From: Hydrogenothermus marinus
GTDB lineage: Bacteria; Aquificota; Aquificia; Aquificales; Hydrogenothermaceae
DNA: 64,000 nt
Assembly: GCF_003688665.1 (NCBI RefSeq)
Contig: NZ_REFO01000012.1
Span: forward strand, 62,001-126,000
Direction of reading: 5' to 3'
Each line of letters starts with the position of its first letter. Within the stretch, counting starts at the first letter, position 1. Below are positions 1 through 64,000 of the stretch, piece by piece. The notes under the pieces are model-generated. The model made no database searches. It worked only from the letters and a program-made list of their open reading frames with translations, and was not told the origin of the DNA. The translations under genes were made by a program, and so were the position numbers.

Positions 1-464
1 AAAATAATATTTGAAACAGGATTTAGAAGATATATATTCTCACTTACTAGTTGCATCATATCCTTGTCAGGTGTTACAACATAAACTTTAAAGCCTTTAT
101 TTTTTGCTTTTTTAGCAAGAGTTGCAATAATATCATCTGCTTCAAAACCTTCTTTTTCTAAAACTTTTATTCCAAATAATTTTAATAATCTTTTTATTTC
201 TGGGATTTGTTGTTTTAACTCATCTGGCGTTTCTTTTCTAGTAGCTTTATAATCTTCATACTGTTTAGTTCTAAATGTTATTTTTCCTTTATCAAAAATT
301 ACTGCTATATATTCAGGATTAAGGTCATTAATAAGTTTTAATATCATTCTTAAAAAGCCATAAATAGCTCCTGTAGGTCTTCCATCTGGAGCTGTCAAAG
401 GTGGAAGTGCATAAAAAGCTCTATATATATATGATGAGCCGTCAACTAAAGCTATTTTTTTCAC
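1..464 (-). CDS. polA: DNA polymerase I, N-terminal part (5'-3' exonuclease domain), cut by window edge
   Basis: About 154 residues are visible, starting from a GTG at 464 that lies two bases after the stop of the upstream peptidase gene. The N-terminus reads IALVDGSSYIYRAFYALPP, the hallmark start of the PolA FEN-type nuclease domain, with the first metal-binding Asp at residue 8. Further on are the helical-arch segment (TFRTKQYEDYKATR) and the FEADDIIATLA metal-ligand motif. PolA removes RNA primers and fills gaps in replication and repair. The polymerase domain lies outside the window, so whether it is a full-length enzyme or a stand-alone exonuclease cannot be judged. It is the last visible gene of the minus-strand run from 4578. 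Confidence 0.9.
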   Translation of the reverse strand, partial: MKKIALVDGSSYIYRAFYALPPLTAPDGRPTGAIYGFLRMILKLINDLNPEYIAVIFDKGKITFRTKQYEDYKATRKETPDELKQQIPEIKRLLKLFGIKVLEKEGFEADDIIATLAKKAKNKGFKVYVVTPDKDMMQLVSENIYLLNPVSNII

Positions 465-466
465 TG

Positions 467-1303
467 TTATATCCTGTTTTTACTATTTAAATAAAGCATT
501 TTCTTTGGATCTATAAGTTTTCCATATCTTCTTATTTCATAATGAAGATGAACACCTGTTGACCTACCTGTACTTCCTGCATAACCTATAATTTGCCCAG
601 CTTTAACATATTGGCCTGTCTTTACTTTTATATAGTACATATGAGCATAAAGAGTTGTAAAACCGTATTTATGCTTTATTTTTACCATTTTTCCATATCC
701 TCTGCCCCAGCCTGCATAAACAACCTTTCCATTTGCAGTAGCAAATACTGGTTGTTTAAAAGTAGCTCTAAGATCAATACCTGTATGGAAAGCCTTTTTA
801 CCTGTAAAAGGATCTCTTCTTACTCCAAAACCTGAGGTGATTTTGCCATATAAAGGTACACCTACAGGAATATCTTGAATAGTTTTTAAAAGTTTAGTTA
901 TACTTTTTTCTAAATTACCTGCATATAGATGAATTTTTTTGCTATTTTCAGGAATATATATACCACCTTCTGGAAGCTCAACTTTTATGCCTTTTCTTTC
1001 CAAATAATGATTGGCTTTTTTTATCTTTTCTTCAATATTTTTTAATTTTGTTTCTATTTCTTCCTTTTCTTTTTTTGTTTTTTCAAGTTCTTTTTCTCTA
1101 TCTTTTAAAATTTCTTTTAAAACTAATACTTCTTTCTGTAAAGATACAATTTCAGTTTGATAATTTTTTTGAAATTCTTTATAGTCTTTTTTTGTATTAA
1201 TTAATATATAAAAAATGATAAAAGAAAATATAGTTAACCCAACTGTATATATATACAAAAATTTAATTTTTTTATCCAATTTCTTTTGCAACCTCTTTTG
1301 CAT
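467..1303 (-). CDS. M23 (LytM-type) murein endopeptidase with N-terminal anchor and coiled coil
   Basis: A zinc metallopeptidase acting on peptidoglycan peptide cross-links in the periplasm, anchored in the inner membrane. Residues 15-36 form one membrane segment and 38-100 a Lys/Glu-rich coiled coil. The C-terminal 130 residues are the M23 domain with HTGIDLR (H173, D177), H221 and the HLH pair at 252-254. All catalytic ligands are present, so it is probably active rather than an EnvC/NlpD-type activator. The ATG at 1303 lies 32 bases inside hemB and lacks a clear ribosome site; a TTG at 1279, twelve bases after GAGG, is an alternative that removes eight residues. Followed within two bases by polA. 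Confidence 0.85.
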
Positions 1304-2243
1304 GATAAGTTATTATTATATCAGCTCCAGCCCTTTTGATTGAGGTTAATGTTTCAAAGATTACTTTCTTTTCATCAATCCATCCTAATTTTCCTGCTGC
1401 TTTTATCATAGAATATTCTCCACTTACATTATAAGCAGCAACAGGAACATTAAAATTATTTTTTACATCTGAAATAATATCTAAATATGCTAAAGCAGGT
1501 TTTACCATAACAATATCTGCACCTTCTTCAAGATCTAAAGCAACTTCCTTTAAGGCTTCTCTTCTATTTGCAGGATCCATCTGATAAGTCCTTCTATCTC
1601 CAAAGGCTGGTGCAGATTCTGCAGCATCTCTGAAAGGTCCATAATAAGAAGATGCGTATTTTGCTGAATAAGACATAATTGGAATATCTACAAAACCTTC
1701 ACTATCTAAAGCTTCTCTTATTACTTTTACTACTCCATCCATCATTCCAGACGGAGCTACCATATCAGCTCCAGCTTTTGCATGAGATATTACCTGTTTT
1801 TTTGTATTTTCTAAGGTTTTATCATTATCAACATCATTACAACATAATACTCCACAATGTCCATGCTCAGTATATTCACAAAAACACACATCAGTTATTA
1901 CATAAAGTTCTGGATATTTATCTTTTATATATTTAATAGCTTTTTGAATTATCCCTTCCTCATTCCATGTATCACTTCCAATCTCATCTTTGTAGGAAGG
2001 TATTCCAAAAAGTAAAACTGCAGGAATATTTAAATCTATTATTTCTTTAAGCTCTTCATCCAATTTATCTAAGGAATATCTATAAATTCCCGGCATAGAT
2101 GGTATTTCTGTTTTTATATTTTTTCCATCTTCTATAAATAATGGATAAATTAAATCATCAATAGAAAGTTTCGTTTCTCTTACAAGCCTTCTTATATTCT
2201 CATTTTTTCTAAGTCTTCTTGGTCTATGAATAGGAAATGCCAT
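1272..2243 (-). CDS. hemB: Delta-aminolevulinic acid dehydratase (porphobilinogen synthase)
   Basis: Condenses two 5-aminolevulinate molecules to porphobilinogen in tetrapyrrole synthesis, in the cytoplasm. The 323-residue protein has the usual family length. Schiff-base lysines are K195 in [17 protein letters not shown] and K248 in [10 protein letters not shown]. The metal loop [14 protein letters not shown] has three cysteines (C120, C122, C130), which indicates the zinc-type active site rather than the Asp-rich magnesium type. The ATG at 2243 follows a clear GGAGGG ribosome site. hemA, two steps earlier in the same pathway, is at 12410 in this window but in a different transcript. Its 3' end overlaps the M23 peptidase gene by 32 bases. 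Confidence 0.97.
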
Positions 2244-2253
2244 TTAACCCTCC

Positions 2254-3330
2254 TTATAACTTAACTACCACCTTATTTTTACCTGTTTTTTTAGCTTCAT
2301 ATAAAGCTTCATCAGCCCTTTGGTAAATAGTGTCTACAGTATCTCCTTCTTTTACCTGAGTAACTCCTAAGCTTACAGTATAATTTATAATATCTCCATT
2401 CGTATGTACCTTCCTTGTTTCAAAAATCTGTCTTAATCTTTCTGCAACTTTTTTGGCATTTTCAATATCTACACCAGGAAGAATTATACCAAATTCCTCT
2501 CCACCAATTCTTCCTGATACTGTATTTGCCCTAAGATAAAATCTTAAAACAGCAGAAATATCTTTTAAAACCAAATCTCCTACAGGATGTCCATAAGTAT
2601 CGTTAATCTTTTTAAAATTGTCTACATCTAATAGTATTAATGAAAATATATATCCTTTCTCTTTAAAATCTTTAAGAAAATCTTCTAATGCTCTAAAAAA
2701 TCTTCTTCTGTTAGGTAAATCAGTTAAAAAGTCTTGATCAGCCTCTTTTTTTGTTATTTTTAGTTCTTCTCTTAATTTTCTAATTTCTTCATGGTATTCT
2801 TGAAGTTTCTTACTTTGAATTTGATTTTCTTCTTTGATATTCTGAAGTTCTTCAAGAATTTTTTTAATATAAAAAAGTAGAGATTCTTCCTTTATTTCTT
2901 CTTTTTTATTTTCTATCCTTTCTGTATGTTTATCTAAATTTTTTTGATGGATTTCAATATTTTTTATAATATCTTCAAGAGTATGTTCTATCTCCTCTGA
3001 AATATGAGAAATTTTATCTATAGCTAATCTAGGAATATCACCTTTACTAAAATCTTCTACATCTTCATATAGTTTTCTATATAATCCTTTAATTTCTAAA
3101 TCTGACAATTCCTTTTTATTTTCTACAATATAACAAAATACAGGAAACCATAATTCATATTGCTTTGGTAAAGGGGGAATATAATTTTTTACTAAAAAAG
3201 ATATTTCCTTTTTTAAAATATTTGTAATATTTTTAAAATCTTCTGGTGGTATATCTCTTTTATACTTATAAATATTTGAATCATCGTAATACTTAAAATA
3301 TTTACATTTTATTTCTTCTTTATCTTCCAA
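2254..3330 (-). CDS. Diguanylate cyclase (GGDEF), cytosolic, with unknown N-terminal domain
   Basis: Makes the second messenger c-di-GMP from two GTP. No signal peptide or membrane segment is visible. Residues 1-115 form an unrecognised mostly helical domain, about 115-198 a long coiled coil, and 199-358 a complete GGDEF domain: DFLTDLPNRR, LDVDNFKKIND and GGEEF at 276-280. The family's inhibitory RxxD site, nine to ten residues before GGEEF, reads RANT (267-270), so product inhibition by the usual I-site is probably lost. No EAL domain. Translation starts with TTG at 3330, four bases after the U32 gene, whose 3' end supplies the purine-rich ribosome site. Catalytic activity is inferred from the intact signature. 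Confidence 0.88.
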   Translation of the reverse strand: MEDKEEIKCKYFKYYDDSNIYKYKRDIPPEDFKNITNILKKEISFLVKNYIPPLPKQYELWFPVFCYIVENKKELSDLEIKGLYRKLYEDVEDFSKGDIPRLAIDKISHISEEIEHTLEDIIKNIEIHQKNLDKHTERIENKKEEIKEESLLFYIKKILEELQNIKEENQIQSKKLQEYHEEIRKLREELKITKKEADQDFLTDLPNRRRFFRALEDFLKDFKEKGYIFSLILLDVDNFKKINDTYGHPVGDLVLKDISAVLRFYLRANTVSGRIGGEEFGIILPGVDIENAKKVAERLRQIFETRKVHTNGDIINYTVSLGVTQVKEGDTVDTIYQRADEALYEAKKTGKNKVVVKL

Positions 3331-3333
3331 TTT

Positions 3334-4578
3334 TTATCCCACCTTTTGTAATTTATTATTTATAATATCGGAATTTTCAACTTCTTTCATTACATAAACT
3401 TTATCTCCTTTTCTTACTTTTTCAGTTGTTTTTAATCCTACAACTGTTCCTCTTTCTGCTACTTCTATATTTTTTCTATCTATCTGCATTGATTCTACTT
3501 TTTGTCTAACTACTCCTGTTTTTTTACCAATTATATGAATTGTATCTCCTATTTTCATTGGGTTGTTTATTATTTTTACTTCTGCTACAGAGATTTTAGG
3601 ATAGTAATGTACTACCTCTCCAACATAAAGTTTTTGCTCTTTTGCTATAGATTTATTAATTCCAAATAAGCCTTCTCCAAAATAAAATCCACTATCCCAT
3701 TCTCTATGGTAAACTCTTTCAAGCATATCCCATAAATCTTTCCATCCTTTAGTTTCCCATTCTCCATTTAATATTCTATCTCTTGCTTCTCTATATGCTT
3801 TTGTAACCATATATGCATAATCTGGATTTTTATTTCTACCTTCTATTTTCCAGCTATCTGCCCACATTAATTTATCAACAAAATTTATTGTTACTAAATC
3901 TCTTGCAGATAAAACATAATCACTACCTAAAACAAAATCTGTTCCTGTGTTTTTGGATGTTATTTTAACCTCAAACTCATGCCTACAAACCTGATTGCAT
4001 TCTCCTCTATTTCCTGAAGTTTCAAAAACATCATGGGATAAAAAGCATCTTCCTGAAACTGCCATACACATAGCACCATGTATGAATATCTCTATTTCAA
4101 GATTTGTTTTTCTTTTTAGGTCTAAAAGTCCTTCTAATTTAACTTCTCTAGCAGGTACTATTCTTTTTATTCCCATATTTTCATAAAATTTTGCTGCTTG
4201 AGAGTTAGAAACAGATGCCATAGTAGAAAGATGGGTTTCTATACCAAGTTCTAAAGATTTAGATAAAACAGCCATATCCCATCCTATTACTGCATCTACT
4301 CCAATTTCCTTTAATTGATGTAAAGTTTCATTTATTTCTGGAAGATCCTCTTCAAATACTATTGAGTTTAAAACTATATATTGCCTAATACCTTTATCTT
4401 GAGTAATTTTTCTTATTTCTTTTACATCTTCAATATCAAAATTTGCTTTTCTTGCTCTTTGATTTATTCTTCCACAACCCATATATATTGCATCAGCACC
4501 TGCTTTTATTACAGCTGCTAATCCTTCATAATGTCCTACAGGTGCTAAAATCTCAGGTTTATTTTTTATTTCAGACAT
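3334..4578 (-). CDS. Peptidase U32 family protein (TrhP/RlhA-type RNA hydroxylation family)
   Basis: A 414-residue member of the U32 family. Despite the name, characterised bacterial members (TrhP/YegQ, RlhA) work with prephenate-derived chemistry and iron-sulfur clusters in RNA hydroxylation, so peptidase activity should not be assumed. The TIM-barrel-like start EILAPVGHYEGLAAVIKAGADAIY and the signature around SGRCFLS are present. Four cysteines (C171, C178, C194, C198) are placed as expected for the family's cluster. The C-terminal 90 residues look like the beta-barrel U32 C-domain. First gene of the minus-strand run, divergent from trpC. Which RNA it modifies cannot be told from sequence alone. 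Confidence 0.85.
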   Translation of the reverse strand: MSEIKNKPEILAPVGHYEGLAAVIKAGADAIYMGCGRINQRARKANFDIEDVKEIRKITQDKGIRQYIVLNSIVFEEDLPEINETLHQLKEIGVDAVIGWDMAVLSKSLELGIETHLSTMASVSNSQAAKFYENMGIKRIVPAREVKLEGLLDLKRKTNLEIEIFIHGAMCMAVSGRCFLSHDVFETSGNRGECNQVCRHEFEVKITSKNTGTDFVLGSDYVLSARDLVTINFVDKLMWADSWKIEGRNKNPDYAYMVTKAYREARDRILNGEWETKGWKDLWDMLERVYHREWDSGFYFGEGLFGINKSIAKEQKLYVGEVVHYYPKISVAEVKIINNPMKIGDTIHIIGKKTGVVRQKVESMQIDRKNIEVAERGTVVGLKTTEKVRKGDKVYVMKEVENSDIINNKLQKVG

Positions 4579-4673
4579 AATTTTACCTCCATATTAATAA
4601 TAGTTATTTTTTTCCATTATATCAGTTTCAAATTGATATAATAATATGATAAAAATTATAAAAGAGGCAAATA

Positions 4674-5453
4674 TTGAATATACTAAATAAAATAGTAAAA
4701 ACCAAATACGAAGAACTTAAAAAATATACACCTGAATATATAAAAACTCTTGAAAACTTGGCAGAAAAAAGGAAATCTATAAGAGATTTTAAATCTGCTT
4801 TAAAAAAGGAAAAAATAAATATTATTGCAGAAATAAAAAAAGCATCTCCTTCAAAAGGCATTATTAGAGAAGATTTTAATCCTGTAAAAATAGCAAAGAT
4901 TTATGAAGAAAATGGGGCAGCTGCTATATCTGTTCTAGCAGATGAAAAATATTTTCAAGGAAGTATTGAATATGTTGAGCAGGTAAGTAAAGTAGTAAAT
5001 ATTCCTGTAATGAGAAAAGATTTTATAATTGATGAAAGACAGATTTTAGAAGCTTATGCAAAAGGGGCTGATAGCTTTTTATTAATTGTAAGAATATTAT
5101 CTTCAGATAGATTGAAACAGCTTATAGATTATGGAAGAAGTTTTGGTATGGAACCTCTTGTTGAAATATTTTCAAAAGAAGAAGGAGAAAAAGCAATAAA
5201 ATCTAATGCAAAAATAGTTGGAGTAAATAATAGAGATTTAGATACTTTTCAAGTTGATATAAATATTTCTAAAAAGCTTTGTCCTTGGTTAAAAGAAAAT
5301 AGTGTGGAAGTAGTAGTTGCAGAAAGTGGAATTTCTTCTAAAAATGAAATTTTAGAGCTAAAAGAAGCAGGGGTAGATGCATTTTTAATAGGTGAGTCTT
5401 TAATGAAAGAAAAAGATATTGGTAAAAAATTAAGAGAGTTTATTCAAGTTTAG
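4674..5453 (+). CDS. trpC: Indole-3-glycerol-phosphate synthase
   Basis: Closes the indole ring in tryptophan synthesis (CdRP to indole-3-glycerol phosphate). 259 residues, a single TIM barrel with no fused TrpF. Motifs are IAEIKKASPSKG (catalytic E53 and K55), MRKDFIID, VGVNNRDLDTF and VAESGI. The start is TTG at 4674 behind AGAGG; an ATG in the usual place is absent. It stands apart from other trp genes (trpD is at 59931 on the other strand), the dispersed arrangement common in thermophilic lineages. mtaD follows 38 bases later and is probably co-transcribed. Confidence 0.95.
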   Translation: MNILNKIVKTKYEELKKYTPEYIKTLENLAEKRKSIRDFKSALKKEKINIIAEIKKASPSKGIIREDFNPVKIAKIYEENGAAAISVLADEKYFQGSIEYVEQVSKVVNIPVMRKDFIIDERQILEAYAKGADSFLLIVRILSSDRLKQLIDYGRSFGMEPLVEIFSKEEGEKAIKSNAKIVGVNNRDLDTFQVDINISKKLCPWLKENSVEVVVAESGISSKNEILELKEAGVDAFLIGESLMKEKDIGKKLREFIQV

Positions 5454-5491
5454 TTATACTATATATAAAACATTTTAAAGCAGGAGTAAAA

Positions 5492-6802
5492 ATGAAAAAG
5501 GCAGACCTTATAATTACAGATATTTCTTATATATTAACAATGGATGAGAATTTTACTGAATATAAAGATTCAGATATTGTAATAAAAGATGGAAAAATTA
5601 TAGATATAGGAAAAAATAAAAAAGATGAGTATTTTGGGAAAACAATTTCAGGTAAAAATAAAATAGCAATACCTGGACTTATAAATACCCATACCCATGC
5701 GGCAATGACTTTGCTTAGAGGATATGGTAGTGATAATCCTTTAAAAGTTTGGCTTGAAGAGTATATATGGCCAGCAGAAGGAAAACTTGTAAGTTATGAA
5801 TTTGTCAAAGATGGAACAGATATTGCTTGTTATGAGATGCTTAGAAATGGAGTAACAACTTTTGTAGATATGTATTTTTTTGAAGATGCAGTAGCTCAAT
5901 CTGTAAAAGAAGTAGGAATGAGGGCAGTTTTATGTACTGGAATACTTGATTTTCCAACACCAGGAGCAAAAAATGCAGATGAAGGAATAGCAAAAACAGA
6001 AGATTTTATAAAGCATTTTGAAAAAGATGAAAATATATTTCCAGCAGTTGGTCCCCATGCCCCTTATACATGCTCACCTGATACTTTAAAAAAAGCATTT
6101 AATTTAGCTGAAAAATATGATGTTTTATATCATATACATGTTTCAGAAACCCAGTTTGAAGTAAATGATATTAAAGAAAGATATGGAAATACACCTGTTA
6201 AACATCTTGAAAAAGTAGGAGTTTTAAATGAAAGAGTTTTAGCAGCTCATATGGTTCATCCAACAGAAGAAGAAATAGATATTCTTGCAGAAAAAAATGT
6301 AAAAGTAGCTCACTGTCCAGAAAGTAATTTGAAGCTTGCATCAGGTGTTGCACCTATTCCAAAAATGATTGAAAAAGGAGTTACTGTTGCTATAGGAACA
6401 GATGGAACAGCATCAAATGATGATTTAGATATAATTGGGGAAATATCAACTGCTGCTAAACTTCATAAAGGATATACATTAAATCCAACTGTTTTAAATG
6501 CAAAAGAAGCTCTAAAAATGGCAACCTTAGATGGAGCTAAAGCTATAAGAAAAGAAGATAAAATTGGAAGTTTAGAAATAGGAAAGTTTGCAGATATTGT
6601 TTTAATGGATATTAATGATCCTCATTTACAGCCAGTTTTTGATCCTTATACCCAAATAGTTTATTCATCAAATGGAAAAGATGTGGATACAGTTATAATA
6701 AATGGAGATATAAAAGTGCTAAATAAAAAAGTTTTAGTTTTAAATAAAAAAGAGCTTTTAGAAAAAGCCCAAAAATGGAAGAAAAAAGTCTTAGAAGATT
6801 AA
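5492..6802 (+). CDS. mtaD: 5-methylthioadenosine / S-adenosylhomocysteine deaminase
   Basis: Amidohydrolase that removes the 6-amino group of methylthioadenosine or S-adenosylhomocysteine, both products of SAM use. 436 residues. The metal site is shown by GLINTHTHAAMTLLRGYG (H67, H69), then HIHVSETQFE, a later conserved His in VAHCPESNLKLASG, and IGTDGTASNDDLD with the catalytic Asp. LRGYGSDNPLKVWLEEYIWP is typical of the MtaD branch rather than of guanine or cytosine deaminases. The window also holds metK and ahcY, so synthesis and recycling of SAM products are both represented. The 3' end overlaps the convergent GTPase gene by four bases. Confidence 0.9.
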   Translation: MKKADLIITDISYILTMDENFTEYKDSDIVIKDGKIIDIGKNKKDEYFGKTISGKNKIAIPGLINTHTHAAMTLLRGYGSDNPLKVWLEEYIWPAEGKLVSYEFVKDGTDIACYEMLRNGVTTFVDMYFFEDAVAQSVKEVGMRAVLCTGILDFPTPGAKNADEGIAKTEDFIKHFEKDENIFPAVGPHAPYTCSPDTLKKAFNLAEKYDVLYHIHVSETQFEVNDIKERYGNTPVKHLEKVGVLNERVLAAHMVHPTEEEIDILAEKNVKVAHCPESNLKLASGVAPIPKMIEKGVTVAIGTDGTASNDDLDIIGEISTAAKLHKGYTLNPTVLNAKEALKMATLDGAKAIRKEDKIGSLEIGKFADIVLMDINDPHLQPVFDPYTQIVYSSNGKDVDTVIINGDIKVLNKKVLVLNKKELLEKAQKWKKKVLED

Positions 6803-7332
6803 ATATACTCTGCTATTTCTTCTAAAAGCTCTAAAAGCACATTTTTTACACTTTCTTTGTTGAGAGCTACTACAGGTAATACTTTAACATCTTCATCTAA
6901 ATCTAAAGCTGTTCTTATATCTTTTGGATCCCAAGCTCCTTTTAAATCTTGTTTATTACATCCTACAACAAAAGGAGAAGGATATCTTGATTCAAAGAAG
7001 TTTATTATTTTCCTTGCTTCATGGAAAGTATTTGGGTCAGTACTATCAACTAATACAATAAGACCTACCATACCTTTTCCTAATATATCCCACATAAAAT
7101 CAAATCTTGATTGACCAGGTGTTCCAAAAAGATATAATACATGCTCATCATCTATTTTTATTTTTCCAAAATCCATTGCAACTGTAGTATGAGACTTTTT
7201 CTCTTTTTCACCAGTTTTTGTTGTTTTTGCTTCAGTTTGTACAGTTTGAATTTCACTTACAGTATTAATAAACTGGGTTTTCCCTGCAGCATATGGCCCT
7301 GATACAACAATTTTTATCTGTTTTTCTGCCAT
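6799..7332 (-). CDS. MglA/CvnD-type small Ras-like GTPase
   Basis: A 177-residue stand-alone GTPase, the last gene of a five-gene signalling module. G1 is GPYAAGKT at 12-19. G3 reads FGTPGQ (69-74), the variant with Gly in place of Asp, followed by RFDFMW. G4 is NKQD at 126-129. The TPGQxRFxFMW string is typical of prokaryotic GTPases linked to Roadblock proteins (MglA of gliding bacteria, CvnD of Streptomyces conservons). Such proteins switch between GTP and GDP forms and set cell polarity or relay signals. Its partner Roadblock protein is encoded two genes upstream. Given the type IV pilus and flagellar genes elsewhere in the window, a polarity role is a reasonable inference only. Confidence 0.85.
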   Translation of the reverse strand: MAEKQIKIVVSGPYAAGKTQFINTVSEIQTVQTEAKTTKTGEKEKKSHTTVAMDFGKIKIDDEHVLYLFGTPGQSRFDFMWDILGKGMVGLIVLVDSTDPNTFHEARKIINFFESRYPSPFVVGCNKQDLKGAWDPKDIRTALDLDEDVKVLPVVALNKESVKNVLLELLEEIAEYI

Positions 7333-7333
7333 C

Positions 7334-8026
7334 TTATAATCCCTTAATTACATTTACTATTTTTTTCAGTAGATTTTTTGTAAGATTAAATCCCAATTTT
7401 TTCTCCCTTTTAACTCTTTTTATTATTCCAGCAGCGAGCATTCCATATAAAGCTCTTTTTAATGTTAAATCCTTTACATTAAGCTCTTTTTTTATATCTT
7501 CAACTGTTTTTTTACCATCTATTAAAAATAAAATCCTTTTTTCTATATCTGTTAAATAAGCTTTTTTTGCCAGTTCTTCAAAGTTTTCAGCTTTTGTATA
7601 TATTAATTTTGGATCAGATATTTTTCTTTCTACTTCATTTTGAGAAAGTTGCCTACTTAAATACATTATTAATTTTTCTATTGGAATTTGAGGCTTTATA
7701 TTTTCTGGATATTTTATAAATCCAGAAGTAAAAGAAAATTTACCTTTTTTTATAGCAAGTAATATAGGAAGCCTTGCTACTAAATATTTATACAAATCAT
7801 CCTTATCTAAATTTTCTTTTTTTAAGACAGCTAAAAAATCAATATCTAAATAAATATAAAAAACTTTTTTTACTGGTCTTATAAAAACTATATCCCCTTC
7901 TTTAAAATAAACAGCTAATTTTTTATCTTCACTTTCTACAACTAATATGCCATCTTTTTTGTCTTTTCTTAAAATTTGAAAAATATCAACAAAATTGAAT
8001 ATTTCTAAATCACCAGAAATAGCCAT
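7334..8026 (-). CDS. DUF4388 (PatA N-terminal-like) protein with C-terminal winged-helix-like segment
   Basis: 230 residues, cytosolic. The N-terminus ISGDLEIFNFVDIFQILR, followed by GILVVESEDKKLAVYFKEGDIVFI, is the DUF4388/PatA N-terminal domain. That domain is widespread next to response regulators and small GTPases and is thought to be a protein-interaction module. Residues about 150-205 (DIEKRILFLIDGKKTVEDIKKEL) resemble a winged-helix fold. It sits between the Roadblock and GTPase genes with one- and three-base gaps, so it occupies the place that a DUF742 protein (CvnC) has in actinobacterial conservons. Molecular function is unknown. Confidence 0.75.
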   Translation of the reverse strand: MAISGDLEIFNFVDIFQILRKDKKDGILVVESEDKKLAVYFKEGDIVFIRPVKKVFYIYLDIDFLAVLKKENLDKDDLYKYLVARLPILLAIKKGKFSFTSGFIKYPENIKPQIPIEKLIMYLSRQLSQNEVERKISDPKLIYTKAENFEELAKKAYLTDIEKRILFLIDGKKTVEDIKKELNVKDLTLKRALYGMLAAGIIKRVKREKKLGFNLTKNLLKKIVNVIKGL

Positions 8027-8029
8027 TTT

Positions 8030-8389
8030 TTATCCTATAATCTCTTCTAGTTTTTTTATTGCTCTTTTTATTTCTATCAATAATAGTCCTAATTTAACTG
8101 TAGGTGGTGCAAGTATCCCAAGAACAGCAAAATCTTTGACTCCAGTAAATATTACATATCCTTTTGTACCTTTTACATAAAGTTGTTCAAGTTCTCCTTT
8201 ATTAAGTTCAGTAGCAACTCTTTCTCCTAAGGAAAGTATTGCAGCACCCATAGCAGCTACTCTATCTTCTTCAACATCAGGTGGAAGTATAGAAGCAATT
8301 GTAAGACCATCAGGGCTAACTAAGATAGCTCCTTCTGCCCCTGTATCCCTCACTAAATCTTTCAGTATATCTTCAAAATTGATACTCAT
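8030..8389 (-). CDS. Roadblock/LC7 domain protein (MglB/CvnB-like)
   Basis: A single Roadblock/LC7 domain of 119 residues. GAEGAILVSPDGLTIAS and the helix VAAMGAAILSLGERVATEL are the family signature; the last third, LGILAPPTVKLGLLLIEIKRA, completes the fold. Roadblock proteins of this kind dimerise and act as GTPase-activating or scaffold partners of MglA-like GTPases. The cognate GTPase is two genes downstream. The ATG at 8389 overlaps the stop of the preceding gene by four bases, implying translational coupling and matched stoichiometry. Confidence 0.88.
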   Translation of the reverse strand: MSINFEDILKDLVRDTGAEGAILVSPDGLTIASILPPDVEEDRVAAMGAAILSLGERVATELNKGELEQLYVKGTKGYVIFTGVKDFAVLGILAPPTVKLGLLLIEIKRAIKKLEEIIG

Positions 8390-9309
8390 TCTTTATTGCC
8401 TCCTTTAATAATGCTTTTAATTTCTTGCAAAAACTTAAGCTTTCTTTCTTCTTCAGGTATCTCATCTGCTAACTTATCTGTAAATAATTTTAAATTTTTC
8501 TTTGTAATTTTGCCTAAATTTTTTAGATGTGTATTAAATAAAATCTTTCCAACAGGGCCTATTTCTTTAATAAACTCTTGCTTTAATTCATTTAATATGT
8601 CTTCTTCTACAGGAATATCTTCTCCTTCTTCTAATATTTCTTCAAGGGAAGGCACCTTTTCTTCAATCTCTTTTTGTTCTGTTGAAATTTCTTCTTCTAA
8701 ATTCTTAATCTTAGATGAATTTTCTTTTTCTGATACTTTTTCCTGTTCTTTTAAAGATTCTTCATTATTTGATAATACTTCTTCTAAATTTTCAATATCA
8801 TATGGAATTTCTTCTTCTGATATTTCTTTAGAACTAGGAACTTCCTCTTTTTCCTTTAAAGATTCTTCTAACTGCTCTATCTCTGAAGGTATTTCTTCTT
8901 TTTCCATATGTTCTTGCTGTTCTTTTGAACCTTTTAAATTTTTAATATCTTCTATTTTATCTATTAACTTTTTAGAAAGTTTTTCATTTTCATATTTTAA
9001 TAGTGCAAAATTAGGATTCTCATCAATAATAGTTGCTACGAAAATATCATCTTTTATTCTTAATAAGAATATTGCAAAATCTTTACCTTCTGCAAATGCA
9101 TATTCTGTTCCAAAACCTTCTATTAATTCTTCTGATGTATACATTTTTCTTATAAGCAAAGATAGAATTTCTGTTAATGTATTTTCTTTATTTTTATCTC
9201 TACAATATGATAAAAAAGGTTCTTCTCCTATATATATAGCTGTAAAATACGCATTTACTTTATTTGCTAAATCAAATAAAGCATCTGAATAAAATTTTAA
9301 ATCTTCCAT
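8386..9309 (-). CDS. Acidic adaptor protein with N-terminal Roadblock-like and C-terminal conserved helical domain
   Basis: 307 residues with three parts. Residues 1-120 have a Roadblock/longin-like pattern (FAIFLLRIKDDIFVATIIDE), by eye only. Residues about 128-235 are a Glu/Lys/Ser-rich linker made of imperfect repeats of the type EIPxxIExLEExL. Residues 238-303 carry EFIKEIGPVGKILFNTHL and a final EEERKLKFLQEI helix, which resembles the small GP-(V/I)-G/A helical domain (DUF8082-type) found at the end of many signalling proteins. It lies between the HAMP membrane protein and the Roadblock gene, so it may bridge receptor and GTPase. Not recognised as a named protein. Confidence 0.6.
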   Translation of the reverse strand: MEDLKFYSDALFDLANKVNAYFTAIYIGEEPFLSYCRDKNKENTLTEILSLLIRKMYTSEELIEGFGTEYAFAEGKDFAIFLLRIKDDIFVATIIDENPNFALLKYENEKLSKKLIDKIEDIKNLKGSKEQQEHMEKEEIPSEIEQLEESLKEKEEVPSSKEISEEEIPYDIENLEEVLSNNEESLKEQEKVSEKENSSKIKNLEEEISTEQKEIEEKVPSLEEILEEGEDIPVEEDILNELKQEFIKEIGPVGKILFNTHLKNLGKITKKNLKLFTDKLADEIPEEERKLKFLQEIKSIIKGGNKE

Positions 9310-9331
9310 AATAGCACCTATTTTTTTAGGT

Positions 9332-9721
9332 TTATAATTCTTCTTTCTCTAATTTTTCCATTATTGTTTTTAAGCTTATTCTTATTCTTTCAAAAGCTTC
9401 TCCTAATTGAGCCAACTCATCATTACCTTTGATTTCTACTTTATGGTCTAAATTACCCATACTAACTTCATTAAGGGCTTTTTCAATTGTTTTTATTTTC
9501 TGAATTATATATTTGTCAATTAATACTCTAATCATATAAACAGGAATTAAAAATGCTACTTCTATAATTATTGTTGAAATTATTGCTTTATTTAATGCTG
9601 AAGGGTCTCCTGCTGAAGCAAGAAGAAAATATACTAAAATACCAACAAAAATTGCACCAACTACTGAACCACCAAGAACTATTAATGATATTTCATTTAA
9701 AACAGAACCTTTTTTTTCCAT
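9332..9721 (-). CDS. Two-TM HAMP domain membrane protein without kinase or output domain
   Basis: 129 residues: two membrane helices (about 11-37 and 46-66) joined by a very short exposed turn (SAGDPSALNKA), then a HAMP domain at 67-119 with NEVSMGNLDHKVEIKGNDELAQLGEAF. The protein ends right after HAMP, with no histidine-kinase, methyl-accepting or GGDEF output. There is also no periplasmic ligand domain. As first gene of the GTPase module it occupies the position of CvnA, the sensor-like membrane protein of conservons. Inference: it senses membrane state or recruits the soluble partners. Confidence 0.75.
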   Translation of the reverse strand: MEKKGSVLNEISLIVLGGSVVGAIFVGILVYFLLASAGDPSALNKAIISTIIIEVAFLIPVYMIRVLIDKYIIQKIKTIEKALNEVSMGNLDHKVEIKGNDELAQLGEAFERIRISLKTIMEKLEKEEL

Positions 9722-9763
9722 AATAAAACCTTCCTGATGTTATATAATTTATAATTTATTCGG

Positions 9764-10264
9764 TTATAACTCTTTATTCTTTATTTTAAAGTAAAAGTTA
9801 TAAAACAAAAATGCAAGTATAAGAATATTCATTAAATTCAAACTTGAAGATATAGCATGAACTTTTTTAAATTTTTCTTTTATTAAAACAGCTTCTTCTT
9901 TTTTCCCTGCATCTAATAAAGAGTAATATTGATTATTTAAACTTTCTGCAATTGGTAAGATAGCTTTATGTAAAGCCATATAAGAGAATATCATTATAGA
10001 TAAAGCAATTATAAAAGATTTTAATTTTTTGACAATCTCTTTTTCTTTCAAAGATAAAATAGCTATAAAAGTATAAATAATAATCCCAATTAGCCATCCA
10101 GAAGCAAAATAATAAGGGAAAATAGTTTGCATAATTTCGCCAGCAAAACGCTGGCTAAAATGAGAAAACATTAAAGGTGCTACAATAAATGTTAAAGATA
10201 TACTAAATCCTAATAATATACCAAGCAATAATAAAATTAAAAAAGGAATATATCTATTCAACAA
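9764..10264 (-). CDS. DUF4149 (TMEM205-like) four-helix membrane protein
   Basis: 166 residues with four hydrophobic helices at about 6-30, 54-72, 81-104 and 138-158. The start LGFSISLTFIVAPLMF and the late motif KKVHAISSSLNL match DUF4149, a family of unknown function related to eukaryotic TMEM205. The ATG at 10264 lies eleven bases inside the end of ndk. The gap to the next gene (HAMP protein) is 42 bases, so it may belong to the same transcript as the signalling module without being functionally part of it. Confidence 0.7.
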   Translation of the reverse strand: MLNRYIPFLILLLLGILLGFSISLTFIVAPLMFSHFSQRFAGEIMQTIFPYYFASGWLIGIIIYTFIAILSLKEKEIVKKLKSFIIALSIMIFSYMALHKAILPIAESLNNQYYSLLDAGKKEEAVLIKEKFKKVHAISSSLNLMNILILAFLFYNFYFKIKNKEL

Positions 10265-10676
10265 TTTCTAACTCACTAAAGAAAAATAGTATTTCATATG
10301 CTGCTGATTCTTTAGAATCTGAACCATGAACTGCATTTTCACCTATACTTGTACCATATAGTTTTCTTAAAGTTCCTTCTTCTGCTTCTTCAGGATTTGT
10401 TGCTCCCATAATTTCTCTAATTTTAGAAATTGCATTTTCACCTTCCCATACCATAGCAACAATAGGACCTGATGACATAAAATCAGTTAATTCATCAAAA
10501 AAAGGTCTTTCTTTATGTACATAATAAAATTTTTCAGCTTGTTGTTTTGTTAATCTTAATTTTTTTAATGCTACAAGCTTAAATCCTTTTTCTTGTACAT
10601 GAGCAATAATTTTTCCTTCTAAATTTCTTTTTACTGCATCTGGTTTTACAAGCATTAAGGTTCTTTCTACTGACAT
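10254..10676 (-). CDS. ndk: Nucleoside diphosphate kinase
   Basis: Transfers the gamma phosphate of ATP to nucleoside diphosphates through a phospho-histidine. 140 residues, normal length. RTLMLVKPDAVKR at the start, FMSSGPIVAMVWEG, and the active-site loop NAVHGSDS with the phosphorylated H117 are all intact. It starts nine bases after the small membrane-protein gene and overlaps the DUF4149 gene at its end, so it is embedded in the transcript beginning at the transporter. Confidence 0.97.
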   Translation of the reverse strand: MSVERTLMLVKPDAVKRNLEGKIIAHVQEKGFKLVALKKLRLTKQQAEKFYYVHKERPFFDELTDFMSSGPIVAMVWEGENAISKIREIMGATNPEEAEEGTLRKLYGTSIGENAVHGSDSKESAAYEILFFFSELEIVE

Positions 10677-10685
10677 TTGTTCCTC

Positions 10686-10805
10686 CTAAGATTTATTATT
10701 TTTAGATAAAATTTTTGAAAAAGAGAATATATTTAACCATATTACTATTCCCCAAGATACAGCTAAAAATAAAGCTCCATATATATTAAGTAAATGTCCT
10801 TCCAT
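10686..10805 (-). CDS. 39-aa single-TM protein, candidate small subunit of the adjacent NSS transporter
   Basis: A short reading frame of 39 codons. Its ATG shares the last base of the transporter's stop (TAATG junction), so it is translationally coupled. It has one hydrophobic helix, YGALFLAVSWGIVIWLNIF, followed by a short basic tail FSKILSKNNKS. This matches the layout of the small subunits of methionine/alanine importers of the NSS family (MetS of MetPS), which are also about 35-60 residues, one helix, and encoded directly after the transporter. Assignment rests on position and topology, not on strong sequence identity. Confidence 0.7.
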   Translation of the reverse strand: MEGHLLNIYGALFLAVSWGIVIWLNIFSFSKILSKNNKS

Positions 10806-12334
10806 TATTGTTTACCTCTTTTATTCCATAAATATTTTACTAAAAGAATAGAAATAATAATAGTAAATACTATAAATCCTCTTGCTATCCAAATATTTAA
10901 TGTATTTTCACTAATTTTCTTAGGAAGATAATCAATTCCCCATGATATTAGGATAACAATTAAAATAAGAGGTACTATATACTTTATCAAGTAATAAAAG
11001 AAAGAAGGTATCTTTATATCATTGTCCCTTGTCATTTCTTGCCATGCTTTTTTAGAGTCAAAAAACCAGAAAAATACAAGCACTTCAAAAAGAGCAAAAA
11101 GAATAAGTCCAAAAGTTCCCACCCAAAAATCTAGTTCATCTAATGCTCCTTTTATGAAGATAGGTATATGTGCTGAAATAAATAAGAATAAACCTAGGAT
11201 TAAAACAGATTTTTTTCTTGGAAATCCAAACTCATCTTCTAAGAAAGCTATTGCAGGTTGAGAAAGGGCAATTGAGGAAGTTACTCCTGCAAAGAATAAA
11301 AGTAAAAACCATAAAAAGCTAAAAAACTGCCCAAAAGGTATATTTGCAAATATAGCAGGAAGTGCCATAAAACCAAGATTAAAAGCTCCTTGATGTGCAA
11401 TTTCTGCAGTAGTAGAAATACCAAAAAATATTACAGATGCAGTAATAGCAATAGATCCACCTAATATAATTTCAGCAAACTCATTTACAGATGCACCAGA
11501 AATAGCATTTAAGGCTATGTCATCTTTTGGTTTAATATATGATGCATAGACCATTATTGCTCCAAATCCAACACTTAAAGTAAAGAAAACTTGTCCAGCT
11601 GCGGCAAGCCATACTTTAGGATCAGTTAAAGCTGAAAAATCTGGATTCCATAAAAAACCTAAACCATCTAAGAAATTTCTACCATCAGGAGATGTTAAAG
11701 TAAATACTCTGACCATTAATATAATTGCCATTATAAAAATGGCAGGTAGAGCAAATTTTGCAACTTTTTCAATTCCAGCAGTTATTCCTCTATAGAGGAT
11801 ATATAAATTTATTAATAAAGTTATTAGGAAAAATATATATGCATAAATTGAAGGTGATAAAAGTAAACCTTCACTGTTTGCCCCAATAATAGAAATTAGA
11901 AAATCTTTGAAAGGTTTTAAATATTCACCATTTGCAGTATCTACGGATACTGAAGGGGTTAATCCAAAAAGGCTAAAAATACTATAAAGCAATGTCCAGC
12001 TTTCAATATATGTATAATAAACAACTACAATAAGCGGAATTATAATACCAAGTATACCTATATATTTTGAAATAGGATTTTTCCAAAGGTTATTAAATAT
12101 TGCTGGAGCAGTAGAATGATTAATTACACTTCCATATCTTCCAAGAGACCATTCAACAAGTAAAAGGGGAATTCCTAAAACAAGAAGAGAAATCATATAA
12201 GGGATCATAAAAGCACCACCACCATTATCTGCAGCTTGAACAGGAAATCTTAAGAAATTACCAAGACCAATAGCATTTCCAGCAACAGCTAAAATAAGCC
12301 CTATACGACTTCCCCAATGTTCTCTTTTTATCAT
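10805..12334 (-). CDS. Sodium-dependent neurotransmitter-symporter family amino-acid transporter (LeuT-type)
   Basis: 509 residues, about twelve membrane helices. The N-terminus REHWGSRIGLILAVAGNAIG, then LGNFLRFPVQAADNGGGAF, is the unwound TM1 of the LeuT fold that binds substrate and sodium. GQVFFTLSVGFGAIMVYASY is TM6, and the GVTSSIALSQP region also fits the fold. It imports a neutral amino acid with Na+; the substrate cannot be read from sequence. LeuT itself comes from Aquifex, which fits the proposed lineage. The 39-aa gene immediately downstream is a candidate accessory subunit. Divergent from hemA across 75 bases. Confidence 0.92.
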   Translation of the reverse strand: MIKREHWGSRIGLILAVAGNAIGLGNFLRFPVQAADNGGGAFMIPYMISLLVLGIPLLLVEWSLGRYGSVINHSTAPAIFNNLWKNPISKYIGILGIIIPLIVVVYYTYIESWTLLYSIFSLFGLTPSVSVDTANGEYLKPFKDFLISIIGANSEGLLLSPSIYAYIFFLITLLINLYILYRGITAGIEKVAKFALPAIFIMAIILMVRVFTLTSPDGRNFLDGLGFLWNPDFSALTDPKVWLAAAGQVFFTLSVGFGAIMVYASYIKPKDDIALNAISGASVNEFAEIILGGSIAITASVIFFGISTTAEIAHQGAFNLGFMALPAIFANIPFGQFFSFLWFLLLFFAGVTSSIALSQPAIAFLEDEFGFPRKKSVLILGLFLFISAHIPIFIKGALDELDFWVGTFGLILFALFEVLVFFWFFDSKKAWQEMTRDNDIKIPSFFYYLIKYIVPLILIVILISWGIDYLPKKISENTLNIWIARGFIVFTIIISILLVKYLWNKRGKQ

Positions 12335-12350
12335 CTTATTTTTTCACCTT

Positions 12351-12381
12351 TTGAAAAATAAATAATTTTATCTATTATAAT
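12351..12381 (+). promoter_or_regulatory. Possible sigma-70 promoter for hemA
   Basis: TTGAAA at 12351-12356 and TATAAT at 12376-12381 lie upstream of hemA. The 19-base spacer is longer than ideal, so this is tentative. The -10 box is a perfect match. Confidence 0.35.
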
Positions 12382-12409
12382 ATTTTATATTCCAAATTTG
12401 GAGAAATAA

Positions 12410-13711
12410 ATGTATATATTTGCAGCTGGATTAAATTATAAAACTGCACCTGTAGAAATAAGAGAAAAACTTGCCATTTCCCAGTCAGAATACAATGAAG
12501 TAGTAGGTAAACTTCTAAAACTTAATCCAGTTTATGAAATATGTATTCTTTCTACCTGTAATAGAGTTGAATTATATGGAGTTATAGATAATAAAGAAGA
12601 ATTTGAAGATAAATTAATACAGGCAATCTCAGAAAAAGCTAATATTTCTGAAGATGAAATAAGAAAATATATATTTTTCTATTATGAGGAAAAAGCTATT
12701 AGACATATATTTAAAGTAGCATCAAGCCTTGACTCTATGGTAATTGGGGAACCTCAGATTGTATGTCAGTTTAAAGACTCTTTTTCAAAAGCAAAAGAGC
12801 TAAAAGCAGTAAGGCATATAATGGGAAGGCTTTTTGATAAAGCCCTTCAAGTATCAAAAAAAATAAGAACATCAACAGGAATAAGTAAAAAAGCAGTTTC
12901 CATAAGTTACGCTGCTGTTCAGCTTGCAAAAAAAATATTTGGAGATTTATCTGATAAAAATGTACTTTTAATTGGTGCTGGTGAGATGGCAGAGCTTGCT
13001 GCAAGACATCTTAAATCAACAGGTGTGAAACATATATTTGTTGCAAATAGAACTTTTGAAAAAGCTGTAGAGCTTGCAGATAAATTTTCTGGTACCCCAA
13101 TAAAATTTGAAAATTTTAAGGATTTTTTACCTGAAAGTGATATTGTAATTACTTCAACAGGAGCAAAAAAGCCTATAATTATCAAGGATACCTTTAAAGA
13201 AGTTCTAAAAAAAAGAAAAGGGAAACCAGTTTTTATATTTGATATATCTGTACCAAGAAATGTAGAAGAAAAAGTAAATGAACTTGAAAATGTTTATGTT
13301 TATGATATAGATGATTTAAAAGATGTTGTAAATCAAAATTTAGAAGATAGAAAATTAGAAGCAATGAAAGCAGAGATTATAATAGATGAAGAAGTTGAAA
13401 AATTTAATAAATGGTTAGCCCAACAAAAACTATCTCCAATAATAGCAAATATAAGATTTTTTGCAGAAGAGATAAAAGAAAAACAGCTTGAAAAACTTTT
13501 TTCTCAGATGCCATATCTTAACGAAAAAGAAAGAGAAAATATAGAACTTGCTATTAATGCAATAATAAATAAAATTTTGCATAGGCCTACAATGTATTTA
13601 AAAGATAAAGCAAGCAGTAAAGATGTGCAAGATTATGTAGAAATATTTGAAGATATGTTTAGTTCAAGATGGGATTTAAGGAAAAAAAATAAAAATAAAG
13701 TGGAAAAGTGA
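12410..13711 (+). CDS. hemA: Glutamyl-tRNA reductase
   Basis: Reduces glutamyl-tRNA to glutamate-1-semialdehyde, the committed step of C5-pathway tetrapyrrole synthesis. 433 residues, normal length. [16 protein letters not shown] is the signature N-terminus. The catalytic cysteine is C50 in [27 protein letters not shown] and the Rossmann motif [16 protein letters not shown] follow, and the C-terminal helical dimerisation domain is complete. It begins a plus-strand run in which lptC overlaps its stop by four bases (GTGA). Confidence 0.96.
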
Positions 13712-14223
13712 AAAAAATATTTATTTATATGATCTTTTTTCTAAGTAGTTCAGTTATTTTTTATTTTGTATCTACAAAATTAGAAGAAAGTAAACTAAAA
13801 AATATAACTTATAAAAACTCTACAATCTACAATTTTACTTATGTAAAGAAAAATTCTCAAAAAATTATTGTAAAAGGGGAAAAGCTTATAGATAATCAGA
13901 AAAATGTTTTGATACAAAATATGAAAGCATACATTAATGATAAAAATAAAAATATAAAAATAAGCTCAGAAAAAGCAATTTATGATAAAAAAGATTTGTT
14001 AAACCTTGAAAACAATGTAAATATAACTACTAATGATATGGTATTAAATACAGATTATTTAACAGTTAATTTTAATAAGGATATAGCTTACAATTTTACC
14101 GACAACAAGATTTTCTCTAAAAATATGACAATATCAGGTAAAAATCTATTTTTTGATATAAAAAAGGATTTGTTAAAATTAGAAAAGGTAAAAACTATAA
14201 TTAAAGAGGAAAAAATTGATTAG
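13708..14223 (+). CDS. lptC: LptC-like inner-membrane LPS export protein
   Basis: 171 residues with one N-terminal membrane helix (about 2-22) and a periplasmic part made of alternating beta strands ([22 protein letters not shown], shortened here to its pattern), as in the LptC beta-jellyroll. LptC passes lipopolysaccharide from the LptBFG transporter to LptA. Sequence conservation is low, and the call relies on topology and on lptA directly downstream (8-base overlap). Starts with GTG inside the hemA stop. Confidence 0.7.
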
Positions 14224-14671
14224 AATTTTTTTAAGTATTATTTTAATACTTTCATTTGCTTTTGCAGAGAAAAAAACAGTACCTATTATTATTGAATCAA
14301 ACCATTTTGAGTACTTTAATAATCAGAAATTAGCTATTTATAAAAAAGATGTAGTTGTTAGAAAAGGATTATTTATTCTTTATGCAGATCTTATGAAAGT
14401 ATTTTTTGATCAAGCTGGAAATATAAAAAAGATTATAGCAGAAGGAAATGTAAGATTTAAAAAAGGAGAATATTCAGGTTCTTCTGACAAAGCTACTTAT
14501 GAAGCAGATAAAGATCTTATTAAATTGATTGAAAATGCTAAAGTGAAAAAAGGAAATAATGTTTTAGAAGGTGATGAAATAGATTATTATCTTAAAGAAG
14601 AAAAAGCTATAGTAATAGGTAAAAATAAAAAAGTAAGAACTATTATAATTCCTGAGGAAACTAAGAAATGA
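14216..14671 (+). CDS. lptA: LptA-like periplasmic LPS-bridge protein (OstA domain)
   Basis: 151 residues with a signal peptide (about 1-17, ILILSFAFA). The rest is an OstA/LptA fold: YKKDVVVRKGLFILYADLMKV, then IIAEGNVRFKKGEYSGSSDKATYEAD and LEGDEIDYYLKEEKAIVIG, each given here in part. LptA forms a periplasmic bridge carrying LPS to the outer membrane. Start is TTG at 14216, overlapping lptC by eight bases. With waaA at 20121 this supports an LPS-bearing outer membrane. Confidence 0.82.
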   Translation: MIRIFLSIILILSFAFAEKKTVPIIIESNHFEYFNNQKLAIYKKDVVVRKGLFILYADLMKVFFDQAGNIKKIIAEGNVRFKKGEYSGSSDKATYEADKDLIKLIENAKVKKGNNVLEGDEIDYYLKEEKAIVIGKNKKVRTIIIPEETKK

Positions 14672-15591
14672 TAGATTATTTGGAATATTTTGGATTAAAA
14701 GAAGATCCTTTTAGGATAACACCGGATCCAAACTTCTTTTTCCCTTCTAAATCCCATAGACAAGCAGAAAAACTTTTAAAATTTGTAGTAGATAATGGAG
14801 AGGGTTTTTGTGTAATAATTGGTGAACCTGGTGTTGGAAAAACAACAGTATTAAGAAGATTCCTAAGAGATGTAGAATCTCAAGTGATTTATGCTTTAAT
14901 ATTAAACCCAACTTTAAATCCAGAAGAATTTTTAAAAACTGTTTTAAATGATTTTGGGTTAGATGCAGAAAATAAAGAAAAAGATCAGCTTTTAAAGGAT
15001 TTTAAAAAATTTCTTGAAGCAACAGTTAAAAAAGGCAAAAAAATTCTTATTGTAGTAGATGAAGCTCAAAATCTTCCTGTTGAAACCATTGAAGAATTAA
15101 GACTTCTTTCTAATCTTGAGACAGATAAAGAAAAATTAGTACAGATTATATTAGTAGGACAACCAGAATTAGATGATAAATTAAGACTTCCTCAATTAAG
15201 GCAATTAAATCAAAGAATAACAAATAAAGCATATATTGTTCCTTTAGATTTTGAAGATACAAAAAAATATATTATTCATAGATTAATGCTTGCAGGACAA
15301 GTATCAGTTAATTTTACAGAAGGTGCTTTTAAGAAAATTTATAAATATAGTAAAGGTATTCCAAGAATAATTAATATACTTTCTTCAAGAGCTTTAATGT
15401 CAGCATTTATGGAAAATTCATACAAAATAAAACCAGAAAATGTAGAAATAGCAGTAGAAACTATAGATCCTTCTATCTTAGATATAAAAGGCAAAAGAAA
15501 ATCATTACTTCAACTATTATTAATTTTTCTAACAACCTTAAATATAGCTTTAATTTTATTTATAATATACAAACTAACAACAAATGGATAA
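14668..15591 (+). CDS. ExeA/GspA-like AAA ATPase with C-terminal membrane helix
   Basis: 307 residues. Starts with YLEYFGLKEDPFRITPDPNF, the typical opening of ExeA-like ATPases. Walker A is GEPGVGKT at 52-59; Walker B is LIVVDEAQNLP, followed by the sensor region LRLLSNLET. A hydrophobic helix at about 280-303 anchors it in the inner membrane with the ATPase in the cytoplasm. ExeA-type proteins help assemble secretins or remodel peptidoglycan in secretion and pilus systems, usually through a periplasmic domain that is absent here. Co-transcribed with lptA (four-base overlap) and nine bases before aroA. Confidence 0.8.
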   Translation: MIDYLEYFGLKEDPFRITPDPNFFFPSKSHRQAEKLLKFVVDNGEGFCVIIGEPGVGKTTVLRRFLRDVESQVIYALILNPTLNPEEFLKTVLNDFGLDAENKEKDQLLKDFKKFLEATVKKGKKILIVVDEAQNLPVETIEELRLLSNLETDKEKLVQIILVGQPELDDKLRLPQLRQLNQRITNKAYIVPLDFEDTKKYIIHRLMLAGQVSVNFTEGAFKKIYKYSKGIPRIINILSSRALMSAFMENSYKIKPENVEIAVETIDPSILDIKGKRKSLLQLLLIFLTTLNIALILFIIYKLTTNG

Positions 15592-15599
15592 GGATAATA

Positions 15600-16901
15600 A
15601 TGGATAAAAAAATAACAAAAGCAAAATCAATAAAAGGAACTTTAAGAGTACCTTCTGACAAATCAATATCCCATAGATCTGTAATATTATCATCTATTTC
15701 AGATGGAACTTCTATTATAAAAAACTATCTAAAAGCAGGGGATACTTTAACTACTGTTGATGTTTATAGAAAGCTTGGGGTAAAAATAGATGAAGAAAAA
15801 GGACTTTTTTTTGTACATGGTGTTGGATTAAAAGGACTTAAAGAGCCTGAAGATGTATTATATATGGGAAATTCAGGAACAACAACAAGATTAACCTTAG
15901 GAGTTTTAGCAGGTCAAAATATTTTTGCTACCTTAACTGGAGATAACTCTTTAAGAAAAAGACCTATGAAAAGAGTTCTTCTTCCTTTAAAAAATATGGG
16001 TGCTAATGTAGATGGTAGAAATAAAGGAGAGTTTTTACCTGTAGCTATAAGAGGAGGTTCTTTAAGAGGGATAGAGTTTTTTAATGAGAAAGCAAGTGCT
16101 CAAGTTAAATCTGCTCTTTTACTTGCAGGACTAAATGCAAATAGAAAAACAACTATAATAGAACCTGTAATGTCAAGGGATCATACAGAAAGAATGTTAA
16201 AAGCTATGGGGGCTAATATAAAAACTGAGTTTGATGAAGGTGGTTATAGAGTACATCTATTCCCTTCTGATAAATTAAATCCTATTGATATAGATGTACC
16301 AGCAGATCCTTCTTCTGCAGCATTTTTTGTTGCAGCAGCAGTTTTAGTACCTAATTCTGAAATTTTATTAAAAGATGTTCTTATAAATCCAACAAGAGAT
16401 GGATTTTTTAGAAAATTAAAAGAGATGGGAGCAAATATAGAGTATACAAATCATAGAGAGCAAAATGGTGAGCCAGTAGCTGATATATTGGCTAAATACT
16501 CTCCAGATTTAAAAGCAATATCTGTAGAAAAAAGAGAGATACCTTCAATGATTGATGAGCTTCCTCTTTTGGCTTTAGTTGCTACTCAAGCAGAAGGAGA
16601 AACTGTAATAAAGGGAGCAGAAGAGTTAAGAGTTAAAGAAAGTGATAGAATTAAAGCAGTAGTTGAAAATTTAAAACAGATTGGTGTTAAAGTTGAAGAG
16701 CTACCTGATGGAATGATAATAAAAGGAAAGCAGAAAATAAAAGGTGGTATAGTTGATAGTTTTCACGACCATAGGATAGCAATGGCTTTTAGTATTCTTG
16801 CATTAATTTCTGAAGAAGGAATTGAAATAAAAAATGCTGACTGTGCATCTATCTCTTATCCTGAGTTTTATCAGCATCTTGAGAGTTTAATTGAGAAATA
16901 A
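15600..16901 (+). CDS. aroA: 3-phosphoshikimate 1-carboxyvinyltransferase (EPSP synthase)
   Basis: Adds the enolpyruvyl group of PEP to shikimate 3-phosphate in the chorismate pathway. 433 residues. Motifs include LRVPSDKSISHRSVIL, YMGNSGTTTRL, the RP-containing LTGDNSLRKRPMKRVL, ASAQVKSALLLAGL and HDHRIAMAFSILAL. The GNSGTTTRL form with Ala-rich neighbours (ASAQVK) resembles class II enzymes. Last gene of the hemA run; its final 53 bases overlap the convergent deoC gene. Confidence 0.96.
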   Translation: MDKKITKAKSIKGTLRVPSDKSISHRSVILSSISDGTSIIKNYLKAGDTLTTVDVYRKLGVKIDEEKGLFFVHGVGLKGLKEPEDVLYMGNSGTTTRLTLGVLAGQNIFATLTGDNSLRKRPMKRVLLPLKNMGANVDGRNKGEFLPVAIRGGSLRGIEFFNEKASAQVKSALLLAGLNANRKTTIIEPVMSRDHTERMLKAMGANIKTEFDEGGYRVHLFPSDKLNPIDIDVPADPSSAAFFVAAAVLVPNSEILLKDVLINPTRDGFFRKLKEMGANIEYTNHREQNGEPVADILAKYSPDLKAISVEKREIPSMIDELPLLALVATQAEGETVIKGAEELRVKESDRIKAVVENLKQIGVKVEELPDGMIIKGKQKIKGGIVDSFHDHRIAMAFSILALISEEGIEIKNADCASISYPEFYQHLESLIEK

Positions 16902-17541
16902 TATTAACTGATGAAGAAGTTCCAATTCTATCAGCACCTGCTTTAATAAAAGCAATAGCATCTTGGTAGGTTCTAATACCTCCTGATGCTTTTATTTTTA
17001 TTTTATCTTTTGCTAACTTTTTAAAAAGTTTTATATCTTCTATTTTTGCTCCTTCTTTTGCAAAACCTGTAGATGTTTTTATAAAATCTGCACCAGATTC
17101 TATTACTATTTCGACTGCTTTTATTTTTTCTTCTTTTGTTAAATAAGCAGTTTCTACAATAACTTTATGTATAAGTTCTTTTGTATAATCAATAACTGTT
17201 TTTAATTCATCTAAAACATAATTATATTCTTTAGATTTAAAAGCAGATAAATTCCATACTATATCAAGTTCATCTGCTCCATCATTTTGAGCATTTTTTG
17301 CTTCAATAAGTTTTGTTTTTAGCTTATTTGCTCCAAGAGGGAATCCAATTACAGTAATGATTTTTATATCTGATTCTTTTAAATACTCTTTAACAAAAGG
17401 AACATAATAAGGATTTACACATACTCCATAAAAATTATATTTAATAGCTTCATTACATAACTTTTTAATATCATCCTTAGATGCAAAAGGTTTTAAATTT
17501 GTATGATCTATATATTTAGCTATGTTTAAAGACAAATCCAT
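16849..17541 (-). CDS. deoC: Deoxyribose-phosphate aldolase
   Basis: Splits 2-deoxyribose 5-phosphate into acetaldehyde and glyceraldehyde 3-phosphate. 230 residues, a TIM barrel. IDHTNLKPFA opens the domain; DELDIVWN and the Schiff-base lysine in FIKTSTGFAKEGA follow, then KASGGIRTYQDAI with the second conserved lysine and the phosphate-binding GADRIGTSSSV. Its end runs 53 bases into the end of aroA and adds a polar C-terminal tail. Its start overlaps prmA by 26 bases. Confidence 0.95.
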   Translation of the reverse strand: MDLSLNIAKYIDHTNLKPFASKDDIKKLCNEAIKYNFYGVCVNPYYVPFVKEYLKESDIKIITVIGFPLGANKLKTKLIEAKNAQNDGADELDIVWNLSAFKSKEYNYVLDELKTVIDYTKELIHKVIVETAYLTKEEKIKAVEIVIESGADFIKTSTGFAKEGAKIEDIKLFKKLAKDKIKIKASGGIRTYQDAIAFIKAGADRIGTSSSVNIISQLNSQDADKTQDKR

Positions 17542-18355
17542 ACCATAAATCCTGTGGTTTATCTTCTGATTCTGGCTTTGATTTTTCTTCTAAAAGCTTT
17601 AAATTATTTTTTTCTGCCATTTCAAGTAATTCATTTTTTTCTTTATCTTTAAATATGCCAGATATTATTAAATAATCTTTAAAATGTTTTACTAATTTGT
17701 CAAATATTTTTCTAAAAACCTCAATCTGAATATTTGCAATTATTACATTATAATCTTTATTTATTTGTGATAAATCTTTTTCTTGACAATTTATATCTAC
17801 TTCATTTTCCCAGGCATTAATTTTACACTCTTCAATAGCTTCTTTGTGTATATCAAAAGCATCTACTTCTTTAGCACCAAGTTTTTTTGAAGCAATTGCA
17901 AGAATTCCAGAACCACATCCTGCATCTAATACTGAATAGTTATTTTTTATATATTTTGGTAAAAAAGATAAAGCTATCTGAGTTGTAGCATGTTTTCCTG
18001 TTCCAAAAGCCATTCCGATCTTAAGTTTTATAGGAATAAAATCATTACCTTTATATATTTCCCATTCTGGAATAAGTATGAAAGGTGGTATTTTTATAGG
18101 TTCAAATCCTTCTTTCCATTTTTCTTCCCAGTTCTCTTCTTGAATATCTTCTTCTAATATTAATTTTCCATTTCCTAAATCTTCAAATATTTCTCTTACA
18201 CTAATTTTTAATGTATTAACTTCTTCATCTTCAGAATATAAAGCAAAAACTACTTCATTTTCATCTCTATTTAAAACTTCTACACCATACCCATTTAGTT
18301 CTACTAAAAAAATCTCAAAAAGCTCATTTGGTATTGAATAAATTAGTTTTTTCAT
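17516..18355 (-). CDS. prmA: Ribosomal protein L11 methyltransferase
   Basis: SAM-dependent trimethylation of ribosomal protein L11. 279 residues: an N-terminal recognition domain (1-95) and a class I methyltransferase domain with IKLKIGMAFGTGKHATTQIA, SVLDAGCGSGILAIASKKLG and VIIANIQIEVF. GMAFGTGKHATT is diagnostic for PrmA. It lies between hspR and deoC in the dnaJ transcript; heat-shock operons carrying prmA next to dnaJ are also seen in Firmicutes. Confidence 0.93.
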   Translation of the reverse strand: MKKLIYSIPNELFEIFLVELNGYGVEVLNRDENEVVFALYSEDEEVNTLKISVREIFEDLGNGKLILEEDIQEENWEEKWKEGFEPIKIPPFILIPEWEIYKGNDFIPIKLKIGMAFGTGKHATTQIALSFLPKYIKNNYSVLDAGCGSGILAIASKKLGAKEVDAFDIHKEAIEECKINAWENEVDINCQEKDLSQINKDYNVIIANIQIEVFRKIFDKLVKHFKDYLIISGIFKDKEKNELLEMAEKNNLKLLEEKSKPESEDKPQDLWYGFVFKHS

Positions 18356-18363
18356 AACTATAT

Positions 18364-18795
18364 TTACTCTTCTTCTTTATCTTTTTTATATATTTTATAC
18401 ATATAATCTTCAACTTTCATAATCTGTATTTTTGGCATTCTAACAAGAGCTTGTTCTTGCTCCTGTAAATCTTCAGCATATCTTCTTTTAATATCTTCTT
18501 GGATATAGTTTAAAAGATATTCTATTTGCTGTTGCATTTGTTGCATCTGTTCTCTCATTCTAAGTATTGCATCTACACCTGCTAAATTTATTCCAAGTTC
18601 TCTTGTTAAAAATAGGATAAACTCAAGCTTTTCTATATCTTCCTGTGAGTAAAGCCTTGTTTTACCTTCTGTTCTTGATGGTGTTAAAAGCCCTTCCCTT
18701 TCATAAAGTCTTAAGGTTTGAGGATGTATATTAAACATTCTTGAAACTGCACCTATCATATATAAAGGTTCTTTCTTTTTGTTTTTATCTTTCAT
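18364..18795 (-). CDS. hspR: HspR-type MerR-family heat-shock repressor
   Basis: 143 residues. Residues 12-80 are a MerR winged-helix DNA-binding domain: MIGAVSRMFNIHPQTLRLYE and GLLTPSRTEGKTRLYSQEDI. The 'IHPQTLRLYEREGLLTP' form is characteristic of HspR. A Gln-rich helix (MREQMQQMQQQIEYLL) follows. HspR represses dnaK/dnaJ/clpB-type genes and is usually controlled through DnaK. It lies directly after dnaJ (13-base gap), giving an autoregulatory loop; a candidate operator is within the dnaJ promoter at 20014. Confidence 0.92.
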   Translation of the reverse strand: MKDKNKKKEPLYMIGAVSRMFNIHPQTLRLYEREGLLTPSRTEGKTRLYSQEDIEKLEFILFLTRELGINLAGVDAILRMREQMQQMQQQIEYLLNYIQEDIKRRYAEDLQEQEQALVRMPKIQIMKVEDYMYKIYKKDKEEE

Positions 18796-18808
18796 TTTGC
18801 ACCACCTC

Positions 18809-19969
18809 TTAATTTTCTAATTTCTCAAACCTTTTTCCTATTTTCGGAATTTCATCTTTTAATTCTTTAATTAACTTTTTGCCTTTTCTTGAAAGTTCAT
18901 CTATAGAAGGAATTTTCACATTAACTACTATTATTAAATCTCCATATCCTGAAGATTTTAATCTTGGCATTCCTTTACCTGAAATCTTTATCTTATCTCC
19001 AGATTGAGTTCCTGCAGGGATATTTACTTTTTCTTTTTTTCCATCTACGGTAGGTACTTCAAGCTCTGTTCCTTCTATTGCTTCTACTACGTCTATATTG
19101 GCTTTTAAATAAAGGTTATCTCCTTTTCTTGAAAATAAAGGATGGGGTTTAACATTAACTATTATCCATAAATCTCCAGCTGGTCCTCCAAATTTACCAC
19201 TATGTCCTTTACCTGGTACTCTTAATTTACTTCCATTATCAACTCCCGGTGGTATTCTTACTTTTACAGTCTCAGTTTGTAATACTAATCCTCTACCATT
19301 ACATTTTTTGCAAGGCTCTTGAATATATCCAGTTCCTTGACATTTAGGGCAAGTTTGAGCTATCTGCATAAATCCTACTGACTTAACAATCTGCCCTGTT
19401 CCTCCACATTGAGGACAAACTTGAGGTTTACTATTAGGTTCAATTCCTGTTCCTGCGCAAGCATCACAAATAACATATCTTGGAACTTCTAAGGTTAAAG
19501 TTGTACCATGATAAGCATCTTCTAAGGATATAGAAACTGTTTGATATATATCTTCTCCTCTTTCAGGTCTTTTTGCCCTTTCTTGATAGCTTCTTGATCT
19601 ACCTCTTCCTCTTCCTAAAAACTCATTTAAAATTTCATCAATATCGTCAAATATACCAAATCCTCCTCTACCTCCACCAAATCCCCTTCCAAAACTACTA
19701 AATATATCTTCAAAATCAATATTTTCTGTACCTACTCCACCTCCACTAAATGCAGCATGGCCAAACTGATCATACATCTTTCTTTTTTCAGGATCAGATA
19801 ATACCTGGTAAGCCTCACTTATTTCTTTAAATTTTTCTTCTGCTTCTTTATTATTAGGATTTAAATCAGGATGGTATTTTCTTGCAAGTCTTCTATAAGC
19901 TTTTTTTATCTCATCTTGGGTAGCATTTCTACTAACTCCAAGTATTTCATAATAATCTTTTTTAGCCAT
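18809..19969 (-). CDS. dnaJ: Chaperone DnaJ (class I Hsp40)
   Basis: Co-chaperone that delivers unfolded proteins to DnaK and stimulates its ATPase. 386 residues. J domain 1-70 with HPD at 33-35; a Gly/Phe-rich linker ([12 protein letters not shown]); and four zinc-binding repeats [24 protein letters not shown] and CKKCNGRG at about 167-230. The C-terminal substrate-binding domains follow. All class I parts are intact. First gene of the dnaJ-hspR-prmA-deoC transcript. Confidence 0.98.
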
Positions 19970-20008
19970 TTATTTTATCCCCTTATTTTATTTGTTTTCG
20001 TGTAAAAT

Positions 20009-20037
20009 AATATATAACTTTAGTAAGTTATTGTCAA
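20009..20037 (-). promoter_or_regulatory. Sigma-70 promoter of dnaJ-hspR with an inverted repeat in the spacer
   Basis: On the minus strand a perfect TTGACA (20032-20037) and TATATT (20009-20014) are separated by exactly 17 bases. Between and touching both boxes is the perfect inverted repeat ATAACTT-TAGT-AAGTTAT (20014-20031). Placed there, a bound repressor would block polymerase, so this is a candidate HspR operator. It does not match the actinobacterial HAIR consensus closely, so the operator call is inference. Confidence 0.6.
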
Positions 20038-20061
20038 ATTTTTTGATAAAATCCTTTAATT

Positions 20062-20091
20062 TTGAAAAAAGTTCACTTAAGAATTTATAAT
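20062..20091 (+). promoter_or_regulatory. Candidate sigma-70 promoter of waaA
   Basis: TTGAAA at 20062-20067, an 18-base spacer and a perfect TATAAT at 20086-20091 lie about 30 bases before the waaA start, which itself has a strong GGAGG site. Confidence 0.55.
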
Positions 20092-20120
20092 AAACTTTTT
20101 ATATATATTTTGGAGGAAAA

Positions 20121-21287
20121 ATGATATATTCTTTTCTTTATAGTTTAGTAATGCTAATTGTATTACCCTTCATAAAAATAAAATCTCAAATAAAAGGTTT
20201 TGATTTTTCCTTAAAAGAAAGATTTGTTTTATATAAAGATAAAGGTGATAGCTATATATGGTTTCATTGTGCAAGTGTTGGAGAACTAAACACTTTAAAG
20301 CCTCTTTATGAATATTATAAAGATAAATACAAAATATTAATTACTGTTTTTTCTCCAAGAGGGAAAAAATATGCTATTGAAAATTTTAAAGAAGCAAAAA
20401 TAAGAGAACTTCCTTTTGATTTAGGATTTTTAGTAAAAAGATTTCTAAATATTTATAAACCAAAAGCTTTAATTATAGTAGAAGAGGAACTTTGGTATAA
20501 TCTTATAAAAACAAGTTCTAAAAAAATTCCTGTAATATCTATAAATGCAAGAATTTCTCCTTCAAGTTTTAAGTTTTACAAAAAATTTTCTTTTTTCTTT
20601 AGGAAAGTTTTTAATTATTTTTCTTTGATTTTAGCAAGAACAAAAGAAGATAAAGATATAATTTCTTATTTTGTAAATGAAGAAAAAATTAAAGTATGTG
20701 GAGATTTAAAATTTGTATCTTCTTTAAATTCAAAGGATATAAATCTTACATTTCCTACAGATAAAAAAATAATAGTTGCAGGTAGTACCTACAAAATAGA
20801 AGAAGAAATGCTTTTAGATATTTTAAAAAAGCTTGATAACATTATTTTGGTGCTTGCTCCAAGACATTTAGAAAGACTTCAAGAACTAGAAAATCTTGTA
20901 AGAGAAAAAGGTTTTAATTATCAATTTTTATCAAAATCAAAAGATATTAAAGAAAAAGTTTTAATAGTAGATAAAATGGGTTATTTATCTTCTTTATATA
21001 ATTATGCAGATGCTACTTTTGTTGGAGGAACTATAGAAAATATTGGAGGGCATAATATTTTAGAAGCTCTTTTAAAAAACAAACCTGTAATAATTGGTAA
21101 AAACTATCAAAAAATAAAACCTATTTATGAGCAGTTTAAGGAATATATAACTATTGTAAATTCAAAAGAAGAGTTATTAAATGCAATAAAAGAAAATTTA
21201 TCCAAAAAAACAGACATAAATATCCAAGAAAAAATTGATAAAATTTTTAAATGTTATATACAAAATCTGGAGAAATATATTAAATGA
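20121..21287 (+). CDS. waaA: 3-deoxy-D-manno-octulosonic acid (KDO) transferase
   Basis: Adds KDO to the lipid A precursor at the inner face of the cytoplasmic membrane. 388 residues with an N-terminal membrane helix (about 1-17), then YIWFHCASVGELNTLKPL with the conserved SxGE catalytic segment. PRGKKYA, the linker IINAR-like segment ISINARIS, and ATFVGGTIENIGGHNILEAL complete the GT-B fold. The last is the nucleotide-sugar binding signature. With lptA and lptC this shows an LPS outer membrane. ROK kinase follows with a four-base overlap. Confidence 0.93.
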   Translation: MIYSFLYSLVMLIVLPFIKIKSQIKGFDFSLKERFVLYKDKGDSYIWFHCASVGELNTLKPLYEYYKDKYKILITVFSPRGKKYAIENFKEAKIRELPFDLGFLVKRFLNIYKPKALIIVEEELWYNLIKTSSKKIPVISINARISPSSFKFYKKFSFFFRKVFNYFSLILARTKEDKDIISYFVNEEKIKVCGDLKFVSSLNSKDINLTFPTDKKIIVAGSTYKIEEEMLLDILKKLDNIILVLAPRHLERLQELENLVREKGFNYQFLSKSKDIKEKVLIVDKMGYLSSLYNYADATFVGGTIENIGGHNILEALLKNKPVIIGKNYQKIKPIYEQFKEYITIVNSKEELLNAIKENLSKKTDINIQEKIDKIFKCYIQNLEKYIK

Positions 21288-22171
21288 ATGTAGGAATAGA
21301 TATTGGCGGAACTTTTGTTAAGTTTGCCTTTGAAGAAAATGGTAGTATAAAAACAGAAAAAATCTTGATAAAAGATTATATAGAAAAAAAAGATATTGAA
21401 GGTTTTTTAAATGAAGTATTATTTATCTTAAAAGATAAAAACATAAAAAAATTAGGAATAGCAGTAGCAGGACTTTTAAATAAATCAAAAGGATATGTAG
21501 AAATTTCTCCAAATATAAAACCTATTGAAAAATATCCTATAGTTGATTTTTTTAGAGAAAATTTAAAAGCAGAAATTTATATAGAAAATGATGCAAATGC
21601 AGCAGCATTAGGAGAATACATATATGGTAATGGCAAAAACTCAAATATTCTTATTACTTTAACTCTTGGAACTGGTCTTGGAAGTGGGGCAGTTATAAAT
21701 GGAAAATTATTATCTGGAGTAAATGGAGTTGCTATGGAGCTTGGGCATACTACAGTAGAAAAAAATGGATGGAGATGCCATTGTGGAAGGAATGGATGTC
21801 TTGAAAGTTATGTATCATCTTATGGACTTGAAAGAATATACTACATGCTTACAGATAAAAAAATAATTTCTTCCGAAATAGTTTCCCTTGCAAATGAAGG
21901 GAATACTAAAGCATTAGAAGCTTTTGAGATTTTTAATGATTATCTTTCTACAGGTTTAATGAATATAACTCATATATTTAATCCTGATAAAATTATTTTA
22001 TCAGGTGGAATTGTTGAACATTATCCAATTTTAGTAAAAATGGCTTATTCAAAACTTAAAGAAAAAGCTTTTCCAGTTTCAATTGAAGATTTAGATATAG
22101 ATATATCAAAACTTGGAGAATATAGTGGCGCATATGGAGCATTAGCTTTAACAAAAGGAGGAGAAAGTTAA
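21284..22171 (+). CDS. ROK-family sugar kinase (glucokinase-like)
   Basis: 295 residues. The ATPase fold begins [14 protein letters not shown]. The sugar-binding and catalytic segment is [30 protein letters not shown] and the ROK zinc site ([19 protein letters not shown] in part, with Cys-X-Cys and Cys) are intact. Probably phosphorylates glucose or an N-acyl hexosamine; the exact sugar cannot be decided. It lacks the DNA-binding domain of ROK repressors. Coupled at both ends: four-base overlap with waaA and a shared base with purT. Confidence 0.88.
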
Positions 22172-23349
22172 TGAAAATAGGAACACCTTTATCACATAAT
22201 GCAACAAAAGTTTTACTTCTTGGAAGTGGGGAACTTGGAAAAGAGTTTACTATTGAAGCATTAAGACTTGGAATAGAGGTTATTGCAGTAGATAATTATG
22301 AGTTTGCTCCGGCGATGCAAGTAGCCCAAAGAAGTTATGTAATAGATATGAAAAATGGAGAGCAGATAAAAAATATTGTTTATAGAGAAAAACCAGATTT
22401 TATAGTGCCAGAAATAGAGGCTATAAATACAGATATGTTAGTACAACTTGAGAAAGAAGGATTTAATGTTGTACCTTGTGCAAATGCAGTAAAACATACA
22501 ATGAATAGAATAAGTATTAGAAGGCTTGCTGCAGAAGAAGTAGGCCTTCCAACATCAAAATATAGATTTGCTTCAGATATAGAGACTTATAAAAAAGCAG
22601 TAAAAGAGATAGGTCTTCCTGTTGTTGTAAAACCTGTAATGAGTTCTTCAGGAAAAGGCCAAAGTATAGTAAAAAAAGAAGAAGATATTGAAAAAGCTTG
22701 GTATTATGCACAAGAGAATGCAAGAGGAAAAGGTGGAGAAGTTATAATTGAGGAATTTATAGATTTTGATTATGAAATAACCCTTTTAACAGTAAGAACT
22801 AAAAATCAAGGAACATTATTCTGTCCACCAATTGGGCATATACAGGTAGAAGGAGATTACTGGGAAAGCTGGCAACCTCATCCAATGTCAGAAAAAGCTT
22901 TAGAAAAAGCAAAAGATATAGCTAAAAAGATAACAGATGCCCTTGGAGGATATGGAATTTTTGGATGTGAGCTTTTTATAAAGGATGATATGGTTTGGTT
23001 TAATGAAATTTCTCCTCGTCCTCATGATACAGGAATGACAACAATGGTTTCTCAGAATATGTCTGAATTTGAGATTCATTTAAGAGCAATTTTAGGATTA
23101 CCAATAGATATAAAAATGATAGCTCCTGCAGGAGCTTCTTACTGTTTCCATGCTAAAGATTATGGAGTTGCACCTGTTTATGAAGGAGTTGAAAAGGCTT
23201 TAAGTATTCCAGATACTAAAATAAGGATATTTGGTAAACCTACAACAAGACCAAAAAGAAGAATGGGAGTAGCTTTAGCAACAGGAAGTACTATTGAAGA
23301 AGCAAGAGAAAGAGCGAAAAAAGCAAGTGAAAGCATTACTGTGTATTAG
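22171..23349 (+). CDS. purT: Formate-dependent phosphoribosylglycinamide formyltransferase
   Basis: ATP-grasp enzyme using formate and ATP to formylate GAR in purine synthesis, independent of folate. 392 residues. N-terminal [20 protein letters not shown]; central [14 protein letters not shown] and [17 protein letters not shown]-terminal [16 protein letters not shown]. These are specific for PurT as against PurK. Start codon shares the last base of the ROK stop (TAATG). Last gene of its run; the next 155 bases hold regulatory sequence for the iron-linked locus. Confidence 0.95.
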
Positions 23350-23460
23350 TTTTTTGTAAATGTAGGTTAAACACTTATGTTTTTGGCTTTTTGTTTTACT
23401 TTTCAAAATATAATGACTTATATCATATTCTCATACTATATCTATTTTTATAATACTGAT

Positions 23461-23482
23461 TGAAATTGAGATTTAATCTCAA
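23461..23482. promoter_or_regulatory. Fur-type operator upstream of the 56-aa ORF and apbE
   Basis: The palindrome TTGAGATTTAATCTCAA (23466-23482) fits the 7-1-7 Fur/PerR layout TGAGAAT-n-ATTCTCA with one mismatch. It lies 22 bases before the likely start at 23505 and overlaps where a transcript would begin (TATAAT at 23450-23455). The 22-base block is identical at 21 positions to the one at 26107. The binding protein is inferred; no fur gene is in the window. Confidence 0.65.
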
Positions 23483-23504
23483 AAATTTGTCAAGAGGTGA
23501 AAAA

Positions 23505-23675
23505 ATGTCAGTTAAAGAGATTAATTCAGAAGTAGAAAATATTTCTTTTGAATTTTTAAATATCCTTGAAAAAACAAGGAATCCTGAAGAAAGGATAAAA
23601 ATATTTGAAACATATTATAAAGTTCTTTTAATGCTTGAAAAGATTAAAGAGTCTGAAATTAAGATTGATAAATAA
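23505..23675 (+). CDS. 56-aa helical protein of unknown function ahead of apbE
   Basis: Start chosen at ATG 23505, behind AAGAGGTG, rather than the upstream TTG at 23460, which would put the coding region across the Fur-type operator. The product is charged and almost certainly all helical (VSFEFLNILEKTRNP-like pattern, then ERIKIFETYYKVLLMLEKI), soluble, with no cysteine or histidine cluster. It is not recognised. Its 3' end overlaps the start of apbE. It could be a small regulatory or assembly partner, or merely a leader peptide. Confidence 0.5.
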   Translation: MSVKEINSEVENISFEFLNILEKTRNPEERIKIFETYYKVLLMLEKIKESEIKIDK

Positions 23676-24585
23676 AGTTTTATTAATAATTCTTATCTCT
23701 GTTTCTTTTGCTTTTTCTATAGAAAGAACAAAATATTTAATGGGAACTTATGTTTCCATTAATTTACCAAAAGAAAATAAATATTTATTTAAACCTTCTT
23801 TTAATATTATTAAACAGGTAGATTTAAAATTTTCAAAATATAATCCAAAAAGCTATTTATATAAATTAAATAAACATAAAAAAGCAAAAATAGATAAAGA
23901 GTTCCTAAAACTTTTAAATATTTCTCTTCAGATAAATAAAAAAACATATGGATATTTTGATATATCCTTAGGAAATTTAACAAAGAAATATGGAAGTTTC
24001 TATATAAAAGAAAATAAAAATCAAAAATATACAATAGGAATAGAAAATATAAAAATAAAAGATGGATATATATACCTTTTAAATAATATAAGTTTAGATT
24101 TTGGGGCAATTGGTAAAGGATATGCCATTGATAAAATTTCAAATTTTTTAGAAAAAAAGAAAGTAAAAAAAGCTATTATAAAGTTAAGTGGAGATATAAG
24201 ATGTTTTGATATATGTAATATATGTATAAAAAATCCTTTTAAAGAAGGATTTATAAAATGCTTTAAAACAAAATATAAAAATACATCAATATCAACAAGT
24301 GGAAATTATGAAAGATATATAAAGACAAAAGAAAACAATCATTTAATAAATCCTAAAACAAAAAAATCTGAAAAAAATTTTGCTTCTATAACTTTAATAG
24401 GGATAAAAAACAATACATATCTTGATGCTTATACAACGGCAGTATCTGTTATGCCAGAAAAGTTAGCTATAAAATTTTTAGAAGAAAATAAAATTGGATA
24501 TTTTATAATAAAAATTAATGGTGAAATTCTAATTAATAAAAAATTTAAATCAATGGTTGAGTTTACTAATAATATTGAAAAATAA
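23635..24585 (+). CDS. apbE: ApbE-type FAD:protein FMN transferase
   Basis: Covalently attaches FMN to threonine in periplasmic flavoproteins. 306-316 residues. The mature part begins RTKYLMGTYVSINLP, then has GYFDISLGNLTKKYG, the flavin-binding LDFGAIGKGYAIDKIS, a conserved glycine-rich KLSGDI, STSGNYERYI and the metal-site segment DAYTTAVSVM. All are ApbE landmarks. Two TTG starts are possible: 23635, or 23665, which gives a compact signal peptide INKVLLIILISVSFAFS; the latter seems better. A target flavoprotein with the matching TGAT motif is encoded nearby at 25465-25991. Convergent with the membrane gene at 24550, overlapping 36 bases. Confidence 0.88.
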   Translation: MKRLKSLKLRLINKVLLIILISVSFAFSIERTKYLMGTYVSINLPKENKYLFKPSFNIIKQVDLKFSKYNPKSYLYKLNKHKKAKIDKEFLKLLNISLQINKKTYGYFDISLGNLTKKYGSFYIKENKNQKYTIGIENIKIKDGYIYLLNNISLDFGAIGKGYAIDKISNFLEKKKVKKAIIKLSGDIRCFDICNICIKNPFKEGFIKCFKTKYKNTSISTSGNYERYIKTKENNHLINPKTKKSEKNFASITLIGIKNNTYLDAYTTAVSVMPEKLAIKFLEENKIGYFIIKINGEILINKKFKSMVEFTNNIEK

Positions 24586-24996
24586 AATAAATATCATCAA
24601 AAAAATTCCAAATTCAAAGGTTAAAAAAGAAAAGATTTTTAAATAAGCAAAGGAGGAAGATATTTTTAAAATTAAAAAATTAGAAATAATATCTAAAAAT
24701 CCTGCTAAAAAAGTAATTCCAGATAGTATAAAATGATAAATCTTTATTTTAAAAAAGTATAATAAGTGAGAAATAATAAAAATAACTAAAAATATTGCAA
24801 AAAAATGAGGCATTACTATCTCAATAAGCCCTAAAACTGTTTTTGGATTTATAAATTTATCAGGATTTCCAAGAATATGATTAGATATATAACTTACAGT
24901 AAATCCATACTTTTCATAAAATAAAAATATTCCTGTTAAAATCTGAAAAATGAAAAGAATTATAAATAAAGCTATAGTAATTTTTACAATTTTCAT
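24550..24996 (-). CDS. Four-helix membrane protein, paralogue of its upstream neighbour
   Basis: 148 residues with four hydrophobic helices (about 5-27, 58-83, 87-108, 118-143). Two histidines in helix two (MPHFFAIFLVIFIISHLLYF) are 13 residues apart, a spacing that could ligate heme within a membrane helix, though this is unproven. The stretch ILGNPDKFINPKTVLGLIE aligns with LKGNPDIFLEPKDLVSIIE of the neighbouring gene, showing a tandem duplication. It overlaps that gene by four bases. Family not recognised; its operon partner is an FMN-binding protein. Confidence 0.65.
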   Translation of the reverse strand: MKIVKITIALFIILFIFQILTGIFLFYEKYGFTVSYISNHILGNPDKFINPKTVLGLIEIVMPHFFAIFLVIFIISHLLYFFKIKIYHFILSGITFLAGFLDIISNFLILKISSSFAYLKIFSFLTFEFGIFLMIFILFFNIISKLNH

Positions 24997-25468
24997 TTAA
25001 TCTTACCTGTTAGAAAACATACTAAATTTAAAGAATTTACAACTATGCCTATAACAAAAATAGTTATTAAAGAGATAAAATAAATATAAGAAAAAAAATC
25101 AGATAAATATCTAATAGCAAAAATAGAAGATATATAAATAAATACAGATAAAAACCCAAGAAATATAAAGATTAACTTTAAACTATTTTTTATATTTGTC
25201 CTTATTAATATAGAAAAAATTGTTAAAAAGAAAACAATCAGCAAAAAAGACTCTATATGAAGATTTTCTATTATAGAAACTAAATCCTTAGGTTCCAAAA
25301 ATATATCAGGATTTCCTTTTAAAGATAATATTATTTGAGTAGGAAAAAATTCCTTAGATAAATATTTATATCCTAAAAAGAAAAAACAAAAAAATAAAGT
25401 CCTAAGCTAAATAGAACTACTAAAAAATTAATATAATTTGCTTTTTTATGTTGAACTACAAATCTCAT
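24993..25468 (-). pseudogene. Four-helix membrane protein, frameshifted paralogue
   Basis: Translation from ATG 25468 (behind AAAGGATAA) runs 31 codons and stops at TAG 25373-25375. One base added in the adjoining A-runs (plus strand 25375-25394: A5 G A6 C A7) joins it to the downstream frame LGYKYLSKEFFPTQ and on to the stop at 24993. That gives a continuous 158-residue protein with four helices, collinear with the 148-aa product of the next gene. The region length (476) is one base short of a codon multiple. A frame from 25298 on its own would lack the first helix. Confidence 0.7.
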
Positions 25469-25991
25469 TTTATTTTATCCTTTAAAGCAATTTCACATAT
25501 ATATATAGATTCTCTTACTGCATCAGCAGTAGCTCTTGAAGAAAGAGTCGCACCTGTAGCATTTGGAATATTTCTTTTTAAATATGGTGGATTTTTTTAT
25601 CTTTATCCTTTAATAAATTTAACCAGTTTTTATTTAACATATATTCAGGAGGTTCATAAAATGCTATTATCTCTACATCTTTTACTTTACAATCTTTATC
25701 AAAAGATATTAAAATTACCTCATTTTTGGTTCTTACTTTGTGAGAATGAAGTATAGCATAACCTATAATCTTATTATCTTTTTTAACAATATATGTTGTA
25801 AAAATATTTGAATTTAATTTTTTTCCTGATAATTTCTCTATTTTTTTCTTTTGAGAAGATAATAAAAGTATATTTTTCTTTTCATATTTTGCATTTGGAA
25901 AATTTTCCTTTAAAACTTCTTTAGGCATTATTAATAAACCTGCATATGAGATATTAAATAAAACTGTTAAAAATAAAAATATTTTCTTCAT
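25465..25991 (-). pseudogene. Secreted FMN-binding domain protein, frameshifted before its flavinylation motif
   Basis: The intact first frame encodes a signal peptide (KKIFLFLTVLFNISYA) and about 120 residues of an FMN-binding domain, then stops at 25578 after a frameshift. In the next frame the sequence continues as NPPYLKRNIPNATGATLSSRA, shortened here, then ADAVRESIYICEIALKDKIK. NATGATLSS is the ApbE flavinylation motif (D/N-x-T-G-A-T-x-S/T-S/T). The break is at the A7 run (plus strand T7, 25592-25598); one added base restores 175 residues. The restored stop overlaps the next ATG by exactly ATGA, which strongly supports the original frame. Probable periplasmic electron carrier flavinylated by the ApbE at 23635. 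Confidence 0.75.
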
Positions 25992-26106
25992 TTTCTTACC
26001 TCTTTTTTTTAATAGTTTAATAAAACTAATTTACAAAAATATGACAAAACTAACTATCAAATCATAAAACTTTTTTAATTTTTCATTTACTATTTTATCA
26101 AAATTT

Positions 26107-26128
26107 TGAAATTGAGATTTATTCTCAA
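26107..26128. promoter_or_regulatory. Fur-type operator in the divergent region before the porin and FMN-binding genes
   Basis: TTGAGATTTATTCTCAA (26112-26128) is a 7-1-7 Fur/PerR-like palindrome, closer to consensus than its copy at 23466. It lies 23 bases before the porin start and 120 bases from the divergent FMN-binding gene, so it could act on one or both directions. Confidence 0.65.
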
Positions 26129-26151
26129 TAATAATATTAAGAGGAGACAAA

Positions 26152-27423
26152 ATGAAAAAACTTGCAGTATTGGCTTTAACTACAGGATTAACTGCTGGAG
26201 TATTTGCTGATTCTGAATTAGATACTATAAAACAAAAATTAAAAACACTTGAGGAACAAAATCAGCAGTTAATTGATGAAATAGCTAATCTAAAGCAGCA
26301 AGTGGCTATACCTGAACTTAGACAAAAACAGTTTGCAGGTCTGGGATATGCAGCTTCTAAGGTTTATTTTTCACCAAAAGGTTTATCTATAGGTGGATAT
26401 GGAGAGATAATTTATCAAAACTGGGAAAAAGATAAAAAAGATACTACAGATTTATATAGGTTTATTCCATATATTGGATACAAATTTACAGATAATATAG
26501 TACTTAATGCAGAAATAGAGTTTGAACATGGTGCAAATCCAGAAAGGGGAGGAGAGGTTGCTGTAGAATTTGCATATATTGATTTCCTTCTAAATAAATG
26601 AGCAAATATAAGAATAGGTAATATGTTAATTCCTGTTGGAATTACAAACTTAATGCATGAGCCTATATTTTTTAATTCTGTAAATAGACCAGAAGTAGAA
26701 ACAAAAATAATTCCATCAACATGGAATGAAAATGGAATAATGATATTTAGTAATACCGATACATTTACATATTATGCTGGAATAGTTAATGGTTTAAGAG
26801 CAGTAAAATCTGGAGAAATTGGTTTTTCTTCTGGTAGCTGGATAAGAGGAGGAAGACAAGCAGGAGCCAAAGCATTAGCTGAAGATTTTGCAGTTGTTGG
26901 TAGATTTGATTATACAGGTATAGAAGGTCTTTTAGTAGGTGGTTCTGTATATAGAGGAAATTCTGGACAAGGAGAATTAGATGCATCAGGAAATAAAATT
27001 GATGGAACTGTCAGTCTTTATGAGGCACACCTTAAATATAACTGGCAAGGGTTAGAACTAACAGGTTTATATGTTAAAGGTTATTTAGATGATGCAGATA
27101 AAATTTCCTCGATAAATAGTGAAGTTATAGGGAAAGAAGCTTATGGGTATTATATTAATGTTGCTTATGATGTTTACCAACTAATTAATAAAGAATCAAA
27201 TTTTGCATTACCTATTTTTGCAAGATATGAAAAATATAATACTCAAGAAAAAGTACCTTCAGGATTTTCAGCAGACAAATCTAATGATAAAATTATATGG
27301 ATTATAGGTTTTAATTTTAAACCTCATCCAAATATAATCCTAAAAGCAGATTATCAGTTTAGAGACAATAAAAAAGAAGATGAAGCTGATGTGTTTGAAC
27401 TTGGAGTTGGTTTCATATCCTAA
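26152..27423 (+). pseudogene. Outer-membrane porin (phosphate-selective porin O/P-like) with an in-frame TGA
   Basis: Signal peptide (1-19), a periplasmic coiled coil (LDTIKQKLKTLEEQNQQLI) and a beta-barrel. Codon 150 (26599-26601) is TGA, and the same frame continues without shift through ANIRIGNMLIPVGI and on to the stop at 27423, giving 423 residues if read through. IPVGITNLMHEP and NRPEVETKIIPSTWNENG are typical of this porin class, and the barrel ends GVGFIS. The TGA is most likely a recent point mutation (for example from TGG). An ATG at 26623 could only start a barrel fragment without signal peptide. Followed 14 bases later by the cytochrome-porin fusion. Confidence 0.7.
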
Positions 27424-27437
27424 CTGGAGGTACAAAA

Positions 27438-30161
27438 ATGAAATATAAATTAGTTTTAACTGGAATTATCTCTTCAGCCTTCTTATATGGATGTAATATT
27501 GGAGGAGCTAATATATCTGATCCAGTTGGAGAGTATGATGAAAATGAGGTAAAGCCTGCTAAATTAGTAGCAGGTTTTCCATGGTTTAGTAAATATAAAA
27601 ATCCAACTGCATACATACCATTAGAATGTTATACAGATACAGGTAAAGCAAAAACAGGAGAAGCTTTTGCTAATCCTTGCTATGTATGTCATAATGCAGG
27701 AAATACACCAGTAGATAATGCAGGGGATTGGGAAAATCAGATTAACTGGCTTAGATTCCCTGCAAATGATAATCCATGGCTGAATGCAGTAGCACCTGAA
27801 AAAACAATTGAAAAACCTTTATCTAATGGAAAAAAATGGACAGAACTTGATGAAATAAATAATCAAGTAAAAGATAATAAAGAAAATAAAATTATTAAAA
27901 TTGATGATTGGATAAAACAGAATAACTGGGAAGATGCTTATAATAATGAAGTTTATATTGGTAGCGATAATCCTTTTGGTCTTGGAAAATACAAATTAGA
28001 TATACCACCTCTCTATAAATGGGACTCAAACAATAACAGATTTGTAAAAACAAACTATATAGATAATGAAGGCTTTATATACTCTTCAGAAAATGAACAC
28101 ACTAACAATACAAACACATGGTGGAGAGCTTATGATTGGAAACACTTTCCAGGATTTTTCCCTACAAATGGAAGACTTGATTCTGCTATGATAAGACTTC
28201 CTGAAGTATTTAGGAAAGAAAATGGACAATATAATAAAGAAATTTATAAAATAAATTTGGCAATACTTGAGTGTGCTGTAAAACAGTTAACAGAAAATTG
28301 TGAAGTAGAACCTTTAGATACAAATTTATTAGACAGATATGGAATTAATTATACAACTACAAATAGTACAATCATATTTAATCAAGTACCAAATAAGTAT
28401 ATGGGAGATGCTTCTAATATTGATGTATGGCAAATAAAATCAGATGGAACTAAAGTTGGACTTTATCCTGTAGGAACAGAACTTGCACATCCTATTTATT
28501 ATATTGATCCAGACTGGGAAAGTAGACCTGATTTAGCAGCAAAAACAGGACATCTAAAAGAGTTCAGGTATATGAAAAAATTAGCTATGCCTGATATAAA
28601 TGTTGGAGGAGAAGAGGAAGAGGAAAATATAGATTACTTTCCTTATGATAATGGCTTAATGCCAAATGATCCAGAAACATGGTTAATGGGTGGATGGATA
28701 GAAGATAAAGATGGGAAATTAAGACCTCAATCAGAAGAAGAAATGGCATTTTGTATGGCTTGTCATGGTGCTATAAGTGGTACAGTTGATAGTACTTTCA
28801 CATATTGGAGAAAATTAACTGGTAGTACTGGTTGGAAAGATACAGATTATGGATATAATAAAGATGTAAAAGATATAAAATATTGGGCTGAAAAACTTAA
28901 TCAGATAGAAGATGAAAATGCTTCAGTATATCTTGGTAAAATTGCAGGTAAGTATGATCCAAAGGATTATGGAGAATACCAACTATACTTTACAATGACA
29001 AATGGTATAGATCATTTTAGAAGTAATAAAGAAGGTATATGTAGAATTTTAGGATATGATACTTATGATCAATCAAATGATAATTGTAAAAAAACAACTT
29101 CTCAAAAAATAGAAGAATTAAAAGAACTTTTAATAAATGTTAGAACTACTTTCATCATCCAAAATGCAAACAACGTTAATAATGATCAATCTAAAAAAAG
29201 CATAACTGATGGTTCCTATTCTATAGATTTAGAGATTGGAAAAGAGTTTTCTAAAAATGATAAAGTATATTTATATTTTGAACATGGTAACGGAACAGGA
29301 GTTACTGATGAATTACAACTATTTGGTAATGTAAATGCTGATGCTACAGGTGAAGAAAGTCTTTATTTAGTTGAAGGTTGGTATGAATATAATTTTCAAA
29401 ATTTTCCTTTAAAATTAACAGTTGGACAACTTGATCCTACCTGTTATATAGATGATAATGAATATGCAAATGATGAAACTATCCAATTTTTATCAGATAT
29501 ATTTGTAAATTCTCCTGCTATAGATTTTCCTTCATCTTCTATTGGAGCAAATTTTCAGTTAAGTCTATTAAATTTTTTAGATATAGACTTTTTATCTATG
29601 TCAGCTAAAAGTAATTTAGAAGATATATTTGATGATATGTTTATTGCTAATCAGTTTAAATTTAAAACAAAAATTTTTAATAAATCTGGAAATTATAGAT
29701 TTTATATTTGGGTAAATACTTCTAAACATACCAAATGGAATAATCCTTTAAAAACAAATGAAAAAAATTATGGTTTTGGAGTAAGTTTTGACCAAGAGAT
29801 AACTGATATTATAGGAATATTTTTCAGATATAGCTGGCAAAACCCAAAAGTTTATATAGAAGATAATGGTTTCAATATTGAACATTTTTGGAGTATTGGT
29901 TTCCAAATAAATGGTAATTTATGGAAAAGAGAAAATGATACTTTTGGAATAGGCTTTGGACAATTAATCCCTTCTAATGATTTCAAAAATTCAGTTAATC
30001 AAAAACTTGAATCAGAAAATCATTTAGAAGCTTACTATAATTTTCAACTTAATAAACATCTAAATTTATCACCAGATTTACAAATAATATGGAATCCTTA
30101 TGGAGACTCTAATAGTGATACTATTTATGTTTTAGGAATGAGAGGTCAATTAAATTTTTAA
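27438..30161 (+). CDS. Di-heme c-type cytochrome lipoprotein fused to an OprB-type porin barrel
   Basis: 907 residues behind a GGAGG site. A short signal ends in the lipobox LYGC (C19). Residues 40-560 form a large extracytoplasmic domain with two covalent heme sites, CYVCH (81-85) and CMACH (439-443), and an acidic patch GGEEEEENIDY near 391-401. From about 565 the sequence is an OprB-like beta-barrel: LTVGQLDP, NEYANDETIQFLSD, GFGVSFDQEI, DTFGIGFGQLI, LEAYYNFQLNKHLNLSPDLQ, and terminal LGMRGQLNF ending in Phe. Heme and barrel in one chain recalls the layout of Cyc2-type cytochrome-porins but with a different, larger heme domain and barrel family. Likely an outer-membrane electron conduit or redox-gated porin; function is inferred. 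Fur-type site upstream of its operon. Confidence 0.8.
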   Translation: MKYKLVLTGIISSAFLYGCNIGGANISDPVGEYDENEVKPAKLVAGFPWFSKYKNPTAYIPLECYTDTGKAKTGEAFANPCYVCHNAGNTPVDNAGDWENQINWLRFPANDNPWLNAVAPEKTIEKPLSNGKKWTELDEINNQVKDNKENKIIKIDDWIKQNNWEDAYNNEVYIGSDNPFGLGKYKLDIPPLYKWDSNNNRFVKTNYIDNEGFIYSSENEHTNNTNTWWRAYDWKHFPGFFPTNGRLDSAMIRLPEVFRKENGQYNKEIYKINLAILECAVKQLTENCEVEPLDTNLLDRYGINYTTTNSTIIFNQVPNKYMGDASNIDVWQIKSDGTKVGLYPVGTELAHPIYYIDPDWESRPDLAAKTGHLKEFRYMKKLAMPDINVGGEEEEENIDYFPYDNGLMPNDPETWLMGGWIEDKDGKLRPQSEEEMAFCMACHGAISGTVDSTFTYWRKLTGSTGWKDTDYGYNKDVKDIKYWAEKLNQIEDENASVYLGKIAGKYDPKDYGEYQLYFTMTNGIDHFRSNKEGICRILGYDTYDQSNDNCKKTTSQKIEELKELLINVRTTFIIQNANNVNNDQSKKSITDGSYSIDLEIGKEFSKNDKVYLYFEHGNGTGVTDELQLFGNVNADATGEESLYLVEGWYEYNFQNFPLKLTVGQLDPTCYIDDNEYANDETIQFLSDIFVNSPAIDFPSSSIGANFQLSLLNFLDIDFLSMSAKSNLEDIFDDMFIANQFKFKTKIFNKSGNYRFYIWVNTSKHTKWNNPLKTNEKNYGFGVSFDQEITDIIGIFFRYSWQNPKVYIEDNGFNIEHFWSIGFQINGNLWKRENDTFGIGFGQLIPSNDFKNSVNQKLESENHLEAYYNFQLNKHLNLSPDLQIIWNPYGDSNSDTIYVLGMRGQLNF

Positions 30162-31234
30162 TCTTCAAATATAACAAGGTTATCTCTATGGATAGCCTCT
30201 TTTTTCTCTTTTTTGTTTAATATCTTTTGAAGTTCATTAGATGAATAATTTATTATACCTTTTCCTATTATTTTTCCTTCTAAATTTGCAATTGCTACAA
30301 CATTTTTCTTTGAAAAATATCCTTCTACATATTTTATTCCTGCAGGAAGAAGACTTTTTCCATTTAATAAAGCCTTTTCAGCTCCTTCATCTATTATTAA
30401 TTTCCCTTTTGGTTCTGATAAAAGAGCTAACCAGCTTTTTTTACCTTTATATTTTTTATCTTTTGGATAAATAAGAGTTCCTATATCTTTTCCATTTATA
30501 ATATCTAAAATAATATTTTCTTTCTTAGGAGCAATTACAACAGGTATTCCATGACTTACTGCTATTTCAGATGCTTCTAACTTACTTCTCATTCCACCTG
30601 TTCCATATTTTGATTTTGAAGCTTTAGCAAAATTCAAAGCTTCTTCTATATCCTTTATTTCTTTTAAAAGAGTTGCATTTTCAAAGCTCGGATCAGAAGT
30701 GTAAACGCCCCCTGCTGTAGAAAGAATTATTAAAAGTTCTGCATTTGCTAATATAGAAACATGTGCTGCCAAAAAATCATTATCTCCAAAAACTATTTCT
30801 TCAATAGCAACAGTATCATTTTCATTTATTATAGGAATTACATTTAGTTCTAAAAGTTTATTTATAGTATTTCTTGCATAATTATATCTTTTTCTTTCTT
30901 TTAATCCTTCGGTAGTAAGTAAGATTTGGGCTATAGTTAAATTATATTTTGAGAAAATCTTATCATAAAGCTGAATTAAATAAGCTTGTCCAACAGCAGA
31001 AATTGCTTGTTTTTCTGTAATAGTAGAAGGTCTTTTTTTTAAATTTAATTTTTTTATACCTGCTAAAACAGCACCTGAAGATACTAAGATTATATCTTTA
31101 TCTTCTTTTTTTAAATCTTTTATCTGTTTGGCTAAATTTTCAATAAAATCTTTGTCTATATCATTATTTTTTTCTAATAACTGGGAACCTATTTTTATAA
31201 CAATTCTTTTTTTATCTTTTAAAAAATTCCTCAT
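30158..31234 (-). CDS. proB: Glutamate 5-kinase
   Basis: First step of proline synthesis from glutamate. 358 residues: an amino-acid kinase domain (RIVIKIGSQLLEKN, ILVSSGAVLAGIKKL, NENDTVA, FGDNDFLAAHVS, YGTGGMRSKLEA) and a C-terminal PUA domain from about 275. Length and the PUA domain match the long bacterial form. Last gene of the hisS-amrS-proB run; its stop overlaps the end of the cytochrome-porin gene by four bases. Confidence 0.96.
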   Translation of the reverse strand: MRNFLKDKKRIVIKIGSQLLEKNNDIDKDFIENLAKQIKDLKKEDKDIILVSSGAVLAGIKKLNLKKRPSTITEKQAISAVGQAYLIQLYDKIFSKYNLTIAQILLTTEGLKERKRYNYARNTINKLLELNVIPIINENDTVAIEEIVFGDNDFLAAHVSILANAELLIILSTAGGVYTSDPSFENATLLKEIKDIEEALNFAKASKSKYGTGGMRSKLEASEIAVSHGIPVVIAPKKENIILDIINGKDIGTLIYPKDKKYKGKKSWLALLSEPKGKLIIDEGAEKALLNGKSLLPAGIKYVEGYFSKKNVVAIANLEGKIIGKGIINYSSNELQKILNKKEKKEAIHRDNLVIFED

Positions 31235-31282
31235 ATAAAAAATGATAAACTAAAAAGCAGAAGTCTGTCAAAATTAATCAAA

Positions 31283-32308
31283 TTAAGCCCAAACTCCTGC
31301 TATCTCAGTTTTACATTTAGGACATTTTCCATCTTCTAAATGATTAATTACAAACTGACCTAAATGTCCTCTTCTATCAATTACTCTAAATCCACAATTT
31401 GGACAGTAGGTAGATTCTCTATCTTCATCATCAAAATTTCCAACATATACATAATTTAATCCTGCTTCTTTTCCCAATTCATAAGCTTTTTTAATAGTTT
31501 CTATTGGTGTTGGTGGTACATCTTTCATCTTCCATGCAGGGAAAAATCTTGAAAGATGCCATGGTATATCCTTATCTAAGGATGCTATCCATTTTGCTGC
31601 TTCTTTTAACTCTTTTTCATCATCATTATGTCCAGGAATAATAAGAGTTGTTAATTCTACCCATATACCAAGTTCTTTTGCATGTTCTATAGTCTTTAAT
31701 ACAGGTTTTAATCTTGCTCCAACAATTTCTCTATAAAATTTATCATTAAAAGCTTTTAAATCTATATTCATTGCGTCAAGGTAAGGTGCTAAAGTTTCTA
31801 ATGCTTCTTTTGTTTCATATCCTGAAGATACAAAAACATTTCTGATACCATTTTCCTTAGCAAGTTTCATAATATCATAAGCATATTCAAAGAAAACTAC
31901 AGGCTCATTATATGTGTATGCAATAGATGGAATATTATTCTCTACGCAGAAATTAACTATTGTTTCTGGCATCAAATTTGCTCCAAAAACTTCTCCATTA
32001 TGCTCTTGAGGATATTGAGAAATGTCTGCATTTTGACAGAAACTACATCTCATATTACATCCAACTGTTCCAAGGGAAAAAATTGGAGTATTTGGTAAAA
32101 AATGGTATAAAGGTTTTTTTTCTATAGGATCAATATTATAAGCTGCTGCAAGACCATATGTTGTTAAATATAAATTCCCATCTTCTTCAACTTTTCTTAT
32201 TCCACAAACTCCAAGTTCTCCTTTGTCTAAAACACATCTTTGGTTGCATGCTTTACATAAAACTTTTCCATTTTCTTTTTTTTCTGACATCCAAGCTAAA
32301 GCTTTCAT
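31283..32308 (-). CDS. amrS: AmmeMemoRadiSam system radical SAM enzyme
   Basis: 341 residues. Begins with a Cys-rich segment (CKACNQRCVLDKGELGVCGI) and has the radical-SAM cluster motif CNMRCSFCQNADIS. It then shows the AmrS-type order IAYTYNEPVVFFEYAYDIM and MNIDLKAFNDKFYREIVGARLKPVL in part, and ends with a zinc ribbon CPNCGF...CPKC. These proteins resemble pyruvate-formate-lyase activators and occur with AMMECR1 and MEMO1 proteins; their substrate is unknown. The partners are not in this window. The start is directly beside a hairpin after hisS. Confidence 0.88.
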   Translation of the reverse strand: MKALAWMSEKKENGKVLCKACNQRCVLDKGELGVCGIRKVEEDGNLYLTTYGLAAAYNIDPIEKKPLYHFLPNTPIFSLGTVGCNMRCSFCQNADISQYPQEHNGEVFGANLMPETIVNFCVENNIPSIAYTYNEPVVFFEYAYDIMKLAKENGIRNVFVSSGYETKEALETLAPYLDAMNIDLKAFNDKFYREIVGARLKPVLKTIEHAKELGIWVELTTLIIPGHNDDEKELKEAAKWIASLDKDIPWHLSRFFPAWKMKDVPPTPIETIKKAYELGKEAGLNYVYVGNFDDEDRESTYCPNCGFRVIDRRGHLGQFVINHLEDGKCPKCKTEIAGVWA

Positions 32309-32313
32309 TTAAA

Positions 32314-32337
32314 AACCCCCAAGTTTTCTTTGGGGTT
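32314..32337 (-). terminator. Hairpin between hisS and amrS (terminator/attenuator)
   Basis: On the minus strand AACCCCAAAG-AAAA-CTTGGGGGTT forms a ten-pair stem with one mismatch, followed by TTT. It could end part of the hisS transcription. Its 3' arm (GGGGG) is also the only purine-rich site before the amrS ATG, so the fold would hide it. Confidence 0.6.
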
Positions 32338-32367
32338 AATATATGGATAAAATTTTATAATGCAATA

Positions 32368-33597
32368 CTAAAATTTATCTTTTAAAATATCTATTAAATC
32401 TTCTTTATTTTCAAATATTTCCTGCTCTCCGGTTTCCATATTTTTCAGTTCATATTTTTCGCTTACAAATATTACATATTTAGAACCTATTTTATTTGCA
32501 AGTTTCATTTTTGATTTTAGACTTCCTTCTTTCATTATATTTTCTACTTTTAATTCTTTTTTCCTAAGTGCATCTGCAAGTTTTAAGGCTTCTATATTAA
32601 ATTCATCTGCAATAGATATTACAGATATTAAAGGTTTTTCCGTAGGTAGATTTTCTACTAAAAGCATTAATCTTTCTATTCCAGCAGCAAATCCTAATGC
32701 TGGAGTAGCAGGTCCTCCAAGTTGTTCTACTAATTTGTCATATCTTCCTCCTGCGGCTACTGTGTTTTGAGCTCCAAGTTTGTCTGTAGTAAACTCAAAT
32801 ACTGTATCTGTATAATAATCAAGACCTCTTACAAGTCTTGGATTTTCTACAAATGGTACATTTAAGGCTTTTAGATAATCTTTTATTTTTTCAAATCTTG
32901 TTAAGCTTTCTTCTGAAATAAAATCTGTTATTTTTGGTGCTTCTTTTGTAATATCTTTACAACTTTCTACTTTACAATCTAAAACTCTTAAAGGATTTGT
33001 TTCTATCCTTACATTACATGTTTCACATAGATTTTCTTTATATTTGTTTAGATATTCTTTTAATGCTTTTATATAATTTTTTCTATCTTCAAAACTTCCT
33101 AAGGTATTTATTTCAAGGGTTGTTTGAATATTTAAACTATCTAGTATATCTTTTACCATTTTTATAAGCTGTGCATCTGCTAAAGGTGATGATATTCCAA
33201 ATATTTCTGCTCCTATTTGATGAAATTGTCTATATCTTCCTGCTTGTGGTCTTTCATATCTAAACATTGCACCTTCATAAAATAGCTTTTTATATCCTCC
33301 TTCTGCATACATTTTTTCTTCTATATATGCTCTTACTGTAGATGCAGTTCCTTCTGGTCTTAGGGCTACTTGTCTTCCACCTCTATCTGTAAAAACATAC
33401 ATCTCTTTTTGGACTATGTCTGTTTCTTCTCCAACTGAGCGAACAAATAGGGATATATCTTCTACAAATGGAAGTATAATTTCTTCAAAATTATATTTTT
33501 CAAATATCTTTCTTGCAGTTTCTACAATATATCTATATTTTTTTGCATTTTCTCCATAAATATCTTGAAAACCTCTTATTTTTTTTATTTTTGACAA
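32368..33597 (-). CDS. hisS: Histidyl-tRNA synthetase
   Basis: Charges tRNA-His. Class II enzyme of 409 residues. IRGFQDIYGENAKKYRYI opens it; motif 2 is around MFRYERPQAGRYRQFHQIG (in part); the histidine-A loop is LVRGLDYYTDTVFEF; then GGRYDKLVEQLGG and GFAAGIERLMLL (motif 3). The C-terminal anticodon domain is present. Start is TTG at 33597, eight bases after a strong AGGAGG, in place of an ATG. Divergent from ahcY. Confidence 0.97.
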   Translation of the reverse strand: MSKIKKIRGFQDIYGENAKKYRYIVETARKIFEKYNFEEIILPFVEDISLFVRSVGEETDIVQKEMYVFTDRGGRQVALRPEGTASTVRAYIEEKMYAEGGYKKLFYEGAMFRYERPQAGRYRQFHQIGAEIFGISSPLADAQLIKMVKDILDSLNIQTTLEINTLGSFEDRKNYIKALKEYLNKYKENLCETCNVRIETNPLRVLDCKVESCKDITKEAPKITDFISEESLTRFEKIKDYLKALNVPFVENPRLVRGLDYYTDTVFEFTTDKLGAQNTVAAGGRYDKLVEQLGGPATPALGFAAGIERLMLLVENLPTEKPLISVISIADEFNIEALKLADALRKKELKVENIMKEGSLKSKMKLANKIGSKYVIFVSEKYELKNMETGEQEIFENKEDLIDILKDKF

Positions 33598-33654
33598 AAG
33601 ATACCTCCTTAAGAAAGTCTTAAAATTAATTAAAATTTTAACATTATTGTATAA

Positions 33655-34944
<1,290 letters not shown>

Positions 34945-34976
34945 ATTTATAAAAAACTTAAATGGAGGTATTTAAG

Positions 34977-35210
34977 ATGACAAGAGAAGAGGCTATAAAA
35001 AAATTATTAGAAACAGATCCAGAATTTAAAGAATGGTATGAAGAACATGAAGAGTTAAAATGGAAAGTTCATAAACTTGATAAGCATTTTCCACCTGATC
35101 CTGAACTTGAAGCAGAAGAAGAGAAATTAAAAAGAAGAAAACTATATTTAAAAGATTTAATGGAAACTAAAATAAAAGAATTTATGGAAAAAGAAGGAAA
35201 AGCAGCATAA
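34977..35210 (+). CDS. DUF465 (YdcH-like) small coiled-coil protein
   Basis: 77 residues, all helical and highly charged. FKEWYEEHEELKWKVHKLDK and KRRKLYLKDLMETKIKEF correspond to the two helices of DUF465/YdcH, including the LKD motif of the second helix. Function is unknown. I place the start at ATG 34977, eight bases after GGAGGT; an in-frame ATG at 34962 would put the ribosome site inside the coding region. It lies between ahcY and ilvD with short gaps. Confidence 0.75.
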   Translation: MTREEAIKKLLETDPEFKEWYEEHEELKWKVHKLDKHFPPDPELEAEEEKLKRRKLYLKDLMETKIKEFMEKEGKAA

Positions 35211-35243
35211 AATATAAAAAACCTTTTGAAAGGAGAAGTAATA

Positions 35244-36917
35244 TTGAGAAGTGATATAGTAAAAAAAGGAGTAGAAAGAGCTCCTCATAGAAGTTTATTT
35301 AGAGCTTGTGGTCTTTCAGAAGAAGATTTTGGAAAACCATTTATAGGAGTAGCTAATTCTTATATAGATATAGTTCCTGGCCATGTTCATCTAAGGGAGT
35401 TTGCACAATATGTTAAAGAAGCAATAAGAGAAGCAGGTGGAGTTCCATTTGAGTTTAATGTAATAGGTGTTGATGATGGAATAGCAATGGGACACTCTGG
35501 AATGCATTACTCTCTTCCAAGTAGAGAACTTATAGCAGATAGTGTAGAAACCGTTGTTGAAGCTCACAAACTTGATGGTTTAGTATGTATTCCTAACTGT
35601 GATAAAATCGTTCCAGGAATGTTAATGGCTGCTGCAAGACTTAATATTCCAACTATATTTGTTTCCGGTGGAGCTATGGCAGCAGGCCATACACCTGATG
35701 GAAAAGCCATAGACCTTGCAACAGCTTTTGAAGCAGTAGGTTCTTATAAAAAAGGAATAATTGATGAAAAACAACTTCAAGTAATAGAGCAAAATGCTTG
35801 TCCAACTTGTGGTTCTTGTTCTGGAATGTTTACTGCAAACTCTATGAACTGTCTAATGGAAGCTTTAGGTGTAGCTCTACCAGGAAATGGAAGTATTTTA
35901 GCAGTTGATCCAAGAAGAAAAGAACTTGCAAAACAAGCAGGTAGACAGATTATAAAACTTATAGAAGCAGATTTAAAATTTAAAGATATAGTAAATGAAG
36001 AAACTATAGAAAATGCATTTACTCTTGATATTGCAATGGGTGGTTCTACAAATACAGTCTTACATTTACTTGCAATTGCAAATGAAGCAGGTTTAGATTT
36101 TGATATATCTAAAATAGATGAAATATCAGAAAGAACACCAACTTTATGTAAACTTGCGCCTGCATCTAATTATCATATAGAAGATTTAGATAGAGCAGGC
36201 GGAATAAGTGCTATATTAAAAGAACTTTCTAAAAAAGGACTTTTACATCTTGATAGACCAACAGTTACATTAAAAACTCTTGGAGAAAATATAAAAGATG
36301 CAGAAATAAAAGATCCAAATGTAATAAGGCCTATTGATAATCCTTATAGTGAAAAAGGTGGTTTAGCTGTTTTGTTTGGCAATATTGCTCCATATGGTGG
36401 AGTGGTAAAAGCTGCAGCAGTAGATCCTAAAATCATGGTTCATAAAGGTAAAGCTATCTGTTTTGATAGTGAAGAAGAGGCTATTGAAGGTATTACTTCA
36501 GGAAAAGTAAAAGAAGGACATGTTGTAGTCATAAGATATGAAGGACCTAAAGGTGGCCCTGGTATGAGAGAAATGCTTTCTCCAACGTCTGCAATTATGG
36601 GAATGGGTCTTGGAGATAAAGTTTCTCTTATTACAGATGGAAGATTTTCAGGAGCTACAAGGGGAGCTTGTATAGGACATATTTCTCCAGAAGCTGCAGC
36701 AGGTGGACCAATAGGAATAATCCAAGATGGAGATGAAATTCTTATAGATATACCAAATAGAAAGATAGAGCTTTTAATATCAGATGAAGAATTTGAAAAA
36801 AGAATGAAAGAGTTTAAACCAAAAAGAAAAGAGATAAAAAGTAAATGGCTTAGAAGATATTCTAAACTTGTTACATCTGCAAATACAGGTGCTATACTTA
36901 CTGATGAATGTACGTAA
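35244..36917 (+). CDS. ilvD: Dihydroxy-acid dehydratase
   Basis: Iron-sulfur dehydratase of valine, isoleucine and leucine synthesis. The start is TTG at 35244 behind AAGGAG, giving [20 protein letters not shown]; an upstream TTG at 35226 is too close to that site. 557 residues. Cluster cysteines are in [16 protein letters not shown] and [18 protein letters not shown]. Magnesium and substrate motifs include [20 protein letters not shown] and [20 protein letters not shown] (each up to 20 residues here). Ended by the hairpin at 36981. Confidence 0.97.
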
Positions 36918-36980
36918 ATTGACAAAAGTTGTTATCTATTAAGACAAAAAGTGTTAAAAATAAAAAAATATAGTTTTTAT

Positions 36981-37010
36981 AAAGCATGTCAAACTTGGCA
37001 TGCTTTTTGT
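36981..37010 (+). terminator. Intrinsic terminator after ilvD
   Basis: AAAGCATGTCAA and TTGGCATGCTTT (36981-36992, 36995-37006) form a near-perfect stem with one G-T pair, followed by a run of T. It separates ilvD from metK. Confidence 0.75.
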
Positions 37011-37036
37011 TTGAATAGTTTTTTATGGAGGAGATA

Positions 37037-38170
37037 TTGAGAGAAATACAATCTGCTGAAGCAGTTTGTCAAGGGCATCCAGACAAGATAGCTGATCAGA
37101 TATCAGATGCTATTTTAGACGAGCTTATAAAAAAAGACCCTTATGCAAAAACAGCAATTGAAACATTAATAACAACTGGTGTTATATATGTTTCTGGAGA
37201 AATATCTACAGATAGTTATGTTGATATTCCAAATATAGCTAGGAATGTTTTAATTGATATTGGTTATATAAAACCTGAATATGGGTTTGATGGATATACT
37301 GCAGGAGTTATTACCTCTATAAATGATCAAAGCCCTGAAATATCTATGGGAATACCCTTAGGTAAAGCTGGAGATACAAGCATAGTAGTTGGTTATGCTA
37401 CAAATGAGACAAAAAATTATATGCCTATTGCTTGTAATATAGCAAATTCCATAGTAAAAAGAATAGATACATTAAGGAAAGAAGATATTGTAGATTTTTT
37501 TAGACCAGATGGTAAAGCTATTGCAGTAGTTGAATATGAAGATGGACAACCAAAAAGGGTAGATAGCCTAACAGTTCTTGTTCAGCATGAGCCTTATGTT
37601 TCTGAAAAACAATTAAAAGAGGCTATAATAGAGGAAGTCATAAAAAAAGAAGTTCCAGAAAACTTAATAGATGATAAAACAAAGATAATAATAAATCCTC
37701 TTGGAAGATTTATTATAGGTGGGCCTATGGCAGATACCGGGCTTACAGGAAGAAAAACTATAGCAGATGCTTATGGAACAGCAGTACCTTCTGGAGGAAG
37801 TGCTTTTTCAGGTAAAGATCCTACAAAAATAGATAGATCAGCATCTTATATGACAAGATATATTGCAAAACATATAGTTGCTTCTGGAATTTGTAATAAA
37901 TGTAAAATAGAACTTGTATATATTATAGGAATGGATTATCCTATATCTATAGATGTTAAAATAGATAACAAAGATATAGATAAAGAGAATTTAATCAAAA
38001 AAATAGAAGAGATTTTTGATTTATCTCCTGCTGGAATTATAGAAAATCTGAAATTAAGAAAACCTATATATAAAAAAAGTTCAATATATGGCCATTTTGG
38101 GAAAGAAGATGAAGAGTTTGAATGGGAGCAATTAAATAAAAATATATTAGAGGGATTGAAAAATGTCTGA
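37037..38170 (+). CDS. metK: S-adenosylmethionine synthetase
   Basis: Makes SAM from methionine and ATP. I choose TTG 37037, five bases after GGAGG, over ATG 37025, which contains that site in its second and third codons. The product is then 377 residues, and SAEAVCQGHPDKIADQISDA falls at the expected N-terminal place. Other motifs: DQSPEISMGI, FRPDGKAIAVVEYEDGQP and the GGSAFSGKDPTKIDRSASY loop. Normal family length for bacterial MetK. Its end overlaps the next gene by eight bases. Confidence 0.95.
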   Translation: MREIQSAEAVCQGHPDKIADQISDAILDELIKKDPYAKTAIETLITTGVIYVSGEISTDSYVDIPNIARNVLIDIGYIKPEYGFDGYTAGVITSINDQSPEISMGIPLGKAGDTSIVVGYATNETKNYMPIACNIANSIVKRIDTLRKEDIVDFFRPDGKAIAVVEYEDGQPKRVDSLTVLVQHEPYVSEKQLKEAIIEEVIKKEVPENLIDDKTKIIINPLGRFIIGGPMADTGLTGRKTIADAYGTAVPSGGSAFSGKDPTKIDRSASYMTRYIAKHIVASGICNKCKIELVYIIGMDYPISIDVKIDNKDIDKENLIKKIEEIFDLSPAGIIENLKLRKPIYKKSSIYGHFGKEDEEFEWEQLNKNILEGLKNV

Positions 38171-38597
38171 AAAATTAAATATTTATGATTTTGATGTTTT
38201 TAAAGCTCTTGTAGAGATTGAAATTAGAAGAAATGAAAGATATAAAGAGCCAAAATATTTTTCGATAGCTTTCTTATATGCACCAAATTTAGTTAAAGAA
38301 GTAGAAAATAATGAATCATTAAAAGATGAGATAGCTTTTAAAATTAAAGATGATATTAGATCATCAGATGTTATAACTCCTGTAGAAGAGGATTTTCTAT
38401 TTTTATTTTTTCCAGATACAACTCAAAAAGAAGCGAAAAAAGTTATAGATAGAATTAAAAAGAACTTTAACTTTGAAATAATAGAAGGTATCGCTTCTTT
38501 TCCAGAAGATGGCAATACCCCTTATCAACTATTTACAAAATTAGTAAATATTATGAATGAAAAGCTTATTCCAGTTATAGAATTTGATTTAGAATAA
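38163..38597 (+). CDS. Degenerate GGDEF-like protein without the active-site signature
   Basis: 144 residues, cytosolic. Order and spacing follow the second half of a GGDEF domain: IRSSDVITPVEEDFLFLFFP in the place of R-x-D-x5-GGDEF-lll-P, then KEAKKVIDRIKKNF, and IEGIASFPEDGNTPYQLFTK in the place of the (S/A)-x-G-(I/V)-A segment. GGDEF is replaced by VEEDF, so cyclase activity is not expected. It could bind a nucleotide or act as an interaction domain. Overlaps metK by eight bases and the convergent lpdA by nine. Confidence 0.6.
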   Translation: MSEKLNIYDFDVFKALVEIEIRRNERYKEPKYFSIAFLYAPNLVKEVENNESLKDEIAFKIKDDIRSSDVITPVEEDFLFLFFPDTTQKEAKKVIDRIKKNFNFEIIEGIASFPEDGNTPYQLFTKLVNIMNEKLIPVIEFDLE

Positions 38598-39968
38598 TTT
38601 ACCAACTGCTATATCATAACTAGCATATACAAAAATCTCACTTAAAGAAGGGTGGAAATATATATATTCATGAACTTCTTTTGCTGTAAATCTGTTTTTT
38701 ATCATTAAAGAAATTTCATGAATTAGCTCAGATGCTCCTAATCCAACAATATAACCACCAATTATTGTTTTGTCAGATTTATTAAAAATAAGTCTTATAA
38801 ATCCTTCAGTCTGACTTTCATCAACTGCCTTTTCATTATAAGTATAAGGAAAATATCCGGAAATAGTATCTATTCCTTTTTCTTTTGCTTGCTCTTCATT
38901 TAATCCAACTGTAGCTATTTCATAAGCAGTAAATGTAGCAAAAGGTATCAACGAGTAATCTGGAGATACTTTTTTATTATTTAAAATATTTTCCATTGCT
39001 ATTTTTGCTTCATACTGAGCTACATGGGCAAGCATTGGACTATTTATTACATCACCAACTGCATATATATTCTCAAAATTTGTTTGAAGATATTCATTTA
39101 CTTTTATAAAACCTTTTCCATCTTTCTCTATTCCTATCTCATCTACATCACTATTTGGTTTTCTACCTACAGACAATAAAATCTTGTCTACTTCTAAGCT
39201 TTCTCCATTAGAAAGTTTTACTTCTATTTTTTCATTTTTTATTTTATAATCTTCTAAAGTTGTATTAAAGAAAGTGGTAATTCCTAATTTCTTAAACTTT
39301 CTTAGTAAATACTTGGATATTTCCGGAGATATATTTTTAGAAGGAAGTAATCTATCCATAAGCTCTACAATATAAACTTTAACACCATATTTATTCATTA
39401 TATAAGAAAGCTCACATCCTGCTACTCCACCACCTATTACAAGTACTTTTTCAGGTAAACTTTTAAGATTATCCATATAATCTTCAGTTGTTATTATATA
39501 CTCGCCATCTGGAACAATATTACCTACAGAAGAAGGAATAGAACCTGTAGATATTATTATATTTTTTCCTTCTATTATCTCTTCTGCATTATCTTTGTTA
39601 GTGATTTTCACTTTATTTTTATCTATAATCCTACCATTTCCTTTATATACAGGTACTTTTTTAGTTTTTAATAAATTAGCTAAGCTTTTTCTTAAAAATC
39701 CTATTGCTTTTTCTTTATTTTCCCATGCTATTGAGTAATCAATATTTGCTTCCCCATTAAAACTAATTCCATAATTTTTTAAAATATTTAATTTCTCAAT
39801 ATTATGAGCACCTGTCCAAAAATATTTAGTAGGAATACAAGCTCTATTTAAACAGTTTCCACCAAGTTTATCTTTTTCAACAATAGCTATTTTTAAACCT
39901 TTTCTTAAAGCCGTTAATGCTGCTTCATATCCTCCAGGTCCTAACCCAATTATAATTAAATCGTACAT
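38589..39968 (-). CDS. lpdA: Dihydrolipoamide dehydrogenase-family flavoprotein disulfide reductase
   Basis: 459 residues from ATG 39968, six bases after AAGGAGG; an upstream in-frame ATG at 39992 lies inside pilQ. FAD site DLIIIGLGPGGYEAALTALR; redox pair in GGNCLNRACIPTKYFW; NAD site VLVIGGGVAGCELSYIM; VGRKPN; NIYAVGDV; and the catalytic His-Glu dyad HPSLSEI near the end. This order is that of E3 subunits of 2-oxoacid dehydrogenase or glycine-cleavage complexes. No E1/E2 or gcv genes are nearby, so another disulfide substrate remains possible. Follows the pilus operon. Confidence 0.85.
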   Translation of the reverse strand: MYDLIIIGLGPGGYEAALTALRKGLKIAIVEKDKLGGNCLNRACIPTKYFWTGAHNIEKLNILKNYGISFNGEANIDYSIAWENKEKAIGFLRKSLANLLKTKKVPVYKGNGRIIDKNKVKITNKDNAEEIIEGKNIIISTGSIPSSVGNIVPDGEYIITTEDYMDNLKSLPEKVLVIGGGVAGCELSYIMNKYGVKVYIVELMDRLLPSKNISPEISKYLLRKFKKLGITTFFNTTLEDYKIKNEKIEVKLSNGESLEVDKILLSVGRKPNSDVDEIGIEKDGKGFIKVNEYLQTNFENIYAVGDVINSPMLAHVAQYEAKIAMENILNNKKVSPDYSLIPFATFTAYEIATVGLNEEQAKEKGIDTISGYFPYTYNEKAVDESQTEGFIRLIFNKSDKTIIGGYIVGLGASELIHEISLMIKNRFTAKEVHEYIYFHPSLSEIFVYASYDIAVGKLF

Positions 39969-39978
39969 TTTTCCCTCC

Positions 39979-41769
39979 TTATTCATAAACAATTTTTGGT
40001 GATATAAATATTAAAAGCTCTCTATTTTCTGTTTGTATAGATTTCTTCTTAAATAACCAACCTAAAATAGGTATTCTATGTAATCCCGGTGTTCCTGTCG
40101 TTGATGTTGTATCTGTTTTTTCAAGTATTCCACCAATTACTATTGTTGAACCATCTTTTGCTACAACTCTACTTGTAATACTTTTTGTATTTATTGGTGG
40201 TTGTCCATTTACAGCTTTACCAAAATCTGGAATATCTTGAGTTAGGGTTATATTCATTACAATATTTCCATCTGGAAGTGTCCTTGGTATAACATTTAGT
40301 TTTAAAAGAGCTTCTTTAAACTGAACATTAGTACCTAAGTTTGCAGATGAAGATTGGTATGGAATTTCTATACCTTGAGATATTTCAGCAGGTTCTCCAT
40401 CTATTGTAATAACTTTTGGTCTTGATAATATTTGAGTTTTTCCTATCTGTTCTAAAGCAGAAAGCCTTAAATCTAAGGCACCTTTAGCTCCACTTACTAA
40501 GAAACCTATAGCTGCTCCTGTTCCTATTGAAACCCCATCTGCAGGAAAATCAAACATATAGTTATATCCAGCCTGTCCAGTTAATGGATCAAAAGTAGTA
40601 TTAAAACCACTTCCTGTTGAATAACTTACCCCTGCTGAAGATGTTGTGTAGTTTCCGCCCCATTGGATACCTAAATTTCTTATAAAACTGGATTGAATTT
40701 GTATAATTCTTGCTTCTATAACTATCTGATAAGGTCTATTTATTAGTATTCCAGAATATTTATTTTTTATCTTCTCTATAACCATAGGTAAATCTGTAAT
40801 ACATAGCTTAGGTAATGATGTAATTATATTATTATTTATATTAAAACTATTTCTTGCTGCTGTATTAGTTGTAGCTGTAGAAGAAGTTTGTGTAGTACTT
40901 CCAGTTTGAGTTGTCTGTGTTTCTTTAGATTTAAAAGTTAAAGAGCCATATTGAGATAAATAACTTTCTCTAATATTAAGTAATAACTCATTTGGTTCTA
41001 AAGATCTAACATAAAAGCATTTTGTAGTTATATTAACTTTATTAAGCTTAGCTATTATTTTACTTATTTGTGCATAATTTTCTTTCGTTTCTAATATTTG
41101 TAAAATTTGTGTTTTTTTATCATAATGATATTTACCAACAGGGGATAATTTTTCAACAAGCTCATCTTCTATTTCCTTAAATTTATCAGGTGGAACCTTT
41201 ATTTCTTTTTTTATTAATTGACTATAAAGCTCTTTTTCTTTTGCAACCTTTTTAGCTTTTTCTTCTAAAGGATTAATATATGCATCAAATAGTTTTTCAA
41301 GGTTTGCAATATTTTCTTTAGTATCTTCTACATAAATTGTGTTTGTCTCTTGAAATGCTTTTATTTTACCTGCAGTTGTTAAGTTTGATTTTATAAAAGA
41401 GTATATAGAAAAAAATGTTTCTTTACCTAAGGATAATACTATTTCTGTAGGTATTGTAAATAATTTTTTGTCTAATTTCTTTATTGTTATTAGATTTCCA
41501 TTTTTTAAATATGTTAAATCATACTCTTTCAATACTGTTTTAAATAACTGACTTGTAGATAAAGGTTTTCTTATAATTATACTAACCTTTTCATCTTTTA
41601 GTTTATTAGTATCTTCATCCCAAATAATATTTTCGTTCTCTAATTTTGCTAAAGCATCTATAATTGTTCCTAATTTTGCATTGTAAAATTCTGCTGTGAT
41701 TTTAACTTGTGCATTTGCATATATGATCTGGAAAACAAAAATTAATAATAGTATAACTTTATATCTCAT
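39979..41769 (-). CDS. pilQ: Type IV pilus secretin PilQ
   Basis: Outer-membrane ring through which the pilus passes. 596 residues: signal peptide (1-20), an N-terminal STN-like domain (ITAEFYNAKLGTIIDALAKL), a Ser/Thr/Gln-rich insert near 280-300, and the secretin domain from about 345 with QIVIEARIIQIQSSFIRNLG, ILSRPKVITIDGEPAEISQG, VNGQPPINTKSITSRVVAKD and the final GLHRIPILGWLFKKK...ELLIFISPKIV. It lacks AMIN domains seen in larger PilQs. Last of the pilMNOPQ order, overlapping pilP by four bases. Confidence 0.92.
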   Translation of the reverse strand: MRYKVILLLIFVFQIIYANAQVKITAEFYNAKLGTIIDALAKLENENIIWDEDTNKLKDEKVSIIIRKPLSTSQLFKTVLKEYDLTYLKNGNLITIKKLDKKLFTIPTEIVLSLGKETFFSIYSFIKSNLTTAGKIKAFQETNTIYVEDTKENIANLEKLFDAYINPLEEKAKKVAKEKELYSQLIKKEIKVPPDKFKEIEDELVEKLSPVGKYHYDKKTQILQILETKENYAQISKIIAKLNKVNITTKCFYVRSLEPNELLLNIRESYLSQYGSLTFKSKETQTTQTGSTTQTSSTATTNTAARNSFNINNNIITSLPKLCITDLPMVIEKIKNKYSGILINRPYQIVIEARIIQIQSSFIRNLGIQWGGNYTTSSAGVSYSTGSGFNTTFDPLTGQAGYNYMFDFPADGVSIGTGAAIGFLVSGAKGALDLRLSALEQIGKTQILSRPKVITIDGEPAEISQGIEIPYQSSSANLGTNVQFKEALLKLNVIPRTLPDGNIVMNITLTQDIPDFGKAVNGQPPINTKSITSRVVAKDGSTIVIGGILEKTDTTSTTGTPGLHRIPILGWLFKKKSIQTENRELLIFISPKIVYE

Positions 41770-42002
41770 TTTTCATCCCCACTAAACTCTTTTTTTGTTA
41801 ATCCAAATTTATCCTTAACTAAATCTTCGGGATTTTCTTTAGTTTTTATTAATTTTGCTCCATTTTTTGTTTCAATAACAAGATATTTATTTCCTTTATT
41901 GTCCTTTATATAACCAACTGTATTACCTATATCATAAAGATAATTTTCTTCAGCCATTGAAAATTGAAAAATTAAAATAATAAATAGGATAAACTTTTTC
42001 AT
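41766..42002 (-). CDS. Short periplasmic protein in the PilP position
   Basis: 78 residues with a signal peptide (KKFILFIILIFQFSMA) and a mature part of about 60 residues. Proteobacterial PilP is about 170 residues with a lipobox and a homology-region domain; this one lacks a cysteine and most of that domain. It has the short stretch VGYIKDNKGNKYLVIETKNG, which may match the beta hairpin of PilP that touches the secretin. Position between pilO and pilQ, with four-base overlaps on both sides, is the main argument for a PilP-like role. Confidence 0.55.
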   Translation of the reverse strand: MKKFILFIILIFQFSMAEENYLYDIGNTVGYIKDNKGNKYLVIETKNGAKLIKTKENPEDLVKDKFGLTKKEFSGDEK

Positions 42003-42679
42003 TTTTCTTTACCTCTTATGTAGTATGAAGAAACTATTAATTTAAATTGAGTTCCTTTTTCTTTAATATCTATTGTTAAGCTTTTTATAGATATTAATCT
42101 TTTTGAATTATATAGATTATTTATATATCTTTTTAAATCCTTTATGTTTCCTTCTAATTTAATTTCAAAATTAAGCTCTCCTAATAAAATACCTTTACTA
42201 TTTTTTAACCTTTCTCTATTGTTTTTTCTTAACTGTTTAAAATCAACTCTATCTGCTTTTTCATCATAAACAATTAAAACTGTTTTTTCAGGTTTTTTAT
42301 TTAACTCAATTAAGTTTAAATTGGTATTTTCAATATTAGATGTTATAGTTTTTAAGGTATTTCCTAAATCTGGTTTGTCTGGAATTATCTGTTTAAGCTT
42401 TTTTATTTCTTCCTCTTTTTCTTTTTTCTCTTTATTTATTTCTTTTAGCTTTTTTTCAAGTTTTGCAATCTGATTTTTATTAAATCTTTTTTTTAAAAGT
42501 TCTATCTGATTTTTTAACCCAGAAATTTCCTCTTCTAATTTTTGTTTTTCTGTAGTTAAAGGCTCTATCTTGAAACTGTATATTAAATATAATATTCCAC
42601 CTGTTAGGATAACAACTATTAATATTTTCTTCCAGTTTTCAAGCTCTTGCCACTGAGCTTTTAAATCTTCCAGATTCAA
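41999..42679 (-). CDS. pilO: Type IV pilus alignment protein PilO
   Basis: 226 residues: short cytoplasmic start, one membrane helix (about 18-36), a periplasmic coiled coil rich in Lys/Glu (40-100) and a C-terminal ferredoxin-like domain (120-220). PilO pairs with PilN and links the inner-membrane platform to PilP and PilQ. Overlaps pilN and the pilP-position gene by four bases each. The call rests on topology and operon position as well as fold pattern. Confidence 0.83.
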   Translation of the reverse strand: MNLEDLKAQWQELENWKKILIVVILTGGILYLIYSFKIEPLTTEKQKLEEEISGLKNQIELLKKRFNKNQIAKLEKKLKEINKEKKEKEEEIKKLKQIIPDKPDLGNTLKTITSNIENTNLNLIELNKKPEKTVLIVYDEKADRVDFKQLRKNNRERLKNSKGILLGELNFEIKLEGNIKDLKRYINNLYNSKRLISIKSLTIDIKEKGTQFKLIVSSYYIRGKEK

Positions 42680-43263
42680 TGGTTTTCCCCCTTACTTTTA
42701 AAGCCTGAAGCTTTTAGACTAAAAGAATAAAAACTATTCATTTTATTAGATTCTCTTTTGGTAGAATCAAAATTAACTTTTTCAAAATATTGGTTTAGAT
42801 TATTATAAAATAGTGAAATTTTTTTAGGATCAAAAGCATATCCTTTAAAATTAAATCTATTTGTTGATAAATATATATGATCTAACCATATACCTTCAGG
42901 TAAAGTTTTACCTACAATTTCAAAATTTTTATTAAAGTTTACTTTTGATATAGTCAGTTTTTCATAAATTTTTCTTTTTAGTTCTAATTCTTTTATTAAT
43001 TGTTGAAGTTTTGAGTATTCTTTTTTTATTCTAATTAGTTTTCTTTCTACATAAATATATTTTTGTTTTTCTTTTGTTAATTTATTTTTTTCTGCTTTTA
43101 AATTAGAAATACTATTTTCTAAAAAGTAAATATAAACAATAGCTCCAATTATAAAAATAATAGGAAGAGTAAAAATTAAAACTGAGAATTTAGCTAACTC
43201 TAAGGATGGGAATTTTGCTTCTTTCTTTTTCCTTTTTTCTGGATTTAGATTTATTTTAATCAT
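42676..43263 (-). CDS. pilN: Type IV pilus assembly protein PilN
   Basis: 195 residues. The cytoplasmic start IKINLNPEKRKK is the conserved INLxP peptide that binds PilM. One membrane helix (about 27-49), a coiled coil (50-90) and a periplasmic ferredoxin-like domain follow, with PEGIWLDHIYLSTNRFNFKG typical of PilN. Overlaps pilM and pilO by four bases each. Confidence 0.88.
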   Translation of the reverse strand: MIKINLNPEKRKKKEAKFPSLELAKFSVLIFTLPIIFIIGAIVYIYFLENSISNLKAEKNKLTKEKQKYIYVERKLIRIKKEYSKLQQLIKELELKRKIYEKLTISKVNFNKNFEIVGKTLPEGIWLDHIYLSTNRFNFKGYAFDPKKISLFYNNLNQYFEKVNFDSTKRESNKMNSFYSFSLKASGFKSKGENH

Positions 43264-44207
43264 TCTAAGAAACCTCTATAAGCAAGTCCCAAAGGTACAT
43301 TATAAATTCCTAAAGGTGTACTACCATTATAATCTATGTTTAGAATCTCAACAGGATCTAAATATTCTAGATTAAATCTTCTTCCAAATTTTAATTGCAT
43401 ATATTCTTTAATTTCTGGAAATTTAAAAGCATATCCTGATAAGTATATGTTTTCAGGCTCATGAATAGTTAAAAAGAAATAATTTATTTCATTTATAAGA
43501 TTTTCTACAGCAATCTCTTTATCATCAGGTGATAACTGTTCATAATTTTCCTTAGAAAAATTTAAGCTTTGGATAATAACATTTTTATGATAAAAAGTTA
43601 AATAAGATTCTTTCTCTTCAAAATGTACTATACATATATTCTCTTCTTTTTCAGTTTTCTCTTGGTATAAAAGAGCCATATTTATCAAAGCTAAAGGATC
43701 TGCATCTATTATATTTGTTTTTATGCTAGCATATTTAAGTATAGTATTTATTCTTTCTATATCTTTCATTTTACCAATAACTACTAATATTTCAAAAAAA
43801 TCCTTTTCTTCACCAATAATATCAAAATCATAAGATGCTAATCCTTTTAAAGTATTTAATTCTTCTTTTATATTGTATTCTATTGCATCTATAAGCTCTT
43901 CTTTACTGACCTTCGGAAGTTTTAATGTTTTAAATAATACTGATGAAGAAGAAAGTCCTGAAACTACTTTTGTAGGTTTAATATTCCTTTTTTCTAATTC
44001 TTCTTTTATTATATTTCCTGCTTCTTCTTCGTTTTCTGGTAAATTTATTTGGAAAGGTACTATAGGGAGTTTAAACCCTTTAGAGGTTGATTCTAAATAT
44101 GCAATTTTTGCCGATTCTTTATTTATCTGAATTCCCAAAGAATACTGGGTTTTAGAAAAAAATCTTAAATTTATAATAGGAAATTTTATACTTTTTAAAA
44201 ATTTCAT
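43260..44207 (-). CDS. pilM: Type IV pilus assembly ATPase-fold protein PilM
   Basis: 315 residues, actin-like fold on the cytoplasmic face. YSLGIQINKESAKIAYLEST begins subdomain 1A; VVSGLSSSSVLFKTLKLPKV, the acidic helix region, IVHFEEKESYLTFYHKN and IYLSGYAFKFPEI follow. PilM binds the PilN N-terminus and connects to the pilus motors. The motor genes pilB, pilT and pilC are not in the window. First gene of the pilMNOPQ run, separated from ppsA by a hairpin. Confidence 0.9.
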   Translation of the reverse strand: MKFLKSIKFPIINLRFFSKTQYSLGIQINKESAKIAYLESTSKGFKLPIVPFQINLPENEEEAGNIIKEELEKRNIKPTKVVSGLSSSSVLFKTLKLPKVSKEELIDAIEYNIKEELNTLKGLASYDFDIIGEEKDFFEILVVIGKMKDIERINTILKYASIKTNIIDADPLALINMALLYQEKTEKEENICIVHFEEKESYLTFYHKNVIIQSLNFSKENYEQLSPDDKEIAVENLINEINYFFLTIHEPENIYLSGYAFKFPEIKEYMQLKFGRRFNLEYLDPVEILNIDYNGSTPLGIYNVPLGLAYRGFLE

Positions 44208-44254
44208 TTTTATTCCCTAATCCTTAGTATATATTTTACATTTTCGTATTTAAT

Positions 44255-44277
44255 GAGGGATACTCTAAGTATCCCTC
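44255..44277 (-). terminator. Hairpin between ppsA and pilM
   Basis: GAGGGATACT and AGTATCCCTC form a perfect ten-pair stem with a three-base loop. The downstream sequence on the minus strand is ATTAAAT, a weak T-run, so it may terminate ppsA only partly or act as an mRNA-stability element before the pilus genes. Confidence 0.6.
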
Positions 44278-44288
44278 TTATTAAAAAT

Positions 44289-46721
44289 TTACTGGATTCC
44301 TAACTTTTTCTCAATCTCATATATTGCTTTTGTAGTTTTTAAGACTGCATCTGGATTTATTGATATTGTATCAATACCTTGTTCTACTAAAAATTGTGCA
44401 AAATCTGGATAATCAGAAGGACCTTGTCCACAAATACCTATCTTTCTTCCATTTTCTTTTGCTGTTTTTATTACTTGAGATATAAGTCTTTTTACTGCGT
44501 CATTTCTTTCATCATAAATATGTGCAACTAAAGAAGAATCTCTATCAAGTCCAAGAGTTAATTGAGTAAGATCGTTTGAACCTATTGAAAATCCATCAAA
44601 ATGCTTAGAAAACTGATCTGCCAATACTACATTAGAAGGAAGCTCACACATTACATAAACTTCAAGGCCATTTTCTCCTTTTTTAAGTCCAAATTCTTCC
44701 ATAACTTTAAGTACTTTCTCACCTTCTTCAGGAGTTCTACAGAATGGAACCATTACTTTTACATTTTTTAATCCCATTTTATTTCTAACTCTAAGTATTG
44801 CTTTACATTCAAGGCCAAAAGCAGGTTTAAATTTTTCTGAATAATATCTTGAAGCTCCTCTCCAACCTATCATTGGGTTTTCTTCTTTTGGCTCAAATAA
44901 TTGGCCACCTATTAGATTTGCATACTCATTAGATTTAAAATCTGAAAATCTTACAATCACAGGTTTTGGATAAAATGCTGCTGCAATTCTTGCAATACCA
45001 TAAGATAATCTTTTTATGTAGAACTCTTCTTTGTTATCATATCCAAAAGTTTTATCCTCTATAACCTCAGCAAGTTTTGGATCTTTTTGTTTAATTTCAT
45101 CAAAATGGATTAATGCTAATGGATGAATACCAATATAGTTATTAATGATAAATTCTTCTCTTGCAAGGCCTACTCCTTCATTTGGTAAGAAAGAGTAATC
45201 AAATGCTCCTTCTGGTGTAGCTATATTCATTAAAATAGGTGTTTTTGTTTTTGGAAGAGTTGATATATCTATTTCTTCTACTTCATAATCAACTTTTCCT
45301 TTGTAAACATATCCTACTTCTCCTTCGGCACAGGAAACAGTAACATCCATTCCATTTTTTAATACTTCTGTAGCATTACCTGTACCAACTACTGCAGGAA
45401 CTCCAAGTTCTCTTGCTACTATTGCTGCATGACAAGTTCTACCACCTCTATTTGTAACTATTGCTCCTGCTTTTTTCATTATAGGTTCCCAATCTGGATC
45501 AGTCATATCTGTTACAAGAATATCCCCTGCTTCAAAATATTTTGCATCTTCAAGGGAATGCATTATTTTTACTTTTCCATAAGCTACTTTATCACCTACT
45601 GCTATTCCTTCAGTAATTACTTTTTTTCTTCTTTCTTCAATAGGCTCTGTTATCTTATAAACAGTTATTTTAGAATGATCTTTTCTTGAGTGAACTGTTT
45701 CTGGCCTTGCTTGGACAATAAATAACTCATTTAACTCACCATCTTTTGCCCATTCCACATCCATAGGTGTCCATTTATTATATTTATTAGAATAATACTC
45801 TTCTATTTTCATTACCCAGCCTGCAAGTTTGAGAACTTCTTCATCTGATAAACAGAACTTTTTCTGATCTTCCTTAGATACAGGAACTATTTTTACTCTT
45901 TCTTCTTCTGTAGTACCATAAACCATTTTGTGAGTTTTTCTACCTAATTTTTTTTCAATTATAGCTTCATAACCTTCTTTAAAGGTTGGTTTAAATACCA
46001 AAAATTCGTCTGGAGTAACTGCTCCTTGAACAACCATCTCTCCAAGTCCATAAGAACCATTAATTAAAACAACATCTTTAAATCCACTTTCGGTATCTAA
46101 GGAAAATGCAACTCCAGCAGCAGCTAAATCAGAACGAACCATTTTTTGAACCCCAACTGCAAGACCAATAGAAAAATGATCAAATTTAAAAGCTTCTCTA
46201 TAAGATATTGCTCTATCTGTAAATAATGATGCAAAACAGTTCTTAATTGCAATTAATAAAGATTCATCACCTTTTATATTCAAGTATGTTTCTTGCTGTC
46301 CTGCAAAAGATGCATCAGGTAAATCTTCTGCAGTTGCTGAAGAACGAACTGCAACATCTACATAAGGTTGGTTGTACATATTACTAAGTTCATGGTAATA
46401 CTTGATAATTTCATTTCTAAGATCTTCTGGAAATTCCCCGCCTTTAATCATATCTCTAACTTTTAATCCTCTTTTTGCTAAATCTTCTATATCATTTACA
46501 TCTAATCCTTTTAATGCCTCTTTAATCTTTTCTTTTAGATTGTTATACTCAATAAAGTATCTGTAAGCTGCAGCAGTAACTACAAATCCCATAGGGATTT
46601 TAATACCTAAAGGGGATAATCCTTTTATCATTTCCCCAAGAGAAGCATTTTTTCCTCCAACTAAATCAACATCTTCTATCCCAACTTCATTAAACCATAC
46701 TAATAATCTTTCTTTGGACAT
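44289..46721 (-). CDS. ppsA: Phosphoenolpyruvate synthase
   Basis: Converts pyruvate and ATP to PEP, AMP and phosphate, feeding gluconeogenesis, as needed in an autotroph. 810 residues. N-terminal ATP-grasp part (GGKNASLGEMI, AVRSSATAEDLPDASFAGQQ), the swivelling domain with phospho-His in GGRTCHAAIVARELG, and a C-terminal PEP barrel ending in CELPSNV, SIGSNDLTQLTLGLDRDS and GICGQGPSDYPDFAQFLVEQ with the catalytic Cys. ATG behind AGGAGG. Confidence 0.97.
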   Translation of the reverse strand: MSKERLLVWFNEVGIEDVDLVGGKNASLGEMIKGLSPLGIKIPMGFVVTAAAYRYFIEYNNLKEKIKEALKGLDVNDIEDLAKRGLKVRDMIKGGEFPEDLRNEIIKYYHELSNMYNQPYVDVAVRSSATAEDLPDASFAGQQETYLNIKGDESLLIAIKNCFASLFTDRAISYREAFKFDHFSIGLAVGVQKMVRSDLAAAGVAFSLDTESGFKDVVLINGSYGLGEMVVQGAVTPDEFLVFKPTFKEGYEAIIEKKLGRKTHKMVYGTTEEERVKIVPVSKEDQKKFCLSDEEVLKLAGWVMKIEEYYSNKYNKWTPMDVEWAKDGELNELFIVQARPETVHSRKDHSKITVYKITEPIEERRKKVITEGIAVGDKVAYGKVKIMHSLEDAKYFEAGDILVTDMTDPDWEPIMKKAGAIVTNRGGRTCHAAIVARELGVPAVVGTGNATEVLKNGMDVTVSCAEGEVGYVYKGKVDYEVEEIDISTLPKTKTPILMNIATPEGAFDYSFLPNEGVGLAREEFIINNYIGIHPLALIHFDEIKQKDPKLAEVIEDKTFGYDNKEEFYIKRLSYGIARIAAAFYPKPVIVRFSDFKSNEYANLIGGQLFEPKEENPMIGWRGASRYYSEKFKPAFGLECKAILRVRNKMGLKNVKVMVPFCRTPEEGEKVLKVMEEFGLKKGENGLEVYVMCELPSNVVLADQFSKHFDGFSIGSNDLTQLTLGLDRDSSLVAHIYDERNDAVKRLISQVIKTAKENGRKIGICGQGPSDYPDFAQFLVEQGIDTISINPDAVLKTTKAIYEIEKKLGIQ

Positions 46722-46746
46722 AATCTATCCTCCTAATATATCTTAA

Positions 46747-48861
46747 CTAAGTTGTTATTTTTGTAAAATCTGCTATTTTTTTAAACATATTATCTATTTT
46801 CTTTAATAAAGATAAGCGATTATTTTTTTTCTGGCTATCTTTTACCATTACCATTACATTATCAAAAAATTTATCTATATAAGGTTTTAATTTTAATAAG
46901 GTAGCTAAAGCGTTTTTATAATCTTTTTGTTTTATTTCCTCTTCAAACTCATTTTTTATTTCTTCATATTTTTCATATAAATCTTTTTCTTCTTGTTGCT
47001 CTAAAAATGACTTGTCAAATTTTTCTTGGAAATTTTCAGGAATTATTCTTCCAACTCTTTTAAATACAGTCATTACTTCGTTAAAATCAGGACTTTCTTT
47101 AAATTCTTGTATAGCTTTAATTTTTAGGTAATTTCTATATAAATTAAAATCTCCTGTAGAAACTACTGCATTTATAATATCTGTGGAAAATCCTTTATCT
47201 TTCATATATGCAATAAATCTTCCTACAATAAAGTCTAATATTTCAGGTTTTATATTTTTCTCAAACTCTACTTCCCAATTTTTATTTATTCCTGCAAAGG
47301 CTAAAATATACTTTTTCTTAGCTTCTTTTTCTATTTCATTAAGTAAAGTTTCTAAATTTATATCTATCTGTTTTTCTACTAAAATTCTTACAATTCCTAT
47401 TGCTGCTCTTCTAACTGCAAATGGATCTGCAGTTGCTTTTGGTTTTTCCCCTATGGAAATAAAAGAAATTACAGTATCTAATTTATCTGCTAAAGCTAAA
47501 ATTGTTCCTAAATTTGTTTGTGGTAAATCATCTTCTGATGATATAGGAAGATAATGCTCATATATAGCTTTAGCTATTTCCTCTTTTTCTCCTTGTTTTA
47601 AGGCATAATGCATTCCCATTATGCCTTGAAGCTCATCAAACTCTTTTACCATCTCTGTTAAGAGATCACATTTTGAAAGTTTATTTGCTCTTTCTAAATC
47701 TTTTGTTTCTTTAAAATCTATATTCTTTGCTATTAAGGTTGCTATATTTCCATTTCTTTTAACTTTATCAAGAACTGAACCAAGTTTTTGATGAAACTGT
47801 ATACCTTCAAGTTTTGGATAAAACTCTTCTAAATTATGTTTTAAATCTTCTTCATAGAAGAATAAAGCATCTTCTAATCTTGCTTTTAATACTTTTTCAT
47901 ATCCTTTTTTTACAATATCTCTATCTTTAACTGCAGTATTAGAAAATGCTAAAAATTTTGGTATTAATTTGCCATCTTTCTCAAAATTAAAATATCTTTG
48001 ATGTGATTTACATACAGTAATTATTACTTCTTTTGGAAGTATTAAGTATTCTGGCGAAAAATCTCCTAATATTCCAACTGGAAATTCTGTAAGATTTACA
48101 ACTTCATCTAATAGTTCTTCATCTAATATACATGTTGCTTCTAAACTATTTGCAAATCCTTCTGCTTGAGTTTGGATAGCTTTCTTTCTTTCTTCATATT
48201 TACCAATTATAAATCCCATTTTAGTTATTTCTTCATAAACACCTGCTTCTTGAATTTCCTTTTTCTCTCCTCTCCCTACTGGCTTTGTCATAAATCTATG
48301 AAGATAGGTATATCTATCTGCTTTTATATTTCCAATTTCAAACTCTACTATTTCTTTTTCAAGTAATGAAACAACCCATCTTACAGGTCGAGAAAATCTA
48401 AAATTAGAATTATCCCATTTCATTGTTTTTGGAAATGGTATTTTAGATATTATTTCAGGAATTTCTTTTTTTATAACTTCTCTTATATTTTTTCCTTCTT
48501 TTATAATTTCTGCACCTATGTATTTTCCTTTTTCATTTTCTATTATTTTTAAATCTTCAATAGGAATATTATTTTTAGATGCAAAAGCTAATGCTGCTTT
48601 TGTGAATTTACCTTCATTATCTATTGCTACCTTAGCAGGTGGACCTATTAAAACTTGTTTTTCTGAATCTTCTTTCTCTTTTAAATTTTTAATTAAAAAT
48701 GCTAATCTTCTTGGTGTTGCAAACTCTTCTATATTTTCTGGAGAGATATACTCAAAAAAATTTAGAAAAATCTCATTTAATTTTTCTTTTAAAAATTCTC
48801 TTGCAATATTTATTGCTTTAGGAGGAAGTTCTTCTGTTCCTATCTCAAGTAAATACTTCAT
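46747..48861 (-). CDS. glyS: Glycyl-tRNA synthetase beta subunit
   Basis: 704 residues, normal length for the alpha2-beta2 type. [20 protein letters not shown] at the start; [29 protein letters not shown] and [48 protein letters not shown]; and a C-terminal anticodon-binding DALR-type helical domain. Its start overlaps glyQ by four bases. Confidence 0.96.
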
Positions 48862-49745
48862 TTACCTACCTTTTCTTTTTTTATTAATGGATATCCAAGT
48901 TCTTTTCTTTGCTCTAAAAATCTTTTTGCACACTCTTTTGCAAGATTTCTAACCCTTGCTATAAATCTTGCTCTTTCATTTACAGATAAAGCTCCTCTTG
49001 CATCTAGCAGATTAAATATATGAGAGCACTTTAATGTATAATCATAAGCAGGAATAGGAAGATTTTTTTCCGCAAGTCTAAATCCTTCTTTCTCATACAT
49101 ATCAAAAGTTTTAAAAAGCATATCTATATCAGCTTCTTCAAAATTATATATTGACCATTGTCTTTCTGATTCTTTATATATATCACCATATGTTAATCCT
49201 TCAGACCATAAAATGTCATAGACACTATCAACACCTTGTAAATACATTGCTATTCTTTCAAGTCCATAAGTTATCTCTACTGCTATTTCTTCTAAATCAA
49301 ATCCACCTGTTTGTTGGAAATATGTAAATTGAGTTATTTCCATTCCATCAAGCCAAACTTCCCAACCAAGCCCCCAAGCTCCAAGAGTTGGACTTTCCCA
49401 ATCATCTTCAACAAATCTTATATCATGGGCTGTTAAGTCTATCCCTAAAGCTTCAAGACTTTTTAAATATAACTCTTGTGGATTTTCTGGAGCAGGTTTT
49501 AAAATAACTTGAAACTGATAGTAATGTTGAAGTCTATTTGGATTTTCACCATATCTTCCATCTTTTGGCCTTCTACATGGCTCAACATAAGCTACATTCC
49601 AAGGTTCTGGTCCTAAAACCCTTAAAAATGTTGCAGGGTTCATTGTCCCTGCACCTGTTTCTATATCATACGGTTGCCATAAAATACATCCTTGTTTTGT
49701 CCAAAAATTTTGTAGGGTCTGTATTATTTCTTGAAAAGTTATCAA
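48858..49745 (-). CDS. glyQ: Glycyl-tRNA synthetase alpha subunit
   Basis: 295 residues. [40 protein letters not shown], then [20 protein letters not shown]: the unmistakable catalytic subunit of bacterial heterotetrameric GlyRS. It forms the class II active site and pairs with the beta subunit encoded next. Starts 48 bases after the RND pump gene. Confidence 0.97.
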
Positions 49746-49793
49746 CCCTTTCTCCTTAATTTGTTAAAAAATCTTAATAATTATATCAAACTT

Positions 49794-52700
49794 CTATCTT
49801 ATAAGCTTTCTTTTTATAAACATTTCAACTTTATCAAAAATTTCATAAATTATAGGTATTACATATAAGCTTAAAGGAAGAGCAGTTATAAGCCCTCCTA
49901 TAATTGCAATTGCTATAGGTTGTCTCATTTCTGAACCGGTTGTTAAACCAAAAGCTACTGGTATTAAAGATGCTATTATTGTAAATGTTGTCATAAGTAT
50001 TGGCCTTAATCTTTCTTTTCTTGCTTGTAAAATAGCTTCTCTTATAGGTAATTTTTCTTTTAATTGTACAATTCTATCTATAAATAAAACTGCGTCCCTT
50101 GTAATAATTCCAACTAAAAGAATAATACCAAAGTAAGATGCTACATTTAAGCTTGTATTAGTTAAGATTATAAATCCAAATATCCCAAATATTGAAAATG
50201 GAACCATAAGTAAAACTGCAAAAGGATGTAAAAGACTTTCAAATAAAGATGCTAAAATCATATAAATAGCTATAACTGCAATTATGACAGCTAATCCCAG
50301 ATAACTAAATGCTTTTTTAAACTCTTTTGTTTGTCCTCCTACTTCATAAGTATATCCAATAGGTAGATTTTCTTTTATTAATTTTTCAACTTCTTTTATT
50401 GCTTCACCTGTTGATTTTCCTTGAAGATTTGCATATATAGTAACTGCATACTGTTTATTGTATCTATTAATTACATTATATCCGGCAGTTAAATTTAGCC
50501 TTATATAATTATCAACTGGAACAAGCTCTCCAGTTTTTGTTCTTATATAAATATGTTCTAACGCATCAAATTTGTTTAGATATTTTTTATATATTTTCAC
50601 AGCCAAATCATAACTTTCTGAACCTTTTTCATAACTTCCTGCTACATATTTTGAAAACATTATTTGTATAGCATCAGAAATATCTTTAATAGAAACTCCA
50701 TCTTTTATGGCTTTATCTCTATCTATTAAAACTTCAATTTCTGGTTTTGTAATTCTAATATCTGTATCTACATCTACATATCCTTTCATATTTTGTAATT
50801 TATCTATTATTTTAGAAGATATATTAGCAAGCTGTTTCAAGTCAGGACCTTTTATTATATACATAATATCTGCAGACCTTCCTAAATGTGCTCCAACTGC
50901 CCCTGGTAAATCAACTATAGCTTTTATATCTTTTAGTTTAGAAAACTGCTCTCTTAATTGCTTCATAACTATTTTTTGATGAGGTCTTTTTTCTCTATCT
51001 ACTAAAGTAATAAAAAACATTCCTCCATTTACTTCAGGCCTTCCAACTATTCCTTCACCAAAAGCAAGTCCATATCTAAGAATATAAGGATTATTCTGTA
51101 AGATTTTTTCTATTTCCTTAGCTTTTTGATTAGTAAACTCAAAAGAAGAACCTGTTGGTGTTTCAAATCTAACAATAAATCTTCCTTCATCTACAATTGG
51201 AAAAAACTCTTTCTTTACATATTTATTTAAACTAAAACCTCCAATAATGGTAATAAATGCAATAAAAATAACTATTAATTTATGATTTAAACTCCATCTT
51301 AAGGTTATATCAAATATATTTTCAAACTTAGAGTAAATTCTTCTAAAAATATTTTCTTTTCCTACTTTAACTAAATATCTTGAAACAGAAGGAGTAAAAC
51401 TTAAAGAAATAATATAGGAAATTGCTATTGCAGTAATTAAAACAAATGCAAAATTTGAAAAAAACTTACCTATAACACTTTTCATAAATAAAACTGGAAT
51501 AAAAATAGCAATTAAAGAAGCAGTAGATGCTAAGATGGCAAATATTACAACCCTTGTACCAACAATTGCTGCTTCCTTAGAATCAAGGCCTTCTTCTTTT
51601 CTTCTAAAAATACTTTCCATAACAACAATAGCATCATCAATTACAAGGCCAACTGCAACAGCCATAGCCATTAAAGATATTGTATTTAAAGAGTATCCAA
51701 ATAAATACATTAAAAAGACTGTACCAATTAATGAAACAGGTATAGCCATAAATGGAATAAAAGTCATTCTTAAACTACCTAAGAATAAAAATATAGTAAT
51801 AGCAGTAAGAATAGCTCCTACAATTATTTCATGGATAGCATCTTTAACACTTTTTTTAACAAATTCAGAAGAATCATAATTAATATCTAATCTTATTCCA
51901 TCTGGAAGTTTCTTATTAAGTTCTTTAATTTTTTCTTTTACTCTATCTGCAACATTTACAGTATTTGTTTTTGTTTGTTTATAAATAATTAAAGCTATTG
52001 CCCTATCTGATTTTTTAGAATTTGCAGATTTAAAACGAACTATACTTCTAACTTCATCAAAATCAAATTTTGCATAGCCTATATCTTTTAATTTTATATT
52101 TCCTTTAATTATTAGATTATTTAAATCTTCTTCATCTTTTATCTTTCCTAAGATTCTTACTACATACTCTTTATCTTTTGAATCAATTCTTCCCGCAGGA
52201 ATATCAAGATTATTTCTTCTTAATGCAGTAATTACATCTTGAGGAGTGATTTTATAACTTTCCATTTTTTCAGGGTTAAGCCTTACCCACATTACAAGAT
52301 CTTGGAAACCTCCAAGAGCAACACCACCTACGCCATTTATCCTTTCAAACTCTCTTTTTACAACTTTATCAGCATAATAAGAAAGCTTTTCATAATCTAC
52401 ATTTTTACCATGTAATAAAATAGCCATTATAGGAGCTACAGATGTATTTATCTTTTGAACTATTGGAGTATCTGCATCTTCAGGTAAAATTTTGGAAACT
52501 CTATTTATTGCATCTCTAACATCTTCTACTGCAGAATTTAAATCTTTATCTATATTAAATATAACCGTTATTCTTGAAACGCCTGCAAAACTTTGAGAAT
52601 TTATTGCTTCTATACCACTTATTTTAGAAAGTTGATCTTCTATAGGCTTTGTAATGCTTGAATCAACAACTTCAGGAGATGCTCCTTCATAAGTTGTTGT

Positions 52701-52835
52701 TATTACCACAAATGGAAAATCAACATCTGGGAATCTATCAACAGGAATATTTTTAAAACCATAAAGACCAAATAATATAAAAGCAAGGGTAAACATCCAT
52801 GTTGTAATTGGCCTATTTATAAAAAATTTATACAT
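49794..52835 (-). CDS. RND-family efflux pump (HAE1/AcrB-type) inner-membrane transporter
   Basis: 1013 residues with the twelve-helix, two-large-periplasmic-loop plan of RND exporters. The start FFINRPITTWMFTLAFILFG and the IPVDRFPDVDFPFVVITTTY segment are typical. TM4 carries the proton-relay Asp pair in VGLVIDDAIVVMESIFRR, which places it with HAE1 drug or metabolite exporters rather than heavy-metal pumps. The C-terminal half repeats the fold, with GIITRDAVLFIDRI. It is transcribed away from its likely partners, the adaptor and TolC-like genes at 52914 and 53930. Substrate unknown. Confidence 0.92.
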   Translation of the reverse strand: MYKFFINRPITTWMFTLAFILFGLYGFKNIPVDRFPDVDFPFVVITTTYEGASPEVVDSSITKPIEDQLSKISGIEAINSQSFAGVSRITVIFNIDKDLNSAVEDVRDAINRVSKILPEDADTPIVQKINTSVAPIMAILLHGKNVDYEKLSYYADKVVKREFERINGVGGVALGGFQDLVMWVRLNPEKMESYKITPQDVITALRRNNLDIPAGRIDSKDKEYVVRILGKIKDEEDLNNLIIKGNIKLKDIGYAKFDFDEVRSIVRFKSANSKKSDRAIALIIYKQTKTNTVNVADRVKEKIKELNKKLPDGIRLDINYDSSEFVKKSVKDAIHEIIVGAILTAITIFLFLGSLRMTFIPFMAIPVSLIGTVFLMYLFGYSLNTISLMAMAVAVGLVIDDAIVVMESIFRRKEEGLDSKEAAIVGTRVVIFAILASTASLIAIFIPVLFMKSVIGKFFSNFAFVLITAIAISYIISLSFTPSVSRYLVKVGKENIFRRIYSKFENIFDITLRWSLNHKLIVIFIAFITIIGGFSLNKYVKKEFFPIVDEGRFIVRFETPTGSSFEFTNQKAKEIEKILQNNPYILRYGLAFGEGIVGRPEVNGGMFFITLVDREKRPHQKIVMKQLREQFSKLKDIKAIVDLPGAVGAHLGRSADIMYIIKGPDLKQLANISSKIIDKLQNMKGYVDVDTDIRITKPEIEVLIDRDKAIKDGVSIKDISDAIQIMFSKYVAGSYEKGSESYDLAVKIYKKYLNKFDALEHIYIRTKTGELVPVDNYIRLNLTAGYNVINRYNKQYAVTIYANLQGKSTGEAIKEVEKLIKENLPIGYTYEVGGQTKEFKKAFSYLGLAVIIAVIAIYMILASLFESLLHPFAVLLMVPFSIFGIFGFIILTNTSLNVASYFGIILLVGIITRDAVLFIDRIVQLKEKLPIREAILQARKERLRPILMTTFTIIASLIPVAFGLTTGSEMRQPIAIAIIGGLITALPLSLYVIPIIYEIFDKVEMFIKRKLIR

Positions 52836-52913
52836 TTTATCTCCTTGAAATAGATTTACATTATTATTGTAGAATAATTTAGAATAAACTTTTTAGTCAA
52901 TGGAGATTGTAAT

Positions 52914-53933
52914 TTGAGAATATTTTATATGTTGCTTTTTTTAATTTCTATTTCTTATGCAAAAGAAGCTTTAGTTAATGTAATTACACTGAAAAAAGAA
53001 AAAATACCAATATACTATGAAACAAATGCAGTTTTGAAAGCAGATAGATATGTAAATTTAAAGCCTTTAGTAAGTGGAAGAATAACAAAAATATACGTTA
53101 ATGAAGGAGATAAAGTAAAAAAAGGGCAGATTTTAGCAAAAATAGAAAAAGATGAATACAATTTCCAGTATAATCAGCAGCTACATCAAGTTAAAAAGCT
53201 TGAAGAAATTTATAAATACAATCTTTCAGTTTACAAAAAGAACAAATTTTTATATGAAAAACAATTAATAAGTGAAGACCAATTCTTACTTGCTAAAAGA
53301 AATTTAGAAACTTCATTAGAAGATTTAAAATCAGCTCAAGAGCAGTTAAAAAAATTAGAAAAAAATCTTAAAGAAACAGATTTAAGAGCACCCTTTAATG
53401 GAATTTTAGATAAAAAATTTGTAAATGAAGGAGATATAGTTAATCAATCAACTAATATATTTTACATTGTTGATCCAAAAAGCTTAAAAGTAGTGTTTTA
53501 TCTTCCTCAAAGATTTGTAAAAATAATTAGATTAAGAGATAAGGTAAAAGTTAATATCCCATCAATAGATAGCTTTGAAGGAAAAATTAGCTATATATCA
53601 TTTTCATTTAATAATGAAAATATGATTAAAGTAAAAGCAGATATAAAACAAAATCCATTATTAAAAGAAGGTTTATATGGAAAAGTAAAAATAAAAGAAA
53701 AAGATATTGAAGGATTCTTGATTCCAGAAAAAGCAGTTCATTTTGAAGAAAATGGAGCTTATGTACTGATAATACAAAATGGAAAAGCTAAAAAAGTAGA
53801 TATAGAAATAGTAGGTAAAAAAGGAAGTAAGCTAATAGCTACAGGAGATTTAAAATCAGGAGATAAGGTTATTTTAGAAGCACCTTTTGGTATTCAAGAA
53901 AGAGTAAAAGTTAAGATTGAGGAAACTAAATGA
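52914..53933 (+). CDS. RND efflux periplasmic adaptor (membrane fusion protein)
   Basis: 339 residues. Signal peptide (RIFYMLLFLISISYA); biotinyl-lipoyl half motifs SGRITKIYVNEGDKVKKGQI and later LRAPFNGILDKKFVNEGDIV around a coiled-coil hairpin (90-155); then beta-barrel and membrane-proximal domains. It links the inner-membrane pump to the outer-membrane channel. No lipobox. Start is TTG at 52914 behind GGAGA. Divergent from the pump across 78 bases and followed by the channel gene with a four-base overlap. Confidence 0.9.
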   Translation: MRIFYMLLFLISISYAKEALVNVITLKKEKIPIYYETNAVLKADRYVNLKPLVSGRITKIYVNEGDKVKKGQILAKIEKDEYNFQYNQQLHQVKKLEEIYKYNLSVYKKNKFLYEKQLISEDQFLLAKRNLETSLEDLKSAQEQLKKLEKNLKETDLRAPFNGILDKKFVNEGDIVNQSTNIFYIVDPKSLKVVFYLPQRFVKIIRLRDKVKVNIPSIDSFEGKISYISFSFNNENMIKVKADIKQNPLLKEGLYGKVKIKEKDIEGFLIPEKAVHFEENGAYVLIIQNGKAKKVDIEIVGKKGSKLIATGDLKSGDKVILEAPFGIQERVKVKIEETK

Positions 53934-55162
53934 GAAAGTTAATAATTTTAGTTCTTTTTATATCCACAACCTCTTTTGCAATTACATTAAATCAGGTAAT
54001 AGAAATTGCTAAAAAAAATAGTTTACAAATAAAAATGAATGAAGCAGATTTAATGAAGGTTTATCAAAAAATAAAAGAAGTTAAAAGTAATTTATATCCA
54101 ACTATACAAATAACAGGAACCTTTCAAAAATATGATCCAAACTATATTACAGGATTATCCCTCAAAAATAGATACTCAGCATCTATAGGAATATCTCAAA
54201 AATTATTTGATAAAACTGTTTTTGAAAGTTTAAATGTAGCAAAAGAAAATATAAAACTTCAAAATTTAATAAAAAAGGATACCCAAGTTAAAATAATAGA
54301 CACAGCTAAAAAACTTTATATAAAAGCTCTTTATTATAAAGCAGTCTTAAAAAAGAAAGAAGATTCATTAAAATACTGGGAAGAAAATTATAAATTTATA
54401 AAAAATCAGTTTAAAGTAGGACTTACAAATAAATACAATCTTTATAGGGTTAAAGCCCAGTATCAGCTTGCTAAAGCAGATGTAGAAAAAGCAAAAGCAG
54501 ATTATACAAAGGCTTTAATAGAATTAAAAAGATTTTTATTCTTAGATAAAATAGTTTATCCAGAAGGAAACCTTAAGATAATATCTTATGAAATACCTTC
54601 TAAAGATAACCTAAAAAACAATACCCAGCTTAAAATTATTACAGAAAATATAAAAATAAAAGAAAGAGAAAAAAATTTTTATGCATCATCAAACTTTCCA
54701 ACAGTTAACTTAAATCTAAAATATGAAACATATAGGACAAAAGAATTTCCATCTTTAAAAGAAACATGGAAAAAAGGCTATGTTTTAACAGTTTCAGCAA
54801 ACTGGACAATATTTGATGGATTTAAGCAAAAAAGCCAAGTTCTTCAAAAAGAGTCTGAAAAGATAAAAGAAAAACTAAATTACAAAAACACTTTAAATGA
54901 TCTAAAAAAGCAGTATGAAACAACTTTAGAAGATATAAAATCTTTAACTATCCAAGCAAAAGCATATGAAGAAAATATAAAAGCATCCGCTGAAGCTTTA
55001 AAGCTTGCTACAGAAAGATATAAATATAAACTTACAAATATTGTAGATGTTCTTGAAGCAGAAAAAAATTATAATGATGTTTTCTTACAATATCTTAATA
55101 TAATTTACCAGATTGACTTAAAAATATTTGATTTACAACTATTAGTAGGAATGGAAAAATGA
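53930..55162 (+). CDS. TolC-like outer-membrane efflux protein
   Basis: 410 residues with a signal peptide (RKLIILVLFISTTSFA) and two repeats of the outer-membrane efflux domain: LNQVIEIAKKNSLQIKMNEA and the second half from about 220, each with long heptad-rich helices. SANWTIFDGFKQKSQV is a common TolC-family motif. It forms the trimeric exit duct for the pump at 49794. It overlaps the adaptor gene by four bases and aroK by four. Confidence 0.9.
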   Translation: MRKLIILVLFISTTSFAITLNQVIEIAKKNSLQIKMNEADLMKVYQKIKEVKSNLYPTIQITGTFQKYDPNYITGLSLKNRYSASIGISQKLFDKTVFESLNVAKENIKLQNLIKKDTQVKIIDTAKKLYIKALYYKAVLKKKEDSLKYWEENYKFIKNQFKVGLTNKYNLYRVKAQYQLAKADVEKAKADYTKALIELKRFLFLDKIVYPEGNLKIISYEIPSKDNLKNNTQLKIITENIKIKEREKNFYASSNFPTVNLNLKYETYRTKEFPSLKETWKKGYVLTVSANWTIFDGFKQKSQVLQKESEKIKEKLNYKNTLNDLKKQYETTLEDIKSLTIQAKAYEENIKASAEALKLATERYKYKLTNIVDVLEAEKNYNDVFLQYLNIIYQIDLKIFDLQLLVGMEK

Positions 55163-55647
55163 ATATATATTTAATAGGATTTATGGGCAGTGGTAAATCT
55201 ACAGTTGGAAAGATTTTGGCAGAAAAACTAAATATGCAGTTTATAGATTTAGATGAAGAGATAGAAAGAAGAGAAAATAAAACAATTCCTGAAATCTTTA
55301 AAGAAAAAGGAGAGAAATATTTTAGAAATTTAGAAAAGAATATTTTAAAAGAGTTTGCAAAAAAAGATAGATTAGTTATTGCAACAGGTGGAGGTGTTGG
55401 GGCAGATGAGGGAAACCTAAAAATTATGAAAAACTCAGGTAGAGTAATATGGCTTAATGTTTCCTTAGAAGAAGTTTTTAAAAGATGTGAAGGTGATACA
55501 AATAGGCCTTTACTAAACCAGCCTATAGAAAATATAAAAAAACTTTATGAAAATAGAAAAAAATTATATTCTAAAGCAGATATTAGCATAAATGTAGATA
55601 GTAAAAATCCTGAAAATATAGCAAATGAAATTTTAAAAGAGCTTTAA
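55159..55647 (+). CDS. aroK: Shikimate kinase
   Basis: Phosphorylates shikimate, two steps before the product of aroA. 162 residues. Walker A in IYLIGFMGSGKSTVGKIL; shikimate-binding FIDLDEEIERRE; FRNLEKNIL; IATGGGVG; adenine-binding lid NRPLL. Complete. Overlaps the TolC-like gene and lies one base before acpS. Confidence 0.96.
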   Translation: MNIYLIGFMGSGKSTVGKILAEKLNMQFIDLDEEIERRENKTIPEIFKEKGEKYFRNLEKNILKEFAKKDRLVIATGGGVGADEGNLKIMKNSGRVIWLNVSLEEVFKRCEGDTNRPLLNQPIENIKKLYENRKKLYSKADISINVDSKNPENIANEILKEL

Positions 55648-55648
55648 A

Positions 55649-56008
55649 ATGCAAATATATACTGGAATAGATATAGTAGAAAATGAAAGAATAAAAAAAG
55701 CTATTGAAAAGTTTGGAGATAGGTTTTTAAAAAGAATTTATACAGAAAATGAGATAAAATACTGTAAAAATAGTATTCCTTGCTTTTCAGCAAGATTTGC
55801 TGCTAAAGAAGCAGGTATAAAAGCATATTATCAAGCATTTAAAAAAATTCTATACTTTAATCAGATAGAAATTATTGGGAAACAAGGACAGCCTGCAGAA
55901 ATTTTACTGCACCTTAAAGAAAATCCTTCTAAAGCTTATAAAATAAGCTTATCAATAGCCCATGAAAATAAGTTCTCTACAGCTATTGTAATAATTTATA
56001 CAGATTAG
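55649..56008 (+). CDS. acpS: Holo-[acyl-carrier-protein] synthase
   Basis: Transfers 4'-phosphopantetheine from CoA to apo-ACP. 119 residues. YTGIDIVENERIKKAIEKFG with the metal-binding Asp, IYTENEIKYC, and RFAAKEAGIKAY, the AcpS signature with the catalytic Glu and Lys. SLSIAHENKFSTAIVI closes the domain. Last gene before the flagellar transcript. Confidence 0.93.
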   Translation: MQIYTGIDIVENERIKKAIEKFGDRFLKRIYTENEIKYCKNSIPCFSARFAAKEAGIKAYYQAFKKILYFNQIEIIGKQGQPAEILLHLKENPSKAYKISLSIAHENKFSTAIVIIYTD

Positions 56009-56020
56009 TGCAGTAAAAAG

Positions 56021-56057
56021 TTTGCATCTTTTCGTTTTAAATAACTTTTAATGCAAA
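56021..56057. promoter_or_regulatory. Spaced inverted repeat upstream of the sigma-54 promoter
   Basis: TTTGCAT (56021-56027) and ATGCAAA (56051-56057) are perfect inverted copies 23 bases apart. They fall roughly 50-85 bases before the expected start of the flhF transcript, where an activator could bind. Confidence 0.35.
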
Positions 56058-56079
56058 GTAAAATATATAAGATTATATT

Positions 56080-56095
56080 TGGCATAAATATTGCT
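56080..56095 (+). promoter_or_regulatory. Sigma-54 (RpoN) promoter of flhF-flhG-fliA
   Basis: TGGCATAAATATTGCT matches the full TGGCAYRN4TTGCW consensus at every defined position, 37 bases before the flhF start. Expected transcription start about 56106. The flagellar operon behind it fits RpoN control. Confidence 0.8.
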
Positions 56096-56131
56096 TATAG
56101 TATACATGCAGATGTTAAAAGGGGGTGAAAG

Positions 56132-57079
56132 ATGTATATGAAAAAATTTATTGTAGAAAGCATACAAGAAGGCTGGAAAAAAATAAATGACGAATTAGGT
56201 GAAAATGCGATAATAATTAATATCTCACAATCAGAAGATAAACTTGAAATAATTGCTGCATCACCAAACAAAAAAGATTTTTCAGATGATAAATTTAAAA
56301 ATCCTATAGAAGCTAATTTTAAAACAGAAAAAGATTTTGAAGGATTAGAAAGTTTATTAAATTTCTTAATAAAACTAAAACCATTAGATTTGAAGAAAAA
56401 AGAGTTTATATCTGATTATATATATGCAAATTTTTCAAATTATATAAATTCTAACGACAAAGAACTATTAAACTCAAAGGTAGAAGAAAATAGCTTAGCC
56501 AAAAAATTTATTACTGTTCTTGGTGGAATTGCAACTGGTAAAACAACAACAATAGCAAAATTAGCATCTATTTTAAAATTTTCAAGGAATAAAAAAATAG
56601 CTATTGCATCTTTTGATTTCTTTAAAATAAGTGGATTTGATAGCTTGAAAAAATTTGCTGAAATTATGCAGATACCATTTTTTCCAATTAAAAATGAAAA
56701 AGATATAATCTCTTATAAAGATAGCTTTGAAGATTATGATCATATTATTTTTGATACCCCCGGAAATTTAAAAGAACTTAAAGATATAGAAAAGTTTGTA
56801 AATTACGTAGCTTATACTAACAATAGTGAAAATATATTAACTATTTCCTTAGATAAAAAAGAAAGCATCATAAAAAAAGAATTAGAATACTTTGCAAAAT
56901 TTAATATATCTCATGTAATATTAACAAAATTTGATGAATTATCAACTGAAGAGGAACTATTTATAACTCTTTCAAACATTCCTTATAAAGTTAGTTACAT
57001 AACTAATGGTTTAAATGTACCAACAGATATTTTTGAATTTAAAGAAATTTTTGAAAAACTTGAGGCTGTTAAGCTATGA
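56132..57079 (+). CDS. flhF: Flagellar biosynthesis SRP-type GTPase FlhF
   Basis: SRP-family GTPase that sets the place and number of polar flagella. 315 residues, shorter than the usual 370-450 because the N-terminal B domain (1-70) is reduced. NG domain: GGIATGKTTTIAKLAS from 131, FDFFKISGFDSLKKF, DTPGNLKELK (G3) and TKFDELS (G4). VESIQEGWKKINDELGENAI is the typical FlhF start. ATG behind a strong GGGGGTG. First gene of a sigma-54 transcript; flhG overlaps by four bases. Confidence 0.9.
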   Translation: MYMKKFIVESIQEGWKKINDELGENAIIINISQSEDKLEIIAASPNKKDFSDDKFKNPIEANFKTEKDFEGLESLLNFLIKLKPLDLKKKEFISDYIYANFSNYINSNDKELLNSKVEENSLAKKFITVLGGIATGKTTTIAKLASILKFSRNKKIAIASFDFFKISGFDSLKKFAEIMQIPFFPIKNEKDIISYKDSFEDYDHIIFDTPGNLKELKDIEKFVNYVAYTNNSENILTISLDKKESIIKKELEYFAKFNISHVILTKFDELSTEEELFITLSNIPYKVSYITNGLNVPTDIFEFKEIFEKLEAVKL

Positions 57080-57936
57080 AAGATCAAGCTTTTGATTTAA
57101 GAAAGCTTATTAAAGAAGAAAACAATGATTTTCAGGTTTTAACTATAACCTCTGGAAAAGGAGGAGTAGGAAAAACAAGTTTTACAGTAAATCTGGCATA
57201 CTGTCTTCAAACTCTTGGTAAAAGAGTTCTTATATTAGATGCAGATTTAGCTCTTGCAAATATAGATATTCTTTTAGATGAAAAACCACCTTATAACTTA
57301 GGACATTTACTTACCGGAGAAAAATCAATAAATGAGATAATATATACTTCAAGATATGGAATAAAATTTATCCCTGCTACTTCTGGAGTTGAAGAACTTG
57401 CCAATCTAACAAAAGAACAACAGCTATTTCTCATAAATTCATTAAAAGATATTTATTATGATTTTGATTTTATGCTAATTGATACATCTGCAGGTGTTGA
57501 TGAAATCGTTATTAATTTTTGTCTTGCAGCAGATAAAACTGCAGTAATTACAACACCTGATCCTACTGCTATAGCCGATGCTTATGCAGTTTCAAGAATT
57601 ATTTCTAAGCATAAACCAGAAAGTTTAGAATTAGGACTTATTGTAAATATGGTATCTTCTGCTGAAGAAGGAGAAAAGATTTATAAAGGAATGAATTCCA
57701 TTTTAAAGAGATTTACAGGAAAAGAGATAGAGTTTTATGGTTATTTAAGAAATGATGAGAAATTAACTAAATCTATAAGAGATAGAAATATACTTTTTAA
57801 AGAAGACAAAAACTCAAAATATTCTAAAGATATACATAATTTTGCAAACTTTTTAATAAGTGGTAAAAAGAAATCTCCAGAAACTAATTTCTGGAAAAGA
57901 GTTTTTAATAGCTGGATTAAGATTAAGGAGGGTTAA
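57076..57936 (+). CDS. flhG: MinD-like ATPase FlhG (FleN) controlling flagellar number
   Basis: 286 residues. The deviant Walker A is SGKGGVGKTSFTVNLAYCLQ, followed by LILDADLALANIDILL, and DTSAGVDEIVINFCLAAD. FlhG counteracts FlhF to limit flagella number. The residues before Walker A (DQAFDLRKLIKEEN) include the DQAxxLR motif that stimulates FlhF GTPase in other species. The C-terminus has a short basic tail rather than a clear amphipathic membrane helix. Confidence 0.9.
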   Translation: MKDQAFDLRKLIKEENNDFQVLTITSGKGGVGKTSFTVNLAYCLQTLGKRVLILDADLALANIDILLDEKPPYNLGHLLTGEKSINEIIYTSRYGIKFIPATSGVEELANLTKEQQLFLINSLKDIYYDFDFMLIDTSAGVDEIVINFCLAADKTAVITTPDPTAIADAYAVSRIISKHKPESLELGLIVNMVSSAEEGEKIYKGMNSILKRFTGKEIEFYGYLRNDEKLTKSIRDRNILFKEDKNSKYSKDIHNFANFLISGKKKSPETNFWKRVFNSWIKIKEG

Positions 57937-57938
57937 AA

Positions 57939-58670
57939 ATGGGTATGTTAACTAAGGATAGAAATAGAATTATTGAGGAATTTATACCAAAGATAAAGTA
58001 TATAGTAAATTCTTTAAAAAAAGAAAATCTTCCACCTATTGTTACAGAAGAAGATTTATTTCAAGCAGGAGTACTTGGATTAATAGATGCTTTAGAGAAA
58101 TATGATGAATCAAAAGGAGTAAAACTAGCAACATATGCAGAAATAAGAATTAGAGGTAATATTATAGACTCTTTAAGAAAACTTGATTTTATACCAAGAA
58201 ATATAAGAAAAATGTCAAGAGAAATTGAGTCTGCCATACTGCATCTAGAACAAAAATTTGGAAGAGAAGCAACAACAGAAGAGATAGCTGAATATCTTGG
58301 AATGTCTGTAGAAGAGTATATGAAATATGCAGAAAAAGTTTCAAATTCAGGATTAATTTCAATTGAAACTAACGTTAGTAATGATGAAGATAATGATACA
58401 AAACTTTGGCAAGTTATATCAATAAACGATGATACTCCAGATAAATATATTGAAGAAAAAGAATTAAAAGAAATATTAGCTAATGCTATTTCAAAATTAG
58501 AAGAAAGAGAAAGATTGATAATAACACTTTATTATTATGAAGAATTATCTATGAAAGAAATAGGAGAAATTTTAGGTATTACAGAATCAAGAGTCTCTCA
58601 AATTCATACAAAAACTATGTTAAAATTAAGAAAACTAATTAATAAATATGTAAATTATGAAAAAGAGTGA
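57939..58670 (+). CDS. fliA: Flagellar sigma factor sigma-28 (FliA)
   Basis: 243 residues. Region 2 in EEDLFQAGVLGLIDALEKYD and ATYAEIRIRGNIIDSLRKLD; FIPRNIRKMSREIE is typical of sigma-28; region 3 EATTEEIAEYLGMSVEEYM; region 4 helix-turn-helix in LSMKEIGEILGITESRVSQI. It directs late flagellar genes and is itself driven here from a sigma-54 promoter, giving a two-step hierarchy. No FlgM anti-sigma gene is in the window. Confidence 0.93.
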   Translation: MGMLTKDRNRIIEEFIPKIKYIVNSLKKENLPPIVTEEDLFQAGVLGLIDALEKYDESKGVKLATYAEIRIRGNIIDSLRKLDFIPRNIRKMSREIESAILHLEQKFGREATTEEIAEYLGMSVEEYMKYAEKVSNSGLISIETNVSNDEDNDTKLWQVISINDDTPDKYIEEKELKEILANAISKLEERERLIITLYYYEELSMKEIGEILGITESRVSQIHTKTMLKLRKLINKYVNYEKE

Positions 58671-59148
58671 AATTTATATAGACTTTCTAATAGGTGATTT
58701 AGAATATTTTTTATTTTCAAATAAAACAAAAATAAATAGTTATGTACTGGAAAATCATATTCCAACATATAAAGAAAGTTTAGAAATATTAGATAAATTT
58801 TCTACTGGTTTAAAGAAAACAAGTCAGTTAATAAAATATCTTGATGAAATAGAAGATACAGAAAGACTTAGAAATATATTTATACTATCTTCTGAAAGTT
58901 TAGCTTGGATACTTTTTACATTTCCTTCTGTTGCAGAAAAAATACCTGTATTCTTAGAAGAGTTTGATATTAAAGGTGAAAATATACTAGACATGATAGG
59001 ACAAAATTTAATCCAAATAGAAATGTTCATAGATAATCCAAAATCTTCTAAGTATATTAGCAAAGATTTAAAAGAAAATATAAATAATATTTCTATGACT
59101 ATTGGACATATAACTCAAATGATAAAAAAAGGGTCTTTAGAAAACTAA
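58657..59148 (+). CDS. Unknown helical protein at the end of the flhF-flhG-fliA transcript
   Basis: 163 residues, overlapping fliA by 14 bases, so co-translated with it. No signal peptide; mostly helical, acidic, with LSSESLAWILFTFPSVAEKI and a C-terminal amphipathic helix NNISMTIGHITQMI. No known domain is recognised. In other polar flagellates this slot can hold cheY/cheZ or small flagellar regulators, but no CheZ motif is visible. Its last codons overlap the terminator of the convergent operon. Confidence 0.6.
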   Translation: MKKSEIYIDFLIGDLEYFLFSNKTKINSYVLENHIPTYKESLEILDKFSTGLKKTSQLIKYLDEIEDTERLRNIFILSSESLAWILFTFPSVAEKIPVFLEEFDIKGENILDMIGQNLIQIEMFIDNPKSSKYISKDLKENINNISMTIGHITQMIKKGSLEN

Positions 59149-59154
59149 CGACCC
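59124..59154 (-). terminator. Intrinsic terminator of the minus-strand hisG-to-FabL run
   Basis: GGGTC-T-TTAG-AAAA-CTAA-C-GACCC (59131-59154) is a nine-pair stem with one mismatch and an AAAA loop. On the minus strand it is followed by seven T (59130-59124). It contains the stop codons of both convergent genes. Confidence 0.8.
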
Positions 59155-59930
59155 CTTACAAGAGATAAACCACCATCTACAACTATTGTTTGACCTTGAA
59201 TCCATTTAGCATCATCTGTACATAAAAATCCCACAACTCCTGCTATATCTTCAGGTAAACCCATTCTTCCAAGGGGAGTTAATTTTATTGTTCCTTCTTT
59301 TACCTCTTCGTAATTAGGGAAAAGCTGAATAGCTTCTGTATCTATTGGACCTCCAGAAACTGTATTTACATTTATGCCTTTTTCTCCAAATTCTACTGCT
59401 GCATATCTAACCAATGCTTCAAGAGCTGATTTTGCAGAGCCATGAATAGCATAGTTTGGCATATAATCTTTTGTACCTGTTGAAGAAATTGCTATTATCT
59501 TTCCTTCTCTTCCTTCCATTAAAGGAACTGCTTTTTGGACAGACCAGATAAAACCAAAAACTGTAATATCATAAATTCTTTTAGTACCTCTTTCTTTAAG
59601 TCTTAAAAATGGAGCAAAACCACCAACAACTTCTCTACCTGATGCAACTGCATTACTAACAAAAATATCAAGATATCCAAATTCTTCTTTTATCCAGTTA
59701 AAAGCCTTATCTATATCTTCTTTTTTTCCAAAATCACCTTGTAATGTATATCCTTTACTCCCTTTTTCTTCTATTAGTTTTACTACTTCTTCTGCTTTTT
59801 CTTTATTTTTGTAATAATTTATTATTACATCTGCACCCATATCAGCAAGCTTTAAAGCTATTGCTCTACCTATTCCTCTACTTGCACCAGTTATAAATGC
59901 AAGCTTATTTTTTAAAGGTTTACACTCCAT
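59145..59930 (-). CDS. fabL: FabL-type enoyl-[acyl-carrier-protein] reductase (SDR family)
   Basis: 261 residues. Cofactor motif FITGASRGIGRAIALKLADM, NAVA in place of NNAG, and the catalytic segment with Ser-Tyr-Lys replaced by DYMPNYAIHGSAKSALEALV. VNTVSGGPIDTEAIQLFPN is the SGGxIDTDALKxFPN motif distinctive of FabL (ENR III), which separates it from FabG and FabI. It would complete each elongation round of fatty-acid synthesis using NADPH. Start directly after the trpD stop. Other SDR roles cannot be excluded. Confidence 0.75.
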   Translation of the reverse strand: MECKPLKNKLAFITGASRGIGRAIALKLADMGADVIINYYKNKEKAEEVVKLIEEKGSKGYTLQGDFGKKEDIDKAFNWIKEEFGYLDIFVSNAVASGREVVGGFAPFLRLKERGTKRIYDITVFGFIWSVQKAVPLMEGREGKIIAISSTGTKDYMPNYAIHGSAKSALEALVRYAAVEFGEKGINVNTVSGGPIDTEAIQLFPNYEEVKEGTIKLTPLGRMGLPEDIAGVVGFLCTDDAKWIQGQTIVVDGGLSLVRGR

Positions 59931-60962
59931 TTAGCTTTCCTCTCCTTTATTGAAATTTCTTAATTTTTCTAAAACTTCATATGCTTTCTTTGTATAAATA
60001 GTTTCCTTAGCAAGCTGAACACCTTCTTTTATATTATCTACAATACCTACAGCAGATAAAGCAAATGCTGAATTTATAGCTACAAAATCTGTTTTTGGAG
60101 AGTTATCTTTTCCTTCTAAAATATCAAGGGCTATCTGTAAATTACAATCTATATCTCCACCTTCTATATCTGATAAAGAAGCTCTTTTTAAACCAAAATC
60201 TTCAGGTTTTACTGTATAAATTGAAATTTCATCTCCATTTATCTCACCAACTACAGTTTCTGAAGTGATAGAAACCTCATCTAATCCTTCTTTACCATAT
60301 ACAACATATCCTTTTTCAATTCCAAGTAGTCTTAAAACTTTTGAAAGAGGCTCTACAAGATTTTCATCATAAACACCCATTAATTGATATTTAGCTCCTG
60401 CAGGATTTGATAAAGGTCCAAGAATATTAAAAATAGTTCTAATTCCAAGCTCTCTTCTTTGTTTTATTACATTTTTCATTGCAGGATGATAAATTGGTGC
60501 AAATAAAAATGCAAGTCCTATCTCTTCTATAGCTTTTGCTGCTATTTTAGGTGTCATTTCTATGTTTACACCTAAGGCTTGCATTATGTCTGCACTTCCA
60601 CATTTTGAAGAAACTGAACGATTTCCATGTTTAGCTACTTTTGCACCTGCTCCAGCTATAACAAATGCAGTAATTGTTGAAACATTAAAAGTATCAACTT
60701 TGTCTCCACCTGTACCACATGTATCTATAAGCTTTGATTTATCTTTTACTGGAACTTTTACAGCTTTTTCCCTCATAACCTTAGCAGCTTCAGTAATTTC
60801 CTTAATTGTTTCTCCTTTCATTTTTAAGCCAGTAAGAACAGCCCCTATCTGAGCATCAGTTAACCTTCCTTCCATTAAGCTATTGAATAAAAATCTAACC
60901 TCTTCCTCTTCTAAATCTTTAAACTCTGTAATTTTCTTTATTAATTTTTTTATTTCCTCCAT
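59931..60962 (-). CDS. trpD: Anthranilate phosphoribosyltransferase
   Basis: Second step of the tryptophan branch. 343 residues. [20 protein letters not shown] (PRPP loop), [20 protein letters not shown] (anthranilate site), and [14 protein letters not shown] with [20 protein letters not shown]. No fused TrpG. Isolated from trpC (4674, opposite strand). Lies between the SurA-like gene and FabL with almost no gap. Confidence 0.96.
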
Positions 60963-60966
60963 TAGT

Positions 60967-61836
60967 CTAACCTTTTAAGGATTTATCTAAATATTGTATA
61001 ACAGCTTTTTCTTTTAATTTTTTTAATTGTAGTTTCAGTTCTTCATTTAGCTTTTGTTTTATCTTGTCTATATCTACATCTTTTGGAACAAATTTTTTCT
61101 CTTCTTTTTCAACTAATACAAAATAAATTCCATCTTTTGTGTTAACTTCTGCTATCTGTTTTGGCTTTATACTCCAAACTTTTTCATCAAGCTGTTTTAA
61201 TAGTTCTCCTTTTTTAACAAATCCAAGAAGTCCTCCATCTTTTTTGGTTATAGGATCATCTGAGTATTTTTTTGCTAAATCTGAAAAATTAGCAACGGTT
61301 AGTTTTTTCTTTAAAAACTGATATTTTTCTTCAAAATCTTTATCTTTTTTACTTAAATATATTATTCTTACTTTTCTATATGTTTCCTCATTTGCTTCTT
61401 TTATATTTTCTAAAATTTTTGGTTTTATAACAAACTGAATATATTTTTGAATTGTTATTTCTCTTTTAACAAGATCATAAAATTCATTGTAAGCTATATC
61501 TTCTTTTTCTAAAAATTTTTTAAAATTATCTATGGAATTTATACCGTTTAACTTTGCTATTCTTAAAATAGCTGAATCAACTTCTTGAGGATAAACTTGT
61601 ATATGATGTTTTTTTGCTTCTTGATATAAAAGAATACTGTCTATTAATTTTTTAGCAGCTTCTTTATCATCTTTTAAGTTATACCATTTTTTTGCAAGGT
61701 CTATTTCTGATTTTAATACAGGCCTATTGTTAACTATTATTACTATTTTGTCATAAAGCTTTATATTATCTTTTGCATATGATACAAAATTTATTCCAAC
61801 TATTAGTATTAATAAATATTTAACAAGATTGTTCAT
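60967..61836 (-). CDS. SurA-like periplasmic peptidyl-prolyl isomerase
   Basis: 289 residues: signal peptide (1-21), an N-terminal SurA_N-like helical domain ([18 protein letters not shown]), one parvulin domain at about 150-250 ([52 protein letters not shown]) and a C-terminal helix. It assists folding of outer-membrane proteins such as the porins, secretin and TolC-like protein in this window. SurA of enterics has two parvulin domains; one is common elsewhere. Overlaps glmU by 17 bases. Confidence 0.85.
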
Positions 61837-63256
61837 CTTTATTTTTCTTCCTCTTTGAGTAATTTTCTATTATTTTAAGCGGTGTTCTTTCTACTGCTAA
61901 AGCATTATCAGGAACATCTTTAGTAATTACTGAACCTGAACCGGTATAAGCATTTTCTCCAATAATAATTGGTGCAACAAGCATTGTATCACTTCCTATA
62001 AATGCGTTATCTTTTATAACTGTTTTATGTTTTTTTACTCCATCATAATTACAGGTTATTGTTCCAGCTCCAATATTTACATTTTTTCCTATTTCTGCAT
62101 CTCCAAGATATGTTAAATGTTTTGCTGTAGTGTTTTCTCCAACCGTAGAGTTTTTAATCTCTACAAAATTTCCAATAGATACATTTTTTCCTATAACTGT
62201 ATTATTTCTAATTCTTGCAAAAGGTCCTATTTCTGCATTATCTTCTATTATGCTATCTTCAATTACTGTATTTGGATAGATCTTTACATTTTTTCCTATT
62301 TTGCAGTTTTTTATTACACAGTTTTCATAAATAATAGTTCCATCATCTATTTCTGTATTTCCTTTTATAGAACAGCCTTGAAAAATCTCTATATCTTTTC
62401 CAAAAGTAGCATCAAACTCTATATAAATAGTTTCAGGATTATGAAAGGTAGTACCATTTAAAGCCCAAAAATAGATAAACTGATTTTTTAGTATATTTTC
62501 TGCCTGAGAAAGTTGCCATCTATCATTTACTCCTAATATCTGAGTTGGATCTCCAACATTGAAAGTATAAAACTTTTTATCTTCTTCTTTTAAAATTTTA
62601 ACAATATCAGTTAAATAGTACTCTTTTTGAGCATTATTGTTATTTAGTTTTTCTAAAGCTTCTTTTAAATATGGTGCATAAACTATATATATCCCTGAAT
62701 TTACTTCCTTTATCTGTTTTTCTGTAAATGATGCATCTTTTTCTTCAACTATTTTTTCTACAACTCCAGCTTTTTCTTTTACTATTCTTCCATATCCATA
62801 TGGATTTTCTACAGTAGCAGTTAATATTAGTCCAGCAATCTCTTTATTTTGATAATTTTTATCTTTTATATTTCTTCCTTCGTAATTTATAAGAGCTTGT
62901 AGATAGTTTATTGCCTCTTTTAAAGTCTCTCCTTTTATTAAAGGCGTATCTCCATTTATTATAAGTATATATCCATCAAAATCTTTAAAATACTTTATTG
63001 CTTGAATTACTGCATGTCCTGTCCCAAGCTGATGTTTTTGTTCTACAAATTTACAAGAATCACAGTTTATCTCTTTTATAACTTCATCTTTTTTATGTCC
63101 AACTATAAAAATAATTTCTTCTGGATTTACCCATTCTACTGCTGATTTAACATAAAAAATCATAGGTTTTCCAAGTATTTTATGTAAAACTTTTGGTTTT
63201 TCTGACTTAAATCTGGTTCCTTTTCCTGCTGCAAGAATTACAGCTTTTAGCCTCAT
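61820..63256 (-). CDS. glmU: Bifunctional GlmU: UDP-N-acetylglucosamine pyrophosphorylase / glucosamine-1-phosphate acetyltransferase
   Basis: 478 residues making UDP-GlcNAc for peptidoglycan and LPS. N-terminal nucleotidyltransferase: VILAAGKGTRFKSEKPKVLH, GTGHAVIQAI, LIINGDTPLI, EVNSGIYIV. C-terminal left-handed beta-helix from about 255 with hexapeptide repeats and the acetyltransferase site TAKHLTYLGDAEIGKNVNIG, GAGTITCNYDGVKKHKTVI. Both halves are intact. One base after hisG's stop. Confidence 0.96.
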   Translation of the reverse strand: MRLKAVILAAGKGTRFKSEKPKVLHKILGKPMIFYVKSAVEWVNPEEIIFIVGHKKDEVIKEINCDSCKFVEQKHQLGTGHAVIQAIKYFKDFDGYILIINGDTPLIKGETLKEAINYLQALINYEGRNIKDKNYQNKEIAGLILTATVENPYGYGRIVKEKAGVVEKIVEEKDASFTEKQIKEVNSGIYIVYAPYLKEALEKLNNNNAQKEYYLTDIVKILKEEDKKFYTFNVGDPTQILGVNDRWQLSQAENILKNQFIYFWALNGTTFHNPETIYIEFDATFGKDIEIFQGCSIKGNTEIDDGTIIYENCVIKNCKIGKNVKIYPNTVIEDSIIEDNAEIGPFARIRNNTVIGKNVSIGNFVEIKNSTVGENTTAKHLTYLGDAEIGKNVNIGAGTITCNYDGVKKHKTVIKDNAFIGSDTMLVAPIIIGENAYTGSGSVITKDVPDNALAVERTPLKIIENYSKRKKNKDEQSC

Positions 63257-63883
63257 TTATAATACCTTCTCAAGTTTATTTATAAACTCAGATATTTTTT
63301 CATTATTAGTTTTATAACTTGCCCTATTTATTATAAGTTTTGCAGAAGATGGTCTAATATCATCAATTACAACAAGGCCATTTTCTCTTAATGTTGTTCC
63401 TGTTTCTACAATATCTACAATATAATCTGTAAGTCCAAGAATTGGTGCAAGTTCTACTGAGCCATAAAGCTCTATAATAGAAGCATTTATCCCTTTTTCT
63501 TTAAAGAAATTTTCTGCAATTTTTGGATACTTAGTAGCAACTTTTATTTCTGTTAAATTATGACTATATTTTTCTTTACTTTCTGGAAGCCCTGCCACAA
63601 CAATTCTACAAGCTCCTATTTTTAAATCCGTAGGAATATAAACATCTGGATTTTTCTCAAGTAAAACATCATCCCCTGCAACCCCAATATCTGCAACTCC
63701 ATACTCAACATAAGTAGGAACATCCTTAGCTCTTACAAGTAAAAAAATGAAATCTTCTGATTCGACTGTAAGTTTTCTACTTTCCGGTTTTACTTCTTCT
63801 TTAAGAATATCTGCTTTTTTTAAAATTTCTATTGTCTGTCCAAATAATCTTCCTTTTGGAACTGCTATTATTATTCTCTCCAT
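63257..63883 (-). CDS. hisG: ATP phosphoribosyltransferase, short form
   Basis: First step of histidine synthesis. 208 residues: IIAVPKGRLFGQTIEILKKA, YVEYGVADIGVAGDDVLLE, and the PRPP loop DYIVDIVETGTTLRENGLVV. It lacks the C-terminal regulatory domain of the long form, so it should need the HisZ regulatory subunit, which is not in the window. Confidence 0.95.
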   Translation of the reverse strand: MERIIIAVPKGRLFGQTIEILKKADILKEEVKPESRKLTVESEDFIFLLVRAKDVPTYVEYGVADIGVAGDDVLLEKNPDVYIPTDLKIGACRIVVAGLPESKEKYSHNLTEIKVATKYPKIAENFFKEKGINASIIELYGSVELAPILGLTDYIVDIVETGTTLRENGLVVIDDIRPSSAKLIINRASYKTNNEKISEFINKLEKVL

Positions 63884-63886
63884 ATA

Positions 63887-64000
63887 CTATCCTTTAAATG
63901 GAATACTTATCCAAAGTTGATCTTTACCATTTTCTTCTTTTAGCTCAACTTCCACATTATTAGAATCAAATTGAGGATATTTTTTAAATAATCCTTTCAA
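63887..64000 (-). CDS. C-terminal 37 residues of an unrecognised protein, cut by window edge
   Basis: An open frame enters from the right edge and ends at TAG 63887-63889, three bases before hisG. Visible residues include LKGLFKKYPQFDSNNVEVEL and KEENGKDQLWISIPFKG. Too short to identify; it is presumably co-transcribed with hisG. Confidence 0.55.
   Translation of the reverse strand: MKGLFKKYPQFDSNNVEVELKEENGKDQLWISIPFKG

Follow-up and report, generated by a model that had tools for sequence, protein, structure and literature searches.

What does the gene cluster at positions 23462-30161 of a 64-kb stretch of Hydrogenothermus marinus DNA (here called the window) do: does it pass electrons across the outer membrane to external acceptors, or does it serve the uptake of iron? 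An earlier note on this DNA described a Fur-controlled flavin and heme module and favored the former, with reductive iron uptake as its alternative. Its description was largely right: ApbE, an FMN_bind protein, two four-helix membrane proteins (TM1 and TM2), a porin and a di-heme cytochrome-OprB fusion are all encoded, and two near-identical Fur-type sites are present. It missed three lesions, having taken the FMN-binding, TM1 and porin genes straight through their breaks without remark. The features of the locus are as follows.

23462..23482: Fur-type operator 1, GAAATTGAGATTTAATCTCAA, a 7-1-7 palindrome 22 bp upstream of the small ORF
23505..23675, plus strand: orf56, a small conserved protein of 56 aa, overlapping the ApbE start
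23665..24585, plus strand: ApbE, FAD:protein FMN transferase, with a signal peptide and a TTG start (PF02424, E 7e-52)
24550..24996, minus strand: TM2, four-helix membrane protein, intact, with invariant His64 and His77
24993..25468, minus strand: TM1, four-helix membrane protein and TM2 paralogue, frameshifted near 25380
25465..25991, minus strand: secreted FMN-binding protein with a frameshift near 25580 that puts its TGAT flavinylation motif out of frame
26108..26128: Fur-type operator 2, GAAATTGAGATTTATTCTCAA, between the divergent FMN-binding and porin genes
26152..27423, plus strand: Porin_O_P-like porin with a coiled-coil N-terminus and an in-frame TGA at 26599-26601
27438..30161, plus strand: 907-aa fusion of a lipoprotein di-heme cytochrome (two CXXCH motifs) and an OprB barrel

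Both frameshifts are of 1 nt. Segments of the FMN-binding gene were recovered by tblastn in frames -3 and -2, so 25465-25991 is not the single open frame it had been taken for, and its TGAT motif falls out of frame. The TM1 segments likewise lie in different frames (25468-25376 and 25394-24996). The in-frame TGA of the porin gene occupies a position that encodes Trp in four close relatives. All three lesions fall within 1.3 kb. The cassette is probably decaying in this strain, with three broken genes and a one-off fusion. It is possible, though we think it the weaker account, that the lesions arose in sequencing or assembly and that the module is intact here. In two of them, one base has been lost from a run of T, and the frames of the 907-aa fusion and ApbE remain open. 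Against error stand the confinement of all three to 1.3 kb with no comparable break in the remainder of the window, the substitution-type nature of the third, and the absence of the porin and FMN-binding genes from the corresponding locus of a relative in the same genus (L217). This question concerns the H. marinus copy only, and either answer is compatible with the explanation that we favor for the system.

The earlier note had proposed a survey of related genomes, with its idea to be given up if the families never co-occurred. They do co-occur: the FMN-binding gene lies beside a TM gene in 34 of 35 relative loci, and the porin in 29. A core cassette of porin, FMN-binding protein and TM protein, often with ApbE, is found in Aquificota, Campylobacterota and Desulfobacterota, the TM family being present in 70/136, 22/298 and 14/297 genomes, respectively. 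Desulfobacterota loci L273, L274, L278 and L281-L284 were left uncounted, as a simple ORF picker gave no readable cluster. Some Campylobacterota clusters contain a pentaheme cytochrome, and MntP and DsbH-type neighbors were seen at some loci in this phylum.

The flavin components are those of an ApbE-flavinylated system, with the transferase encoded alongside its likely substrate. ApbE is the sole copy in the H. marinus genome; it lies within 7 kb in 14 of the 35 relative TM loci and adjoins most Campylobacterota clusters. The claim of a secreted FMN-binding protein with a TGAT target motif stood in part. The window protein matches FMN_bind, and its relatives score above the Pfam cut-off and carry a TGAT, SGAT or TGST flavinylation motif in every case (34/34); only the motif of the window copy is out of frame.

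The 1.6-Mb genome, which encodes two Fur-family proteins, has no exact TTGAGA-N5-TCTCAA sites besides the palindromes at 23466-23482 and 26112-26128. The operator 20-mer occurs exactly three times, twice at the module and once 18 bp upstream of feoAB, which contains the only classical feoB of the genome. The 7-1-7 box is thus common to the promoters of the module and a known iron gene, as expected of a Fur regulon. Operator 2 does separate the divergent porin and FMN-binding genes, as claimed. An operator stands at the start of orf56 in all 12 relatives counted, and in many Aquificota the same pattern is found ahead of module, OprB or feo genes; the sequence upstream of such genes makes up 5.9% of bases and contains 16/16 exact matches (0 expected). 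Campylobacterota have canonical Fur boxes at the same genes in 19 of 21 clusters, with 30 of 37 sites within 2.1% of bases. The neighborhoods agree: the module adjoins feoAB in L037, L041 and L218, and an OprB gene adjoins feoB in L151, L153, L154, L156 and L159. Regulon and neighborhood evidence from three phyla therefore bears out two parts of the earlier proposal, Fur-type control and a logic of flavin-based electron transfer. Iron control of the cassette is strongly supported on sequence grounds; by itself, it is no proof of iron reduction.

A Fur-switched flavin path in the periplasm could also serve a non-iron purpose, such as a repair or redox enzyme, as part of an iron-sparing or stress response. 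The sequences speak for iron control but do not reveal the substrate, and the MntP and DsbH-type neighbors would suit such a role. We regard it as unlikely, given the adjacency to feoAB, the OprB gene beside feoB and the operator shared within one genome.

The 907-aa fusion had suggested transfer of electrons across the outer membrane. It carries CXXCH motifs at 27678-27692 and 28752-28766, followed by a barrel at about 29220-30158 that belongs to the OprB family (PF04966, E 7e-29, 101.7 bits against a cut-off of 22.9). Its match to NF033921, "iron uptake porin", reached 31.7 bits against a cut-off of 100. The central domain of the cytochrome weakly resembles the cytochrome P460/c'-beta fold (Z 6.2, rmsd 3.7, 138 residues aligned), its match to PF16694 was weak and below the cut-off, and sequence searches of solved structures with the cytochrome found nothing. 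Among the genomes searched, the fusion was seen in H. marinus only; relatives encode cytochrome and barrel separately, and the fusion lacks the conserved C-terminal part of the cytochrome. The di-heme cytochrome accompanies 12 of the 35 TM loci and is an optional, Aquificota add-on to the system. It was considered and rejected as a hallmark, as its relatives outside the Aquificota adjoin PhoX-like proteins and have neither ApbE nor FMN-binding genes beside them.

An outer-membrane conduit is rejected as the main function in view of the optional cytochrome and of a fusion that was seen only here and lacks a conserved part. Respiratory extracellular electron transfer, in which electrons would leave through the cytochrome-porin for minerals or other acceptors, could draw on the membrane, periplasmic and outer-membrane redox parts gathered in a single cluster and on the pentaheme cytochrome of some Campylobacterota clusters. 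The same facts about the fusion and the cytochrome weigh against it, and the operators held in common with feoAB point to assimilation and not respiration; we think it improbable. The joining of a cytochrome to an outer-membrane barrel also recalls the Fe(II) oxidase Cyc2, which has a single CXXCH with AXPXFAR[QK][TY] just upstream, and a short cytochrome domain joined to a 16-strand porin (PMC8406198). The fusion here is a one-off with a di-heme domain of 580 aa and an OprB-type barrel, without PXFAR[QK][TY], and its two parts are separate genes in relatives. Membership in Cyc2 is ruled out by heme number, motif and barrel type, and an outer-membrane Fe(II) oxidase of this kind is highly improbable.

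TM units of four helices, assigned from the predicted model of a fused homologue, occur singly, duplicated or fused into eight. Nine fused members and TM1 and TM2 of the window had no Pfam match at E<=1, and the Campylobacterota proteins had none at E<=0.05; PepSY, MsrQ, DUF4405, NapH, NqrB-RnfD and DsbD domains were not found by Pfam. A pair of His residues 13 positions apart in TM2 is invariant in 29/29 proteins across three phyla, and one His of TM1 is invariant in 21/21. Paired His residues in transmembrane helices are as expected of a flavinylation-associated membrane cytochrome, and TM1/TM2 are candidate b-type cytochromes with putative heme. Confidence in the structural models is low, and fold comparison with them turned up no informative match. 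A likeness to heme A synthase (Foldseek E 0.37; VIA Z 5.1 over one half) was a loose match amid many unrelated helical proteins and was left unused.

We conclude that the cassette is likely to be an undescribed, Fur-controlled and flavin-based ferric reductase that acts outside the cytoplasm and feeds Feo. Its best reading is a variant of flavinylation-based electron transfer and not a respiratory conduit. Reductive iron uptake, once offered as the alternative, fits better than a conduit because the operator is common to feoAB and because the genes adjoin feoAB and an OprB gene. Upon iron starvation, Fur would leave the operators, and the porin would admit ferric chelates to the periplasm. The TM1/TM2 pair would take electrons from the quinone pool and hand them to the ApbE-flavinylated secreted protein, which would reduce Fe(III), assisted in some Aquificota by an outer-membrane-anchored di-heme cytochrome; FeoAB would then take up the resulting Fe(II), and an OprB-type porin may contribute as well. 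Quinol as the donor and iron as the substrate are inferred. TonB-type receptors are encoded in 119 of 136 Aquificota genomes, so reductive uptake is not the sole possible route, and an argument from absent receptors was dropped. The fuller proposal, on which we are evenly divided, is that the TM proteins form an unnamed family of quinol-oxidizing b-type cytochromes which, with the porin and flavinylated carrier, make up an undescribed reductive iron-uptake machine of at least three phyla, in which ferric chelates brought in by the porin are reduced in the periplasm to supply Feo.

The locus for flavin-based extracellular electron transfer of the Listeria type combines an FMN transferase with a flavinylated carrier and membrane proteins. 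The cassette here does likewise, and differs in its Gram-negative envelope, porin, Fur operators and link to Feo; no Ndh2-type dehydrogenase was seen in the cluster. Known flavinylated extracytosolic systems use PepSY-like, MsrQ-like, NapH-like, DsbD and Nqr/Rnf-like membrane partners; iron assimilation has been associated with several of them, and Fur repression has been reported for PepSY-like clusters (PMC8238504). The present cassette shares with them ApbE, a secreted FMN-binding protein and a membrane partner, although this partner lies outside their Pfam families and the core genes include one for a Porin_O_P-type porin. Aquificota, porins and feoB are unmentioned in the main text of that work. 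DUF4405/FezC proteins are also small helical membrane proteins with a central invariant His in flavinylation or iron contexts, and FezC is modeled as a homodimer (PMC11334425); the TM family has no DUF4405 match, four helices per unit and putative heme. Compared with cytochrome P460/c'-beta, the cytochrome is much larger, with an extra N-terminal heme domain, and compared with OprB and cyanobacterial iron uptake porins, the barrel is fused to a cytochrome. The literature searched, which covered few subscription papers, held no earlier description of such a system in Aquificota or Campylobacterota.

The cytochrome-porin fusion is best seen as a local oddity of a seemingly decaying locus and not as the essence of the system. 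If our reading is correct, deep-branching thermophiles and sulfur-oxidizing Campylobacterota would have an added route of iron assimilation, one open to a direct test of iron reduction for Feo in these bacteria, and flavinylated proteins would have a transmembrane partner beyond present domain libraries.

The H. marinus genome (1.60 Mb in 18 contigs) has its closest relatives among the Hydrogenothermaceae, Aquificota. Its 23,460-30,161 region encodes the following products:

23505-23675, 56-aa conserved small protein
within 23,460-30,161, ApbE
minus strand, TM2 and TM1, paralogous four-helix membrane proteins
minus strand, same run as TM2 and TM1, FMN-binding protein
within 23,460-30,161, Porin_O_P-like porin
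within 23,460-30,161, 907-aa protein joining a lipoprotein-type di-heme cytochrome to an OprB barrel

Stop and start codons overlap in the minus-strand TM2, TM1 and FMN-binding run. The small protein is kept across Aquificota, with its start beside the Fur-type operator in 12/12 relatives counted.

The 20-mer GAAATTGAGATTTAWTCTCA, arranged 7-1-7 like a Fur box, occurs in exactly three exact copies genome-wide, and there is no further genome match with fewer than three mismatches. Two copies head the module's gene runs, and the third is 18 bp upstream of feoA-feoB, which includes the only classical feoB found in the genome. The pattern TGAKAWTNAWTMTCA, framed on the window's own sites, has 16 exact matches in 0.79 Mb of Aquificota loci. 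Every one of them falls within the 5.9% of bases upstream of porin, FMN-binding, ApbE, small-ORF, OprB or feo genes; a Markov control predicts 0 matches. The binomial p of 2e-20 for this placement overstates independence, as the loci are related. Campylobacterota served as an independent test using the classical consensus TGATAATNATTATCA (at least 12/14 positions): such boxes precede 19 of 21 clusters, with 11 clusters having two, and 30 of the 37 sites lie in 2.1% of the bases. One Desulfobacterota cluster (L280) has a 13/14 box before the porin.

TM proteins are encoded in 70/136 Aquificota genomes (51/88 among good ones). Some Hydrogenothermaceae genera have a pair of separate TM genes; Aquificaceae and another two genera have a single fused gene (about 306 aa). 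Of 35 TM loci in Aquificota, 34 have an FMN-binding gene next to TM and 29 an adjoining porin; ApbE lies at most 7 kb away in 14 and the di-heme cytochrome is found in 12. feoAB adjoins the module in loci L037, L041 and L218, and feoB adjoins the OprB gene in five other genomes. The recurrent Campylobacterota order (22/298 genomes) is porin, FMN-binding, TM1, TM2 and convergent ApbE, with MntP in some clusters. A RibB/RibBA-type riboflavin synthesis gene often adjoins this ApbE (L246, L248-L252, L254, L258), suggesting that flavin supply and the cassette are coupled. Some clusters encode a roughly 367-aa pentaheme cytochrome (L246:5943-7046, L249:7323-8423, L250:2434-3537, L252:7425-8528), possibly standing in for the di-heme cytochrome. 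In Desulfobacterota, TM proteins occur in 14/297 genomes; the readable clusters combine one TM protein with a porin and an FMN-binding protein, which suggests that a homodimer was the ancestral TM form. Next to the cassette, both Aquificota and Desulfobacterota can encode a small DUF2325-type protein (L033:9903-10253, L044:7078-7380, L047:6880-7191, L200:10611-10895, L280:4412-5124), preceded in L280 by a Fur-like box.

No TM member examined has a Pfam match. A fused member is predicted to form eight long helices (mean pLDDT of the model 68). Two TM2 histidines share a helix at a spacing of 13 residues and are invariant in 29/29 proteins from three phyla; one TM1 histidine is invariant in 21/21. 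Because this 13-residue spacing resembles that of heme-ligand pairs in b-type cytochromes, TM1/TM2 is a candidate membrane cytochrome. DUF4405 was discovered by like reasoning, from apbE clusters without a known membrane partner (PMC11334425).

The earlier note took the FMN-binding, TM1 and porin genes as unbroken, overlooking three breaks. Compared with same-genus relatives, the FMN-binding gene lies in two frames (25991-25593 and 25623-25468), so its TGAT motif is not in frame as had been claimed; TM1 is likewise split (25468-25376 and 25394-24996). The porin is interrupted by a TGA at 26599-26601, through which the alignment to same-genus relatives reads, with Trp at this position in four close relatives. 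Two of the three lesions are accounted for by one-base losses in T runs and may therefore be sequencing errors. However, the lesions cluster together, which favors decay of this copy. Open frames cover 96% of the rest of the 64-kb window, and the TM1/FMN-binding gap is the sole gap of clearly coding sequence outside them. A same-genus assembly (L217) keeps TM1 and TM2, with porin and FMN-binding genes absent from the locus; a motif-like site lies upstream of the retained pair (L217:2966-4449).

Relatives encode the cytochrome (about 510-705 aa) and OprB (about 310-365 aa) separately. The 907-aa fusion lacks the cytochrome's last part, which holds positions conserved in at least 90% of the family, and OprB continues in frame. 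Since this part is lost and the fusion was found in no other of 81 genomes searched, it is a poor basis for mechanism. The cytochrome family is broad (113 relatives found), and outside Aquificota its members usually adjoin a PhoX-like protein rather than flavin genes. This two-gene set (PhoX-like PF05787) occurs in 40 loci (L083-L149) spanning Proteobacteria, Campylobacterota, Verrucomicrobiota, Myxococcota and others. Longer forms of 1,058-1,248 aa (L085:9446-12931, L091:9749-12925, L148:7862-11608) are perhaps fused to other domains. The central domain resembles cytochrome P460/c'-beta (top 17 rows of the fold comparison, Z 6.2 to 4.1), a lead only.

ApbE-linked iron assimilation is already a known idea (PMC8238504, PMC11334425), but the main texts of those papers mention neither Aquificota nor a porin component, and the TM family is without a Pfam match. 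The gene set, its co-conservation, the operators including that shared with feoAB, the target motif and the invariant histidines are established. Iron as substrate is the least secure step of the proposed mechanism, and an iron-sparing role, in which the module serves another periplasmic reduction, is possible. Under Fe(III) reduction for Feo, our best explanation, ferric chelates would enter via the porin, electrons would pass from quinol through TM heme and FMN to Fe(III), and the resulting Fe(II) would be imported by Feo.

Follow-up and report, generated by a model that had tools for sequence, protein, structure and literature searches.

The window analysed here is a stretch of 64,000 nucleotides from the genome of Hydrogenothermus marinus. 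On its forward strand, positions 27438-30161 hold a single gene of 907 codons, identified by open-frame analysis, Pfam and a motif search as a fusion of a diheme lipoprotein and an OprB-type barrel. A ribosome-binding site (GGAGG, 27426-27430) lies ahead of the gene, and the probability that a frame of this length stays open by chance at 27.6% GC is about 4e-35. The protein starts with a lipoprotein signal (residues 1-18) and a lipobox, LYG-C19 (27438-27494), whose cysteine is conserved in the alignment of the family described below. It contains two CxxCH heme sites (residues 81-85 and 439-443), the number expected by chance at its composition being ~0.002. The first site (CYVCH, 27678-27692) is invariant in the family, and the second (CMACH, 28752-28766) falls within a P460-like stretch recognised by weak profile matches (residues 412-454, 28671-28799). 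An earlier note on this DNA had reported the uninterrupted frame, the lipobox and both heme sites, and ORF analysis, the sequence with its family alignment and the motif search bear out all three.

The barrel occupies residues 595-907 (29220-30158, same strand). In Pfam, OprB (PF04966) is the one strong domain of the 907-residue protein; it scores 101.7 bits, the cut-off being 22.9 (E = 7.3e-29), and the match spans positions 15-372 of the 372-position profile. The note had named a profile search as a check on its proposal of an OprB-type barrel. A profile made from relatives of the OprB half also matched the solved OprB/Porin B structures 4gey and 4gf4 (E about 1e-16). In the alignment, OprB homology of the fusion starts at KIEELKELLINV, which corresponds to the place where, in other OprBs, the coiled coil ahead of the barrel ends. 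Since homology to the diheme family extends to the conserved Cys550 and OprB homology begins near Lys557, the joint could be placed at 29085-29110 and the heme part comprises about 530 residues. The OprB-like part does run to a terminal Phe, as had been noticed, but the join lies at about residue 550-557 and not 565; likewise, the heme domain stood, with its length corrected from ~520 to ~530 residues by the homology limits. The third-position GC content is 0.14 in the diheme half and 0.11 in the OprB half, that is, codon composition is native in both. Readthrough of two genes was also considered and rejected, as the diheme and OprB parts follow each other without an intervening stop.

The heme half falls into a widely distributed family of proteins of ~540-680 residues, many of them with a lipoprotein-like signal, and shares with it both invariant CxxCH sites and the conserved core. 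A scan of 84,980 genomes yielded 51 loci of this family, including those in Rhodobacter, Thioclava, Bowmanella, Archangium and Desulfobacterota, and its members are found in Aquificota, Proteobacteria, Desulfobacterota and Myxococcota. Identity of the heme half is 71-75% to orthologues of the same genus or family (L002-L005) and ~50% to those of other Aquificota. It deviates at only one of 77 family-conserved positions, and its dN/dS against relatives is ~0.15 with no acceleration, a rough estimate given the high dS.

No Pfam or NCBIfam family scored above its cut-off in the diheme-family members whose cut-offs were shown, and phmmer and hmmsearch gave no PDB match to the family. Of 39 members, 37 matched cytochrome P460 (PF16694) weakly before and around the second heme (E<=1, the best being 1.6e-5), with 11.8 bits for the window copy and 14.6 bits for the homologue L069 against a cut-off of 27. 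A PDB fold search with an intact homologue returned nothing significant; the best among its few cytochrome-like hits were P460 / cytochrome c'-beta (E about 1.5). Based on this resemblance, the family may be read as having a c-type heme region at the N-terminus and a P460-like domain after it, which is a lead and not an assignment to the P460 family. The previous impression that the heme domain resembled no nameable domain is not supported for the region of the second heme.

Some members of the family are larger. Four proteins from Desulfobacterota (L084, L091, L101 and L102) have ~1010-1074 residues and a third CxxCH, and in the two that were scanned (L084 and L101) the extension contains PD40/TolB-like beta-propeller repeats. 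The genomic surroundings also vary. In many loci outside Aquificota, and in one branch of Hydrogenothermaceae, the diheme gene lies directly downstream of a PhoX-like gene (L040, 7303-10912; L098, L110, L115 and others), which indicates that the family has more than one genomic context.

Comparison with complete relatives allowed us to identify what the fusion has lost. Their last ~95 residues carry a segment, PSxxRA...Y...V..Q....GRD, that is nearly invariant across phyla in the alignment (P597, S598, R601, A602, Y609, V613, Q616, G621, R622 and D623 in L069 numbering), and residues 599-615 of L069 were modelled as a helix with moderate-to-good confidence (pLDDT ~75-89). The orthologues L002-L005 end in such a different C-terminus of ~95 residues and have no porin, whereas in the window this segment is absent and the barrel stands in place of the C-terminal helix. 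A search with the segment found neither a copy nor a remnant in the whole host assembly, and no remnant is present in the 64-kb window. Because the Desulfobacterota members with C-terminal additions still keep a recognisable PSxxRA...GRD segment, the fusion combines a truncation with an addition.

The OprB half groups with another family of the class. Its nearest relatives, in family f5, share 32-43% identity with it, or 38% at best by a second figure, and it sits on a long branch (1.04); OprBs from the host's own family score far below these relatives against it. No close relative was detected in viral contigs, or among 249 genomes from the phylum to which the Helicobacteraceae locus L104 belongs. 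The fusion barrel is the sole OprB of the host genome, and it keeps 32 of 35 invariant OprB positions, like other divergent OprBs. When AlphaFold2 was run on the full fusion with an alignment lacking OprB rows, residues 555-907 had pLDDT values below 50. Three genomes have a stand-alone OprB-like gene from a different clade at a distance of no more than ~5 kb from the diheme gene (L032, 6482-7540; L033, 13308-14390; L037, 5548-6477). These cassette-adjacent porins were rejected as the origin of the fused barrel, being only 25-30% identical to it and belonging to another clade.

In two families of Aquificota, the diheme gene is part of a cassette (observed in L032, L033, L035, L036 and L037) in which it directly follows the gene of a ~420-residue barrel and is accompanied by an FMN_bind protein (PF04205), by one or two membrane proteins without any Pfam match and, usually, by ApbE. 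The same genes lie next to the fusion, and three of them are broken. The partner barrel (26152-27423, forward strand), 66-71% identical to intact orthologues in L033 and L035, contains an in-frame TGA at 26599-26601. This codon corresponds to a Trp in L033, and the barrel gene is otherwise intact and conserved. On the reverse strand, the FMN_bind gene (25468-25991; PF04205 in intact orthologues) is frameshifted in an A/T run near 25590, leaving its flavinylation motif TGAT in the second frame, and a homopolymer frameshift lies near 25376-25394 in the membrane protein TM1 (24993-25468). The second membrane protein TM2 (24550-24996, reverse strand) is intact, as is the ApbE FAD:protein FMN transferase (23635-24585, forward strand; PF02424, 8e-52). 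With lesions in the partner barrel, FMN_bind and TM1, the cassette of the host genome is damaged.

No comparable break was seen by eye in the other ORFs of the window (~57 kb). If breaks were scattered evenly, three of them within 3.7 kb of cassette genes would be unlikely; this points to local decay, although poor assembly of this region would give the same picture. At the lesion density of the cassette, about two would be expected in the 2.7-kb frame of the fusion and none was observed, which is weak evidence for its maintenance. The dN/dS of the stop-bearing barrel relative to its nearest relative is also low (~0.14) and not accelerated. Together with the value for the heme half, this suggests that the lesions are probably recent. 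The two homopolymer lesions could also be sequencing errors.

The fusion was found in only one of the 136 Aquificota genomes searched for the porin half, and no other diheme-family member with readable ends has a fused barrel. The earlier note had suggested a survey of this phylum and had inferred a new class of cytochrome-porin fusions; no further Aquificota carriers emerged, and the class is not supported. As the relatives keep two separate proteins and three neighbouring genes are broken, the fusion looks less like a new class of electron conduit than like a single event in a gene cluster that has been damaged.

The explanation we favour, and consider probable from sequence comparison, is a real, lineage-specific fusion that arose by deletion or illegitimate recombination in an ancestral flavin-cytochrome cassette that is now damaged. 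Such an event would have placed the final ~350 codons of an OprB gene, in frame, behind the first ~550 codons of the diheme lipoprotein gene. The lipoprotein would thereby have lost its C-terminal helix, and the porin its signal peptide and most of its coiled coil. In the ancestral system, intact in relatives, ApbE would flavinylate the FMN_bind protein. Through this flavoprotein, electrons probably pass between TM1/TM2 in the inner membrane and the diheme lipoprotein, which probably works beside its own separate barrel. Should the fusion protein be produced, its simplest arrangement would be an OprB barrel in the outer membrane with the diheme module in the periplasm. OprB-type barrels normally have their N-terminus in the periplasm, and the heme module would therefore lie at the periplasmic opening of a pore for small solutes, tethered by its lipid at one end and by the barrel at the other.

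A maintained, working fusion is possible, considering the lesion-free frame and the conserved residues of both halves (one deviation in 77 in the diheme half, 32 of 35 kept in the barrel). In a more specific form, the fusion would be a functional new cytochrome-porin that replaced the broken partner barrel, its diheme/P460-like module acting on solutes entering through OprB or exchanging electrons at the pore mouth. The intact frame, the lack of relaxed selection on the heme half and the fact that the only OprB of the genome is the fused one, next to a partner barrel interrupted by TGA, agree with this; its restriction to one genome, the loss of the conserved C-terminal helix and the frameshifts in FMN_bind and TM1 do not, and on balance we regard it as rather unlikely. 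That a maintained outer-membrane fusion, in which an OprB pore feeds a small solute to the attached periplasmic diheme/P460-like module, arose independently of Cyc2 is likewise judged unlikely. An electron wire across the outer membrane, comparable to Cyc2 or MtrAB, appears very improbable. A heme domain, a barrel and a lipoprotein signal in one chain are what such a wire might contain; however, two heme sites 358 residues apart in a domain of ~530 residues are unlikely to line a pore of OprB size, and an OprB-type barrel is far too narrow for a heme domain of this length. Moreover, OprB-type N-termini face the periplasm and the Cyc2 motif is absent. The electron conduit suggested previously thus finds no support, with a periplasmic N-terminus, a narrow barrel and frameshifts in the flavin genes that would feed the fusion.

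An artefact of assembly or sequencing, that is, a misjoin of two loci combined with homopolymer errors, should also be considered, because the draft genome is in 18 contigs and two of the lesions are indels in A/T runs. However, the missing 3' end of the diheme gene did not turn up elsewhere in an assembly that is 99.95% complete, there is no second OprB in the genome, the two halves are joined in frame and have a native composition, and no comparable lesions were seen elsewhere in the window. An assembly join as the origin of the fusion is therefore disfavoured, and the artefact as a whole seems improbable. Compared with these alternatives, the lineage-specific fusion described above is the reading we retain.

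Fused cytochrome-porins such as Cyc2 and Cyc572 are already known, and it has been suggested that such proteins offer an early or streamlined way of exchanging electrons at the outer membrane (PMC8406198, PMC10654088). Cyc2 has one CXXCH, a motif AXPXFAR[Q/K][T/Y] before the heme site and a predicted 16-strand, phosphate-porin-like barrel (PMC8406198); it resembles the fusion in that a single chain starts with a c-type heme domain and continues into an outer-membrane barrel. The fusion differs from it in its two CxxCH sites, its OprB barrel, its lipoprotein signal and its heme region of ~530 residues, and a regular-expression search for P.FAR[QK][TY] found no match in the protein, consistent with the earlier distinction from Cyc2-type proteins. 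Porin-cytochrome complexes of the MtrAB/PioAB type combine a decaheme cytochrome with a 26-strand barrel. Barrel and cytochrome are likewise encoded together in the ancestral cassette, but here a cytochrome with two heme sites is paired with an OprB or a ~420-residue barrel.

With OprB (PF04966; 4gey), the fusion shares the full-length profile match, the terminal Phe and a remnant of the coiled coil ahead of the barrel, but its barrel has no signal peptide of its own and is preceded by a diheme lipoprotein. With the diheme family, it shares both heme sites and the invariant core, but has a barrel instead of the conserved C-terminal helix. The cassette itself resembles the ApbE/FMN_bind clusters for extracytosolic electron transfer (PMC8238504) in its ApbE, its FMN_bind protein with a TGAT motif and its membrane proteins, and differs in that it adds a barrel and a diheme lipoprotein and that its membrane proteins have no Pfam match. 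A word search of the main text of PMC8238504 found mention of neither porins nor Aquificota, and we found no study in the literature of a cassette composed of ApbE, FMN_bind, membrane proteins, barrel and diheme lipoprotein.

The fusion is best called a new singleton variant whose parts differ from those of known cytochrome-porins. Its unfused relatives allow a direct comparison, and the part that was lost can be named. The ancestral cassette of ApbE, FMN_bind, membrane proteins, barrel and diheme P460-like lipoprotein is a candidate redox system and may merit more attention than the fusion.
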